This document shows, piece after piece, positions 1 through 64,000 of a DNA stretch of 64,000 nucleotides; positions within the stretch are counted from its first letter, which is position 1, and each line of letters opens with the position of its first letter. The stretch spans positions 4,650,001 through 4,714,000 of the forward strand of contig NW_024468912.1 in NCBI RefSeq assembly GCF_011745365.1. The letters are read 5' to 3'. The position numbers and the translations under genes were made by a program. The notes beneath the pieces were generated by a model. It was not told the DNA's origin. It ran no database searches and was given only the letters and a program-made list of their open reading frames with translations. Source of the DNA: Cryphonectria parasitica EP155 (lineage: Eukaryota; Ascomycota; Sordariomycetes; Diaporthales; Cryphonectriaceae).

Positions 1-650
1 TGCAGCTTTGCTATACATGTATTCCCTTGTCGTAATAATGGAAGACCATGCCCTCATTGCCTTTGCTTAAAGAGCAATCCCGCATTTCGAGTAACAATAG
101 CAAAGATGATGACGGCCAATCATATAATGGTCACGACAAAGAGGGGGATCAACAATGGGCAGAACTGTGGCCATTGTCTGACTTCTCAATAGCACACTCA
201 CAAAGAGGATTGTCCTGTCCGCCATTTAACGGTAATTGTGGTGCTCGATTGCGTCACAATAGACGGCCCCGTGTGAGAGTCGATGACTAGAGCCGCGTGG
301 GACAGATGAAACTTTTGGCGAGTGGGACAAATGTAACTCAGACTCACTGGGAAATATGAGTCTGGTTCGGAGGGAATAAGGTGCCATAAGGCATCGTTTG
401 TTATTTGATCTGGCGCGGCTCACAACTTCAAGGTCTCAGTCCACATGTCGTTGGCCTGGCCAAACCCCTAGAACAACTTTCAGTTCTAGCAGAAACGGAA
501 AATATTGAGATAAGACGTCCTCAGTCACCAGTCAAGCTGACAAAAAGGCATACATGAAATTGTGCACGGCAAGATGGAAAGTTGGAAGAAACAAAAAGAA
601 AAGAAAGGAAAAAAATAAATAAAAAAGTAATCGAAGATCGACGGGAATTG
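1..650. other. Intergenic, no gene recognised
   Basis: Only short open frames with no recognisable protein features. The A-rich part around 600-630, read on the minus strand, gives T-runs (TTTTTT at 626-621, with further T-rich sequence after it) just beyond the tRNA gene; these fit an RNA polymerase III terminator for that gene. Confidence 0.6.
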
Positions 651-803
651 AGCCCGACGTGGGGGTCGAACTAGAAGCTATTGTTAGACAGTGTAATAAC
701 CACATCTTGACGAACGATTTGAACATACCCCACAACCTTGAGATTTTGTCAGAATCGGAAACTCTGTAAGAGTCTCACGCTCTACCGATTGAGCTAGCCG
801 GGC
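651..803 (-). tRNA. tRNA-Lys(CTT) with an anticodon intron and a second, spliceosomal-looking insertion in the T-arm
   Basis: Read from 803 downward. The acceptor stem GCCCGGC pairs with GTCGGGC at 658-652 (one G-T pair). The D-arm is GCTC/GAGC, and box A (TAGCTCAATCGG) is intact. The anticodon arm is TGAGA/TCTCA with loop CTCTTA, giving anticodon CTT. An intron of about 22 nt follows position 37, the usual eukaryotic tRNA-intron site. The T-stem strand GTGGG is then separated from its loop and partner (TTCGACC, CCCAC) by 58 nt at 728-671. That segment starts GTATGT, contains TCTAAC and ends TTCTAG. Removing both inserts gives a canonical tRNA-Lys cloverleaf with a 7-nt T-loop; with the second insert kept, box B is split. 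T-runs downstream at 626-621 suit Pol III termination. It could be a functional gene with an unusual intron or a disrupted copy. Confidence 0.85.
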
Positions 804-1024
804 GTCTTGAAGACGCTTTCGTGTCTGGTTGAGTTTCAGGGCCTGAAAAAATTCTTCATATGTCTTGTGGGTACGGACTGACTGGGCCCTGACTCACGGC
901 GTCCGTCGACATCACATCCTGCCCCTGACCATCAACCCTGTCCAGTGGTCTTGAATTCCATACAACAGCATAAAATTCACATTTACAAGAAAAAACTAAG
1001 TTCTCTCGGACCGAACCACCTTCT

Positions 1025-3940
1025 TCAGACAGACTCCATCGTGACATTCAAACCGGTATCAGCCAAGTCACCGCCATGCTCCAGCAACGCAAATGTATAC
1101 TCGCCCTTCTCCAGCACCCACTCATCCCAGCGGTTGATGATTGTCAGATAGCGGTCGACCTCAAGTTCCATGCTGACGCTGACCTTGTCCCCCGCGGCGA
1201 CATCAACCCGCTGAAACGCGACGAGCTGCTTCACCGGCTGCACGATGCTGGAGACCCGCCCGAGGACGTACACTTGGAGCACATAGCTTCCATCGATGAC
1301 ACCATCATTCCTTACTCTCGCTGAAAAGGCGATGGTATCCCCAGAGGTAAATACGAGTCCTCCGTCCTGGCTGCTGGCGGTGAAGTCGGATACACTGAAC
1401 GAGGCGAAGGAAAGCCCGTACCCGAACGGATAGCACGGCTGGGACCCGACATCGAGATACTTGATCTTCCTGCCCAAACTCTTGTAGTTGTAGTAGATCG
1501 GTATCTGTCCGACATGCCGTGGAACACTCACGGGCAGCCTCCCCCCAGGATTGACCTTGCCGAACAAGACGTCAGCGATCGCCTGTCCGCCGCTCTGCCC
1601 AGGAAACCAGGTACTCAGGACTGCAGCGCTCTGATCATAGTACTCGGCAATGGCGAACGGTCGGCCGCCCTGCAGCACGAGGACGACGGGCTTGTTAAGG
1701 GCGTAGATGGCTGTGGCAAGTTTGTCCTGGCTAGGGGCGAGGCCCAGCGTGGCGCGATCACCACTCTCGCCGTCGCTGTTCCAGGCGGCGCCCACGGCGA
1801 GCACGATGACATCTGCGGACTCGGCAAGCTGCACAGCCTGGGAGACGGCATCGTCGGCCGGGTCGCTGCTGACGAGGTTCCAGAACAGCAGGAGCTGCGA
1901 GTTGAGAGAGACCACATTCTCCGTCTTCTTGTAGAGGTTGAAGGCTTGGTACTCGATGCGAATATCGTAAGTCTCACCCGCTCTGAACATAAACGGAGCA
2001 GAGCCTTCAGGTGGAAGTGTGCTGTTCACCTGGATGTAGTCAAACTGCTGAATGTTGCCCAGGATGTTATTGTCGGCAGTCAAAGGATTGCCCCACGATG
2101 TAACTGGGTTTCCGTTGACGAAGAGCTTCGATGTAGTATTGGCGCCGACTGCCACACCGATCCAGCCGTTCGTGTCGACATCTACAGGTGAGGTCAGGCG
2201 GCCCTCCCATATGGCGCTGAAATTGTTGGACGGCAGGCCCGGCGGTGGATAGATGCCCCAGTCCAACGCAGGGACCTCTGTTCTGGTAACCGTAGGGTTA
2301 CTGAAGTTGGTGGTTGCGAAATATGTTACCTGCAAACCTCCAGGCGTCCCATCGGGGGACGAAAGAAGATACGGAGGAATAACGTATTGGGCGTTGTATT
2401 CCCAGGTATTGGCTCCCCAGCTCGATACCAGCTTGAAGGGATGTTCTGGATTCTCGCTGTACGCCAGCAAAGCCTGACGGATTGTGTTGGCATTGTCGGC
2501 TGGGTATTCACCCCATTGACCTGAGTAGTCGCCATAATTTAGCACATCAGAGAAGGGCCCGATGAGGGCAACTGTGGATATGTTTTGCTCCACAGGTTTG
2601 AGGGGGAGCGTGGCGTCTCTGTTTTCGAGCAGAACGATACTCCGCTGGCTGGCTTCCAGAGCCAGACCCTTGTTATCCTGGACGGTCTGGATAGGATCGG
2701 TGCCTTCTGAGATGAAGGGATTCTCGAATAGACCAAGGTCCCACTTGACTCCCAAGATTGACTGTACATGAGATTGAAGTGTCGACAGCTCGAGCGAGCC
2801 ATTAGCGATCAGCTCTTTGGTGGTGTTGAGGAGAAGCTCGAGAGGCCAATCATAGAACTGTATCATCCCACCCGCCTCGTACCACTGCAGAATCGCATCG
2901 GCTGGCGAGCTCGCGACCTGATGCACGCTGTACAGCTCGTTCATGCCGGTATCATCAGCGATGACGAAGCCGTCAAAGCCCCAGTCCTGGAGTGCCCGAT
3001 ACAACTTGGGATTCACATGAGAAGGAATATCGTCGAACTCATTGTAAGACATCATGACACCCCTGACGCCACCAAGTTGCACGACGGCCTTGAAGGGAGT
3101 GAGGAGGTCCTGGAAGACCTGCCGATTCCCATGGCCCATGAAGGGAGCGGCATTTCTCCCAGCCTGCGGTGCGCCATGTGCGGCAAAGTGCTTCATGACG
3201 GGCACCACAGCATCCGGCTCAGACCAGGACCCGTTTTTAGACAGCCCAGACGAATAGGCGACGCCCATGTGCGACGTCAACACCTTGTCTTCGCCCCATG
3301 CTTCCTGCATCCTCCCCCACCTCGGGTCCTGGCCGATGTCGAGCACCGGGGAGAAGCAGGCGTGGATGCCAATGGACCGTGCCTCGGTTCCGATGGCGCG
3401 TCCGACGCGGTAGACGAGATCCGTGTCGAAGCTTGCTGAGAGGCCGAGGCTCTGGGGAAACATGGACTGCTTGAAGGAGCCGACGGCATGGAGGCATTCG
3501 CCAAAATGCATAAAGGGCACCTTGAGGCGTGCCTTGTCCAGGTTGAGCTGCTGCACCTCGTTGTAGTGGGAGGTGTTGAGGGAATACCAGTCGTGCATGT
3601 GGCCGACGGCGGAGGCTGGGCTGAACCTCATCGTGTAGTCATAGAGCTCGTCCCTGGACTCAACCCCGACGATGTCGTCGCCAAAGGTCAGATGCAGCTG
3701 TAAGACCAGATCCTCGACTGTCATGTTGGCCACGACGGCGTTGACGAAAGCATCTCTGCCCAGGGTGGCGCCGTGAACGCCCGTGTCTGGGTTCCATTGC
3801 GTACTTGGATAGGGATAGGATGGTAGTGGTTGTTGTTGCTGTTGCTGTCGCTGCAGCCACTGATCTGCCGAGGTGCCTTCTCCTATGAACAGGACCAGAA
3901 CCAGCAGGCCAAGCCAAGAGGCCGCAGTTGAGAGAGCCAT
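1025..3940 (-). CDS. Secreted glycoside hydrolase family 3 enzyme (beta-glucosidase/beta-xylosidase type) with PA14 insert
   Basis: Single exon, 971 aa. The ATG at 3940 was chosen over an upstream in-frame codon because it begins a clean signal peptide (about residues 1-24, hydrophobic LGLLVLVLF core). A GH3 N-terminal barrel follows, with the substrate-binding KHFAAHG motif and VIADDTGMNEL, in which Asp329 is the likely catalytic nucleophile (the usual SDW is ADD here). Next comes the alpha/beta sandwich domain, interrupted at about residues 534-665 by a PA14-like segment (GGLQVTYF to YDIRIEYQAF). The C-terminus (about 890-971) is a fibronectin-III-like domain. Family knowledge says GH3 retaining enzymes release terminal beta-linked sugars from plant or fungal glycans outside the cell; the exact substrate cannot be told from sequence. 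Several N-glycosylation sequons (NTS, NGS, NFS) fit secretion. A glutamine run lies just after the signal peptide. Confidence 0.93.
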   Translation of the reverse strand: MALSTAASWLGLLVLVLFIGEGTSADQWLQRQQQQQQPLPSYPYPSTQWNPDTGVHGATLGRDAFVNAVVANMTVEDLVLQLHLTFGDDIVGVESRDELYDYTMRFSPASAVGHMHDWYSLNTSHYNEVQQLNLDKARLKVPFMHFGECLHAVGSFKQSMFPQSLGLSASFDTDLVYRVGRAIGTEARSIGIHACFSPVLDIGQDPRWGRMQEAWGEDKVLTSHMGVAYSSGLSKNGSWSEPDAVVPVMKHFAAHGAPQAGRNAAPFMGHGNRQVFQDLLTPFKAVVQLGGVRGVMMSYNEFDDIPSHVNPKLYRALQDWGFDGFVIADDTGMNELYSVHQVASSPADAILQWYEAGGMIQFYDWPLELLLNTTKELIANGSLELSTLQSHVQSILGVKWDLGLFENPFISEGTDPIQTVQDNKGLALEASQRSIVLLENRDATLPLKPVEQNISTVALIGPFSDVLNYGDYSGQWGEYPADNANTIRQALLAYSENPEHPFKLVSSWGANTWEYNAQYVIPPYLLSSPDGTPGGLQVTYFATTNFSNPTVTRTEVPALDWGIYPPPGLPSNNFSAIWEGRLTSPVDVDTNGWIGVAVGANTTSKLFVNGNPVTSWGNPLTADNNILGNIQQFDYIQVNSTLPPEGSAPFMFRAGETYDIRIEYQAFNLYKKTENVVSLNSQLLLFWNLVSSDPADDAVSQAVQLAESADVIVLAVGAAWNSDGESGDRATLGLAPSQDKLATAIYALNKPVVLVLQGGRPFAIAEYYDQSAAVLSTWFPGQSGGQAIADVLFGKVNPGGRLPVSVPRHVGQIPIYYNYKSLGRKIKYLDVGSQPCYPFGYGLSFASFSVSDFTASSQDGGLVFTSGDTIAFSARVRNDGVIDGSYVLQVYVLGRVSSIVQPVKQLVAFQRVDVAAGDKVSVSMELEVDRYLTIINRWDEWVLEKGEYTFALLEHGGDLADTGLNVTMESV

Positions 3941-4559
3941 CTTGGTGGTTGTGAAGGGCTCATTCTGCTTGTTGTTGTCGTGCTTGACACGGCACAGGTT
4001 GGGGAAGCAACAAGTATAGTGCAAGTTGCCATCATGTTGGATCAACAGTGAGCAACGTTACAGTCCGAGGCTAGCTTGGACGGGGTCTCGTGTGATCCAC
4101 CGGACAATACAGGGCCTGTCAAGCATTCGAAGGTGGAGTTTTGTTCCCAAGTTTGGTGATGCCGTCGCCGGCGCGGCGATAACACTGGGGGGTTGATGCG
4201 GGGGAGAGATTTAGGCCCTGCCTGGGCATGGCGTGGCAGGGGGTCGGTAGTTATGACCTGGAGTCACCGTCTGTTTAGGTGCTAGGGTTGTTCTATCCCT
4301 CCACTGTCTGGACTTTTTATCATACTTCTTTTTTCTTTGATGTCAAGATTTCAGGTGTTACGGCAGACGAGAATACCTTGGATATGTTTTCTTTCTCTCT
4401 TTTTTCTCTTCTAGTAATGTAAACAAGATACTGTAGTTTCTAAGATGAATCGAAACCACCCAGTCTAGGATTCAACACCAACCCAGACGCCGTATGCCCA
4501 ATGTACTGTGCCTCTGAACAATATGCATCGCCCCCAAACATCATCTACTCCTCGCCGAT
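3941..4559. other. Intergenic: promoter side of the GH3 gene
   Basis: Upstream of the GH3 start and downstream of the small minus-strand gene at 4560. It holds T/C-rich tracts (about 4310-4430). No open frame with protein character and no convincing binding site was seen. Confidence 0.5.
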
Positions 4560-4823
4560 TTAAACACGAGGGCCACCCGTGGTTGTTGTGGTCGATGCTC
4601 CCGGCCCATGTCGTGCGCCAATGTTGCTGTCCGCCGCCTTGGCCTCCTGCATTCCCTTGTCCGCCAGTGCGCGGTTCTTTGTCTGAGACGCCGCGGTCTG
4701 CGGGTGGTTAGAGCCTTGGTCGAAGAGCTCGTCGGTTGCTTCCATGGCGGTGCCGCGAATGGCGTCGCCTGCGCCCTTGATGCCCTTAAGGCCGGACTTG
4801 ATATCCTCGACTGCCTTGACCAT
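4560..4823 (-). CDS. Small hydrophilic fungal protein of unknown function
   Basis: An intron-less frame of 87 aa beginning MVKAVEDIKSGLKGIKGAGD. It is rich in Gly, Ala, Lys and Asp, has no membrane segment, and ends in a Thr-rich tail (STTTTTGG). The N-terminal amphipathic pattern (VEDIKSGLKGIKGAGDAIRG) resembles small stress/LEA- or CsbD-like fungal proteins, but I cannot place it in a named family. The coding impression rests on protein-like composition, a good start context (caagATGG) and its isolation from other genes. The open frame on the opposite strand (4608-4847) looks like a shadow. Confidence 0.65.
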   Translation of the reverse strand: MVKAVEDIKSGLKGIKGAGDAIRGTAMEATDELFDQGSNHPQTAASQTKNRALADKGMQEAKAADSNIGARHGPGASTTTTTGGPRV

Positions 4824-6045
4824 CTTGAAGGTTCTTCGGTGTGCTAAGGGTGTGGTTGAAGGTTGATGAATATTCGATGTGGATGAGGAGTGTCTTGGAG
4901 GATGGTTGTATTTCTTTAGGAATACAGTAGGCGGCGTTCGTGGGAGTGAAAATAATTGTCAGGAGCTTAGATTCAATGTACGAATGCGGACACAGGAATC
5001 AAATCATTGTGCCACAGCTGTTTTATGCCAAGGAAGCTTATATCCAACTGCATTTTATAGCTGGGCAATCGTATTGCAACGGACAGCGTATGATGTCATG
5101 TCCATCATCCTAGCTCACCCCGCCCCCGACATGTGCCGTCGCAAGGCTTGGAAGTCGAACGACGCCACCCTAAGTGAGAAGTTCCCAGTAACATTTTACC
5201 GCTTTCTAGAGAACCCATCGAGTATTAGTGCCCATATTGCTATGTTAGCCTAAGCGTTTTGACCGAAGGTCTGACGCTGGCCGAAGACTAGCCGCAAGAC
5301 CTAAAAGCCAGAGGATGCATTCCCTTCTTCTGAGACATCGACCTCAAGCCTTTGGGCAAGAAGAGAACTAGTAGCTTATCTAGGCTCTTCAAAGTCTACG
5401 TGATGAGACATTATCGAATTCAATTGACGAAAAATGATGTACTATGAATACGCTGACGTCAACGTGTGGCCGTTCCTTCCGGGAAAAAGGTGTTTACCCA
5501 GCGACCCCGTTTTAGGTAATTATGGGGGTTTATCTAATTTAGCATTCCATCGAAATTTTATATACGAGTCTCGTCGAAATATCAGAAGAGGATTCTGCAT
5601 TCCCAATGGCTGAAAAGGGGAGGCACCGTAAGGCTCCATTTGAGTCTTTGAACTATCATAAGAGGATTCTGGCTTCCACTGCAAATGGCTGAAAAGGGAA
5701 GGCGTCGCGAGGATGTCACGCTCGACAGGGATTGATTAGGGACTAAGTACTTCACCTCGAAGGACAGTAAATCATGACACCTCAGCTTATCCGACTAAAC
5801 AACTCGAAACACGGAGCATGTGAGCATAGGACGAGGACGAAGGAGCTGAGGTCGCTGAACAAGATATCCAATTCTCAGCAGATTGCATGTTGCATGTTAT
5901 CATCATCTCTTTTTTTTTTTCTTTTTTTTTCTTTTCTTTTTTCTACCCTTCTTGTTCTTCCTCCGCTTCCCTGCGATTCTCTTCCAGCAAGGTTCACGTG
6001 CAACAGTACTAAAATTAACTGTTGACAAGCAACACAATCGCAAGA
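4824..6045. other. Intergenic, includes promoter of the monooxygenase gene
   Basis: About 1.2 kb without a convincing gene. A 124-codon frame at 4879-5253 has no domain-like features. A long pyrimidine tract at about 5908-5970 immediately precedes the monooxygenase start, a common feature of fungal core promoters. An imperfect 45-bp direct repeat lies at 5586-5708 (listed separately). Confidence 0.5.
5586..5708. repeat. Imperfect tandem duplication of about 45 bp
   Basis: Copy 1 (about 5586-5630) and copy 2 (about 5661-5708) both start AGAGGATTCTG and share AATGGCTGAAAAGGG followed by AGGC; they differ by a few substitutions and small indels. About 30 bp lie between them. The origin is unknown. 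Confidence 0.7.
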
Positions 6046-7666
6046 ATGGAGGAATACGATGTTGTGATCATCGGTGCCGGTGCATCAGGCATCAATGCGG
6101 CCTACAAAGTCCAGACAGAGATGCCAGGCGCCCGCTTCACCGTGCTCGAGTCCCGAGACACCATCGGCGGGACGTGGAACTTCTTTAAATACCCCGGACT
6201 CCGCTCAGACTCGTATCTCACAGGCTTTGGCTTCAGATGGAGGCCCTGGAGCGAGGAGAAGGAGATCGCAGATGGTCCGATGATCCAGAAATACCTCGAG
6301 GACTCGGTCGCGTGGGCCGGTATCGATCAGCATATCGAGTTTCAGCACAGGGTGACCGGCACCCACTGGTCGACGCCAGAGAGCAAGTGGACCGTCGAGG
6401 TCGATGTGGATGGCGGCAGGTCCAAGAAGACGCTGAAGTCGACATTTCTATTCACATGCAGCGGCTACTACGATTATCAGACGCCTCTCCAAGCGGCCAT
6501 CCCGGGCATCTCGAGCTTTCAGGGCGAGGTGGTGCACCCCCAATTCTGGCCTGCGGACCTCGACTACGCCAACAAGCGCGTTGTCATCATCGGCTCTGGT
6601 GCCACGACCATCACCATCTTGCCTGTGCTGGCCAGGACGGCCGCCCATGTCACGATGCTCCAAAGGAGTCCCGGCTACGTCATGCCGCTGCCGTCTGCCC
6701 CGGGCCACATTTTTGCCCTGCGCAGGTGGCTTCCGAAAAGGATCGCCGACAACATCAACTTTTGGAAGGATGTCCTGATCCAGTCACTCATCAGGTTCCT
6801 CTGCTTGGCCTTCCCCAACTTTGCCCGCAGGCTGTTCATCAAGAGGATGGCGAAACAGCTCGAGGGCTCAGGCATTCCGGTCGACCCTCACTTCACGCCC
6901 CGATATGACCCCTGGGCTCAACGGCTCTGCGTCTGCCCGGATGGCGACTTTTACGATGCACTTAGGCAGCCGAATACCGACGTTGTGACGGATCACATAC
7001 GGACGGTCACGGCGTCTGGGATTGTGACAACATCGGGAAAGACAATTGATGCTGACATCATCGTGACGGCTACTGGTCTTCGAATCCTCATTTTGGGCGG
7101 CGTAGATGTCACTGTGGATGGACAGAGGGTCAACATTGGAGAGAGATTTGCTTGGCGTAATTTCATGCTTGAGGGTGTTCCGAACAGTATGACGCCCCCT
7201 TCTCCTTCCAACCCCTTGTTCCTGACCTACCAATGCTCGTGTCTACTGACGAAACTTTTGTGCAGTGGCGATGGTGATTGGGTATACAAATATGTCCTGG
7301 ACACTTGGCAGTGACTCATGCCTACGGCTCATGATGCGTGTCATCAAGCACATGAAGAGTCTCGGTGCTACGGCAGTGAAGCCTGTAGTGGAGAACAGAG
7401 AGTCCTTGGTCGCTGAGCCGATCATAAGCATGAAATCCACGTATTTTCTGGTGGCACACGACAGGCTGCCCAGGAAGGCCGGCGTCGACCCGTGGGACGA
7501 GAGGAAAGGCTACATACCGGAGTCTTTCCTGGCATGGTTTGGGTCTATCAAGACTCTGACGAAGGGTTTGGAGTTCACGGTGCCCGGGCGTGGTGAGAAT
7601 GGTCGGGTAATACAGACGATGTCACATGGACTTGCAAATGGCAAAGTCAATGGAAAGGCGGACTGA
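6046..7666 (+). CDS. FAD-dependent monooxygenase, EthA/Baeyer-Villiger type
   Basis: Two exons, 6046-7186 and 7266-7666; the 79-nt intron (7187-7265) joins in phase 1 so that GVPN runs into MAMVIGYTN. The product is 513 aa. Start ATG at 6046; an in-frame TTG 24 nt upstream was ignored. Visible motifs: FAD Rossmann GAGASG (residues 10-15), GGTWNFFKYPGLRSDS, the Baeyer-Villiger fingerprint FxGxxxHxxxWP as FQGEVVHPQFWP (158-169), and the NADPH-binding GSGATT (from 183). Family knowledge: these enzymes use NADPH and O2 to insert oxygen into ketones or oxidise soft nucleophiles; the native substrate is unknown. There is no signal peptide or membrane anchor. It converges, with about 300 bp between, on an MFS exporter, a pairing that would suit detoxification or secondary metabolism (inference). 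Confidence 0.88.
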
Positions 7667-7965
7667 TTCGTTGGGTTCACATGGTGGTATGCTCTTATCG
7701 TGGAAAGCAGACCCTACCGCAGTATTTGGTCTCGTCCTACACCACGCAATTTTAGACGTCGCAGATCAGGCCTTTTGCAGGAGGTCTCTTGGATGTAATA
7801 CCTACTACTATGTTACCGATCTATCCAATATGCCCCTGTTAATATGCTAGAGATTTGAAATTCGCAATGCAACAACACGTAATCTGTCCTTCAGCCTCAT
7901 CAAACTTCTGATGCTCCTTGCACACAAACTTCCAAGCATAGGTCTCATCCTCACAGACTAAAACA

Positions 7966-10251
7966 TTATACTTCTTCTTTCATTGCCACCGTTCCCATTT
8001 CCATATCTTCTTCAGCAATCCCCCCGTCTCCATCCAGCCCTCTCTTCTTCTCATCTCCACCCACCTGCAACCCATTCTCCCTCCTCCCCTCCCGCCGTCT
8101 CTGCTCCGCCACCTTCCTAGCCAGCTCCTCCTTTCCCTTCCTGAGCTCAATACAGAACCTCGAGCCCGCCCGCAACCTCTCTCCCTTCCAGATGAACACA
8201 AAAGGGATGACACACATCAGACAGCTCAGTCCGCCCAGGAGGCTGCAGGCGCCGTCGATGCCGAGGCGGTTGAACATGGGCGTCGCGGCAAAGGGAAGGA
8301 CTGTTGCCAGGAGGGATCTGGAGCAGGACGCGGCTGCGTTGGCGGAAGCGGCGTAGATTTCGTAGGCGTCGGTTAGGTAGTTGAGCTGTTGTCAGGATGA
8401 GGAGGTCAGTGAGAGTCAGCACAAAGACATCGATCGCGAGGATTGAGAAAAGTATTGTGGGGAAGGGCAGCGAAGAAGAAAGATTTTCAAACAGGAGTGG
8501 GAGAAGAAAAGGAGGTGTCAACGGACCAAAGCCATAAAGATCAGCTGAAACCCCATACCAAAGGGGATCCCGCTCAACATCGGCACAAAGAACGGCACGC
8601 CCTCCCTCGACGTCCACCCCAGCCAGAATAACGAGACCACAAACAGCGGACCCCCGAGACACGCCAGCGGCAGCCGCCTGTACTCCTCGCGCCGTGTCCA
8701 CGGCCTGTCCTCCGCCAGCGCCCGTCTGAGGTAAGCGTCCCACCCGAAGAAGACGGGCAGCGCGCACAGGGCCCCGCCGCCAATAGCCAAGAAACACAGG
8801 CCCTCGACGCCAGCGGAGAGACCGTACAGGTCCTCGTAGATGATGGGAAACGCCTGGAAGGTCATGTAGAAGATGGCGTAGCACAGTGCCAGGTAGACGC
8901 AGGTCGCCGACACGATGAGCTCGGTGAAGAGCATGCGGACGGGGCGCGTGAGGACCCGCGCTGCGAGCTGCCGGAGGTCGAGCTGCTCAAGCTCGTGAGG
9001 GGCGACGACAGTCGAGTCGGGGTCCTGGCGGCGGAGCTTCCGGGCGCGCTGGACGAGGATGATGGGGCCGGATGTCTCAGGCAGGAGGAGGAGAAGAGGA
9101 ATCAAGGTTGCTCCGGCGTAGATCAGGCCGATCCAAAAGGTCCACCGCCAGCCGATGTTCGGGGAGCAGTAGCCTGAGATGATTGGTGCGAGGAGGGGGC
9201 CGAAGACGGTTGTCTTGAAATTCTAGTGGTCAACACGAGTCTCGGGGTTGTGTGAAGACAAGGGGCTGGAGAGGAGGTGGTCTGGACGGAAGGATGGAAG
9301 GAGTGGGGTGGTGAGCTCACCGCCATGAAAACGGCCATGGCTCTTCCTCTGGCTTGAGGCTCGTTATATATGTCTGCCAAGATGCCAGTGACGACGGCAA
9401 TGGGCGCACTGGCAAAGGCGCCCACGAAGAGACGAAAGACAAGAAAAGCAGGCCAGTTTGGTGCGAGAGCGCAGGCCAGAGTCCAGAGGCTGAAGACGAC
9501 AAATGTTGCAATCGTGAACCGTTTCCGACCAAATTGCTCACTCAGAGGTGCCCACATGATTGGGCCTGCATCGGCAATATTAGATGGGAGAACGACAGTG
9601 CGGCTTGCCAGACACAAAGAGGCCTACCGAAGACGTATCCTGCCACCAATACTGTTAATCAATAATAGATGGACACAAGAACTGAAATACTCTGGGGAGA
9701 TAGACTGACCGACGAGAAACATGGAGATGGGCAGAACCTGCTGCGACGTCGAATTGACGTGCCACTCCTCCATCATGTAGGGGATAGCATTGCTAGGCAG
9801 GGAACTGGCCATTGTGCTGTTTACAACTGTGGCCATCGTCGTGACTACGATCGATGCTTTCTTTCTCTAAATGTCCAAAATGTCCAGTCATCAGTCTCTT
9901 GTTTCTGCTAGACAGCAGCGAGCACCACCCACGCCAGTCCAATTGTACGGATTCTCCGGATCGTCAGGCTCAAATGCGACGAACTTCCTGACTTCCTCCG
10001 ACGACGTTATGCCGTGGCAGTCGTCGGCGACATTCTCGTCTCGGGTTTCTTCGCGGTAGCGAGATCTCGCATCTTGCTCGTCGATTTGGCTGATCTGGCT
10101 TATGATGCGCTGGAGACGACCTTCGCCTTTCCCTGAGCGTCAGTTGAGTCTGGGCCACAACGTGCAGAGCCATACGGGATAGGATGTACTCACGACTGTG
10201 CTGGGGCTCGACGTTGGCCCCAGGGCTTCTCATCTCGTCCATCTCAAACAT
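7966..10251 (-). CDS. MFS multidrug/polyamine-type exporter (DHA1 family), seven exons including a 12-nt micro-exon
   Basis: Exons in transcription order: 10251-10194, 10132-9933, 9866-9710, 9639-9628, 9565-9321, 9213-8527, 8385-7966. All phases agree and give 592 aa. The N-terminus is hydrophilic and ends NPYNWTG. The first helices follow (TMATVVNSTMASSLPSNAIPYM), then the 12-nt exon coding part of GYVFG, the family motif with GRKRF between helices 2 and 3, DIYNEPQARGRAMAVFMA, and PLLAPIISGYCSPNIGWRW, typical of Tpo1/Flu1-like drug:H+ antiporters. The C-terminal tail is long and charged. Twelve transmembrane segments are expected at the plasma membrane. The substrate is unknown. It is convergent with the monooxygenase. 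Confidence 0.88.
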
Positions 10252-11229
10252 TGGCAGAACCCGTAATGAGTTGAAGCGCCGAGGATAGGAAAAGAGGGTA
10301 TCGTATAGGTTTTATGGTAAACTTAACCAGGAACAAGCATGCCCAAATACAGACCAGAACAACAACACATCTCGAGGGGAAGAGTTTCTGGGCAATTTGG
10401 TTGGCTCGAACTATGCATGAGAGGATAGGAGGAATATGTTGTATCCCCACACAGGCCGTTTGCAATCCCAGAGCCACTTTAAGGTTGGTAATTGCCGTAA
10501 TCCGTACATCGGGGCCCCGCTTACATTTTTGGACATGTCGAAGGGGGTCGGGCTCGCAAGAAACCACGGCATGAATGGTTATTCAGGACTGAGGCCCGGG
10601 CACAAGAATACAAAGTATGGTTATTGCCGTGCACAAGGGAGTAAACCGAGCAGACTTGATTGGGTAAGACAGATAATCGGAGCCACTGACGCCCTAGTTT
10701 GTCATTAGCTGCATAGACCCGTCAATGTCGGCGCGCGATTGAGCACCGAGAGTAGAAGCGCCCCAGAGAGTTCTTCCTATGTCTCATGAGAGGACTCCAA
10801 TCCCTTGAGGAGAAGACCAGAATGTGGGCGGGCAGAGAGGAGCTACCGGTCTGGGCGGATGTCACACCGCGTCGAGCGTCATGCGTGTCGTGGTCGGACG
10901 AGGATAGAAGGGTTGCGCCGCATGCAAGCCCCCACCGCCGGACCGCGATATCGGCTCCCGGGATCCATAATCCCAACCCAAGGCCTTAGGACATGCCGGC
11001 TCAAGTTCCTTCCCCGCAGTTTCGTGGTTGTCAAAAACACAGTATGCAGCTCGACAGCGGAGCAACACGCTTGTGATTCCATCATTACGCCCTTTTCGAT
11101 GTCCTTTGGAAGGTTGACGCTCCGGCTATCGGCTGCAGTTGTCTGCTGACACTCAAGAGAGCTGATCCCTCAATGTCCCAATGTGTGTGTGTGGTGTGCG
11201 CGCGCGCGTGTGTACAGAGATGCTTCATT
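10252..11229. other. Intergenic, no gene recognised
   Basis: About 1 kb between the MFS exporter start and the prefoldin stop. The short frames lack any protein signature. A (TG)n/(CG)n tract lies at its right end. Confidence 0.5.
11182..11213. repeat. Alternating TG/CG dinucleotide tract
   Basis: A run of alternating purine-pyrimidine, (TG)n then (CG)n then (TG)n, about 32 nt, just 3' of the prefoldin subunit 4 gene. Such tracts can adopt Z-DNA; a role here is only inference. Confidence 0.85.
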
Positions 11230-11847
11230 CTAGGTCTCCAGATTGATGCTCCGTCCAAAGCGGGCATACAGCTCGACCTTCAACTGCGACATCTCCTCTC
11301 GCGCCGTGTTCAGCTTGTCCTCGATCTCTGATATGTCCTCCTCAATTTTGGCCGTCCCCGTGCCGAGCATTTCCTGCGCTTGGGCCACCGTGACGTGGAA
11401 GAACGAGTCGCCAATTTTATATCTGTTGCGATACGATCCGAATTAGCTGTGCGTGTGTGCGTTAAGAGGTGCACAAATACTATGTTTGGTGTACTGACGG
11501 TATTGTGTCGTCCTCGTCTGCCAGCTCTAGCTCCATCGTGATATCGTCGAGCTCCTCTTTCTCCTTCTGTAGCATCCGTCAGCTCTTTGATCATACAGGA
11601 AGGGGGTACCCGGGTGTATTGCAGTGGGTCATCGTACATTCTTGAGCTTGAGCGCCTCCTCGTACTTTAGTTCTCGTTGGTGTAGCCGGCTGAACTTATT
11701 GATCTTGTCCTGGTCTTCCCTCCTGACCTCGACTTCGTCGCCGACGGCCTGCTCGTCCTCCTTTGTCAACTGTGCACACTACTGTTAGCGAGAAACCGCG
11801 GTCTCTTTGGATAGCATTTGACGGAGACCCACCATACGCCTCTGCAT
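11230..11847 (-). CDS. Prefoldin subunit 4
   Basis: Four exons: 11847-11833 (only MQRRM), 11769-11638, 11566-11499 and 11422-11230; introns of 63, 71 and 76 nt; product 135 aa. The joined protein begins MQRRMLTKEDEQAV and continues with EVRREDQDKINKFSRL, ADEDDTIPYKIGDSFFHV, and the C-terminus LYARFGRSINLE. These are hallmark segments of the beta-type prefoldin subunit 4 (yeast Gim3), with two long coiled-coil helices around a beta-hairpin. Prefoldin is a cytosolic hexamer that hands nascent actin and tubulin to the chaperonin CCT. The gene is head-to-head with CENP-W, 416 bp apart. Confidence 0.93.
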
Positions 11848-12263
11848 CTTGTCTGTCCTCGGGCTGGGATTCAACCGGGCTGGATTCAAGGATGCTGTTA
11901 AGGTTGAGGCTCAAAGTTGACGGGACAAGCCTTGGCCACGGATTTTGGAGCTTCCTAACAGACTGCGGGGACGGTGTGAAGACACAGTGTCTTACCGTCT
12001 CAAGAGACGGTACACCATGACGTCCCAGCACTGGCCTAGCTCGCTGTAACATCCCATAGCAAGTAAGGTACCATAGCACTAGTGGGTCTAGATACAGGGG
12101 TTGACACCAGCAGCTCCTCCTGAGAAATTCCTAACTCTTTCCCCGATTGGACGACGGCGCACTCAAAACGTCAACAAACCGAACCCTGGAGCTGAACACG
12201 CTTGGCCATTTCACATCTTCGCATCAATCATCAATCATCATCTTCCACATATCATCCGAAAAG
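11848..12263. promoter_or_regulatory. Shared divergent promoter region, prefoldin 4 / CENP-W
   Basis: 416 bp between two divergent start codons must contain both promoters. No individual element was assigned. Confidence 0.55.
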
Positions 12264-12696
12264 ATGCCGCCAGGACAGAAACTGTATCCACGAGGTACCG
12301 TCAAAAAGATCATCAAAGCACACTCCGGCCGCAGCCTCAGCAAGAACGTCGATATCCTGGTAGGGTAGCCACCTTCGCCTGAAACGCGTCGATGTGACGC
12401 AGTTTGCTGACCTCGATATATGATCGCAGATGTTCCTCGACTATGCCTTGTTTATGCAGACGTAAAACTCCCAGACAATCTGACATCCTACATGCCTCAA
12501 TACTGACAGTCACTCTTCAGACTTGTCAAGGAGGCAGCAATCGAGGCAAAGCAGGGAGGAGAGAGAGGGATCACAGCAAGGAGCGTCAGGAAGGTCACTG
12601 GGGTAAGTAACATAGATGTCAAGCTCATTCAGCTCACGCGACATGGTGCTAATTCTTATTTACGAATAGGATGCACTCGCCAAGTTCAAGGGATGA
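12264..12696 (+). CDS. CENP-W-like histone-fold kinetochore protein
   Basis: Four short exons (12264-12359, 12430-12461, 12521-12602, 12670-12696) give 78 aa. The protein starts MPPGQKLYPRGTVKKIIKAH and continues with GRSLSKNVDILMFLDYALFM, LVKEAAIEAKQGGERGITAR and SVRKVTGDALAKFKG. The layout helix, loop, long central helix, ITARSVRK and short last helix is the histone fold of CENP-W (fission yeast Wip1). CENP-W pairs with CENP-T to bind centromeric DNA and carry the outer kinetochore. Length matches the family (about 80-90 aa). The gene is easily missed because every exon is short. The phases and splice consensus (gtaagt, tag/cag) are clean. Confidence 0.88.
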
Positions 12697-13660
12697 GAGT
12701 AGATTTGCTGGCAAAATCATCGAGCAGGAAACCCACGAATGAGAGTAACGTGAGCAGGTGGCACGTGCCAGCCTCAATTGGGCAGCCATGATGCAACATT
12801 GATATGTATGTCATCCTTCATGGCATCCCAGAACAAACCTTCTATATGATACCCAAATATGTCAAATCAATCCAAATCATCTTCCAACAAGTGTTGCAAT
12901 ATTGTGTAGTGCTAGGTAAAGGGTCTTCAAGAGCAAGTAGGGGAGGAGCATGACCTAGCAGGCTCTATAACAGGTCGAAGTTGTGATGAAATGGATGCTA
13001 GCGATTAGCCATGAGCCACATCGAGCCATGTGGAGAAGCATGACTCTCTAAACAGCATGTAAGCCACTCACTATTGACAAGCTGTTGAGATGCAGATTGT
13101 TAAGTTGATTACTTCAGTCATGTAAAAGAAGCACTTCTCCAGTTTGTCCTGCACTACGTGATGTGTGTGGCCTGGCTTGCCTGGGTGGGTAGGAGCAGGG
13201 GCCTGAGGGGCTAGGCAGGTGCGGTGGGTGCTGATGGAGGTGCGGGTTCGGGTGCAGGGTTGGCAGCCCTTGCGATCGCCTTGCCTGCCTGCGACAAAAT
13301 TTCCTACCTTTGTTTCTTGAACCTCTGAGACAACCTTGACCTATCTACTTTCACTGCCTTTACAACTCCGCACATCAACAACACACGAAGTCTTGTGCAG
13401 ACAAGTCCACCTCTTTACTGCTGTTCTCCAACCTAAGAAGTCTTCTATTGACACTGCCAACACCACATCCAGGCCTTTGCCACCTCTCCAAGAAGCACCT
13501 ACCAAATATTTTGTTCTCCGCAGCATACGTCGCCCAGAAGCACCGTGCCGACCTGCGTTCTACATACAGCCTGCAGACGAGTTTGACCAGACTGCCCTGA
13601 CCTGCGTCTCGCCTGACTGCTCCTACTCTACTTTCCTACTGTTAACACCAGTCGTTCATA
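12697..13660. other. Intergenic, likely promoter and long 5' UTR of the YAG7-like gene
   Basis: Holds a G-rich stretch (about 13185-13260) followed by C/T- and A/C-rich sequence up to the start codon, as in highly expressed fungal genes with long leaders. An open frame at 13336-13707 overlaps the true start in another frame and looks like leader sequence. Confidence 0.5.
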
Positions 13661-15256
13661 ATGCCTGCTTCCACCGTCCAGAACCCACCCGCCCAGACCG
13701 AGTCTAAGTCGGCCAAGAAGAAGAAGGCCAAGGCTGCTGTCGCTGCCACAGAGCGCAACGACTCCCCCGCCCCTGGAGCAACTTCTTCTGACAAGGCTGT
13801 CTCGGTTGCTGGCGGCAACGAGGCCACCGAGAATGCCTACATTCGTGATCTGAAGAAGTATGGCGCCCTCAACTGTCTTCTATATACCCCTTCTGGCCTT
13901 CCTCGCTGACTTAGCCCTATAGGAATATTCGCAACACCAGCAAGAAGATCGTAAGCCTTGCCCAGCCAACCCCTCGTTCCTGATAATCCATAAGTTGAAG
14001 TCGCTGACATTTTGCCGGTAGTCGAACGCATCGAAAACCGAAGCTCTCATCAAGGAGAATAAGGACAAGTCCATCGAACAGCTCATCACCGCGAAGATCA
14101 TCAACGCCGACCAGAAGCGACAGGTCGACAACAAGCCAGCCCTCGAGGCTGAGCTTGCCCGCTACGAGGAGCAGCTAGCTCAGGTCCAAAAGCTTGACGA
14201 TGAGTGGCGCGCCATCGCCGCTTCTACTAAGGCTGACACGGAGAAGGCGTTGACGGACAAGTTCGAAAAGGAGAAGGCTGATGCTATAGCCGAGGTCAAG
14301 AAGCAGGCTGAAGCTGATCTCAAGAAGGCGGTCGAGGATGGGTTCTTAGTGGTCTCTCAGTTCCTGCGTCTTGTTGCGCAGAGACGTGGCGAGGCTCCTG
14401 GCTCTGAAGAGGAGCTGGACAAGGCGAACGAGGGCATCCTGGCCAGTGTTTATGGCGGTGACTCGACAGCTGTGGCATCCATGGTCAAGCTGTACCACGG
14501 CACTGATGATGCGACAACCAGCGTGACCGGCGAGTCCTTGCAGGTAACCTGTAAGATCAAAGAGCCATTAAGCATCATACAACGACCTAGAGGTACTGAC
14601 CTGCCACAGACGCCACCATCAAGCAGCAGATCACCGACTCGTCGCCCGTCTCCGACCCGACTGAGCTCCCCGCGGAGGAGCCAGAAGTCGAACCCGTCCC
14701 CACTGAGTCGTCTCACCTGGTTCAGACCGACCCGACCATCGCGAACGCGGGTCTAACTGAGATCGATGCTGGCACCGACATCGCTCTGGCGAATGGCCAT
14801 ACTGAAGAAACACCGGCCGAGGGCGAAACATCGATTCCCAATGCGGACGTCGGTGATAGTGCGGCCAACGCTGCGGCGGAGAACCAGTGGGACGTGGGTA
14901 ACGACCTTGCCGCTTCTCAGGAGTGGGTCGAGGTCCAGAAGCCCGCCGAGGCCCCTCAAACTGAGACTGCTCCCAACGCTCCCCCGGCCGCTCCCAGCTC
15001 TCAATCCTGGGCCGACGACCACCCTGAGCCCTCCACTTCTACCTCCACTACTGACGCCAACGATGGCTTCCAGTCCGTGCAGCGCAACCGTGGCCGTGGA
15101 GATCGTGAGGGAGGGTTCCGTGGTGGACGTGGCGGCCACCACCGCGGACGTGGTGGATTCCGAGGTGATGGCCACCACCGCGGCCGTGGTCGTGGTGGCC
15201 CTCGAGGAGGCCACCGTGGTGGTTTTCGCCGTGAAGAACACGTGAGCTCGGCATAG
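13661..15256 (+). CDS. YAG7-like protein with C-terminal RGG/Gly-Arg-rich tail
   Basis: Four exons: 13661-13857, 13923-13950, 14022-14550 and 14610-15256; product 466 aa. The third intron uses gtaaga at 14551, not the nearer gtaacc at 14544, because only this restores the frame into ATIKQQITDSS. N-terminus: PAQTESKSAKKKKAKAAVAA, then AYIRDLKKNIRNTSKKISNA and a long charged coiled coil (about 75-250) matching the fungal YAG7-like dimerisation family. An acidic disordered middle follows, containing a WVEVQKP motif. The end is Arg/Gly/His-rich (repeated GGxRGG, HHRGRGG), a typical RNA-binding and Arg-methylation target. A cytoplasmic, translation-associated role is inference. Confidence 0.75.
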
Positions 15257-16179
15257 GGGACGCCTTGCTCATCGCGCCACCGGTGTGAACACAAGACGTC
15301 TAGACCAAGGGGCATGGGCTCAGGATCCCCATGTTGCCGCGGCTACCGCTCCCGTGTACAGCATCAACCGGTATTATCATGGCGTACTGACTACCCCTTT
15401 CATGAAGACACGTTAGCAAGAGATTCTGCGGTTAATTTGGACTCCATTCCATCGCCTACCGATTTTGTCGAGTTAGGGGACACCGAATGGCCTTTTTCAA
15501 AGTTGTGTCATGAGGGCTAGTGGGCCACTCTCGGATGACTTATGACGGGTCGCGCGATCGTTCATGGAGAATGAATACTGGGGAAGGTCATTTTCAACTT
15601 TTCTTCGCATGGAAAACGGTCTCATCTGGTCTTCTCGGTCTGCATAGCAATGGAATTAATAGGTACTGGCTGCATTTCAGGCTTGCCAATCTGCTTCTCC
15701 TCTGTTCGTACTGTGGTGATCCATGGTCCTCGTGCACTTCCTCTCGGCAGCAGCCACCGCCCCCCCCCCCCCCTTCCCTTCGGTCGCGTTGCAAGCTCTA
15801 TGCAACTTATGGATAACTGGCCTCACAATGTCGAGGTTGTTTACAAGCGCGAGGCAAGGCAAGTTGTGTCAATGAATATCGCCCGAAGTCTCGAGTGCAA
15901 GGATAGGTGCATCAAAGCGCCACGTGCCTTCAACCAGTTGAATACGTGAACCAATTCCTTTAGCACTTTTCGATAGATTTCGGAGTGGCATGACTTTGTG
16001 GGGGTCCGAAAGAAGTCCTCATAAGGAGGCCCAATACAGCCACGTAGATGGTCAGCCAACAAAGGTATTCGCACACTGGGTATACGCACATCTTCAAGGC
16101 CGCTTCCAAATCACTACTAACTAGAACAAGGTAGCAGTACCCAACGGTGCCTCGATAATGCCGAGAATACTATCTCCAC
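15257..16179. other. Intergenic, no intact gene
   Basis: The first part is probably 3' UTR. A poly-C run of about 15 lies near 15760-15774. The minus-strand frame at 15841-16089 has no assignable homology, though it could be further debris of the ankyrin relic to its right. Confidence 0.45.
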
Positions 16180-16660
16180 TGCGCGGGCGGAGCTCTCATG
16201 GCGGTGTGCACGACGGAATCGCCCCAACAGTTGTACAGGTTCGACTTGGCGGCCCCGGCCAAGACAACCTTGGCCACCTCGAAGTTTTCTACTTTGCTGC
16301 CCCGTGCAAGGGCGCCTCTCCCTCTCAATCATGCATGCTAGGGTCAGTACCTCCTCGAAGCAACATGGCGACAAGGTTCACGTCATGTGCTCGGGCGGTT
16401 ACGTGTACTGCGCGGTTACTGTTGATGGATGGGTAGTTGACCTCAGTGCACCTATTTCTGAGCAAGAGCTGGACGATGTCGGCGTAGATATGCTTGCGGA
16501 GGGGATAAGTCGTGGCGATGTACTCTCTGGCTACAGATGACAGGTGTGGTGTCCCCTACGCTAACAGTGTTGGCGCTCGCGCCTTGTTTGCAGAGGAGTT
16601 TAAGAAACGCAAAGCAGCGTTCAGGACGGCCTCGTGGACAGCGCTGTGCAGTCTTCGTTC
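16180..16660 (-). pseudogene. Frameshifted remnant of an ankyrin-repeat gene
   Basis: No single frame is long, but successive minus-strand frames spell ankyrin-like pieces. Around 16650-16600: LHSAVHEAVLNAALRFL in one frame, shifting to FLKLLCKQGASANT in another. Around 16510-16340: ADIVQLLLRN, then RAVHVTARAHDVNLVAMLL followed by RGGTDPSMHD. Around 16300-16190, in yet another frame: FEVAKVVLAGAAKSN and GDSVVHTAMRA. The repeats are in the correct order but need at least two or three frame changes and contain stops, so the copy is broken. No start, end or neighbouring exon could be fixed, so the limits are approximate. Confidence 0.6.
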
Positions 16661-18071
16661 TATACGTTGATACTAGAGCGACTCTTGAGAGCTCGATCAG
16701 CCCTTCTGTCATTATGAAATATGAGATTGGCTATCTCTATATGAGACTACGTTAGCGAATGGAAACAACACATTTCTAGATATTATCAAGCAAAAGCCTC
16801 TAGGCGAAAGTTTCCATAAGTCCCTCTAAACTGCATGGCCCTTTATGGCAGCTTTCATAAGAATAGCTTTGCCCTTGTAGTAGATCATTTCCACAAGGAT
16901 GAACCCTTGAGTTGAGATATTTACTTCTGCAACAACTTTGAGCACGTTAAATACAAGGTCCATTCTAACCTTCTCAGAGCCTCACCGAAGAAGCTAGATA
17001 TTCTCAGGAGTGATGCGAAAGCAATCGTTGTTGCTAGACATAGGAATAAAGGTAGATCTGAGAGAGAAAAAAATTGAAACACAGAACAGACACTGTTTAT
17101 GAAGAGCTTGTAGTTGTATTGTATCGAACTCATAAAGTAGAAAGAAATGTTCAGAGCTCACACTGGCAGCACTTATATGCTCTACGACTAGGCCTACGGG
17201 TAATTGAAGTTTTATTCATATTTCAATATTCCATCAAAGACTTCAAGAGTTATGTGTCATCTACAGGAAATGGAGAACAGTAGGTTCGAGACTGAGAATG
17301 TGAGGATGTAGTTGTGACTTAGTTTCCAACAAATACGACCGTAATCGCCCAGAAGTGAAACAAGTACAAACAATGCGGGGAGTGCTAACAGAAGAATCTA
17401 TGAACATCGAAATACGAGAAATGACTTACGTCTCAATGATCTCGGCTGGTGTTGTTGAGGGAGGATGCGAAGAGGCAAGTATACCTTGAATATCATATCA
17501 AGGTCAGGATGGTAGTCATAGTTCATGTCCTTATTAGTTCCATAGAAAGAAAGAAAGAAAAAAAAGACTTCTGCATCTTGAGTAACATCAAAGACCCTAG
17601 AAAATCCCATTCTCATCTGCTTTGCAGTCAATCTAATGTTCATTGTGCAGCCTCGCTAGATGCGTGTAAGACGATTGGCTGTGCGGGGACGCCTTTCCTA
17701 ATTCAGCTTTGAGGAGGAGGCTGTTGGTAGTACCGGCAATTCCTTTCACTGTTGTGTCGCTCTAGCGCGATTTCTCGACCGTGCGGTCCCGTCTCATGCG
17801 GCGTTAACAAGGAGGTAAGCGACAATATTCTATTTTGATCCGACTCTTACAGAAATCAGTCTTCAGGACAAGTCGTAGCTGCAGGGGCATCATATCGAAG
17901 CACAGAGTGACTAAGAACTGTAGAAGCTCAAGGCTATGCAACGTGAAAGAATGAATGGTGGATATCCATGTAATCCTATAGTCGAAGACTGATTTCTATA
18001 CCCCCCCAGAATACTCCTTTTACTCCTGCAAATGATTCCATACTTTGAGACCCAAAGCTAATGTCTAACCC
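16661..18071. other. Intergenic, lower GC, no gene recognised
   Basis: About 1.4 kb with short frames only. Composition shifts to AT-rich at about 16750-17650. It contains one 14-bp perfect inverted repeat (listed separately). No transposase, tRNA or known repeat was identified. Confidence 0.45.
17851..17997. repeat. 14-bp perfect inverted repeat, 147 bp overall
   Basis: AGAAATCAGTCTTC at 17851-17864 is repeated inverted at 17984-17997 (GAAGACTGATTTCT). About 119 bp lie between the arms. No coding sequence is inside and no clear target-site duplication was seen, so a MITE is possible but unproven. Confidence 0.7.
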
Positions 18072-19830
18072 CTACAGATCGCTCCTTGGCGGCCATTTTA
18101 CTCTCCGCTCGGCACGCACGTACAGGTTGGTCGGCCTGATCAGCTGGAACTGCGGATCGTAGTCAATCGCGCCCTCGGTCGCCAGAGAAAAGTGGTACCG
18201 CCAGACCAGCTTGGTCAGGAAAATGCGAGCCTCCTGGAGGGCAAAGTTGAAACCAATGCACATCCTCTGGCCCGTCGCAAACGGCATGTACGAGTTCCTA
18301 GGCCTGTTCTTCACCCTCTCCGAGTCCCACCTGTCAGGGTCGAACTCGGCCGGGTTGCCCCAGATCTTGGGGCTGTTGTGGATCTGGTGCAGGGACGGGA
18401 CGACCACACTTCCCTTGGGCACCTTGTATCCACCGGGCAGGACGACGTCGCACTGCGCCGTCCGCGCCGGCTGGAAAGAGGGGTTATGCCGCCTCTGCGT
18501 CTCCTTCACAAAGTGGTCCAGGAACGTGAGCTTCGACGTGAGCTCGTCCGTCACCACCGTGTCGTCGGTGAAGCCGTTGTCGACGAGCTCCTGGAGAAGG
18601 CGCTCCTGCATGCCCGGGTAGTTCACGAGGGAGTAGATGAGCCAGGACATGAGCGAGCTCGTGGTGGTGAAGCCCGCGCCCGTCGCCACGACAAGAGGCT
18701 GCCAGGACTTGTTGGGCGGCATCTTGTTGCCTGCGTTGTCGGTCGCGCGGACCAGGTAGTCGATCATGTTCTCGGCCTTCAGGGCTGCTTCTTGAAGATC
18801 GAGATTCTCGGTGCCCGTGGATGCCTCTGCAAACACCTTCAGGAACAGCGCCTCCATGCGGTCCCGGATCGACTGCAGCCTCTTGGGATCTCCAAATGGG
18901 AGCATCGAGTACCAGTGCGGCAGGCTGGTGATCTTCTTCATCAGCTCCAGAGACTCGGCGATCAGCATGACCATCTCGTGGGGCGGGGCGTCGACGCCGG
19001 CGAAGTGGTTGAAGTCCATGCCCAGGATGAGCTTGCCCACGGCCTGCGAGCCCAGCTTCATCATGTAAGGGTATACGTTCCACGCCTCGTCCCGGTCCGC
19101 CAGCTCGTCAAACACCTTGAACGCTCCCTCCACCGTCTGGTTCATTGTTGGTGCGTAGTGGCGGACGGCTTTGGGGCCGAAGAATGGGGGCAGGAACTTG
19201 TGGGCCATCTTCCACTCCTCGGTCTTGGTGTCGCTTGTGAACACGCCCGCCTCCTGGTTCTTGATGGGGAAGAGGGGGTGTCCTTGTATGATCTCCTTGC
19301 TGAAGAAGTCGGACTCGGTGAAGACGATGGTCGCCAGCGCAGGGTCGTTGGTGAAGTAGTTGACAGTACCCATGTTGTTCGTCTTGAACAAGGGGCCGTA
19401 CTTTTCAAAAAGCCGTGCATGGTTTCCAAGATGGTCGGGAAAGACTTCTAGGTAGTTGCCAACGTACGGCAGCCCTTTTGGTCCTGGCACCTCGTGGACT
19501 GCTTTGCCGTCAATCGTGATGGAGACGGGGCCATCCGCGTCCAGGACGTCGGCTGTCGATGTAAGGGCTTCATTCTCGCTCACGAATCCGATGCCTGGTA
19601 ACAGTCAGTATTGATCATCGCAGTAGAAGAAGAAGAAGAAGAAGAAGAAAGGGAGGGGGGGACAAGGTGAACAAATGCCACTAACCCTGCGAATCGACGA
19701 TTGCAAAATGCGATGCGACAAGTTGCCGCAGCCCATTCTCATCTATTGACGAGGGGACATCAATATCTTGTGCGGTGGAGACATCTTCCCCAAGAAGATA
19801 AAACTGTTTTGATGTTGTTGTTGGCCGCAT
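18072..19830 (-). CDS. Cytochrome P450 with soluble N-terminal extension
   Basis: Two exons, 19830-19686 and 19594-18072 (intron of 91 nt carrying a TTC-rich pyrimidine repeat), give 555 aa. Reading only the large frame would start at a GTG; the upstream ATG exon restores a proper start. The first 85 or so residues have no hydrophobic anchor; instead there is a polar extension (FAIVDSQGIGFVSENEAL) before VPGPKGLPYVGNY. Motifs: K-helix ETQRR (ExxR), meander FDPDRWDSERV, and heme loop FATGQRMCIG with Cys494 as the thiolate ligand. The I-helix segment reads GAGFTTTSS, so the usual acid of (A/G)Gx(D/E)T is absent. P450s reductively activate O2; the substrate is unknown. The gene is head-to-head with a cytochrome b5/b5-reductase fusion, a plausible electron donor (inference). 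Confidence 0.87.
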
Positions 19831-20932
19831 GATTTATGTCTGAGTAATAGACGTTCCTAAGAGATAGTGAAGGTCGTGTGGTTGGCGATGAAAGGTAGAT
19901 CCAACTTCCAAGGCTGTGTTGAGAAAATGGATTAATACTCGCTAAGAGGGTGAGTATTTTGATACATGTGTGGATTATCACTGCGAGAATCAATGGTGAA
20001 GCGACTGATTTATCTAAACTTCTTTTAAAGGGGCTCTTCAACGGCGTCTTTGCAGGGGTTACATATCATTCCATGCCATGCAGAGCCTCGCGCCCCGAGA
20101 TGCAGAGGCTCAAGAGGCAAAGATAGCATAATTCCACACAGGTCCACTTGCCGAGGCGCAAAAGCATGTTGTGCGATCCATTCGTTCTGCGTAGAATTTT
20201 TTCTCTCTCAGATATCGGTCAAGGCGAGATATAAGCCGTTGTGGAAAGGGAGGGAAGAAAAAAAAAAAAGGATAGACCCGCAAAAATATAACGCAGATAG
20301 TGACGTAGGGCCAGTAATGCAGTAAGATTCTGGTGGGTAAACGTCTGAGCTGCCTCGGCAGCCCGGTCCGGAGTTCGATGTGAATCCCGGCCGTGAAGAT
20401 CTACAGCAAATAGTAATTGTCATGTCATATCGTAGATACATGTGGTATGAAATTTTTGGCAGAGTGGAAACCTCTTGGCAGAATCAAGGGGGAATGATTT
20501 GCAACGTTCGGTTTTTAAGAGGATATCGCATATTATGGAGAACACATGGATGCCGTCGGTTCTTGAGTCGATTGCATGGGCGCAAGGACCCTAAATAGTA
20601 ATTTAGGGCAAAGGACCTCGGCATCTATTCTGGGACTGACAAAAAAGTAAATGCAACGGCCAGAGCCTCGGTGGTCCCACTGGAACACCGTTCAGGATTT
20701 CCCAATGAATTTTATGGGTTCTTCAAAGAACGGATCAGATAGCAGACGACGCTGTCTCCGAAGACTGGAATCGCCCCTGAAGGTTTGCTGAATATTTTTC
20801 TGCGTGTGTCTGACTTATAAGACGGCCCACGCCGGCCATAGCGGGAAAAATGTCTACCGCCAAGATGACACCGACCAGACTCGCGTTAATATAACAAGAG
20901 AAGTCATTTGTCTTTGCCAGAGTAGACGCACC
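19831..20932. promoter_or_regulatory. Divergent intergenic region, P450 / b5 reductase
   Basis: 1.1 kb between two start codons. A TTATAAGA near 20814-20821 lies about 115 bp upstream of the reductase start and could serve as its TATA element. At 20330-20400 there is a weak tRNA B-box-like string that does not fold into a tRNA. No other element was assigned. Confidence 0.45.
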
Positions 20933-22394
20933 ATGGCCGCAGAAACAACAGAATTCACCACCAAGGAGGTGGCAGCACACTGCGAACGCAAGGACTGCTG
21001 GATGACGATTCGTGGCGAGGGTAGGCGACCAAATTGTTGACCCAAGGGAACAAAGATATAGAAACTAACGATAGTGACCAGTTTACGACCTTACAAAATA
21101 TTTAGACGACCATCCAGGAGGTGTAGACATCCTGCTGGACGTGGCTGGCAAGGATGGGACCCAAGCCTTCGACGACGCCGGCCACTCGGAGGATGCCGAA
21201 GAGATCATGGCGACATACCACATCGGCAAGCTCAAGGGCAACTCCAAGACAGCAACAGTTTCAAAGGCGGTGCGGTTAGCTGTCAAGGCCGTGCCAGACC
21301 CACAGACAGCCAAGAGAAGCATACCAACCGCTGCAGTCGGCGGCACGGTGGTGTCTCTTGGTGCTCTGACCGGAGTCCTGCTCGGCCTACAAAAAGCAGA
21401 CCTATCAGCCCTGTCAAAAGTGATTAAAGTAAGCCAGGCACATGGTTCTTCTGCTAGCACAAGGGGAGGGCTGGGTTTTGCGGAAGGTTTCTTCCTGGCC
21501 TCCACTGTTGCTCTTCTCGTAGGCGGCTGGGGTGTCAGGAAAGCCTCCCAACTGCTCAGCATGGACGGGTTTTTACACCGCGAGGCACCACACAAGAAGA
21601 TCCCCCGTGTCGCCAGGGCAGACCCCCTCCTCTCGCGAGGCTGGCTGGACCCACAGACATTCCATCCTCTCCCCCTCATCAAGAAAGAGCTGGTCGCGCC
21701 CAACGTCTACAGGCTCGTCTTCGAGCTGCCCACGCCAGACACCGTGCTCGGCCTGCCCATAGGCCAACACGTCGCGATCAAGGCCACGATAGACGGCGCG
21801 ACTGTCTCGCGATCCTACACGCCTGTGTCGAACAATGCCGACAAGGGCATCCTCGATCTTATCATCAAGGTCTACCCCGACGGCCTCCTGACGGGCAAGT
21901 ACCTTGCCAACCTCTCGGTCGGCGACGAGGTTCTGTTCAGGGGGCCCAAGGGCGCGATGAGGTACAGGAGGGGCCTCTGCAAGAAGATCGGGATGCTTGC
22001 TGGAGGCACAGGCATCACGCCCATGTACCAGCTGGTCCGGGCCATCTGCGAGGACCCGAGGGACGCCACCGAGGTCAGCTTGATTTATGCCAACCGGACA
22101 GAAGGGGATATCCTCCTGCGGGAGGAGCTCGAGACGTTTGCGAGGCGGTACCCGAACAACCTGAAGATTCATTATCTTCTTGACAGCCCGCCTGAGAACT
22201 GGACCTACGGCACTGGATTCGTCACCAAGGAGCTCATGGCGGAGAGATTTCCCAGTCCTCAAGAGGAAGGGTCCAAGGTCTTGCTATGTGGGCCTCCAGG
22301 GATGGTGAATGCTGCGAAGAAGGCGCTGGTGGATTTGGGATTCGAAAAGCCTGGTGCGGCGTCGAAAATGACGGACCAAGTCTTTTGCTTTTAG
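20933..22394 (+). CDS. Cytochrome b5 - NADH cytochrome b5 reductase fusion protein
   Basis: Exons 20933-21020 and 21082-22394; the 61-nt intron splits the b5 domain in phase 1 ([12 protein letters not shown]); 466 aa. Residues 1-80 are a cytochrome b5 fold with axial heme ligands in HPGG and in the GHS motif ([15 protein letters not shown]). Two hydrophobic segments follow ([19 protein letters not shown] and [16 protein letters not shown]), pointing to a membrane position. The C-terminal half is a b5-reductase FAD/NAD module: [10 protein letters not shown] for FAD (RxYTP), [18 protein letters not shown] for NAD(P)H, and LLCGPPGMV near the end, finishing in the family terminus DQVFCF. NADH electrons would pass via FAD to the fused b5 heme and on to desaturases, hydroxylases or P450s. 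The adjacent divergent P450 is the obvious candidate acceptor (inference). Confidence 0.92.
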
Positions 22395-22954
22395 ACGAGG
22401 TACAAATAATTATCTGCGTGGGCCACAATTCGTTGGGGAGATGACAACACGGTGGGCTGCTTACAACTATAACAAGTAACACTTTATGGGGTAGCCAGTG
22501 TAATTTGGGTCATGATAGATTGCTTACTCCTTTAGACGCGAGATACCAGGCGTGTGGTGCAGTGGGATGGAAAATATAAGTTTATTTACAACCTGCAAGC
22601 CCTGACCACTTGTCTCTGTACACCAACTTCCATTCCGAATCCTCTCCCACACCTCCCAGGGTGTTCGCATACATTGCTTGCGTAATTATAACTTTAGTTA
22701 TGATTCCGTATTTAAGGCCTATACACAGCGTTGTTCTCGCGCATAACCCCAATCAGTATTTGTCGCAAATGCGATCGCCAGTGCATGCACTGACTAGACC
22801 CGTTATAACGTCACAGTATTTAATTATCTCAGAATTACTGCGATGCTTATGACATTAATATTGAATTTCTCTACTATATCTGTTAGGACTATGTGTTAAT
22901 AAAATATCTTATTTTAAAACTGCTATTATTTCTAAACTGAAACTTCCCTAAAGA
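22395..22954. other. AT-rich intergenic, convergent 3' ends
   Basis: 560 bp between the reductase stop and the HET-gene stop, strongly AT-rich at 22820-22950. No gene seen. Confidence 0.5.
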
Positions 22955-25050
22955 TTATAACAGAATAATAGTCTGAACCATGCAGCCCTCGAACCACGCG
23001 TCACAAACAGAGACCACCCAGACCTCAAATCTTCCGACTCGTGTGTAAGTCATAGAATCGCTTTTTTCCACCATAATGAGACCGGAATCTTTGTACACCC
23101 TAAGACAATAGACAATGTCCGGTATACTCTCGTCTGCATCCATGAAAGCCTTGCCAAGAGCTTCGGAGTTGGGATCGGTTTCCTTGAAGAGCTTAAAGTG
23201 TGTCTGTCCTGTCCACCTCATCTGTTTCAATGGTCCTCTAAGTTCCAGTACGCCTGCTGTTACTTGGCCGGTGGGTAGGCTTTGGTCCAGGACAGTGATC
23301 CCGCATCGGATAATCTCCGCGTAGAACTGCTTCTCTCGCCATGCACAACCAATGCACACAGTCCCATTGACTGAAGCCCAAGACCAGGAGGGAGCAATAT
23401 ATTTCGACGGACGAGGCATCAGTCTCTGGCTTCCGAATGGTTTGAGCTGCGACGGGTCGACCATCCACGAGAGCCACTTGATCAGCTCTCGCTTCCAAAG
23501 TCCAGCAAGGTAAATGTCTCCGTCGCTAAGCCTCTGGAACTCAGACGCGATAGCGGAAACAGCCACGAGCTTGTCGCTTTCAAAACTTAGATGACGTCGC
23601 GAGTAGTCGGCCACGATCTCAAGCCAGGAGTCGTAAAAATCCTCCTTTGTAATAGACTTTGACGGGTCAAAGAAGGCAGGGTTGAGGCGCTCCGATCCAG
23701 GTAGGTATGAGTCTCCTGTGCCGCCCGCGACATGCTGGCCCTTTTGACATTGCCAGATGAGCTCATACGTGCCGAACATGACGACCCTCGGACTCAAGAG
23801 CCGTTCCTGGAGGCACCATGCCCGTTGGTTAGTCGGCTCTTGAGTGCCGTCATGGTAGAATTTCTCCCCTACGATGACCGTTCCTGTTATAGATTCGTCG
23901 TCCCATGCTCGGTAGGGTAGCTCGAAACGCGGGTATCTGGAATTCCGAGCATGCCTGGTTTGCAAGAAGCCTTCTCGACACGTATTTGCGCTCGAAGCCG
24001 CGATTGTGATGTAGGCGTTCTTGTAAATCGCCGCCATCGCTGCCAATTCGTGCTCTTTATCTTTCCAGTCGTCCTGAATAATACACAAGGCGTCGATCCA
24101 GAGATAATTCAGCTTCAGATCCCTTGTGACCCGTACGGCGTCTCTCAATGTCATTGGAAGCGTGCTCAGCTCGAAACCCATTGTCATGGACATATATGTA
24201 CCCTTCGTAAGCATCACTGGCTGTGGACCACCCCAGCAGTAGCTCAACGCTGCATACTTCCCTATCTCGCTATGAGTTTCGCGGATACGAACGATGTCGG
24301 ACCCGTCACCTAGTCCAACATCCAGTACACGCGTAGGAAGAGATGTTGGTATTGAAGGCACACAATTATCGTGATCCTTGGAACAGCTTTCCATCCAGGA
24401 GGCAATCTGTTGGCTCATGCCCAGGGTCATATCCAGCATGACTGGTCGCGTGGTCACGTAATCAGCCGCTGGATTCCCTATTTGGAAATTAGTTGACATT
24501 CTTCAGACCAGATATCCAACGAGAGGATTGCCGAACACGTTGAGCTACAAAAGATGCAAGAGAGGAGGACAAGAATCTTACCAGCGGGAGTACATATATG
24601 GAAATCAAGAAGCTCCACAGGCTCATCGTCGTATCTCAATTGCAAATGAGTAACATCGCACCACTGACGCTTTTGTGATGTATTGCACCAGGCATTGAAT
24701 TTGAAGTTCGTTTTGGCGGGATCAATCAAGGACAGCTCTCTTGTCTTTCCCATCGTGTTAATGACTTGAGGACGCTCTCGCTCTGCTTGATTGTGCGCCT
24801 CGACGGCTGCTAAAGCGATAGCTCTTGCAGCGCACGGCGGCCCCCCGTCTTTTGATCCGGAACAGATAGGCAAGCCCGGACCTGGCATGCCGCGGATAGT
24901 ATGCAAAAGAGTTTTTATATTCTCTGGGGATGCCATGATACTTCGGCATGACTGGCAAAGCTGGAGGCGTCGGCACAGGGAAGACCCCTCGGGATCCATG
25001 TTCTTCCAGACCGAGCCATCCTCAAGGAAAATATCAGGAATGCGCGACAT
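22955..25050 (-). CDS. HET-domain (heterokaryon incompatibility) protein
   Basis: Exons 25050-24582 and 24477-22955 with a 104-nt intron (gtaaga...aaatag) joining TPAG to NPAADYV; 663 aa. The N-terminus has a Cys-containing segment (SLCRRLQLCQSCRSIM) common in this class. The HET domain starts at about residue 230 with KYAALSYCWGG, followed by LRDAVRVTRDLKLNYLWIDA, LCIIQDDWKDKEHELAAMA and YKNAYITIAASSA. The C-terminal part is a typical HET-protein tail (SWSWASVNG). Family knowledge: HET proteins trigger programmed cell death after fusion of unlike strains, usually with an unknown partner. The gene is divergent from a GMC oxidoreductase 1.6 kb away; a second HET gene lies beyond that. Confidence 0.9.
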
Positions 25051-26684
25051 GAGTTCGAGAGAATCGCGGGTTAATGTCTGTCAAATAGTCTCAAAAACCT
25101 TGAGGATGAAGAGACTTCATCAACTTGAAATGGAATCCGCTACAGACCATGAAAAGAGGAGAGAGTGAGAACTAAACCTAATGTAGTCACTTGCATAAGC
25201 TGTCCGTTGCGAGCCCAGGCGGCGAGAGCAATTCTGCTTCTGGTCCGCGTGACTGGTCCCATAATCTGCATGTTGGCTGGTTTATAATAATAAGATCAGA
25301 TAATTGCTCTCTTTAATAGTTGTAATCTCCATCCATACCATCCCCTGACCATCCTGCATAAACATGTCCAGATAGTCTCGATTTTTAACATCATCGTCAG
25401 AAGGACTGACAGGGCAAACAGAACCGTTATGCGCAATTTCCATCATTTCTGTCCGATTATTAAAAAGACTGCAGGAAAAGGCAAATAAACAGCTATCTTG
25501 CTCCGCTGTATCAGCAGCTTCCCAAGTTACTCCGAGGTATTTGCTATATCCAGGGGAGTATTTTGGATGCTTGATCTTGAGCTGATTGCTCGATCTTCCA
25601 TTAAACTCTATCGTTCGTATCTACTGAAATCTAAGAAATGGCCATGGAAACACTATTCGAAAATGGCCGCCACTACTTGCCGTAGCATACTGGGCAATAT
25701 ATGTAACACTGGTAATGAATGCTCCTCTTGCATATCATACTAAATGGAATTCATAGAATATAGCTGCACTGTAAATAGAGAATGCGGCGAGTACGACAAC
25801 AGCCTGGTATTCCAGTAATACCATCAGAACCGCTTGTCCTGTTTTGCATATAGATCTTGTGATGCGAGTGGAAAATATTTGCTGCCACACAGCTGCAGGT
25901 CTCACCTTGCAGCAACTTTCCTTCCACACCCCCTCCTGCAAGGTAGACGAGGGGTGATCACTACAATAGCGCGACCGACCCGTGAACGACAAAGCGCAGA
26001 TAGGACGAAACACTGGGTGCAATCGGCAAATTCGGCACACACTCGGATTTACCCAAGACCAAAGAATAAATGTAGAGAAGATGTTGCGACGTTTCTTGGA
26101 ATTCTCGATCCCGAACACATACACTCAGTCTCTCTAGCTGTAAGGCGAGGTATTTCGGCAAGGCGCTGTGCAAGGCGGAGCTCAATGGCGGAAGCTCGGA
26201 GTGTCGTAATTACTGCTTGCTGCACTAATGCACACAGTTGGTGGGTGCTTAGTCAGTTGTGCATGAACGGGCAGCCTCGCTGAGGCAAACCCGAAGCATG
26301 TCCGGTAGGGGGGGCGAACACCATTACCCTACGTATGCAACCCGCTGGTGTGCATACAAGCTGCAAGCATTCACCGAGCTATGACACTCTATATATGTGG
26401 CGTTAAGAAAATAACTTGATGGTTGTTCGTCCAGTTGCCGTTGGTGTGGTAATGGTTTGGGTGTCTTGCGAAGGGTCTATAAATCTGAAGAGCTGCCCAC
26501 CGAAACATAGAAAAGAAATTGAGAATCTCAGCAGCAACAGTTTTTTACTTGGATATCAACCCAACAAATCGAACTGTTATTTCTCCATTTGGACCGAAGA
26601 TCGTCTAGACCCGATCAAGACAATCTATTGTCCTCGTATTTCTGCATTGTGCACTACAAAGACGAGCTTAGACAAGCTACAAAT
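25051..26684. other. Intergenic region between HET gene and GMC oxidoreductase
   Basis: 1.6 kb containing both divergent promoters and only weak frames (e.g. 25735-26124 minus, 25834-26283 plus, which overlap each other and lack motifs). A TATAAA at 26478-26483 lies about 200 bp upstream of the GMC start and is a candidate TATA box. Confidence 0.45.
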
Positions 26685-28780
26685 ATGCCTTCCATCAGCG
26701 AAGCACCCAAGAAGTTTGACTTCATCGTCGTCGGAGGTCAGTTCAAGAAGTCCTATGTTTTTCACCATAAAACAATCTCACTGACCATGAATGATTCCCG
26801 CAGGTGGCACAGCTGGCTGCGTAGTTGCTGGCCGCCTTGCAGAGAACCCCAAGGTCAATGTCCTAGTCATCGAAGCCGGTATTGGGAACCCCGAAGACAT
26901 TGACGCTATCACAACTCCAGCCAAGGCCTTTGAGTTGCGCGGCAGCAAGCATGACTGGGCGTACAAGACCACCATGATCGACCGGCCCGAGTACACGCGC
27001 ATCGAGAAGCCAAACACCCGCGGTAAGGTTCTCGGCGGGAGCAGCTGTCTCAACTACTATACCTGGATCCCAGGCTCGGCGGCGACTTTTGATGAGTGGG
27101 CTGAGTATGCTGGGGATGAATGGACCTGGAAGAATGTGAAGGAGTATCTGTACAAGGTAAGTCAAGCCTCAAGGGAAGGGCAGTTTATTGTCATGTTTCT
27201 TTTTGAATACAACCGTGTCGGACGAGAAGGCCAAATAATAACCAATCGATCATATAATCATGCATCTAGCCAGCCAAGTATCACGATGACCGGGATTTGT
27301 ACCGGCCCGAGCTCAAGTACATCGGACCGGACGGGCCCATACCCGTCTCGCATGCGGACCTGGTCCCAGAGCTTGAGCCATTCCGCAACGCTCTCGAGAA
27401 GGCCTGGGTCAGCAAGGGCGAGGAACTCACCGATGATGTGCACAATGGCACCATGCGAGGGCTGTGGAAGTCCACCAACTCCATCTATGACGGCAAGCGG
27501 TCGTCCAGCTGGATGTATCTCACGGGAAAGGAAAATGTCGCGGTCCTGTCCAAGACCAACTCCAAGCGCATCATTATTGAAGATGGCAAGGCGACTGGCG
27601 TGGAAGTTGTCGGCCCAGACGGCAACTCTTACACCTTTGAGGCCCATCACGAAGTCATCATCTCTCAGGGTGTCTTCGAGTCTCCCAAACTGCTGATGCT
27701 CTCTGGTATTGGACCTGAGAAGACGCTCAAGGAGTTCGGCATCACTCCTGTCGTTGCATCAGAGAATGTGGGCCAGCATCTTCTGTGAGTATTGCAATTA
27801 GTTCAGTCATGCTTCCTCTCCTCACTTGAGAGTGAAATTACTATCTCTCTTTTGGCCTTTGTTGAAAAGCCACTGACAATATTTGGACGAAGGGACCACC
27901 CCATCATGCCTCACGTGTTCCGTCTCAAGGAGGGCCTGGGCCTGGACAGCCACCTGCTCCGCCCTGGCCCAGCTCGCGATGCAGCTGTGTCCGCCTACGT
28001 CAACAAGAACAAGGGCCCTTACACCAGCGGCCTTCTCGAGGTCGTCGGACTCCCACGTATCGACTCGTGGCTTGAAAAGGACGAAGAGTACGCCGCCTAC
28101 AAGAAGGCCAACGGCGATGTCGACCCCTTCGGACCCGGCGGCCAGCCACACTTTGAGATTGACTTCGTCCCCATGTTCTCGGACGCGTTCCAGTGGCACA
28201 TCCCCTGCCCGCCCGAGGGCGACTGGTTCACCGTCATCGTCGACCTGCTCCGCCCGCTCTCGCGCGCCGGCACCGTGACGCTGAACTCGCTGGACCCGCT
28301 CGAGCAGCCCAAGGTCAACATCGACTTCTTCGAGAACCGTCTTGACCTCGTGGCCCTCCGCCAGGGCGTCCGCTTTGTGGACGACATCCTGATGAACGGC
28401 GAGGGCATGAGGGACATCCTGGGCGAGGACTATCCGTGGCCGATGCCGCGGCAGTCGGACGAGGCGATGGAGACGATGATCAAGGAGAGGTCACAGACTG
28501 GCTTTCATCCGTGCGGGACCACTCGTATGGGCAAGGACATTGAGCAAGGCGCGGTTGATAGCAAGCTCAAGGTGTACGGGGTGGACAAGCTTCGTGTCAT
28601 TGATGCCTCTGTCATCCCCGTCATCCCGGATTGTCGCATCCAGAATGCGGTTTACATGATCGGAGAAAAGGTAAGATTTGTCTGGAGAATTGCCAAGAAG
28701 CTTGTTTGCTGAGACAGACGCTGACATGTTTGCAGGGAGCCGATATGATCAAGGCATCTTATCCGGAACTGTACTCTTGA
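26685..28780 (+). CDS. GMC-family FAD oxidoreductase (alcohol oxidase/choline dehydrogenase-like), intracellular
   Basis: Five exons: 26685-26736, 26804-27156, 27270-27784, 27893-28670 and 28736-28780; all phases agree; 580 aa. No signal peptide: the ADP-binding motif FIVVGGGTAGCVVAGRLAEN starts at about residue 12. GMC signature 1 is GKVLGGSSCLNYYTWIPGS and signature 2 is GVFESPKLLMLSGIGP. Near the end FHPCGTTRMGK supplies the catalytic His, and IPDCRIQNAVYMIGEKGADM has Asn where many members have His, as known in a subset of the family. The last exon codes only 14 residues (GADMIKASYPELYS). The family oxidises alcohols, sugars or choline with FAD; the substrate here is unknown. It lies between two HET-domain genes. 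Confidence 0.92.
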
Positions 28781-29342
28781 GTGTGCATTCCATGATTGTA
28801 CTGTGATTCACGGTTGTTATGAATTCAGATGGAAATATACGGCAGGTTAGGTATAGGTCAGGGCTGCAGCAGTATACCCCCAATGTTGTCCCTGCTTTTC
28901 AAGTCAGACAATCATTCTTTTGATTGTATCGAACAATCTTTTCAACATAGATTCTCAAGCCCGTCTGCTTTCATGGTATGAATTGTTTGGAATGTCTTGA
29001 TGAGGCAACAGCCCATGATATCACTTTGTATCATGATGGGCTGGGCGTGCAACATGTGCTGCCTCTGCAGTTTAATCACCCCATGAGAATAACCATCCTG
29101 AACCGATACACCAAATAATAACTTTTTTTGGGAACAAGTATAGTTACTCATCTTAATGCACTAAACCTGTTTTATTATAGATGATCTTCCAACTAATCAT
29201 GAAGCGAGAGACGCTATTCATAAAACAAGTACGGATAGGTTTGAAGCGTTTGCTTGTATGCTTCATGATAAATCTCTATAGAATAATTCACTGAAAAGGC
29301 ATGCGGTTTCCAACTTTCCCAATACTTGAGCTCCATTATAGC
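28781..29342. other. Intergenic, convergent 3' ends
   Basis: 562 bp between the stops of the GMC gene and the second HET gene, AT-rich. No gene seen. Confidence 0.5.
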
Positions 29343-32006
29343 CTATACAATCTTGATCGTGCGACAAGATAATTTGGTGAAGGATCTGTCGGTAGGCCCC
29401 TGATAAAAGTCGTACAGGCTCATCGGGCCTGAATCATCGTGGCCGCCCGACTGCGTACTATCCTTATCATCGCTCGGTTCATGTCTACTGCCTTCTGGTT
29501 GACTTTCTTTGGTTTTGTCAGTCGGTCTCGGGGTTTGGCTTCCCAAGCGTCTTTTGCTGTGCTTGAAAAGAGTCGCTATTTTGCTGGTCAGTCTACTGGT
29601 CTTGATATCTCCCATTTTAAACGCTATCGGTAAAGCCATGAAACCAGAGAACGTGATCCTGCCAGCTCTTTGAAAGACACCTGGGGAGTCCGTCTTGTCT
29701 AGCAGCAGTCCTTGCAAAGCCAGATGTTCGTTTTGACGGTCGCCAAATACAGCGACGAGGAGGCAGTAGCCGCTCCACTCAGTTGACTCTTTCAACGCAT
29801 CGCCCTGCTTGCTTTCACCGTCTTCGTCGCCGGCGTCATCCCAGGCATCCAGGTGCCATGAGAGTTGGTTCAAGAACATGATAGCGTTGTCATCATAGCC
29901 CCTCTCACTGCCGTCGACGAAGAGACGCTGCTTGTGTGACTGCTGAGGCATATACCACTTGTCGGTCTTGGGATCCCTGGGCAGGCGCGTGCGGACGACA
30001 CGGATGAAACGCACAAAACCTCTCAGTTCTATGGATGCTCCCGGCTGGACCATGGCAAATGGAGAAGGCGTGGATGGTGTTACATTGATGTCAATGACAT
30101 TGGCGATGATGTGTTGAATGCTGGTATCGGTCTCCGTGTCAAAGCGGACGGCCGAGCACGATGATAGCCACGACCAAGACGGCGCGACATAGGCGGCGCG
30201 CACACCCTTCTGTCGCACTCTTCGTTTGCTCGACCAAAGCAGGACAGCGGGCAGAGCCGAGGACCAAAAACCCACAACGTAGCGATCTTCAGGAATCAGA
30301 TCCGCAAACTCGGCGGCCAGGCCGGCAAGCGCAGGCAGCCGGTCTTTCTCGAAGCTCAGGGCTCTGGCGGAATAGTCCTCGCATAGATCGAGCCAGGCTC
30401 GGTGCCGGGCCTTTTGATCGTGTCCCGTCGACAGGCTGACACGTTCGTAGGCTCCCACCCCAAAGAAGCGGCTGTTGTCAAAGGGTAGGCTTGCCGCATA
30501 CGTCTCGCACGCAATGTAGGGCTTAGCCGGGCAGCATTCCCAAAGGACCTCGTGCTTGGTCAAGTGCAGCGCCCGCCGGGCCAGATGGCGCTCTTGGAAG
30601 ACCCAGGCGCGCTGCGACAGAGGAGCCTTGGCGATCCACTTGAAGATGTCGTGCTCATCCGTGGCGACCCACCACGACCGCTGCAGGTTGGCCATCTGCA
30701 GCTTAAAGGGTGTGACCTGCGCCGCGGGGCGGTCATGAAGACAGCCGCTGCGGGCGTCATCTGAGGCGTCGGCCGAGATGTTGAGCAGCCCATGCTTGTA
30801 TACTTTGCACATGAGGGGAGCCTCGCGGTTCCAGTCGGCCATGCTTGGCGAGTCCTGGACGATACACAACGAGTCCATCCACAGCCAGCGCACGTTGAAC
30901 CACTGAGCAATCTCCATGGCGTCTCGCAGCAGGGGTGGCAGGTCGTCAAACAAAACGCCCTCCCGCTCGTACTGGTCCTTGTTCTCCTCGAGCAGGCGCG
31001 GTAGTCCCGCCTCGCGCCAGTCGCCCCAGCAGTGGCTGAGCGTGATGTATTCGTGATGGGCGGCAAAGAGCTCGGGGCGATTCTCTCGAGAGACCACAGG
31101 TACACTGCCTCCCGGGTTGGCGTGGCTCAGATCCAGAAGTCTCGTCGGCAGCCATAATGGGTCCTTGGCGATGCACGTATCGTGTTCACCGTTGCAATTT
31201 CTTCTGCACTGATCCAGCCAGTTCACCGCCATGTCCTTAGCACAACGCATACTGGAGCCCCTAGGCATAACTTCGAGGCGACTGGATGATGAAATATCGT
31301 CAGCCGGCAGCTCACGCATAAACAAAGCGTCGTGCTTGGGAGACGGCCAGAGGCGCAGTTTGAAAATCTGCTTATAATTCTTCTCAGTCCTTTCCGGCTC
31401 AGGGTTGTACGCCAGGGCACATGCCAAGTACATATGTTCGACTGCATCCGTGGATGCCTCTGGCGGCTTCGAGGTCGATGAGTCGACGTATTCGAGGTTG
31501 GAGTCCAGCACCAGCTCGATTCGACTGTTTTTCAAAAACTCAAGGCATAGAAAAAACTCGAGTTCTATGTGCGCACGGATGAGAGAGCACAAGTGGCAGC
31601 CGCGCACGTCCGAGTGCAAGAGCGACAGCAGGTTCCAGTGCAGAACCACGTTGGGTGCTAGCCTGTCTTTTTTCTCGTAGAAGTTGGCGACAGAAGTCTT
31701 TTGCTCGAGATACCGGGCTAGATAGCCGAGCGCACTGGCGCAGGCGTTGCAGAGGCTCTGGCCCGTCTCGACGCGGATCAGGTCGGCGTCTTGCGTGCGC
31801 GACGGACCTTTACCCTTTCTAGCAATTCTTTGCAATCCACCCTCGCCCGTTTCCATCGCGAAATCGTCATCGCTGACCGGCCTTGGCTCAAATGAGGGCC
31901 GGACCGGGAAAAGAACGAGGTTGCCAGGTTGCAGCGCCCCGACAAATACTGTCTTGATGATGTCCAGATGGTCATTCGTAGCTCTTATGTCCTTGGCGAT
32001 GAGCAT
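29343..32006 (-). CDS. HET-domain protein, large
   Basis: Single exon, 887 aa from the ATG at 32006; the frame extends eight codons further to a GTG, and an unseen upstream exon is possible because an AG acceptor-like site sits at that edge. The N-terminal third has Cys pairs (SLCNACASALGYLARYL and VRGCHLCSLIRAH), usual for this protein class. The HET domain begins near residue 318 (EYITLSHCWGDW), then PPLLRDAMEIAQWFNVRWLW, MDSLCIVQDS and YKHGLLNISADASDDARSGC. The tail carries the SWSWLSS motif and ends in a charged disordered region (residues about 820-870). Role by family: non-self recognition and cell death. It and the HET gene at 22955 share the fold but diverge in sequence, so they are not a recent tandem copy. 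Confidence 0.88.
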   Translation of the reverse strand: MLIAKDIRATNDHLDIIKTVFVGALQPGNLVLFPVRPSFEPRPVSDDDFAMETGEGGLQRIARKGKGPSRTQDADLIRVETGQSLCNACASALGYLARYLEQKTSVANFYEKKDRLAPNVVLHWNLLSLLHSDVRGCHLCSLIRAHIELEFFLCLEFLKNSRIELVLDSNLEYVDSSTSKPPEASTDAVEHMYLACALAYNPEPERTEKNYKQIFKLRLWPSPKHDALFMRELPADDISSSSRLEVMPRGSSMRCAKDMAVNWLDQCRRNCNGEHDTCIAKDPLWLPTRLLDLSHANPGGSVPVVSRENRPELFAAHHEYITLSHCWGDWREAGLPRLLEENKDQYEREGVLFDDLPPLLRDAMEIAQWFNVRWLWMDSLCIVQDSPSMADWNREAPLMCKVYKHGLLNISADASDDARSGCLHDRPAAQVTPFKLQMANLQRSWWVATDEHDIFKWIAKAPLSQRAWVFQERHLARRALHLTKHEVLWECCPAKPYIACETYAASLPFDNSRFFGVGAYERVSLSTGHDQKARHRAWLDLCEDYSARALSFEKDRLPALAGLAAEFADLIPEDRYVVGFWSSALPAVLLWSSKRRVRQKGVRAAYVAPSWSWLSSCSAVRFDTETDTSIQHIIANVIDINVTPSTPSPFAMVQPGASIELRGFVRFIRVVRTRLPRDPKTDKWYMPQQSHKQRLFVDGSERGYDDNAIMFLNQLSWHLDAWDDAGDEDGESKQGDALKESTEWSGYCLLVAVFGDRQNEHLALQGLLLDKTDSPGVFQRAGRITFSGFMALPIAFKMGDIKTSRLTSKIATLFKHSKRRLGSQTPRPTDKTKESQPEGSRHEPSDDKDSTQSGGHDDSGPMSLYDFYQGPTDRSFTKLSCRTIKIV

Positions 32007-33280
32007 GGTGAGAAAGAGTATGCCGTTCACTGCCGTCTGGTTTCGTTTTCAGCAGACAGATATTGAATATGAAGCGGGATTGCACGAGTTGTCAGATGCA
32101 CATAGCTTCGTGAGGGAGGTTGCTTATTGCAGCTGCAGTACCGTAGAGGGTGGCTAAAAGCTGACATGCTTACGTATAATGTTGACCTGTTCTGGGGGGG
32201 AAAGAAGCATTACCAGGATCCTGCTAACTCCTATCAACTAGCATGCAAGCAGTAAGCGAAACACAGCCTCTCACCTCTTCACGCCAAGCATACGCAAATA
32301 TACATGCATTGTCAGGCTAAGAGGCAATATCAGCTCGTGGGGTGGGGTTCTAATTGGAAAGAGGGAAATCTAATCGCTCAAAAAACAATCTACTCGACAT
32401 TAATACGGAAACTCCAATACTGTATAGATGGTACTTGTACGGAATGGTGGCAGTCAAGTAGAATATCTCTTGACAGAAGTAGTGTTTCGACCTTTGTCTG
32501 AGATGTTTATTCTCGACATGGTCACTCTATTGTTCTTCTTTCTTCAAACATGGAATTACAGAACCTGGAATCATTTTCCCTTCTTGTGAGATATGCACAT
32601 TGTAAAGATATAGTGACCGTCTCTTTTCCGCAGCCCTTTCATAGACAAGATATCTTTCGAACAGCAGCTCGCTTCAGGAAAATTAAATATTACCTACAAC
32701 ACTTTCTCATTTAACAGGCAAGACTGTTCTGGCACAGGATGCAAATACTTATGTAAGCACACCAACTGACCAGGTTCCATACTAGACCCCACAGGAGCTC
32801 AATTAGGGCCTCAGATAGCATGGCTGCCCCTGGCCTCGGCGCCTTATCATCTGAACCCCTCCTCGAGATCTTAGATCACAGCACCTCCACCCCGCCTAAA
32901 TATCTCGTGGGGTCGACAGCTAAGCTACAGCAAGCTACCGCATAACATCAGCCTGGGCCCATCTCAACATCTGTCTGCCCACTTCACTCTCATTTCAGGA
33001 CTTGAACTCACTCTCATTCACCCATCAAGACCTCAATCCAAAAAAAAACCACCATCATAACACCCCAGGCCATCATTACATTTGGCATTCTGAACCACAG
33101 ACATCACTGATCAACTGCCAGAAGACCTGAATCACCACCACCTCTCACGCCTCTTTACAAGGAGCTGAGAATTTACCTCCTCTTACGCAACCCAACCCCA
33201 CCTAGAAAATTCATCCATCTATCCAAAGGCAAACCTCGAAAGAAAAGAAAAACCAAGAAAGAGAAACCAAAAAAAACACC
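32007..33280. other. Intergenic, promoter of ureG
   Basis: 1.27 kb with no convincing gene. The last 250 bp are A/C-rich with A-runs (for example at 33040-33050 and 33240-33280) directly before the UreG start, a usual strong-promoter leader composition. Confidence 0.5.
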
Positions 33281-34123
33281 ATGGCAACCCACACCCACTC
33301 TCACGACGGCCCAGGCGCCCACAGCCACTCCCACGAAGGCCTCACCACAGGCACCTTCAACGCCCAAGAACACGGCCACTCGCACGAGATCCTCACAGGC
33401 CCAGGCTCCTACCTTGGCCGCGAGATGCCCATCGTGCAGGGCCGCAGCTGGGCCGGGCGCGCCTTCACAGTCGGCATCGGCGGGCCCGTAGGCTCCGGCA
33501 AGACAGCCCTGATGCTGGCCCTGTGCCTGGCCCTGCGCGAGCGCTACAACATCGCCGCCGTCACCAACGACATCTTCACGCGCGAGGACGCCGAGTTCCT
33601 GACCCGCCACGCTGCGCTCCCGGCCCCGCGCATCCGCGCCATCGAGACGGGTGGCTGTCCCCACGCCGCCGTGCGCGAGGACATCAGCGCCAACCTGGCC
33701 GCCCTCGAGGACCTGCACGCCGAGTTCGGCACCGATCTGCTGCTCATCGAGAGCGGCGGGGATAACCTCGCTGCCAACTACAGCCGCGAGTTGGCCGACT
33801 TCATCATCTACGTCATCGACGTGAGCGGTGGCGACAAGGTCCCGCGCAAGGGCGGGCCGGGCATCACGCAGAGCGACCTGCTGGTGGTGAACAAGACTGA
33901 CCTGGCCGAGGCCGTGGGCGCGGACTTGGGTGTGATGGAGAGGGATGCGCGCAAGATGCGTGAGGGTGGGCCTACTGTGTTTGCGCAGGTGAAGAAGGAT
34001 GTGGGCGTGGATCATATTGTGAACTTGATCTTGAGCGCATGGAGGGCCAGTGGTGCTGAGGACGTGCAAAAGTCCAAAGGCGGTCCCACGCCCACGCCTG
34101 GCCTGGATGCTCTGAAGAAGTGA
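33281..34123 (+). CDS. ureG: Urease accessory protein UreG
   Basis: Intron-less, 280 aa. The His-rich N-terminus ([17 protein letters not shown] and EHGHSHE) is the nickel-binding segment found in eukaryotic UreG. The SIMIBI GTPase core follows: P-loop [28 protein letters not shown], the metal-binding CPH motif in [25 protein letters not shown], and the NKTD guanine-specificity motif. UreG uses GTP to load nickel into urease together with UreF/UreD. GC-rich, strongly biased codon use; the antisense frame of similar length is a by-product of that bias. It converges on TSR1, 150 bp away; no other urease gene is in the window. Confidence 0.96.
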
Positions 34124-34273
34124 AGTGGGAGGGGGCGGGGATTGTTGGTCATCATCATAAAAGGGATTCATATAATAATTGAGCTCTAGTATACGGCGGC
34201 GATATACCCATTCCCTACGAACGCCTGGTCATCAACTCATACGGGACTCTCCTTCCTCGCTGGTCTTCTCTAT

Positions 34274-36825
34274 TCAAACCGCCATCGCATCATCATCCTC
34301 ATCCTGTGCCGGCACCTCTGAAGGATCCAGCAGAGATGTTGTGAGTGGCATCGCATTGCGAGGCCATACCCTCTTGTACAGGCTGACACCGATACTGTCC
34401 TGAGGGTTGATCCGCCCATCAAACGTAGCCTTGAAGTATCCGTGCGTGCCCAGAGGCTCCTTGACGTAGCCGCTGCGGCCCCTCTTCGTCCACAGGGGTA
34501 GAGCCTTGAACCAGTCCACGTCCTCGCGGTTGAAGAACATGTAGCGGATCGTGACGATCTTCTTGTGAATGTGGTAAGGGTGGCCGGTCAGGATGATTCG
34601 CTTGGCGATGACGCGAGATGTAGATGGTGACAGGGCAGTGCCGGTGCCGACCAGCGTCAAAGGCAGGTCGGACTCGTCCTCGCCCTTCTCCTCATCAGGC
34701 GCAGACCTCTTGAAGAAGAGTGCTGGCACGGCACCCCACATCACCGGCCCCATAAACGTCGCTACTGCAGACTGGCCTGGGTGGAGGAAGCGGCAGTACT
34801 TGTGGACATCGTTGGGTGTGTTGTCGCCCTGCGAGAACTGGGGGTGGATCACAAACCGCCGAGGGCCGTACTGGATGATCAACTCCTCCTTCGACTTGAT
34901 GGACTTGGGGTGATCTGAGCTCAAATTGATGAGAAAGTTGACTGCGGCCCGCTTGTTCTCGTGCCGGAGCAGAGAGAACAGAGTGGCGGGCCTGGCTGGG
35001 TCGAAACTGGCCTTGACCTCGGAGGGCACGCCGCTGATATGAACATGGACGCGTGTGCCAGCTTGCACACCTCCCACAAGAGCCTCGCGCACAGATCGCA
35101 CTCGCGAGGCCTGGTAGTCCTGAACCTGCAGGAGCCTGCGCCACTCCTCGGGCTCGTGCGCCCTATCCTCGTCCTGCTCCCAGGAGCTCGTCCGCAGACT
35201 TTTCAGTCCTCGGTACCTCGCCAACCTCTCGCGTGCCAGGACATGAGGGTGCAGTTCGATCTCATCCGGGAACTCCATATCCTCCTCGGCCTCGTCCTTC
35301 TTCTTGGACCTGTACTGCGCCAGTTGTGCCGCATCTTCTTCCTCATCAAGCTCCATGAAGGCGGCTTCTGACCGAGGGTATTCTGACAGGCCAGCCTCAG
35401 TCTGGCCGTCATCCACAATTCCCTCCATACCATCCTCAGGTGCTGCAACATCGTCACCCTCCTCCTCCTCTTCCTCCATCTCGATGTCTGTCATATCAGA
35501 GCCCGAGTCGGACACGTTGTCGTCCAGGTACCAAGCAGCTTGATATTTCGAAGTGCCTTTGGGTACCCTTCTCTTCTCTATCGCCGTGTCCCCCTCGTCT
35601 TCCGAAAAGTAGTGATGGTCATCCAGCAAAACTCCCTTCTTTGTCGATGGTGCCACCGAAGTAGCATCATCCAGGTCAAGGTCACCATCTGCGTCGTCCA
35701 TGAGCACCTCTTCCGGCGCCAAATCGGCCAGGTCATCTTGATCCTCGGTCGGGCGGTCCAGCTCGTTCTCGGCCTCGTCATCCACGTTCATGCCCTCGTC
35801 CGACTTCTTGCCCCTCTTCGACAGAGGAGCAGCCGTAATCTTTTCGATTTTGAATGTGCCCCAGTCACCCACCTGCACAAGACGGTCTGCCTTGAGACCC
35901 TTGCCCCTGACTACACCAGTGAGCACGGTGGAGGCTTCCTCTGAGTCCCCAAAGCGAACGTCTTCCAGCACCATCCAACTCCGATCGTCGCGCCACTTGA
36001 TTCCCTTTGGCATTGTGCTGCAGAGCGATCTCATCAGGTTGGAGCATTCTTGCCTGTTCTCGAGGCTGTAGATCTTGTGCTGCTCCGGGTGGAAATGCGT
36101 AATGAATGACCGCAGCGAGTCGAGGACGGAATTCCTCTGCTTCGCAGGCTCGATCTTGCTCAGACCCTGCACAACGGTGAACAGAGTCGACAGGCCCTGG
36201 CTCTCCACGCTGCGAAGGATCAGCTCGCCGAGATCGTCCACCTCCACGTCGGCCGATAGGATCAGCACGACAAAATCGGCGGCACGGGCGGCATCCAGGC
36301 AGGCTGTGAGATCACGAGGAACCGCGATGTATTGAAGCTTCTGCTTGAACCGATCCACTGGCACGCGAGTGGTGCCCAGAGCCACTTTCTGGTCCAGGTC
36401 AATGCTCTGGTTCAAGAATCGGATCGCAGTGGTTGCATCGCCGTCGGCGCAGAGCGGGATGACTGCAACATTCCGAGGGGCGCCGTCACGGCCGGCGAAG
36501 ACGGACGCCTCCCTCTGGTGCTCCTTATGCTTGGTGGCCTGCCTCTGCTTGGCCTGGTTTCGACGGTCGAGCTTGGACATGACTTGTTGGTGGGGGGTCT
36601 TTCGACGCTCATTGGGGACCTTGCCTATGCGAGTGAAATAAAACGCCAGATTAGTGCAGGGCTCTCAATAAAAATTGACTGTATGTACCAGTGTTGGCCT
36701 CTTGCAGCCTTCTCACCTTTGGCTTGATCCCTCAGAGCACTCTTGGTAGCCTTTTTCGACTTGAAGCCCTTGTTGTTGACCTTGGTCGTCGGCCGGTGCG
36801 AATGGCTCGCCACAGCGGACGGCAT
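34274..36825 (-). CDS. TSR1: Ribosome biogenesis protein TSR1
   Basis: Exon 36825-36717 (MPSAVASHSHRPTTKVNNKG) is joined by a 92-nt intron to exon 36624-34274; 819 aa. The protein is a BMS1/TSR1-family GTPase-like factor: the N-terminal basic segment KRRNQ-type helix (SKLDRRNQAKQRQATKHKEH), a GTPase-like domain with degenerate nucleotide motifs (VAVIPLCADGDATTAIRFL), a long acidic middle (EMEEEEEEGDDVAAPEDG), then the conserved C-terminal barrel (ATFMGPVMWGAVPALFFKR, PYHIHKKIVTIRYMFFNRED, and RINPQDSIGVSLYKRVWPR). TSR1 acts in the cytoplasm on pre-40S particles during 20S pre-rRNA maturation. It is head-to-head with UTP7, another small-subunit factor. Confidence 0.95.
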
Positions 36826-37224
36826 TGTGGAATTGCCGCCTGCCTTGAAACGAAATGGGAGGTGTGAGGTCGCCACGATGGCAGCAAGGGATTGAAGATC
36901 TGTGAGGAGAGTCGAGGAACGCCTTGGTGCAGTTGTGATGGAGCAGCATCTATTTTGGAAGTGCCTGGGTTGCCTTCTTATCACTCTTATTTATTTTTTT
37001 CCTTTCTCCTTCCGCCTTCTCCCAATTGCAAATAGCGGGGAGGATTTTAATCGTTTACCAGAAATTTATGGTGGGGTCCAGCCTATCGATAAGCCACTTT
37101 GCCAGGGCCCCCTGCAAGGAAAGTTTCCCAAAACTCAGAATTTCTGAATCCTACTCTCGACCCTCACCCTCCCCCCTCACCCTCCCCAATCACCAAATCT
37201 TGCCCAGTGTCGCTACCGTCAACA
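36826..37224. promoter_or_regulatory. Shared divergent promoter, TSR1 / UTP7
   Basis: 399 bp between the two start codons. It contains a T/C tract (about 36985-37020) toward TSR1 and a C-rich leader (37150-37195) toward UTP7. No RRPE or PAC element could be assigned with confidence. Confidence 0.6.
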
Positions 37225-39013
37225 ATGAGCGACGAGAAGGCCACATCCAGCAAGGCGCAGCCAAATGGCGCCCTGCAGGTCCGCGACGCCCGCACCTCCC
37301 TCCTCTCCAAAGAAGAACAACAGCGACGGCGGCGTCAGAAACAGGCCAACCGCGATTATGGCCGGGGCAAGGGCGTCGACCTGCGCAACGTGCGCGACAA
37401 GAAACTGCGCACCAACATGAAGAAGCTCGAGTCCAAGTACCATACGGCCATTACGAAAGCGAAGGATGCCGAAATCCTGCTCGAAAATGAGTCCGGCTTC
37501 CTCGAGGCCGAGTCGGAATTGGAGCGGACTTACCGGGTGCGCCAGGACGAGATCACCTCCGAAGCCGCGGTCGAGACAGCACAGAAGAGGCTCGAACTGA
37601 AGTTGGACGAACTTGGCCCATATCACTGCGAGTACACTAGGAATGGACGAGAGCTGCTGCTTGCTGGTAGGAAGGGCCATGTTGCGACGATGGACTTCCG
37701 GGAGGGCAAGCTGGGTTGCGAGCTGCAGCTGGGTGAGACGATCAGAGGTATGCGCTCCTGTTGTACAACTCCATTCGAGCCAGGCAATTCATTGCTTACA
37801 ATTATATCTGCAGACATCCAGTGGCTCCACAACAACCAATACTTCGCCGTCGCGCAAAAGAAATACGTCTACATATACGACAGAAACGGTGTTGAACTCC
37901 ACTGTCTGAAGAAGCATGTGGAGGTGTCGCACATGGAATTCCTGCCGTACCACTTCCTCCTCGCGACTCTGGGTATATCGAGCAATCTGAAGTACCAGGA
38001 CATCTCGACCGGCCAGCTTGTATCCGAAATTCACACAAAGGGAGGAGCGCCATGTTCCATGACCCAAAATTCTTGGAACGCCATATGTCATATTGGACAC
38101 CAAAACGGAACAGTCACACTGTGGTCACCAAATTCCTCAGAACCTCTTGTCAAGCTTTTGGCGCACAAGGGACCAGTACGCTCCTTGGCAGTTGACCGAG
38201 AGGGCCGATACATGGTCTCAGCTGGGCAGGATAAGAAGATGGCGGTTTGGGACATTCGAATGTTCAAGGAGGTGAACAGCTATTTCACAAGGTCACCAGC
38301 CACGTCTGTGGCTATCTCAGACACTGGGCTGACGGCACTGGTATGTCCCTACTCTCTCTATAAAATGTAGCGGCAACCTTAACAGAGATATTGACTCTAC
38401 AAATTAGGGATGGGGCACAAGTGCAACAATATGGAAGGGCCTGTTCTCAAAACACAGAGCTATGCAAGAGAAGGTCCAAAGCCCCTATCTAACATGGGGA
38501 AAGGAAGGAAAGCGCGTCGAGAGGGTCAGATGGTGTCCGTTCGAGGACGTGCTCGGCATCGGCCACGACGAGGGCTTCTCATCCATCCTGGTACCGGGCG
38601 CAGGCGAGGCCAACTTCGACGCCTTGGAAGTCAACCCATACGAGACCGTCAAGCAGCGACAGGAGGCCGAGGTCAAGGGTCTGCTTAACAAGCTCTCCCC
38701 GGAGATGATCGCCTTGGATCCCAACTTTGTAGGCAATCTCGATCTGCGCTCAGAGGCGCAGCGCCAGGCCGAGCGTGATCTGGATGCGGCGCCGGAGGAC
38801 GTTGAGGAGCAGATCAGAAACAAGGCAAGGGGCCGAAACGCAGCATTAAAGAAATACCTGAGGAAGCAGAGGAAGAAGAACATCATTGACGAGAAGAGGT
38901 TGCGGGTGGACGAGATTTGGAATGAGCTGCAGCAGAAGAACAAGGCGGCGCACCAGGAACAGCAAGAAGAGCTCGGTCCGGCGCTGGCACGCTTTGCAAA
39001 GAAGGAGAGATGA
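37225..39013 (+). CDS. UTP7: U3 snoRNP / small-subunit processome WD40 protein UTP7
   Basis: Exons 37225-37747, 37814-38340 and 38408-39013; introns 66 and 67 nt; 551 aa. The ATG at 37225 was chosen over an upstream in-frame ATG because it begins the conserved acidic/basic N-terminus (MSDEKATSSKAQPNG). A charged helical region (DKKLRTNMKKLESKYHTAIT) precedes a WD40 propeller (HCEYTRNGRELLLAGRKGHV, WLHNNQYFAVAQKKYVYIYD, GTVTLWSPNSSEPLVKLLAH, and YMVSAGQDKKMAVWDIRMF). The diagnostic BING4/UTP7 C-terminal domain follows (RWCPFEDVLGIGHDEGFSSI, LVPGAGEANFDALEVNPYE) and a Lys/Arg-rich tail. UTP7 (human WDR46) is a nucleolar component of the 90S pre-ribosome needed for early 18S rRNA processing. Confidence 0.95.
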
Positions 39014-39283
39014 GCCACACGAGCTCGCAGATACCCAATTAATTTGAATGATACATCCACCCTTGTGACAAGAGTTCCATTGCACTCCCCAAAAAGACCT
39101 TCTAATTGTTTTTATCTTTTTTTTTCCCCCGCCTTATAATGAGCCCTGCCCTTTCTATCATAGTCGTTTTCGTATTCCCCCAACGCCAGTTACAATGCAA
39201 TGTTTCCAAATCGAGAACACCAGCGGGATCCAGAGATAAACCATGCCCCTTGTCCCTCAGACCTCGAGCATGATAAGCATCCC

Positions 39284-40126
39284 TCAAAGCAGCTTTAGTC
39301 CGCCAGTGACCTGGTCCACCTTGCTCTTGGGCGCAGGCCCCACACCCAGAACAGTCAGGCTGCCCGGATCGATCTGGGTCCGCCCAGCATCCTGGATGAC
39401 CTCGGCCGTAATGCCCAGGCTCTGGGCAGTGCCCATCAGCGTCATCATCTCGTCCTGCGTCTTGACCTGCAGGGCGACCTTGGCCTGACCGTGGCGCTCC
39501 CACCGCGACAGGAGGCGGGCGGCGGCGCTCTGGGGACCGAGCCTGCGGGCATCGCGGGAGAGGGTCTTGTAGCAGGCTAGAGTCGCATGGGAGCACTGTG
39601 CTGCGATCTTGCCTGTTGACGAGTTGAGAATCTGGTTAGTAGCGGTATCGCTAGGGGAAAGAAGGGAGGACAGATTGTGTGTATGTCTTGTGGGTCAGGT
39701 GTACTCACCCTTGGTCATCCCCAAGTCCGTCCTCACTACAAGCACCAGCTTGCACTCCTCGCCGGTATCCTCGACCGTGGATGCGCCGGTCGATGCGGTC
39801 TTCTCCTCCTCTGCCGCCGTAGTCTTATTTGTCTTCTTCTTCTTCTTGTTCGTCTTGTCCTCTGGGGCAGCGGATACCCTCAGCCCCTGCTTCCGGTCAG
39901 CCGCCTCGCCGTTGGCCCAGTTCGGCGCGTGGTCCAGGACGGTCTCGTCCTCGTCAATGTCCGTCTCGTCGCTGTCGACTGGGTCGTCATAGTTAGCGCG
40001 GGACTCCTTGACCAGCTCAGGCGAGATCAGGTAGCCGCGAATGCTGTAGACGCCGAGGAGGAAGCCCGTGATGAGTGCGACGACCGAGGTCGTTATCACC
40101 ACGAGGGTGTGATCTGGCTCGGGCAT
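39284..40126 (-). CDS. PTH2: Peptidyl-tRNA hydrolase 2, membrane-anchored
   Basis: Exons 40126-39709 and 39612-39284 with a 96-nt intron; 248 aa. An N-terminal transmembrane helix (VVITTSVVALITGFLLGVY) is followed by an acidic linker and a Lys-rich low-complexity stretch (DKTNKKKKKTNKTT). The catalytic Pth2 domain then begins LVLVVRTDLGMTKGKIAAQC and continues SHATLACYKTL, RWERHGQAKVALQVKTQDEM, and ends VLGVGPAPKSKVDQVTGGLK; all are signature Pth2 segments, including the GKIAAQCSHA motif at the splice join. The enzyme cleaves peptidyl-tRNAs that drop off ribosomes. The anchor suggests the outer mitochondrial or ER membrane, as with vertebrate PTRH2. It is head-to-head with NRK1. Confidence 0.95.
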
Positions 40127-40701
40127 TTCTCCTGCTTTCTTTTCTTGTCTGCTCTCCTTTAATTTACTTTTCTTTCTGTGGCTTGGTGGATGGTAAGGCT
40201 CTCAATCAGCCTGCTTGATTGAATAGGTGACGGACTGGTTCGTGTGGTTTAGACAGAGTGGAGGTGTGTAGCTGTACAATTCAGTTGTGAGGACTCGAGG
40301 TCGCTGCTAGCTGTGTTGGTGGAATAAAGCTGGAGACGATTTTTGGAGTGGTCTGGCCAGAAGATAGTTGCGTCACCCATCCAAAAGTTTGAGTTGTCAA
40401 TTCAGGGTGGACAGGGGACATGGGATGAAAGGTCCTCTGGTTCTTTCAGGGGCCCTGCGGCTGGCATGAAGCCACTATCTCTGCACTGTTTGGGGCCTGC
40501 CGGGGAATCGTTATCATCGCCCCGGATTTCCCACTCTATCTCATCCTTGCACGCCTGCCTTACGGAGATGAAGTTACTCGTATGGTGCTTCTATCGATAT
40601 CGATATCGTTAGCATCAGCGAATTTACTTTTTTGGATCATTCTTGACAGAGACCTCTTTGTTTCCTTTCTTCTTTTCCCTTCCTTTTGTGTCATCACCAT
40701 T
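40127..40701. promoter_or_regulatory. Divergent intergenic region, PTH2 / NRK1
   Basis: 575 bp between start codons. A short palindromic run of ATCGAT units (TATCGATATCGATATCG, about 40592-40608) lies about 100 bp upstream of the NRK1 start and is the only striking sequence; its role is unknown. Confidence 0.5.
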
Positions 40702-41735
40702 ATGGGCGACCAAAAGGCAGTCATTGTAGGCCTCTCAGGCTGCTCATCCAGCGGCAAGACAACCCTCGCGAGGTTATTGCGTGACATATTCCCAAACACC
40801 TTCGTCCTACACGAGGATGACTTCTACCGTCCAGAAGAAGAGTCAGTAGTCATCGCAAAATTCATTCCCACGTGAGTATATATACAGTAGAGCTGAGACA
40901 ACACCGGCACAGGCTCCCCACGAGACATGGTCTCCTAGACTGGGACTGCGCCGAGTCGCTGAACATTCCCGATATGGAGAAGGCTCTCACACATATCCGC
41001 TCCGAGGGCACATTTCCTGTAAGCCTTCTTGACTTGCGAGGAAGCACCCCTTTCGAAGAGTGATGGCGAAGGTGCTTCTTGCTCTCCTCGTCGTCACACC
41101 TCATCTTGCTTACCAGAGGACTCTTCTCCCCTTCCTCTCTTCTTTCACAGCCCTTTGTGGATTCGAAAGAAGACAAGAACTCGGTAGGACAGTGTCCCGC
41201 CTCCGAGGCCAAGATAGCAGCCATGAAGGCCAAGGTCTCAGCCTGGCTGGAACCGGGCAAACCAGGCCACGACATATTCAACAATGACACCGCCGCATCA
41301 GCCTCCTCATCTCCGCTCCGGATGTGTCTCCTCGATGGCTTTCTCCTCTACTCCCCACCAGACTTCAGCGGCATCATGTCCCTGCTCGACATCAAGCTCT
41401 TCCTGCAGGTGAGCCACGCCAAGGCGACCCAACGGCGCGAGGCGAGAGACGGCTATGTCACGCTCGAGGGCTTTTGGAAGGACCCGCCGGGCTACGTGGA
41501 CAAGATCGTGTGGCCAAACTACGTCGATGCCCACGCGTGGATGTTCGAGGGCGGCGATGTCGAGGGGGGTAGGCTGGCTTGGGATGTGCTGCGGGAGAAA
41601 GGGGTCCTGGCCCAGCAGTCGTCCGAAGCGAAGGAGGGGGGCGGCCGAAGTGTGGACTTTGACTTTGAGGAGACGCTCGAGTGGGCGGTTGAGCAGGTCA
41701 TGGGGGCCTTGGAGGGGTGGCATGCCAGAAAGTGA
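40702..41735 (+). CDS. NRK1: Nicotinamide riboside kinase
   Basis: Exons 40702-40841, 40913-41018 and 41151-41735; 276 aa. The first intron uses gtcagt at 40842, giving PEEE|LPTRHGLLDWDC as in family members, rather than the later gtgagt. Motifs: P-loop GLSGCSSSGKTTLARLL (residues 10-26), substrate-binding HEDDFYRPEEE, GLLDWDCAESLNIPDME, and LDGFLLYSPPDF plus KATQRREARDGYVTLEGFW, which carry the lid Arg residues, and VWPNYVDAH. The enzyme phosphorylates nicotinamide riboside to NMN with ATP (NAD salvage), in the cytosol. The second intron is 132 nt; the others are short. Start context caccattATGG. Confidence 0.93.
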
Positions 41736-42272
41736 GGTATTTCGCCGCCTATCAACCTCGCCTAGCTCATAAGGGTTGATCTACAGTGATCTTATCCAAC
41801 GAGAGGCCGATCTAGGTCCAAGTCATGTGGAAGATATGTATCTCGAGTGAATCGCCCTCTTGACAAAGGCGGTTGTTTGGAAAGCAGTACCCAGAAATCC
41901 AATTTTTACTTAAGAATGACCTTGAAGATCAGTCGTCTAGACGCTCAAGAGATGACTAAGTTTGCTAGACGTAGTTTGGCTTTGATGTTCCACATGATGA
42001 AGTATCCTTTTCTCAAGGACATCACGTACCTCCTCAGTTTCTTCACAACTTCTAAGCCAAGAACCTTATTCAACTAACACAAAGCTTGCCATGAGGACTA
42101 CGATCTATTCTACATACTTGAAACACGCTCTACTTTCTGGTCTTCAGGTATCTCACAAGTGGAAACTTCTGCAACCGTAGTAGAAAGATATAACAACTAG
42201 TAAAAGTAATAGACTGAAGATGAAGACAAAGCCAAATGCTATCTCGCCAGTGGAAGATGACTGAAGCCCTAC
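41736..42272. other. Intergenic, convergent 3' ends
   Basis: 537 bp between the NRK1 stop and the dienelactone hydrolase stop. Nothing recognised. Confidence 0.5.
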
Positions 42273-43380
42273 TCAAGTCCTTTCATGTAAGTATTCCTTC
42301 AGCCAACCAACAACAGCATTCTTCCCCTTGACCAAGGCCTCCCGCTCGTGGGGTTTGTTCTCTTCACCACGTACAAGGCAACCGTGGGCAACGCCAGGGA
42401 AATGACGATAAACAAACGGGATCCCCAGCCTCGTCACCGTTTCGAAAGTATAAGCCTTGAGCTCGGCCGTATACGCGGGATCATGCTCCGGCGCGAGGAC
42501 CTGAAGCGGGACGGCAACCTGGTCGATGTCATCTTTCGCAAGGAGTGACGGATGGCCGACAGAAATGCAGTCTACCAGAGGTGAATGCTGATGCTCTCGG
42601 GACCCGAGCCGGAAGGCGGCCCATCCGCCGTAGCAGAAGCCGACGGCTCCTACGTGTTTGTCTATCGGGATAGCATTGGGTTAATTCTCCGAAGATTCAC
42701 GCGCCTAGAATTTACTCACACCTAGACAGCGTATCATCAGCACTATGTATGTGACCAGCTGGGAAACACAGTTCATCTACAAGGAGAAAGGCCTTGCTCC
42801 TCGCTTTCCAGGGATAGCTTACTTGTCTCGCAATACCCTTGCACAGGCAAAGACTCCTGGCTCTCTGGCTTTTCGTCCATTTGTCTGCATAAACCCGGCC
42901 ACATCAACTTTGTACCACTCATCTTTCAACATCGCTTGGATGGGTAGGATCTCGCCGTCGAAAAAGTCAGGCACGTAAACCGTCACGCCGGCCTCTGCTG
43001 CATAATGGTCTGCAAGCAGGCGCGTATTTCGGAACTCCCACTGACAAATGAATGAAGTCAGTCTATATCAGTGATTCTATGACTCAAAGAGTCTTCCAAA
43101 AAAGAGAAGGGGAAAGCCCTGCACAGGCATAGTAGCAACGATTTAGATTTGATCTGAAGCATCTTGAAGGCGGGCGCTTGTACATGCCCAGATGCGTATA
43201 GTGAATCGGAGATCTAGATTTATCAGTGCGACTCACACCAAAGAGATCATGGATAATCAGGACTGCAGCTGTATCACTTGTGCCAGTGATATATGTCTTG
43301 AGATCGGCCAGACTTCCGATACTGCCACATGGTTCTGCACCCCATGCAAAGCCTTGCAGGCAACAAGATTCAATGCTCAT
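42273..43380 (-). CDS. Dienelactone hydrolase family protein; reconstruction needs a 2-nt exon
   Basis: Exons 43380-43237, 43040-42823, 42721-42720 (two bases, GT) and 42661-42273; introns 196, 101 and 58 nt; 250 aa. N-terminus MSIESCCLQGFAWG, then AVLIIHDLFG|WEFRNTRLLA, EAGVTVYVPDFFDGE, FACARVLRDKYKHVGAVGFC and YGGWAAFRLG. The DLH triad is present: Cys131 (GFCYGG), Asp182 (PEHDPAY) and His214 (VAHGC). The frame between RDK and KHVGAVG closes only if GT is kept between two introns: CAA|GT|AC then reads lysine-tyrosine, as expected in relatives. All flanking donors (gtaagc, gtgagt) and acceptors (tctag, gatag) are good. Otherwise the gene would be a frameshifted pseudogene or contain a sequencing error, but the rest is intact. 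This alpha/beta hydrolase class acts on lactones or thioesters; substrate unknown. Confidence 0.82.
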
Positions 43381-44337
43381 CTTATTTGATCAATTCAAAT
43401 AGACTGTCGGGCGCGCAGTTCTAGGAACCCGAGTGGAAGAGTGCACGGTACAGCCAGTACGACCATATTTCTATAGCTTTGTCGGCAATGTGAATAGAAC
43501 TGAGAAGTAAATGTAGTAGAGAAGATGAAAGCACACCTGTGCCGCAAAGCGGCAGATCGGCGTTAAGGGATGAATTGAAGTCGGACTTTGTGTACTGCAG
43601 CAAATATACTTATGCAAACTTTGCCACATTATTAGCGAATGAGAATTGTAGGACCTTCGCGTGATGTCGTCTGTGCTTATTTGGCGGACGCGAAGTGTTA
43701 GACTTGTGGGGATACAGCCCACAAGAAACGAGACGTAATAGTAGACTTCACTCAGATGGACCGGCCAGAGAAACACATGCGATGGCTAGGAATATCCATT
43801 GACTGATGCTGAAAGTATTAGACGGTAATTGTGACAAGTTAAGTGGTTCGAAAAGCGTTTTCCGGCTTTTCATAAGAGAGGATCGAACGAGTCAGAAAAC
43901 AGCATATACATTACTAAACATTTTATGAATCACACTCCAGCTTCGTGGGAAATAGGATCGGAAACAGCTCACTGCACCGTAGAAAATGTTGTTGTCTAAA
44001 GAGGTTTCAGGATTTTGGTGAGAGTTCAGATGGGCTAATATATATCGAGTGGTGCATATGTTATAATTTCACAAAACGCATCGTGTCTTAGTAGAGATAA
44101 ACTTCTGATGTGTCTATCCTGGTCAAGCAAGGATCTCTTATTGCTGTTTTATCTAAGTTATTTTCAACACAAAGGCCAACGACGCCCCCTCGCATATTTT
44201 TGCACCTCCCCCCCCCCCCCCGGCCCGTTCAAAACCCTCAATATCCACCCAAGTATGATAATGGTGCCACGGTTTACTTCCGACATGATTCATTCTCTGA
44301 CATTTTGATCATCAACAAAGACTAATAAATACACAAT
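43381..44337. other. Intergenic, no gene recognised
   Basis: 957 bp, low GC, with short frames only. A poly-C run of about 14 lies near 44208-44221. Confidence 0.5.
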
Positions 44338-46655
44338 TCACTTTTCTGACCTCGGAAGTTCCCTGGAGGAGAGGTCATCCAAAGTGATTGGCCCAAAAGA
44401 GAGCGGTTCCAGCGACATGATTGACGTTGATGAACGGTCATTGCTGCCCGTGCTAGAAGACGATTCTCCAACTTCAAAGGACTTGATACTAGGTGAAAAC
44501 AGAGAGGGAACCTCGGCCCGCCCTTCCAGAACTTTGAGAAGCATGCCGTCCTCTGGGAGCTTGCGGTTTTTGCGATTCCGTAAGACCTCCTTCCCAGTCT
44601 CCGGATCTGCACGTGCTTGTATCAAATCTTTCACGATGGATATCCTCCTCTGGCGACCCTGTGTACCCGAGTACCGTTCGGCCTTTGACTCGATCGCAAC
44701 AGCTAGTGGACTCTGACTGTATCGACGAATTTTCGGATCAGCATGCGCCGAGAGCAGAAGCTTGACGATCTTTTCTTGGCCGGCACTGCAGGCCTTATAG
44801 AGAGGCGTCATCTTGTAGGTATCCTGCGCATCTATGTCCAGATCCCAATCGGTGGTGTTGATGGAGCTGACTGTGGCTCCACTAGGTCGGCGGAGGCGGT
44901 CGCCCAGAAGCAGCTTGGTCACTGTGGGCATCTGGCTTTTGTGGAGGGGAGTCTGGCCCTCAAGGTCGCAGGCCTGGACACTGGCCTTGTTCAGCAACAG
45001 AAGCTTGACGGCAGTCAAATTTGACGACCCGACAGCAAGAAGCAGCGGGGTCTCGCAATCTTCATTCGAGTTCTCAAGGGTGTCCGAGTTCTCAATCATC
45101 TGCTGGAGCACAATTTCGTCACAGCAAAGCTCCGCTGCTCTGTGCAAAGGCGAAGACTTGCCATCCTCATCCATGATATCAAAACGGCAGTCTTGACTCT
45201 TGTCAGCAAGCGGGATGCCCCTTTCCTCACACCATCGCACAGCTTGGGCGCATGTTGTCGTTTGCTGGTAGGGCTTGCCGGTGGCTATCTCCAGCTCCTT
45301 TTTGAACCCGTTGAGTTGTGAGATGGACACTGCCTGTTGGCGTGTATCGGCATGTTCTCTTCGAGCCCTGTAGAGTTCCAATAGATGTTCGCCAACTTCG
45401 GAGATTTTGGGTACGTCTTTGGGTTCCTCGTTATTGTAGGTAGTGAAAACCTCGTTGAGAATCTTCAATGCTGTTTCCAGCTCGCCTCTTTCCTTATAGA
45501 GCTGGGCCAATTTTCTCTGTACCCCTAGGTACTTATGTGTAGGTTGGGTTGGCGACAGTGGGTTCGAAGGCGAGTCTGGGAATATTGAATGCTGTTGTCT
45601 CGGATATGAGGAGCTGGCCAGGCTTTGCAATATCGCGATCGCTTCGGCCTTGCGGTCTTCCGTGTCGCATTGGATCAGGGTGTCGGCTAATTGGTTCTGC
45701 ATGTCATGGAACTTATCACTTTGTTTCCAAGTCTCACAGTCCACAGCCAATTGCTCTTGAATAACCATAGCCCGATGTTGAATGTCCACTGCACTTTCGT
45801 ATAGACTATAACTCATGAGGCGATCGAAAGCCACCCGATTCGCGTCCCATTCGCACTCCAGTTGGTCCCTTCTTAATGTCGCTGTTTCGGAGGAGAATGA
45901 ATTTGTGGGGTGCAGAGACGCCGATGTTGATGATGGCCTCGTCGTGGCCGGCGACTCATGAAGAACTACAGACGTAGCCGCAAGGTTGGCGAAAGATGCC
46001 ACCTCCTTTTTGAGTTGGAAAGCTTTCAGGTCATCTTCGGAAAGAGTCACAGTCGGGCTCAGGGGTTGGAGTCGTGCGGAGGCGTTGACTGCGGACGCGA
46101 TCTCACGTATGGTTGAGTCGACCTGGGTGACTTTTAACGCGACATGATCCAGCTTGTATCTTTTTAGGAAGACGATGCTGTTAGCTGAAGTACTCTGAAC
46201 AATGACCAAACCGCCATCACTTACAAATTCAGAGCCTGCAGAAGCAAAGAAAAGTCGTTTATGTATCCATCAATAAGATGAATCTTCTGCTTGATGCCCT
46301 GTTTTTCGACCCAGAGATTAAACGCCAACACTACCTTCTGAGCCGAACCTTTCGGTTTAGGCAGGTTTTCGGACAGGGCCTGCAGAGTAGCATAGCAGCT
46401 CTCTGTGAGTTTCTTGATGAGATGGAGGAGTTCCTCTTCTTTGGGAATGGTCATCGGTCGCCATTTGAGGTAATGTTCGATAGACTGGACATAGCTCTGT
46501 ATTCGACTGACTTTGTCTTCGAGATGGCTGATAGTTGAACGCGCTTCTTTGACCGCCTTGATGGACTCTTTCAACAACTTGAATCCCTGGCAAAGAGTCC
46601 CGGTGAGCTGCACGACGTTTACAATAACGCCAAACACATCTATAGGGGTGGCCAT
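44338..46655 (-). CDS. Helo-like N-terminal domain / ankyrin-repeat protein
   Basis: Exons 46655-46225 and 46177-44338, joined by a short 47-nt intron (gtaagt...aacag) that replaces an in-frame stop; 756 aa. The ATG at 46655 (caagATGGCC) was preferred to the one 33 codons upstream because the domain starts there: MATPIDVFGVIVNVVQLTG and CQGFKLLKESIKAVKEARST match fungal Helo-like/Fungal_N N-terminal domains of STAND-type and prion-like signalling proteins. A TPR-like middle follows (YLGVQRKLAQLYKERGELET), then four or five ankyrin repeats (about 490-690): SSPLHRAAELCCDEIVLQQM, TPLLLAVGSSNLTAVKLLLL, TPLYKACSAGQEKIVKLLLS. It ends in a Ser-rich tail. A role in signalling or self/non-self response is inference. 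The intron is near the lower size limit, so the join is less certain than the two halves. Confidence 0.75.
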
Positions 46656-48237
46656 CTTGGTAGACTGGACTGGCGAGCGAGGCCGGAAGCCATGGACATC
46701 ATGCTTGCTCCGTGTCTGTTTTCCAGTGTTTTTTTTTCGAAACGATGACAGCACACCTCCTCGCCTTGATCATGCGTTTGAAGGAAGCTCAGTAGCGCTC
46801 GAGGAAGCGCAGAAGCCCGTCAAGACAAGCCATTGAAGACTTGCGGAATATAGAGTCCAAGTCAGATCTTGTTGGCAGAAGGAAAGAGGGTCCTAAGTGT
46901 GGGGGAGGGTTTTGTGTGAACAATGATCAGGTAGGCCTAGGACACAGTTGCTTCCGGGCAACAGACAATGGAAAGAATGCTGTGCTTCGGCTTTATGTCC
47001 TGATACCGTTAATTACGTGGCAGACATCGCTCACGTCAGGCTTGCCTCTTGGGCCTGGGGACCGGTTGAGAGTAGGGCGCGTGGCGTCGAGGCAATGAAA
47101 TGCTGAGAGGGGGTCACACGACCTATAAGCCTGCGAGGATCCTTGTATTTGACATGGTTGTCGACATCCTTCAACCTTGAAACCACAGAGCCATCATTCA
47201 GCCTGCGGTATACCTTGAAGCAGACACTTTGTCTGCGTGAGAGATCGGTCAACTAATGATGACAGTAACTGGTGTTTCTTTAGGGGGAGGCCTATGAAGA
47301 TACAGGACATCCATTCCGTCTTCTCTCTCTTTTGTTGGGTGGCACACTGTCTTTGAGACATTCGTACAAGTATGACATGCTCCATCACAATCTGCTCATG
47401 CAGGTAGGGCTATCGATTGCCTTCTGAGCGAGGTTCACCTACACCATCTGGTGTTCATGCAAGTTTCTGTAAGGGCTGGGCGCAGTTCATATGACCTAAG
47501 CAGCCACAATGTTCCTCTGACCATCAGCATAAAAGGCCTACGGTCATGTTGGTTGTGACGCACCTGCAGATGCTGCTTCGGGGCTGAGTGATCTTGTAGT
47601 CTTCAGCTCAAAGAGATCTAGTTCAGGACTCTCCGGGACTCCGACCGTTTGAGACAAACGGTTCATTCTCTTTTCAACCCATTTCGATTACTGAATTATG
47701 TTATCTCAGTCAGCACATGCAATTTGCTTGCTGAATTTCCAGCTCAAGAACACCGTTTTCAAACCAACGTCTGAGGCTTGAAATTGTGAGTGTGGCGTCT
47801 AATTTGTAATTCTCATCGCCGTACAAGTGCGGCTGCTCGCTTAGGTAGTAATATTAAGACGCCCATTTCCTGCAGTGCTACCGAAGAGTGCGACATGCGC
47901 CCCGCTCAATAACGCTGAGGCTGTGAGTCCACACACAAACAGAGACCATCGTATGGAGAAAGCCTTACCATGATTATTTCATACATCCTTTTAGTGGCTG
48001 CAGCATATTTTCGAGTGATTGTAGCTGTGGGCTGATCCAGTACCCTCCCTTGCAGACGCAGAAAAGCCTCCTCGGAACATTTCAGTTCTTTCAATGCAGT
48101 CCAGCCCACGCTTTCTCCAATTACCGCAGAGTATAACATGCAGTTGTCGCTCTCTTTGCAGTGAAGATTACCTACTGTTGTAAAATCAGATCATTCAAAC
48201 TTTGATTGGATTGGCCTCTCAGTCTACGTAATACGCA
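46656..48237. other. Intergenic, no gene recognised
   Basis: 1.6 kb between divergent genes. The minus-strand frames at 47031-47252 and 47906-48139 have a slight protein-like look but no motif or homology that I can support. Confidence 0.45.
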
Positions 48238-50959
48238 ATGGCCGAACACTCATCACAGCTCCGGAGGCGCGAAGTCCATCTAGAACAACGTAATTTCAAT
48301 GATCGAGCAATCATAGAAGGACCCCTAGGTAGGCTATTTCTGGGCATGCTGGACTCTGGTCGACCTTTCACGAACGCTCTTTGCTCAATGCCGCTAATGC
48401 ATAAGTCTCTCCAGCTCACCTTAGTGACAAGGAACTACAGAAGGATGTCAAGGAGTTCTCAAGGCATCTTCCGGGCATCGAGTACGAACAGGTCCTCCGG
48501 GCAGCTAGGGTAGCCAAGAACATCCGTACCTACGATGAGGTCGCAAAGAACATGGCCACAGAGACCAACCTGCTCGTGGCGCTGAATACAGACGAGAAAC
48601 AAGGCCTCGTCTCAGAACAACAGAACCTACGTGGTCAATTCCGACAAATCTTTCCCGTCGCTTTGACAGTCGGATGCGCTGCTTTCTTGCAAGGTCATGT
48701 TCAGGCATCCATCAACTGCTCGTCATTATATGCAAAGCTGCTGCTGTCCGGAGACACGCCTGACCTGCAGCACTGGCTCCAGTTTGGGGAGCTCAGCCCC
48801 CTGCAGCAATGGAAACTGGGTGCTATGAACGCCATGCCTTTCTTTGCGGCAGCGGTCATTGGCACACCTTCTGCTCTTTTGTTCAACTACTGGATCGGTC
48901 GCAGGGGCGCTATCACCGTTGCAGCCTCGTTGATTCTCGCCAGCTCCCTAGGCTCGGTATGGACAACAACTTGGTGGCAACTCTTGTGCGTCAGGATTGT
49001 CAACGGTTTCGGTGAGTTGATTCCAATGAGACCGAGCTCGTGAGAACAGATCCTCTGATAGCTAAATCTGGTGATAAGCCATGGGAATTAAAGCCGTCAG
49101 TGCACCCATTCTAGCAAGCGAAATTGCGTCTACTCAGTGGCGAGGCTCGTCCATTCTAATGTGGCAACTATGGTGAGACTACTCACTAGTCGTTCGTTTC
49201 TCTTGGAACTTCTGAGAACTGACCTCAGTTCCAGGGTCGCTTTTGGCATCGCAACGGGTTCCGTGTTCAATTTGGCAATTGCCAACTGGTGTAATGCACT
49301 GGGCGCAAGCGCGCTGCCAGAGAATCAACGAAACGCATTGAGACAAATCCTTGGCGCACCCTTTGTGCCGTCAATAATACTCTTGGTCGCTCTGTGCTGG
49401 TGCATAGAGAGCCCTCGGTACTACATGCTACCAAACACACCACGCTTCAACGTTCTTCGGGCATACGAGATCCTACTGAGTGCCAGAGAAACCCAGGTGA
49501 GAGCAGCTACGGATTAAGCAATTACCTACCATGACAAAAGCTCACAAGGCGGTGTGGCCACAGCTCCAAGCCCTCAGAGACCTTTACTTGATCCACAAAT
49601 CTGTGGAGTTGGACGAATATCAATTCAGCCCGCCTGCGCATCAGGTTGAGTTGCGTGAGCACACCAACACGAGGACTGCTCGGGACATAGAGATTGGCAG
49701 GACTTTCGCCTCTAGTGTCAGGGATTACCAGCCCAGAGCTGCGAAACCAGGCCTCACTTATGCGAGCAATTTAACGTCGGGTTTCTACCATTCGCTCCGA
49801 CAATACTGGTCCCTATTTACCGTTGGGAAATTGCAAAATGCTGTGCTCAGTACCTGCGTGGTAGCTTTGGCACAGCAACTGTGTGGCAGTAAGTAACTAT
49901 ATGGTGCTTTTGGTATCTCCACTTAGTTAGAAACGGGCAAAGCTAATTCAAGGGATAACAGTCAACGTCTTTGCATTCTACTCGAGTGAGTATCTTGATT
50001 ACCAGGCGTAATCAAGTAGACCACCGACTGACATCTTCTCAGACACTTTCTTCGTGACGAGGAGTAACACACAGCCTACTGACCCGGCCCGCTATGAGAT
50101 TGCCATGGGCCTCAGTGCTGGATTTGGTATGTTGACTCGATATTCTCTGCCATTTTCTACTGCCTCAGAGCTGACAAGTACAGGGGCCATCAACTTCCTA
50201 TTTGGACTGCTGGCGATCAAACGCATCGATACTTGGGGTCGGCGCAAGTTGATGCTCATCACATTGCCACTGATGAGCATTTTCTTAGCAGCTGCGGCGT
50301 TGACATTTGTCAATTGGAACTCAAGTCATCTGCCAGCACTCGTCGTACTGATTTATTGTAAGTTCTAGCACGCGGAATGCTTCTTGGGAGTCGTTCAGTT
50401 AATCAATACAATCTTCGATGGCAGTGTTTGCGGCAGTGTATTCGCCGAGCTTAGGCCCGATTCCCTTCACGCTGGCATCCGAGAGTTTCCCCCTTGCTCA
50501 GCGAGAGGCAGTAAGTTCTCTTTCGATAGCCGCCACTTTACGCCCTGAAAAGTGTTGGGACATACTGATGTTGAGACCTCACAGGGGTGTGCGGTAGCTA
50601 TTTCAGTCAACCTTTTCTTCGCTGGAGTCCTTACCCTGTGCTATCCCGCACTCGATACTGTGGCAAACCACTGGGGCGGGCTTGTGCTCTTCTCAGGGCT
50701 GAATATGGTGGCGTTTGTACTGGTGTTTCTGTTGGTGGAGGAGACGAAAGGCTTCAGCCTGGAGGATTTGAGTGTGGTATTTGCAGTGCCCAAGATCAAA
50801 TTGGTCAAGTTTCAGTTGGGCTATTTGGGGTACTTATGGCGAAAGTATGCACTCAGGTCCAAGGAGGATGAGCCTGAGTTCTATACCTTTGCATTTATGG
50901 AGAGTATGAACGTTGAAAACCTGGACGAGGATTCTGATGATTTCAATGAAGAGCTATAG
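48238..50959 (+). CDS. MFS sugar/polyol (inositol-type) transporter, ten exons
   Basis: Exons: 48238-48328, 48415-49011, 49079-49172, 49235-49496, 49549-49888, 49962-49985, 50043-50126, 50184-50357, 50425-50510 and 50585-50959; all phases agree; 708 aa. A hydrophilic N-terminus (AHLSDKELQKDVKEFSRHLP) precedes helix 1 (FPVALTVGCAAFLQGHVQAS). Sugar-porter marks: NYWIGRRGAIT, VRIVNGFGMGIKAVSAPILA, ASEIASTQWRGSSILMWQLW, CIESPRYYM (PESPR-like), ALAQQLCGINVFAFYS (the QQxxGIN helix-7 signature), KRIDTWGRRKL, and FLLVEETKGFSLEDL (PETKG-like). Many relatives carry myo-inositol or other polyols at the plasma membrane. Exon 6 is only 24 nt. The intron after exon 4 (49497-49548, 52 nt) is the weakest call; another acceptor is possible. 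Confidence 0.85.
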
Positions 50960-52820
50960 AAGAGTAGGAGACAGGAGGACACTTTCACGCAGTGTCCAAT
51001 AAGTTCCATTAAACTCCATTGGTTTGTTGAACACTAGAAAAAGTACAAAACAAAGAAATTGTTGAGCATAGGACTTTCTGTGCGACTGGCACCACGGCCG
51101 TGCACAGCCCTGCTGGCTAGGCAACAGCCACTCTGCCAGGTCGCTATTCGTTCTTGCTTCCCCTCTTTTATTTTGTTCAGCAACACGCAATAGAGCCTGT
51201 GAAGGCCCCTCGCATACTTTCGGTACTAGCGAAACAGGCGCAATTAAACTTGATATATAAGAGTAAGAATCATTTCTATTTTTGCAACCACCCTCGCAAC
51301 TATCAGATATATCGATTACTGTAGGGACTCTTCTTGTACTCTGAGGACTTTCTACTTGTTCAGATATTGCCAAATTGATCAAACTTCTGTCCCCCTCCTA
51401 GATACTTCAAAACCTCCAAATTCATACACAGATAATTCCCATATTCTTTGTTACATATTCATTTGGTCAATGAATTACTCTCTTGACTATTTTATCGATG
51501 CTGAAGCCATACATGTTGAATTTGTCACTCATCTTGAGGACAAGAGGCTGATCGGCACTGCTACAGCTGTAGAGTGCGAGTCCTCACAATATGCCCGTTC
51601 TCATTCGGGATGCCTCCCTACACCACCTTGGCCTGCAGTACTGTATGTTTGGGATACGGAGCGATCAGGTTTAGTACTACTATGTACTATAAAGCTGGCT
51701 AGCAATCATGGCTGGTTGATCAAAGTGCGCTGAAGAGAGAAGAAAGGAAGAAAAGGAGGCGAAAAGGCTCTGGCCATAGAAATTCTTCATGCGGGCTAAC
51801 TACCATGGGCCAGTACTAGTGAATTACTGGCACTCGTATAAAATGTCCCGTCCTGACCTGAATCCTCCCCGCCGCAGCTGTCTTGTGTGCTGACTCGTGC
51901 ACGGCTTGCCTAGGGTGTCGTATCCCGAACATTTGGCATGGCACCATCAGTGAGCCCATGTTTCCACTGGTAAGATCTAAGGTTGCATTGGTACGAAGAC
52001 TACAAGGCTGCGACTCGACATCTTCTTTCAAACAGCAGCTGAGCTTCGCCCCCACTCTGTCATCCTTTTACTAAACAAAATGGAGTACGTCGATTCAGGA
52101 TGCCACTAAGAGGCGGTATATCCGTGGCGCGTGTGCGGGCAGCCGTTGTCGTTGGGGATCAGGCTGGCTAGGGGAGGAGGGAGGCCGGCAGCCAATGACG
52201 ATGCTATACTCTTTGTTTCAACAGTCGGCCCCTGTACAAGGACCAATGGTTTCGTCGGAGGGAAATTAAGAAGTTGCTCGTTGCAGCTGGCCTGCCACGT
52301 CAAAGCCCATAATAGAACTCCGCGCACGAGTTTAAGTTTGTAGGGCTGGATTACGGAGCAAGGCCTGTACTTATACGAGCAGCGGACAGGGCCATGTACT
52401 TAGATTCATAGAGAACGTGCACTATCATGATGATATTGTTGACCGTCTTTCCACCTGGGTTGCGAGGCAATCGCAGAGAGTGTTAGCCCGGCATCATAGT
52501 TTAATTGCCTGTGGATTGTATCTCGAGGCATGATATAAAGGAGGAAGGATGGTCTCGTCTTGATAGAGACTCTCCTCTTCCATCATCTCATTTTTGTATA
52601 ATGCAGCAGGAGCAGATTCGCTCCTCTCAGTTTATATCACCTCTCCTATTGAATTCGTTTCTTGACCCCATATTAAGAGACTTTCGCCGTCTCATCACCA
52701 TCCTCACTAACGAGTGGACATCTTGCCTGACCCGCTGCACAATTTCTTGCTCAACCCTCATCAAACCTGACTTGAGGCCCCTTATCATACTTCCTCTGGT
52801 AATCAATAATCACCTTCAAG
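50960..52820. other. Intergenic, no gene recognised
   Basis: 1.86 kb. AT-rich around 51240-51500. The short frames (50954-51382 minus, 51356-51733 plus, 52505-52894 plus) show no domain or conserved pattern. The last 300 bp are probably promoter and leader of the next gene. Confidence 0.45.
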
Positions 52821-53781
52821 ATGTCAGGACCACTTCAAGAGTATGTTCATTGTCTCCCATGTTGTATCCCTCCCCATCCCAAGCAAGCCCTTGATTTCTG
52901 CCTCTTCCTCTCCTGCTCTCTTTTCTTATCATCCCTCCTTTTCCTCTTTTCCTCCTCCCTGTATCTTTTTTCCTCTGTACCGATTCTCTCCCACTTTCTC
53001 CCACCTGGCCCCACTTTCTGCCACTTCCTGCCACTTCCTCCCACTTCTCTCCCACTTCTCTTTCTTGTCCTCCTTCCCTCCCTTCTGTCCTCATTATATA
53101 AATGGAAGCTGTCCATGAGATAGTCTACCATGACCACCTCTCTCCCCTCTCCCAAGAACAAAAGCCACTCTATCAATACAGCCTCGCAACAACCTACCTC
53201 TCTTCAAGGAACCTCTTCCCTGCCTTAATAAAGCTGACCTGGCCCCCCAAACCAGTAACAAGCACAACTCGTCCACACAACCCGTCCATACCCCCCTTCA
53301 GGACCAGCCGGCTGCTGGGTACTCCCTCCAGTACCACGACTACCAGCCAGCGGCTGCCGACAGCGGTCTTCTCGCCGTGCCTCATCCCGACGGCGAAGTG
53401 TCCCGCGGCAGGGTGCAGGCCAACATGGCCCTCATCGACCACCAGATCCACGAGAACGTCGCAACAGAGCCTCGCCGTATTGATCACAGTGGCGCGGGAG
53501 GCACATCTTCATCTCACAAACCGGCTCGGGCCAAGAAAGGCCACAAAAAGGAAAGACGACAGCCGGAGAGCTTGCTGGGAGTGGGCATGTGGCCATCAGG
53601 ACCCGAGGGAGGCATGTCTGAACCTCCACAGGACATGATGGGCGGCCTCGACGTCCTCAGCCAAGAGTATCAGCAGCAGCACTGGACTCCTGTGGCCCAG
53701 GTCGATGAGGAGACTGCACGTCGGATGATGCAGGAAAACATCGAAAGAGACATCTTCGGGGTCGGGTCGCACTTTGAATAA
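52821..53781 (+). CDS. Hypothetical protein of unknown function; gene model uncertain
   Basis: The 3' exon is the firm part: the frame ending at 53781 reads NMALIDHQIHENVATEPRRI, KPARAKKGHKKERRQPESLL and VDEETARRMMQENIERDIFG, hydrophilic and protein-like. A start at 52821 (aagATGTCAGGACC, coding MSGPLQ) with exon 52821-52840, a 316-nt intron (gtatgt...cccaag) and exon 53157-53781 gives an uninterrupted 214-aa protein. An acceptor at 53255 would give 181 aa. The intron would be unusually long and contains a pyrimidine tract plus a TATATAAA at 53095-53102, so this may instead be promoter sequence with a different first exon. No signal peptide or membrane segment. Family not recognised. Confidence 0.45.
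52860..53095. repeat. Long pyrimidine-rich tract with short tandem repeats
   Basis: The plus strand is almost purely C/T for about 235 bp, with degenerate repeats of a unit like TCCCACTTC between about 52990 and 53062. It lies in the proposed intron, or promoter, of the hypothetical gene. Confidence 0.75.
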
Positions 53782-54336
53782 TAGGCTGCGATTGCGTTGT
53801 ATGTGAGATGGTTGCAGCTCCAAGACCACAGCCTTATTGATACTGACGCATATTGATACTGAACGATGAGTAAAGCGAGTTTGCATTGGTCTAGCCGACA
53901 TGCAACAGCTGACCAGTCTGCGCCATTCATGTAATGCGCGGTATATGAACGAGGCTCATGAGTCTCGCTCTGCAAAAACGGGGAACTGGATTGTTTTGGT
54001 GTTGGGGATTTTGGGCAAAGGGGTAAGGAATACACGAAAGGACCCGGGAAATAGATTTGGAGTTGAGCGAAGTAAACGGGGAACGAGACATAAATTGGTT
54101 TTTGGTTGGTTTTTTGGGGGGGTTTTTTTTTAAAAAAAAAAAAAAAAAAAGAGAGAAAGAAAAAGAGCTGGGAACCACATAGAATATCTGCTATCTAGCA
54201 TTATACAATACCATGACCTTTCATTTGTACAAAAAACAAAACCTTGGAGAAAAAGAAACCCACCGACGCCGAGCTATGCAACTAGTCATTAAATTCGTAA
54301 AGTAGTAAACACCTGCCCACGGGCAATCGATCGTCC
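53782..54336. other. Intergenic, convergent 3' ends, homopolymer cluster
   Basis: Contains adjoining homopolymers at about 54108-54150 (T6, G7, T9 then about 19 A). No gene seen. Homopolymer lengths may be unreliable. Confidence 0.5.
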
Positions 54337-55749
54337 TCACTGCCCCGTCTCGGCGAGCGTAAGAACATAGGGGAGCTCACCCGCCCCGACCGCCTCGCTG
54401 AGACGGATGATGGAGCCGCCCGAGCCTGCAGAACGGAGGCTTGCGCTCGAGCTCGACCCCGAGATACCACCAGCTACGTAAGGGTGGCGTGTCTGGGCGA
54501 AACTGTTCAGGCTCGAGTTCGATACAGACACTGGCGACACTGCCGTCCTCCTGCTCTTGGGCGTCGTCGGAGCGGTGCGATACGTCCCCGCCCAGGTGCC
54601 CTGCGAGGAGTGCCGGACAGTCATGTCCGGCCGTCGGCGGATCTGTGAAGCGCCGCTAGGCGAGCTGCTAGATGTGGAGGCCGTAGCGTGTGAGGCGTTG
54701 CTCTGCTGGCGGCGAAGAGAGGGTTGACTGATCCGGCTGCGTGGCGTGCTGGGGCTCTCGCGGGGTGCATCGTTGTCGATGTCGCTCTCAGACGACACAA
54801 CGTCGTCATTTGCGCCGTTGAGAGCCCGCAGCGTCTCTGGGTCGAGCGGTTCCATGGTGCGCAAGATCTCGGCGAAGAGGTGCATCAGTTCTCGGAACCG
54901 AGTGTTCGAGATGGGCCGTGTTGAGTACCGCGCGTAGTCGTAAGACGACAAAAAATCTGCCGTCGCTCGTGAGGGTGCTAAAACGCCCAGCTCCGCTAAT
55001 TGCGCCAGGTACTGCCGCAGAGGCAAGTTTTCGGGCCTCTGCAGCAAAGCGATGGCCTCCGGATCCAAAACAGGCTGTGCAGGCTCCGACTCGGGAGCCA
55101 GAGGTGCCAGAGTCAGGGCCTTAGCCTCGATCAGATTCGGCAGCTCTGAGATAACGGTGCTGTACTGTAGATTCGGCAGATCCGGAGAGTTTGGCGACGC
55201 CCATCCGTAATGTTCAATCTCGCCCCACACAGCCTTATGTGGCGGCAAGGTGATGCCCATCCTCTCCTCTGCAGTAGGCGCCTTCTTCATCCTAAAGATC
55301 TTGAACGTCCTCGCCCGTCCCTGCATATCAGGATTTTTCTCCCCATCGCCATCCACCCTCTCTTCCTGCGTATCCGCTGTGGCCAGTCTCGCGCCCCCAA
55401 CCCGCGGCTTGCTCTCGTAGGCGATCGCGGCGCTCCTGCTCAGACCTGCGACGATCATCTTTCGGACGCTCTTGCGCACCTCGCCCTTCTCGATCGGGAT
55501 ATAGTGCTTTGGAATATTTGCGAGCGTCGTGCGCATGACGTACAGCCGAAAGAAGTAGATACAGACGACCGAGACGAGAGCGACCGACAAGCAGATGATG
55601 ATGATGAGGATGTCAAGGCGCTGGCCGTTGCGATAGGACTGACGAATGACGTCGGCGGGAGTGACGCAGAGAAGAAGGAGCAGGATCAGCGAGAGGAAAT
55701 AGTAGAGGGAGTGGTAGATGATGCGCCAGAGAAGATGGAGGCGCGACAT
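54337..55749 (-). CDS. DLT1: Defect-at-low-temperature protein, DLT1-like
   Basis: Single exon, 470 aa, from the ATG at 55749 (five codons inside a TTG-initiated frame). Two N-terminal membrane helices (YYFLSLILLLLLCVTPADVI and ILIIIICLSVALVSVVCIYF) are followed by the conserved cytosolic segment RTTLANIPKHYIPIEKGEVR, KSVRKMIVAGLSRSAAIAYE and WGEIEHYGWASPNSPDLPNL, as in yeast Dlt1. A long Ser/Thr-rich tail with many Pro/Ser repeats is presumably disordered. The yeast protein is needed for growth in the cold; its molecular role is not established. The N-terminal two-helix plus HYIPIEK block is what identifies it. Confidence 0.85.
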   Translation of the reverse strand: MSRLHLLWRIIYHSLYYFLSLILLLLLCVTPADVIRQSYRNGQRLDILIIIICLSVALVSVVCIYFFRLYVMRTTLANIPKHYIPIEKGEVRKSVRKMIVAGLSRSAAIAYESKPRVGGARLATADTQEERVDGDGEKNPDMQGRARTFKIFRMKKAPTAEERMGITLPPHKAVWGEIEHYGWASPNSPDLPNLQYSTVISELPNLIEAKALTLAPLAPESEPAQPVLDPEAIALLQRPENLPLRQYLAQLAELGVLAPSRATADFLSSYDYARYSTRPISNTRFRELMHLFAEILRTMEPLDPETLRALNGANDDVVSSESDIDNDAPRESPSTPRSRISQPSLRRQQSNASHATASTSSSSPSGASQIRRRPDMTVRHSSQGTWAGTYRTAPTTPKSRRTAVSPVSVSNSSLNSFAQTRHPYVAGGISGSSSSASLRSAGSGGSIIRLSEAVGAGELPYVLTLAETGQ

Positions 55750-56453
55750 CGTGGTGGTTGACAAGCCAGATCTGTGGCGAATGGAGAAGCGGGTATAGCC
55801 GCGAGGCCTGTGGTATTTATTTGTTCAGTGCTGTATCATCTACTAAGCGAGAGTGCTGTTTCTCGTGAGCAATTCGTCTCGATGGCCGACTGCCGCGCTG
55901 TCGACGAGGACGAGAAAGATGTCGGTATCATGATGGTAGGCCTGCTGGTGCACCGTTGCCCCTGAGCGTGCTGGCAGACATCGAGGCTGAATTAGGGCTG
56001 TCGAGTGCGGCCGAGCAGCTATTGCTGGGAGAGGAGAAGAGAGGGAATGTCTTTAGGTAAGACGTAAGAAGGGAAGAAAAGAGGCGAATGAGGTAAGGCA
56101 AGGCAAAAGGGAAGGCGCGCCAAAATGAAGTGTGCAGCCGAGCCCCACAGCCAATTAAACGTCATCGCATCCGGGCCCCCCTTTCATAACTTCAACCAGT
56201 TGTACGTGAACTTGTAATACAGAAGGCATGAACCATTCCATTCATTGCACAGCAAAACAGGCAGAATTCATCCTTTGAGTCTCAGTATGCAATGATGATG
56301 CATTACAGAAATGCTTGGATTGATTTTTCTTCTCTCTGGTTCTATCATATTGAGCAACATGCTCGGGTATAATCACATAATCATGTCGAAATGTTGTGAA
56401 CCGTCCTTTTTAAGTTTATCTCACGCTCTCACGACTGCCAGCCAACCTTTTCA
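55750..56453. other. Intergenic: DLT1 promoter and NDC1 3' flank
   Basis: 704 bp between the DLT1 start and the NDC1 stop. No convincing gene. Includes a purine-rich stretch at about 56025-56120. Confidence 0.5.
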
Positions 56454-58545
56454 TCATCGCACCTGTCGCCTTTCTGGTGGCCGTGCAGCCTCGATCGCAG
56501 CCGTCTCCCTGGCCCTGTGAGGAATTCCAGCTGCATCCCGCGCCTGTCGCATATCCGCAAAGGTCAACCTGATATCCCGTGCGTACGGGCCAAAACTTTC
56601 GATAAGCTGCCGCAGAGCCTCCTTCAGCGTCTCCAAGACCGCATCTACCACCGGGCTCTCCCTAGAAGCGTCAAGCTCTGTCCAGTGCGCGGGGAAATCG
56701 TCCCTGAACTTCTCTAGCTTCACCGTCAGCGCTGTGAAGCTCCGGATGATGGTCGAAACATCGCGCTGCACATTTCCATAGTTGTCCTCCGCCAGGCTGT
56801 GCAGCGCCAGCTTGGTCACTGCAGATATGGCATTGATAAAGAGGCTTGGCTCCGCGTACGGCGCACCCAGCACAGCGACAGTGAGTCTCTGGTCAAGCGT
56901 ATTCCTAAAAGGCTTGCCGAATGGCGACTTCAGAAACTGTCTTGTCCATTTCTGTATCGGGCTGTGCAGATCGTCCGAGCTGGTCGCCTGCCTTGCCACC
57001 TCCTGTACCACTCCCTTGGCCTGGAAGTACCCCTTCTGCACAATAGGACTTAGCCGTGGCTCTTGGCCAGGCGACCGTACCGCGACTTTTCCGATGATGT
57101 TTTCGATTTTGCTCTTCTTGGTCGGCGTAGACAGGAGGATAGGGTCATTGCTGACCTGCAAAGACCGTTCTGTCGCAGCATTGGGGCCATTTGCAGCTGG
57201 CACAAGTTCCTTTGAAGGGGGTGTCGGCGCCTTGCCACAGTCATCAATTCTGGCCTCCATCTCCTTGACGATGTTGTGGCACAGCGCATAGACCTGGGAC
57301 CACGCTGGTCCATCCTTCCTGTCGATGTCTTGGTAGATAGCCTTTCGTCGAGGCCCAAAATCCCTAGCGATCAGGGCGAGCTCCCACATAGCAAAAGACT
57401 ACTAAGGTCAGCATAACGAGCTTTGGACAATCGGGTGCGTGGTCATGGTACCAACCTTGATATGCAGCTTCTTGCTCTTCAGGCCGTTCAATAAACTTCC
57501 GTTGGGATCTTTAGACTCGGAAGTCAAGGGATTCCCTAGCTTCAATGGCGGCCGGACCAGGAACATCGAGAACATCTTGATGCCGGCGAGCCACATGAAC
57601 AGCAGCATGAAGCCAGTGGAGAAGCAGCGCAACCACATCCAAGCGTTTACACTAGCCAGGGTGGCAGGGACCATGTTGGTCTTGGGCAAAGTGTAAAACG
57701 TCCGGAAGAACGCGAGGGCAGTGCGCCATGCCAAAGCGCGGAGCGTCATGCCTGACATGAAGTCTGGAAGCTTAGCCGCGTGGTATAGAATACCGCTAAA
57801 GACAAGGGCCGCTACCGATTGCATGGCGGCCAGACTCGCAAGAGCAGGCACGTCGTTGCTGAGACGTGTCTGCCAGGCGACCTTGTCATTTGTTGCTGCT
57901 GGCTGTTCCTCCTTGAGCTTGACGGGTCGCAGGAGAAGCCTGTCATCGTCGCGATAGATGTGCAGTATGCCCTGTAGCAGGCCAAACAGCAGGCAGTGGA
58001 CGGTGTAAAAGATGGGCTTCTCGTTCAGCCGTGCCCTGTCACCCGACTGGATCACGACCCAACTGAGGTCGTTTGCCGTCGAAGTCCACAAGTAAACCTG
58101 GCTAAACAGCAGAGACGACACCGTGTACGACACGATGGCCTCCAGTGTCTGCGAGGTGGCAGCATATTTCAAGAACGTCTGATAGCCGGAATTCGAGGTT
58201 CGTATGCCCACATGGTATTGGGCGATTCTCAGGATGACCACGGTAAGGCCGCAGAGGAAGATGAAGAATGCTCGTATGCCGGTCGGGCCAATTGGGAAAA
58301 TTAACCAAAAGACTGATGTGAGAGATATTAGCATCGAGGAGGATTGAAAGTGGCGGTGGAACAGGACGGGAATGTGACTTACAAGACCACCAGCTGGAGA
58401 AGATCGCCCTAGGAGACCTGCAGACGGCGAAAAGAAGGGACTCGACATATGCGATGACCAGAAGGATGGTGGTAGTAGAAGAGAAGCGTCGCTGCAGTGA
58501 TGCCTGCAAAAAGTCCTTATACGGAGCCCGCCTGACAGGAGCCAT
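56454..58545 (-). CDS. NDC1: Nucleoporin / spindle-pole-body membrane protein NDC1
   Basis: Exons 58545-58383, 58312-57456 and 57398-56454; introns 70 and 57 nt; 654 aa. The N-terminus MAPVRRAPYKDFLQASLQRR is typical of fungal Ndc1. Six hydrophobic segments occupy the first half, including FWLIFPIGPTGIRAFFIFLC and RCFSTGFMLLFMWLAGIKMF. The conserved SWVVIQSGDRARLNEKPIFY and LKSKKLHIKSFAMWELALIA join lies at the second splice. The C-terminal half is a soluble helical domain (LTVAVLGAPYAEPSLFINAI, TALTVKLEKFRDDFPAHWTE). NDC1 anchors nuclear pore complexes and, in yeasts, the spindle pole body in the nuclear envelope. It is head-to-head with a syntaxin gene, 543 bp apart. Confidence 0.92.
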
Positions 58546-59088
58546 CTTGACCAGCGCGCATGGTCGGGTGAAGAAGACGCCCTAGAGTTTGGTGGAGGGA
58601 ACAAGAAAAGGGTGGTAGAGGAAGAGGTGAGGTCAAAGATGCAAGTCGAAAGGCTGTAAACAAGAGCTTGAAAAAGAAGTGGAACCTTCTGCTGGTCGCC
58701 TCGTCGCGGCACGCTGCAGGCAGAGGTCAAAGACACGCGCTTCCTGACAGTGAAAGACATCGGGGCCGGGGCCCCTGTACAAGCCACCTCCAACAGGGCC
58801 ACTAACTACTGCTACTGCAACGGTACTATGTACAATACAGGCACCCACTACACTAGATATAGTGAATTACGTAACCCTGCCAAGCCATGCCAGGCACCTG
58901 GTTTGAGGGCCTGGAATACGCAGACTTGAGACGTCACCAGATAACCCTCACCCGCCGCCATATCATCCTTTGCATTTCCATGAATCTTCAGCGCCTGTTG
59001 TTCCCTCCTTCGTACACTGCTCAAGACCATTGGCTACATCTACCACACCAGAGTGCAATTACTTGACTGCTGATCAGCCAACGCAGCG
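58546..59088. promoter_or_regulatory. Divergent intergenic region, NDC1 / syntaxin
   Basis: 543 bp between start codons. No specific element recognised. Confidence 0.5.
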
Positions 59089-59988
59089 ATGTCTTTCGAT
59101 CAGCTTTCCTCGCTCGAGTCGCAGTCGCGACACAATAACCCGGGGTACACGGACGACCCGGAGTTTGACCGGCTGTCGCAGGACCTGATGAACAAGCTCT
59201 TCACCTTGACCGGCAATATCTCCCGCCTTAGGACAGAAATTGGACACCTGGGCACCCGGAGGGATACTGCACGGGTGAGGGAGCGCGTGCACGATCTTAT
59301 TGAGGAGTCGAGTGAGACCTTCAAGGACGTGGGCGAGGGCGTCAAGAAGATCCAGACGTGGGAAGAGGTTACGGTATGATTTTGCTTTGCATTTCATCTG
59401 TCTGTGTGTGTGTCCATGTTGTTGTGTGCATGTTCTAATATCTTCTCTCCTCCGCAGCCGACGCAAAAATACAAACAGCAGAAGCTCTTTCGCGAGTTCA
59501 AAGCATCTCTCGCCGAGTTCCAGTCCCTACAGCGCCAGGCCCTCGAGAAACAACGGGCCTCTGTCTCCGCCGCGCGGGCCGCTGCCGCGGATGAAGAGGA
59601 GGGCACAAGCCTCGGCTCCGTGCCCCAGAGCCAGCAGCAGCTGCAGGCGCAGCTGCAGGAGGAGCTCCGGTTGGCCCCGCAGGACGAGGTCGACTTCCAG
59701 GACGCCCTCATTGCAGAGCGCGAGGAGGAAATCCGGAGTATTGAGCAGGGCGTGGGCGACCTCAACGTGCTGTTTCAGCAGGTAGCACAGATCGTCACGG
59801 AACAGGGCGATCAGCTGACCGGAATTGCGGATAACGTGGAAAACACGCGTGAGGATACGAGGGCTGCGGATCGAGAACTGAGGCAGGCGGCGAGGTATCA
59901 GAGGAATGCAAGGAGCAAGGCATGTTGCTTGCTGTTGGTGCTGGCCGTCATTTTGACCATTGTGTTGCTGGCTATTTTCCTGGGCTGA
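59089..59988 (+). CDS. Pep12/Vam3-type syntaxin (Qa-SNARE)
   Basis: Exons 59089-59373 and 59458-59988 with an 84-nt intron (gtatga...ccgcag); 271 aa. The N-terminal regulatory helices contain the syntaxin pattern DRLSQDLMNKLFTLTGNISR and RERVHDLIEESSETFKDVGE. A Gln/Ala-rich linker follows. The SNARE motif is REEEIRSIEQGVGDLNVLFQ, QVAQIVTEQGDQLTGIADNV and ENTREDTRAADRELRQAARY, with Gln of the zero layer in GVGDLNVLFQQV. A C-terminal membrane anchor (CCLLLVLAVILTIVLLAIFL) ends two residues before the stop. Qa-SNAREs of this type drive fusion at late endosome/vacuole; Pep12 fits best, but Vam3 cannot be excluded. Confidence 0.92.
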
Positions 59989-60284
59989 TCTTGTGGTAGA
60001 CTCTTGTCAGATGGGGTTGGAAGATCCTAACACACCACTCATATTGCGATTCCATTTCATTTGGCTACAGTCGCTCAGAAGACGTCGCAGTTAGGGGGAT
60101 GGATACGGTGTGGGGAGGGCATGTCTTGGTTCAATAGACTTTTGCAGGCGCCGGGAGTTTGTGTACCAGTCTGGCACCATTGTGTCAATAGCACGAAGAA
60201 TCAACACTATTTTGTTGGTCCGCGTTGGCATGTCTATTTTTCTATTTCATTTTTCTTATTCTTTTTGGATTTGTCGTTTCCTGG

Positions 60285-61460
60285 TCATGCTCTTGATGTA
60301 GGCGGTTTGGGTTTGAGCAATGGCATTTCCATACCCCGACATGGCTTGATAGTATGTTTCGGTATGGGCAACAACACTTTGATGCCCTTGCTGACAGCTA
60401 GGCTGAAGCTGGCGGAAGACAACCAATACAGATGCAATGCAGCAGGCATATCCATCGTGATCGGCCCAATAGCAAGAGCCATGATCAGCATCGTTCTCTG
60501 AAAGGCACGACGCCCGCGCGTCTGTCCTAACAAAGATGCGTTTTTGTCCCCGGCGACGGGGCTGAGGCCAAATAGTTCCCTCCTTGCCGCTGTGGTCTCG
60601 GGAATCATATGCAAGACCAACACAGCAGAGACGGCGATGGGGAGGACGTGATATGGATCCGAAACCAGGAGGTCAGGGAACCAGAGGCAGCCGCCTGTTG
60701 CGAACGATGGCTCCATGGAGATGGAGGCGAGAGCGTCAGGGCTGACGGAGACTGTAGCTTGGCTCAGATCGGTCGCTGAAGACGACAAGTCGACCGAGGA
60801 TGCAGGTATAGGTACAGGTTGTGTCGCCTCCGTGACTTCTTGGGTGGTGATATCGCGATTCGAAGACCTGAACATCAGATTCCCCAGCAAGCCTCTAGGC
60901 CCACCACACATCCTCCGAATGACCTCGAGATTGCTCAAAAAGATCGGCAAGCTCAGCAGCCCACCCAATATCGAGTTTCTCTGATTGATGGCAAAGACGC
61001 CGAAAAGATCCTTAGTCTGCTTCTTCATGAGCTGACGCACTCTGTCCCTTAGATTCGGCACCGCCTTCTTGCGCAGACCGAGCCCGATCAGGGCCGTCTG
61101 TGCCTGGATCAGCGGCAGCAGGTTTGCCCTCCTCCGTGCCATGTGGTGCGTGTAGAGCGTCAGAGGCGTCCGGATGGCAGCGCTCACGACAAGCGCTACG
61201 AGTGGGATCGAGATGAACCATGGTGTGCCGGTCAGCTCGTGAATGTTGGTGACGAGGTACTCTGAACCCCTGAGGAGACCACCTGCTATGTCTGCACCAC
61301 CAAAATGCCTCCTCTGCCCGGTTCTCTGAAGCCGTGTTGTTGGATGCAAAGTGGAATGAGGCTCATGATAATGAAGGCATTTTCCACTACTGTTTTGCCA
61401 GACCTGGGGCCGTATTCTTAAGGCTGATAGCCTGATCTTGTGGCCCACATGCCCTGACAT
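60285..61460 (-). CDS. COX18: COX18-like member of the Oxa1/YidC insertase family, mitochondrial
   Basis: Single exon, 391 aa; the ATG at 61460 begins a basic, acid-poor presequence (KIRLSALRIRPQVWQNSSGK) suited to mitochondrial import. The Oxa1-type core has LTGTPWFISIPLVALVVSAA and IRTPLTLYTHHMARRRANLL (first membrane segment and its loop), FAINQRNSILGGLLSLPIFL, and MALAIGPITMDMPAALHLYW near the end, the conserved last helices. The spacing and length are those of Cox18, which moves the C-terminal tail of Cox2 across the inner membrane, rather than of Oxa1, which has a longer C-terminal ribosome-binding tail. It is convergent with the syntaxin gene (296 bp between) and head-to-head with ALG11. 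Confidence 0.85.
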   Translation of the reverse strand: MSGHVGHKIRLSALRIRPQVWQNSSGKCLHYHEPHSTLHPTTRLQRTGQRRHFGGADIAGGLLRGSEYLVTNIHELTGTPWFISIPLVALVVSAAIRTPLTLYTHHMARRRANLLPLIQAQTALIGLGLRKKAVPNLRDRVRQLMKKQTKDLFGVFAINQRNSILGGLLSLPIFLSNLEVIRRMCGGPRGLLGNLMFRSSNRDITTQEVTEATQPVPIPASSVDLSSSATDLSQATVSVSPDALASISMEPSFATGGCLWFPDLLVSDPYHVLPIAVSAVLVLHMIPETTAARRELFGLSPVAGDKNASLLGQTRGRRAFQRTMLIMALAIGPITMDMPAALHLYWLSSASFSLAVSKGIKVLLPIPKHTIKPCRGMEMPLLKPKPPTSRA

Positions 61461-62119
61461 TATTGAGATTCAGGACATGCTCACCCCCAGGGGTGAAGAG
61501 TTGTGTGTGGCTTTGTTCTTGTCTGGTAAAAGAAAGAGAGGGTTTGATGCTTGTGGTTGCGTACTTGAGAATTGACATGGACCAGCTGATACTACTCACA
61601 TGCCTGTCAGTGAGTGAGGGACCTCTCAAGCAGAGATCTAACCCGCCTAGCTGAAACATTCCACAGGCTGTTGGAACAGGGCTGGTGCAACTGTGGGGGG
61701 AACACGAGGAGAGTTCACCACTGTACTAGTAGAGGGGCGGGTGCACTAGTGGGGCTAGGGCCCGTGCACTAGAGTGTTTAAGCCACCACGCGTCCCAGTA
61801 TCGCCTGTCACCTGCTTTATCAGGGAGCTATTGCGTCGTGTTCAGTACTGTGAGTGCTCGACGGTTGGGGAAACCTGCACGTGCTCTTCTGCCTGGCCAC
61901 AACGGACAAGTTGTGATCTGTTGGATTGTGAACATCCTGCTGATGGAGTAGTCTTGAAGCTTGACAACATCTTTCTAGTCTTTCGTTTGTCTCTCTTTTC
62001 AACATTCTTCTTGTTGTCCTTCTCGACTGGACTCTTGACTATCGACAACCCAATTTACACCAAAGCCCTATCCTCACCCAGCAGCAATTCGATACTGTCG
62101 ATACATAGTTTACGATATA
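61461..62119. promoter_or_regulatory. Divergent intergenic region, COX18 / ALG11
   Basis: 659 bp between start codons. It includes three short repeats of the type GTGCACTAGTGGGG / GTGCACTAGAGTG near 61720-61775. No other element recognised. Confidence 0.5.
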
Positions 62120-64000
62120 ATGGATGACCAGGGCTCTTGCCAGGCGCCGTCCGGCAAGGAGTATATATCTTTCGGCCTCAGTCCCAAGGTCATTACCTTC
62201 GTCGTCGCTCCCCTCATCGCCATCATACCCGCCTTTGTCCTGTTCGGCATTCCCGCTCTCTGGCAGACCCTCGGTTCCCTTTTTGGCACATACGTACGAA
62301 GAAAGACTGAAGGTCGACGAGCTCGCATACTGGAGGTAATTGAGGGAGACGAGAAGCAATATTGGGAGAAACAGGAGGACAAGACTTCGGATACTACATC
62401 AAGTAAAGGTGAGGAGGATGGCAGCTGGGAGAAGATCCAGGTCGAGTCCACTGCGAGTGCCCCTGATGGTAACAAGCTTGCAGAAGACTGGTCTGGTATC
62501 GTGGGATTCTTCCACCCCTTCTGGTACGTACTCATGAAATGACGGGATGCGTATGGTTGGCTAATGATCTGCAGCAATGCCGGAGGCGGCGGCGAGAGAG
62601 TGCTCTGGGCTGCGATTCGCGCCATTCAGTTGAAGTGGCCCAAGGCCAGGATCGTTGTATACACCGGGGATCACGAGGTTAACAAGGACCAAATCCTCAC
62701 TAGAGTCAAGGTGAGCAATGTCTCGACTCGACGAACTCAAGGGGGCATCTCTTTTTGCTTACACTGTTACTTCTCAGAGCCGCTTCAACATCCACTTGCA
62801 GCCACACACGATCCAATTTCTCTATCTCTCCACCCGTCACTGGGTCCTGGCGTCCACATGGCCGAGATTTACCCTTCTCTTCCAGTCCCTGGGCTCCATC
62901 GTTCTCGCCTGGGATGCCTTCTCTCTCGTTGTCCCCGACATATTTGTTGACACCATGGGATACGCTTTTGCACTGGGCTTTTGCAAGTGGCTGTTTCCAA
63001 CCATACCGACCGGCGCCTACGTCCACTACCCAACAATTTCAACCGACATGCTTGACTCCCTTGATCCGAACTCCCCACTTGGCTCACAAGGTGTCAATGC
63101 TGGTCAAGGGGTGGGCTTCAAGGGCAAAGTGAAGCGGTACTATTGGAAGGGTTTCGCGTGGCTGTACTCCAAAATGGGCACAACCATCGACGTGGTTATG
63201 ACCAACTCGACCTGGACGCAGGCACATGTCACCTCGCTCTGGGGCCCTGCTCGCCGCGAGGCGGAGAAGACCGATCCCATCGCCGTTGTTTACCCACCCT
63301 GTGCAGTCGAGGAGCTCGAGGACGCCGTGGAGGTGTCTGCCGCTAGCGAGGCACAGCGCGGCAAGATCCTGCTCTACATCGCGCAGTTCCGTCCGGAGAA
63401 GAACCACCAGTTGATCGTACAGGCCTTCGCAAACTTTGTTAAGAGCAAGAGCGAGGCCTCCAAGGAGGCAAAGCTCGTCTTGGTGGGCAGCGTTCGTGAC
63501 GACCACGACTCGAAGCGCGTCTATAAACTGCGCCTCTTCGTCCGTGAACTACACATCGAGGACCAGGTTGAGTTCCGCCTGGACGCGCCCTGGCCTAACA
63601 TCCTCGAATGGCTGCAAAAGGCGAGCGTTGGCGTCAATGGCATGTGGAACGAGCACTTCGGCATTGGGGTGGTTGAGTATCAGGCCAGTGGCCTGATCGC
63701 GGTCGTGCACAACTCGGGTGGTCCCAAGTTGGACATAGTCACAGAGGTCGATGGACAACCAACTGGTAAGTTTTCGCGCCCGAACAGGCCAGCAAGCACG
63801 GCGAATATTGAGATACTAAAAACTTTTGCACATCAGGCTTCCACGCTTCCACTGCTGAAGAGTTCGCCGAGGGCTTCGAGAAGGCTCTGTCTCTTCCCGA
63901 CCCGCTAGCTGTTCGTCTGCGCGCCCGCCAGTCTGCGAAACGTTTTGGCGAGGTCGAGTTCGACCGCAAGTGGATCGAGCAGATGGACAAGCTGGTGGCG
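62120..64000 (+). CDS. ALG11: ALG11, GDP-mannose:dolichol-linked oligosaccharide alpha-1,2-mannosyltransferase, 3' end outside window
   Basis: Exons 62120-62523, 62575-62710, 62778-63765 and 63837 to the window edge; introns 51, 67 and 71 nt; 564 codons visible. An N-terminal membrane helix ([20 protein letters not shown]) is followed by a charged fungal insert, then the donor-site loop [83 protein letters not shown] and the retaining GT4 motif EHFGIGVVE (E-x7-E). ALG11 adds the fourth and fifth mannoses to the lipid-linked oligosaccharide on the cytosolic ER face for N-glycosylation. The last exon reads [20 protein letters not shown] and runs off the end; only a short C-terminal piece should be missing. 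Confidence 0.95.

Follow-up and report, generated by a model that had tools for sequence, protein, structure and literature searches.

Probable spliceosomal introns in the T-arm of tRNA-Lys(CTT) genes of Cryphonectria parasitica

Three of the six tRNA-Lys(CTT) genes detected in the genome of Cryphonectria parasitica (43.8 Mb in 17 contigs) are interrupted at the identical nucleotide of the T-arm by an insert with the donor, branch and acceptor motifs of an mRNA intron, each of the three lying on a different contig. We consider it likely that this insert is a U2-type spliceosomal intron, kept splice-competent in a working Pol III tRNA gene. Judged by sequence, these are very probably true spliceosomal introns of Pol III tRNA genes, which would make the tRNA a new host for a known kind of intron; splicing of the inserts to give a working tRNA would best explain the findings. 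In teaching, spliceosomal introns and tRNA introns are kept apart, and we know of no role of the spliceosome in making a tRNA. No spliceosomal intron in a tRNA gene was found among the titles and abstract openings that searches of the open-access literature listed, and a paper from 2026 treats tRNA splicing as spliceosome-independent (PMC13149111).

The tRNA-Lys(CTT) genes and their T-arm inserts

The window, that is, the whole stretch of 64,000 nucleotides analysed (C4:4650001-4714000), carries one of the interrupted genes on its minus strand (Table 1). Read from 803 down to 651, this gene consists of 37 nt, a canonical intron of 22 nt, 16 nt ending in GTGGG, the insert, and TTCGACCCCCACGTCGGGCT. 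The preliminary description of this DNA had placed a 58-nt insert of the form GTATGT...CTAAC...TAG at 671-728 in the T-arm of a tRNA-Lys gene, which was confirmed to the base. The insert lies at 53/54 and hence away from 37/38, the canonical position of tRNA introns. Its branch A is 13 nt before the last G. The splice cut is ambiguous by one base, as a G may stand on either side of it, and the register is settled by the GT-AG rule, which fixes which G it is. A run of a tRNA finder with and without the insert had also been proposed; ARAGORN reported no tRNA with the insert present and found one once the flanks had been joined in a script. It misnamed the anticodon on the joined flanks because of the 37/38 intron, and the Rfam alignment of the intact copies puts CUU in the anticodon loop.

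Table 1. Features of the tRNA-Lys(CTT) locus (window positions) and related loci in the genome (contig positions)
Feature	Position	Strand	Basis or occurrence
Two-intron tRNA-Lys(CTT) gene, mature tRNA of 73 nt	651..803	-	mature sequence identical in 6/6 copies
Canonical 22-nt tRNA intron at 37/38	745..766	-	also in the other five copies, there 19 or 22 nt long
T-arm intron of spliceosomal type (58 nt), between positions 53 and 54	671..728	-	sequence and sibling copies
Donor site GTATGT	723..728	-	identical in 3/3 insert-bearing copies
Branch site CTAAC	683..687	-	CTAAC and TTAAC in the other two copies
Acceptor site TAG	671..673	-	CAG in both other copies
Box B GTTCGACCC, completed by the last intron G	663..671	-	all three insert-bearing copies
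Box A region TAGCTCAATCGG	785..796	-	by the box A consensus
T6 run, likely Pol III terminator, 25 nt past the tRNA 3' end	621..626	-	sequence
Trailer CAATTCCCGTC	640..650	-	same in six of six Lys(CTT) copies
Copies with the insert	C4 (window); C5 near 619,500; C1 near 5,229,900		
Copies without the insert	C1 near 4,760,100; C9 near 2,714,650 (L004); C2 near 2,351,950		
56-nt GT-AG intron in the U6 snRNA gene	L090 1484-1539 = C4:3111668-3111723		sequence and Rfam alignment

A genome search with window positions 600-800 as the query gave nine matches at six places. This look for other tRNA-Lys(CTT) copies, which had likewise been suggested, thus yielded six genes, three with the insert and three intact. 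The 73-nt mature sequence is one and the same in all six, and each has an intron of 19 or 22 nt at 37/38. The inserts measure 58, 59 and 58 nt in the copies on C4, C5 and C1, respectively. All three begin with GTATGT; in the same order, their branch motifs are CTAAC, CTAAC and TTAAC, their acceptors TAG, CAG and CAG, and the distances from the branch A to the last G 13, 12 and 12 nt. TTAAC is listed among fungal branch motifs in PMC5677156. As in U2-type introns, a GTRNGT-type donor and a YAG acceptor are present in every insert, together with a CTRAY/TTRAY branch at a suitable distance from the acceptor. An actin-family gene of the same genome (PF00022, C1:6732551-6733731) has a GTATGT...CTGAC...TAG intron with the same donor as the tRNA inserts.

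The donor-to-branch middles share nothing beyond chance: in pairwise alignments, 498, 1457 and 617 of 2000 shuffles scored equal or higher, so that the three interiors resemble each other no more than shuffled sequences do. Retained signals around a diverged interior are again what a U2-type intron presents, a pattern that would also fit three separate insertions. In shuffles of each insert, the donor frequency multiplied by the frequency of branch plus acceptor came to 1.1e-6 to 1.7e-6; on this product and the presence of three copies, a chance origin of the splice-like signals was rejected. An error of assembly or sequencing was rejected as well and has a negligible probability, since the three inserts stand on three separate contigs and differ in their flanks as well as in their interiors.

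U6 snRNA is made by Pol III, and its introns in fungi are spliced. Tani and Ohshima reportedly described spliceosomal introns in U6 snRNA genes of fungi (fission yeast and others) in 1989, and Canzler et al. are said to have treated the introns of U6 snRNA genes in 2016. In the genome studied here, the Rfam search for U6 (47 of 3351 candidates scored) listed three matches, one of them over the cut-off. This match reads ...GGTCAATTTGAAACGATAC, then a 56-nt insert of the form GTGAGT...CTAAC...CAG, then AGAGAAGATTAGCATGG..., and its Rfam alignment is poor up to the junction and good from AGAGAAG on, because the model is forced through the intron. The branch A lies 12 nt from the intron end, as in two of the three tRNA inserts. 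A match to box B, GTTCGATTC, lies within the U6 intron. With this GT-AG intron in U6, the two sibling inserts, their unlike middles and their intact splice signals, the earlier suggestion of an mRNA-type intron is well supported.

Pol III signals and routes of processing

The box B consensus is GWTCRANNC. All three insert-bearing copies match it in full with GTTCGACCC. Box B survives the insertion because the last intron G, followed by the exon sequence TTCGACCC, restores GTTCGACCC; the earlier view that it is split was not borne out, and only the spacing between the boxes grows. The distance between the end of box A and box B increases from 52, 52 and 55 bp to 113, 111 and 110 bp with the insert, and this doubling counts against reading the loci as working genes. 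A second full box B match, GTTCAAATC, lies inside the window insert (716-724, minus strand) and in neither of the other two inserts.

Past the tRNA, the first run of at least five T in the insert-bearing copies is a T6 at +25, +25 and +21, and no run of five or more T occurs inside any of the six genes, the insert on C1 having one T4. TATA(A/T) is found upstream of the copies on C5 and C1; the window copy has CATATG only, which says little, because TATA(A/T) stands within 75 bp upstream of only 31 of 62 tRNAs examined. By sequence only, the insert-bearing loci thus possess box A, box B, a T-run and, after splicing, an intact cloverleaf, as Pol III tRNA genes do.

We infer that such a gene is transcribed and spliced as follows. 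Pol III would transcribe it by means of box A, the intron-completed box B and the T6 terminator; the tRNA splicing endonuclease and ligase would remove the 37/38 intron from the precursor; and the spliceosome would remove the T-arm intron, thereby restoring a T-stem of 5 bp and a T-loop of 7 nt.

Transcription by Pol II, either by read-through from a neighbour or from a promoter of its own, would account for splicing in another way, the product being something other than a tRNA or a Pol II-made tRNA. The window tRNA does lie downstream of the frame at 1025-4057 and shares its strand; this frame encodes a GH3 protein whose best named matches are in Diaporthales (Discula, Cytospora and Diaporthe; 73-78% identity among the matches listed). 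However, there is no open frame of at least 150 aa within 1.5 kb of the copy on C5, so the arrangement of a tRNA behind a frame is not common to the copies, and the Pol III boxes and T-runs have been kept. We regard Pol II transcription as very improbable.

It is also quite improbable that the tRNA splicing endonuclease excises the insert as an ectopic tRNA intron, of the sort known from archaea, nucleomorphs and a red alga, and that its mRNA-like signals arose by chance. Introns at 53/54 in archaea and T-arm introns in nucleomorphs are on record in PMC4090602, and the same Lys(CTT) gene already has an intron of the endonuclease type. Cutting by the endonuclease would, however, leave the GTATGT, YTAAC and YAG of all three copies unexplained. 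An intron cut by this enzyme is expected to have a bulge-helix-bulge. A simple rule found none, counting 0-2 of the 4 central-helix pairs per insert whichever register was taken; the rule is weak, because the canonical intron used as a control also scored only 1 of 4. No shared fold was seen inside the inserts either: RNAalifold, a weak test here, recovered nothing beyond the T-stem and a single G-C pair for the three together, with no covariation, and single inserts folded no better than their shuffles (z of -0.17, -0.55 and -0.13).

Descent of the inserts and the search for further cases

Considering the inserts as spliced introns, we infer a single origin. Most likely, one ancestral Lys(CTT) gene gained the intron, with reverse splicing as a plausible route, and the intron would then have spread by gene duplication, remaining competent for splicing as its interior drifted. 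The occurrence of GTATGT as donor in all three inserts favours common descent. The probability of this donor is near 0.10 each, so two further matches come to near 0.01 by our arithmetic, with frequencies taken from 2022 introns of Fusarium, another genus, as given in PMC5677156. Taken together, preserved exons and splice signals around a freely drifting interior give the picture of a spliced intron, but three separate insertions without later selection could also yield unlike interiors.

The history of the copies is not simple. Trailer and terminator of the copies on C4 and C5 are closely alike up to TTTTTTATTTATTTTTTT, and the C5 trailer begins with 24 bases that the intact copy on C9 has as well; the C5 copy thus has part of its trailer in common with an intact gene, and gene conversion between copies is therefore possible. 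Conversion would help to keep the exons alike, but not the splice signals in inserts of differing interior. Together with the acceptor strand, the trailer CAATTCCCGTC can be written, by eye, as CGGG-CTCAATT-CCCG (window 640-658, minus strand; six of six copies), a hairpin similar to a T-arm and reminiscent of a second box B.

Alternatively, mRNA introns may have landed in spare tRNA genes, perhaps three times at a favoured site, leaving genes that are silent or give unprocessed RNA while the intact copies supply the tRNA, which we consider unlikely. Since three intact Lys(CTT) genes exist, those with the insert may be dispensable, and separate recent insertions would likewise give unlike interiors and intact signals. 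Moreover, according to a 2014 paper, eukaryotic tRNA genes with short D-arm or T-arm insertions mostly occur as single copies that are taken to be pseudogenes, nucleomorphs and Cyanidioschyzon excepted (PMC4090602). Against this stand the intact state of all 73 mature positions in the three insert-bearing copies and the retention of box A, box B and terminator, whereas two other tRNA remnants in the genome (Leu and Ile) look worn. GTATGT in all three would be unlikely for separate insertions (near 0.01 with the Fusarium frequencies), and gene conversion could keep the exons alike but not the intron signals. Of the grounds for a dead or decaying copy that had been named in advance, intact copies do exist, three in number, whereas siblings of the insert exist too and decay was not seen in this genome.

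Introner-like elements had been suggested as another source. A genome search with the three inserts matched only the inserts themselves, and an introner, with many near-identical genome copies, was rejected on this result and on the unlike middles; the suggestion is left with no support.

Further cases were sought with five patterns targeted at the same T-arm layout, and among their matches the Lys genes alone came up as tRNAs. The first insert-layout pattern matched the genome twice, both times in Lys copies, and its reversed control 0 times. The GTATGT pattern gave 5 matches (three in Lys copies) against 5 in the reversed control, the GTAAGT pattern 4 (none in Lys copies) against 4, the CTAAC branch pattern 5 (two in Lys copies) against 20, and the GTGAGT pattern 3 (none in Lys copies; judged as matched strings only) against 3. 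Except for the first pattern, the counts alone therefore show nothing, and it is the tRNA context that does. The nine non-Lys matches of the GTATGT, GTAAGT and CTAAC patterns were read with their flanks, and none was tRNA-like by eye. Mixed tRNA probes (4 and 35 matches) revealed no further T-arm insert within their partial coverage, the yeast-like probes finding little, and de novo intron mining in 341 kb was too noisy for use. An exon-plus-donor pattern had 9 matches in prokaryote genomes, none within a tRNA by eye, and 0 in viral contigs.

An Rfam scan of the window found no RNA family over the cut-off. The genome-wide Rfam tRNA search, which scored 63 of 990 first-look candidates (61 of them over the cut-off), listed none of the three insert-bearing genes. 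When the six loci (L001-L006) were scored, the intact copies reached 55.9, 55.9 and 55.6 bits and the copy on C5 reached 35.5 bits with a 66-nt loop, while the copies in the window and on C1 were absent at E up to 1. These scores show why such genes go unseen. tRNAscan-SE 2.0 is described as checking archaeal candidates for non-canonical introns (PMC8450103). ARAGORN did not recognise a tRNA-Leu remnant without its 5' part (L118, about 1470-1545; C6 near 80,815) or a changed tRNA-Ile copy (L125; C5 near 1,254,200). It gave a length of 80 nt for one member of a tandem tRNA-Thr(CGT) pair, the two lying about 80 bases apart (L012; C3 near 724,600).

Comparison with known intron-bearing RNAs

Like the inserts, fungal U6 introns are short, of the GT-AG kind and equipped with a CTAAC branch, and they interrupt a Pol III RNA that is short and structured; the U6 intron of this genome, at 56 nt, has the same branch spacing. 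However, U6 belongs to the spliceosome and a tRNA does not; accidental reverse splicing into U6 has an obvious route because U6 is a part of the spliceosome, whereas the T-arm site of the tRNA sits inside a tightly folded RNA. In the U6 gene of this genome, a box B lies within the intron, whereas in the tRNA genes it spans the 3' splice junction. Canonical nuclear introns at 37/38, one of which is present in the window gene and in all six copies, are removed by an enzyme other than the spliceosome. They differ from the T-arm inserts in position and have no mRNA splice signals.

The introns of fungal U3 snoRNA are also mRNA-type introns in a small structured RNA, albeit not a tRNA, and U3 and U6 are named in a 2017 paper as the only small structured RNAs so far known to be often interrupted by introns (PMC5832005). 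Ectopic introns of archaea, Cyanidioschyzon and nucleomorphs resemble the inserts in lying outside the anticodon loop, at 53/54 in archaea, and in that two introns may occur per tRNA gene. In contrast to the inserts, those of archaea and Cyanidioschyzon are tied to bulge-helix-bulge motifs, those of nucleomorphs measure 3-24 nt, and none in the three groups is described as GT-AG with a branch site, all according to PMC4090602 and PMC3978253.

A tRNA gene that needed both machines would show that a short and folded tRNA precursor is accessible to the spliceosome. From the sequences, it seems reasonably probable that half of the Lys(CTT) copies found would mature only by way of the spliceosome as well as the tRNA endonuclease, that part of the lysine tRNA supply would thereby be tied to pre-mRNA splicing, and that the inserts record intron gain in a Pol III RNA outside the spliceosome. 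If true, these genes would serve as a natural test of how introns are gained beyond mRNA and U6, and they would draw attention to tRNA genes that are missed by the finders.

Elsewhere in the window, a 901-aa frame lies at 29343-32048, relatives of which carry a HET (heterokaryon incompatibility) domain; its best match, from Nemania abortiva, is 52% identical, in contrast to the Diaporthales matches of the GH3 gene. An Ndc1-type nucleoporin is encoded at 56454-58805 on the minus strand, in two frames with an apparent intron between them.
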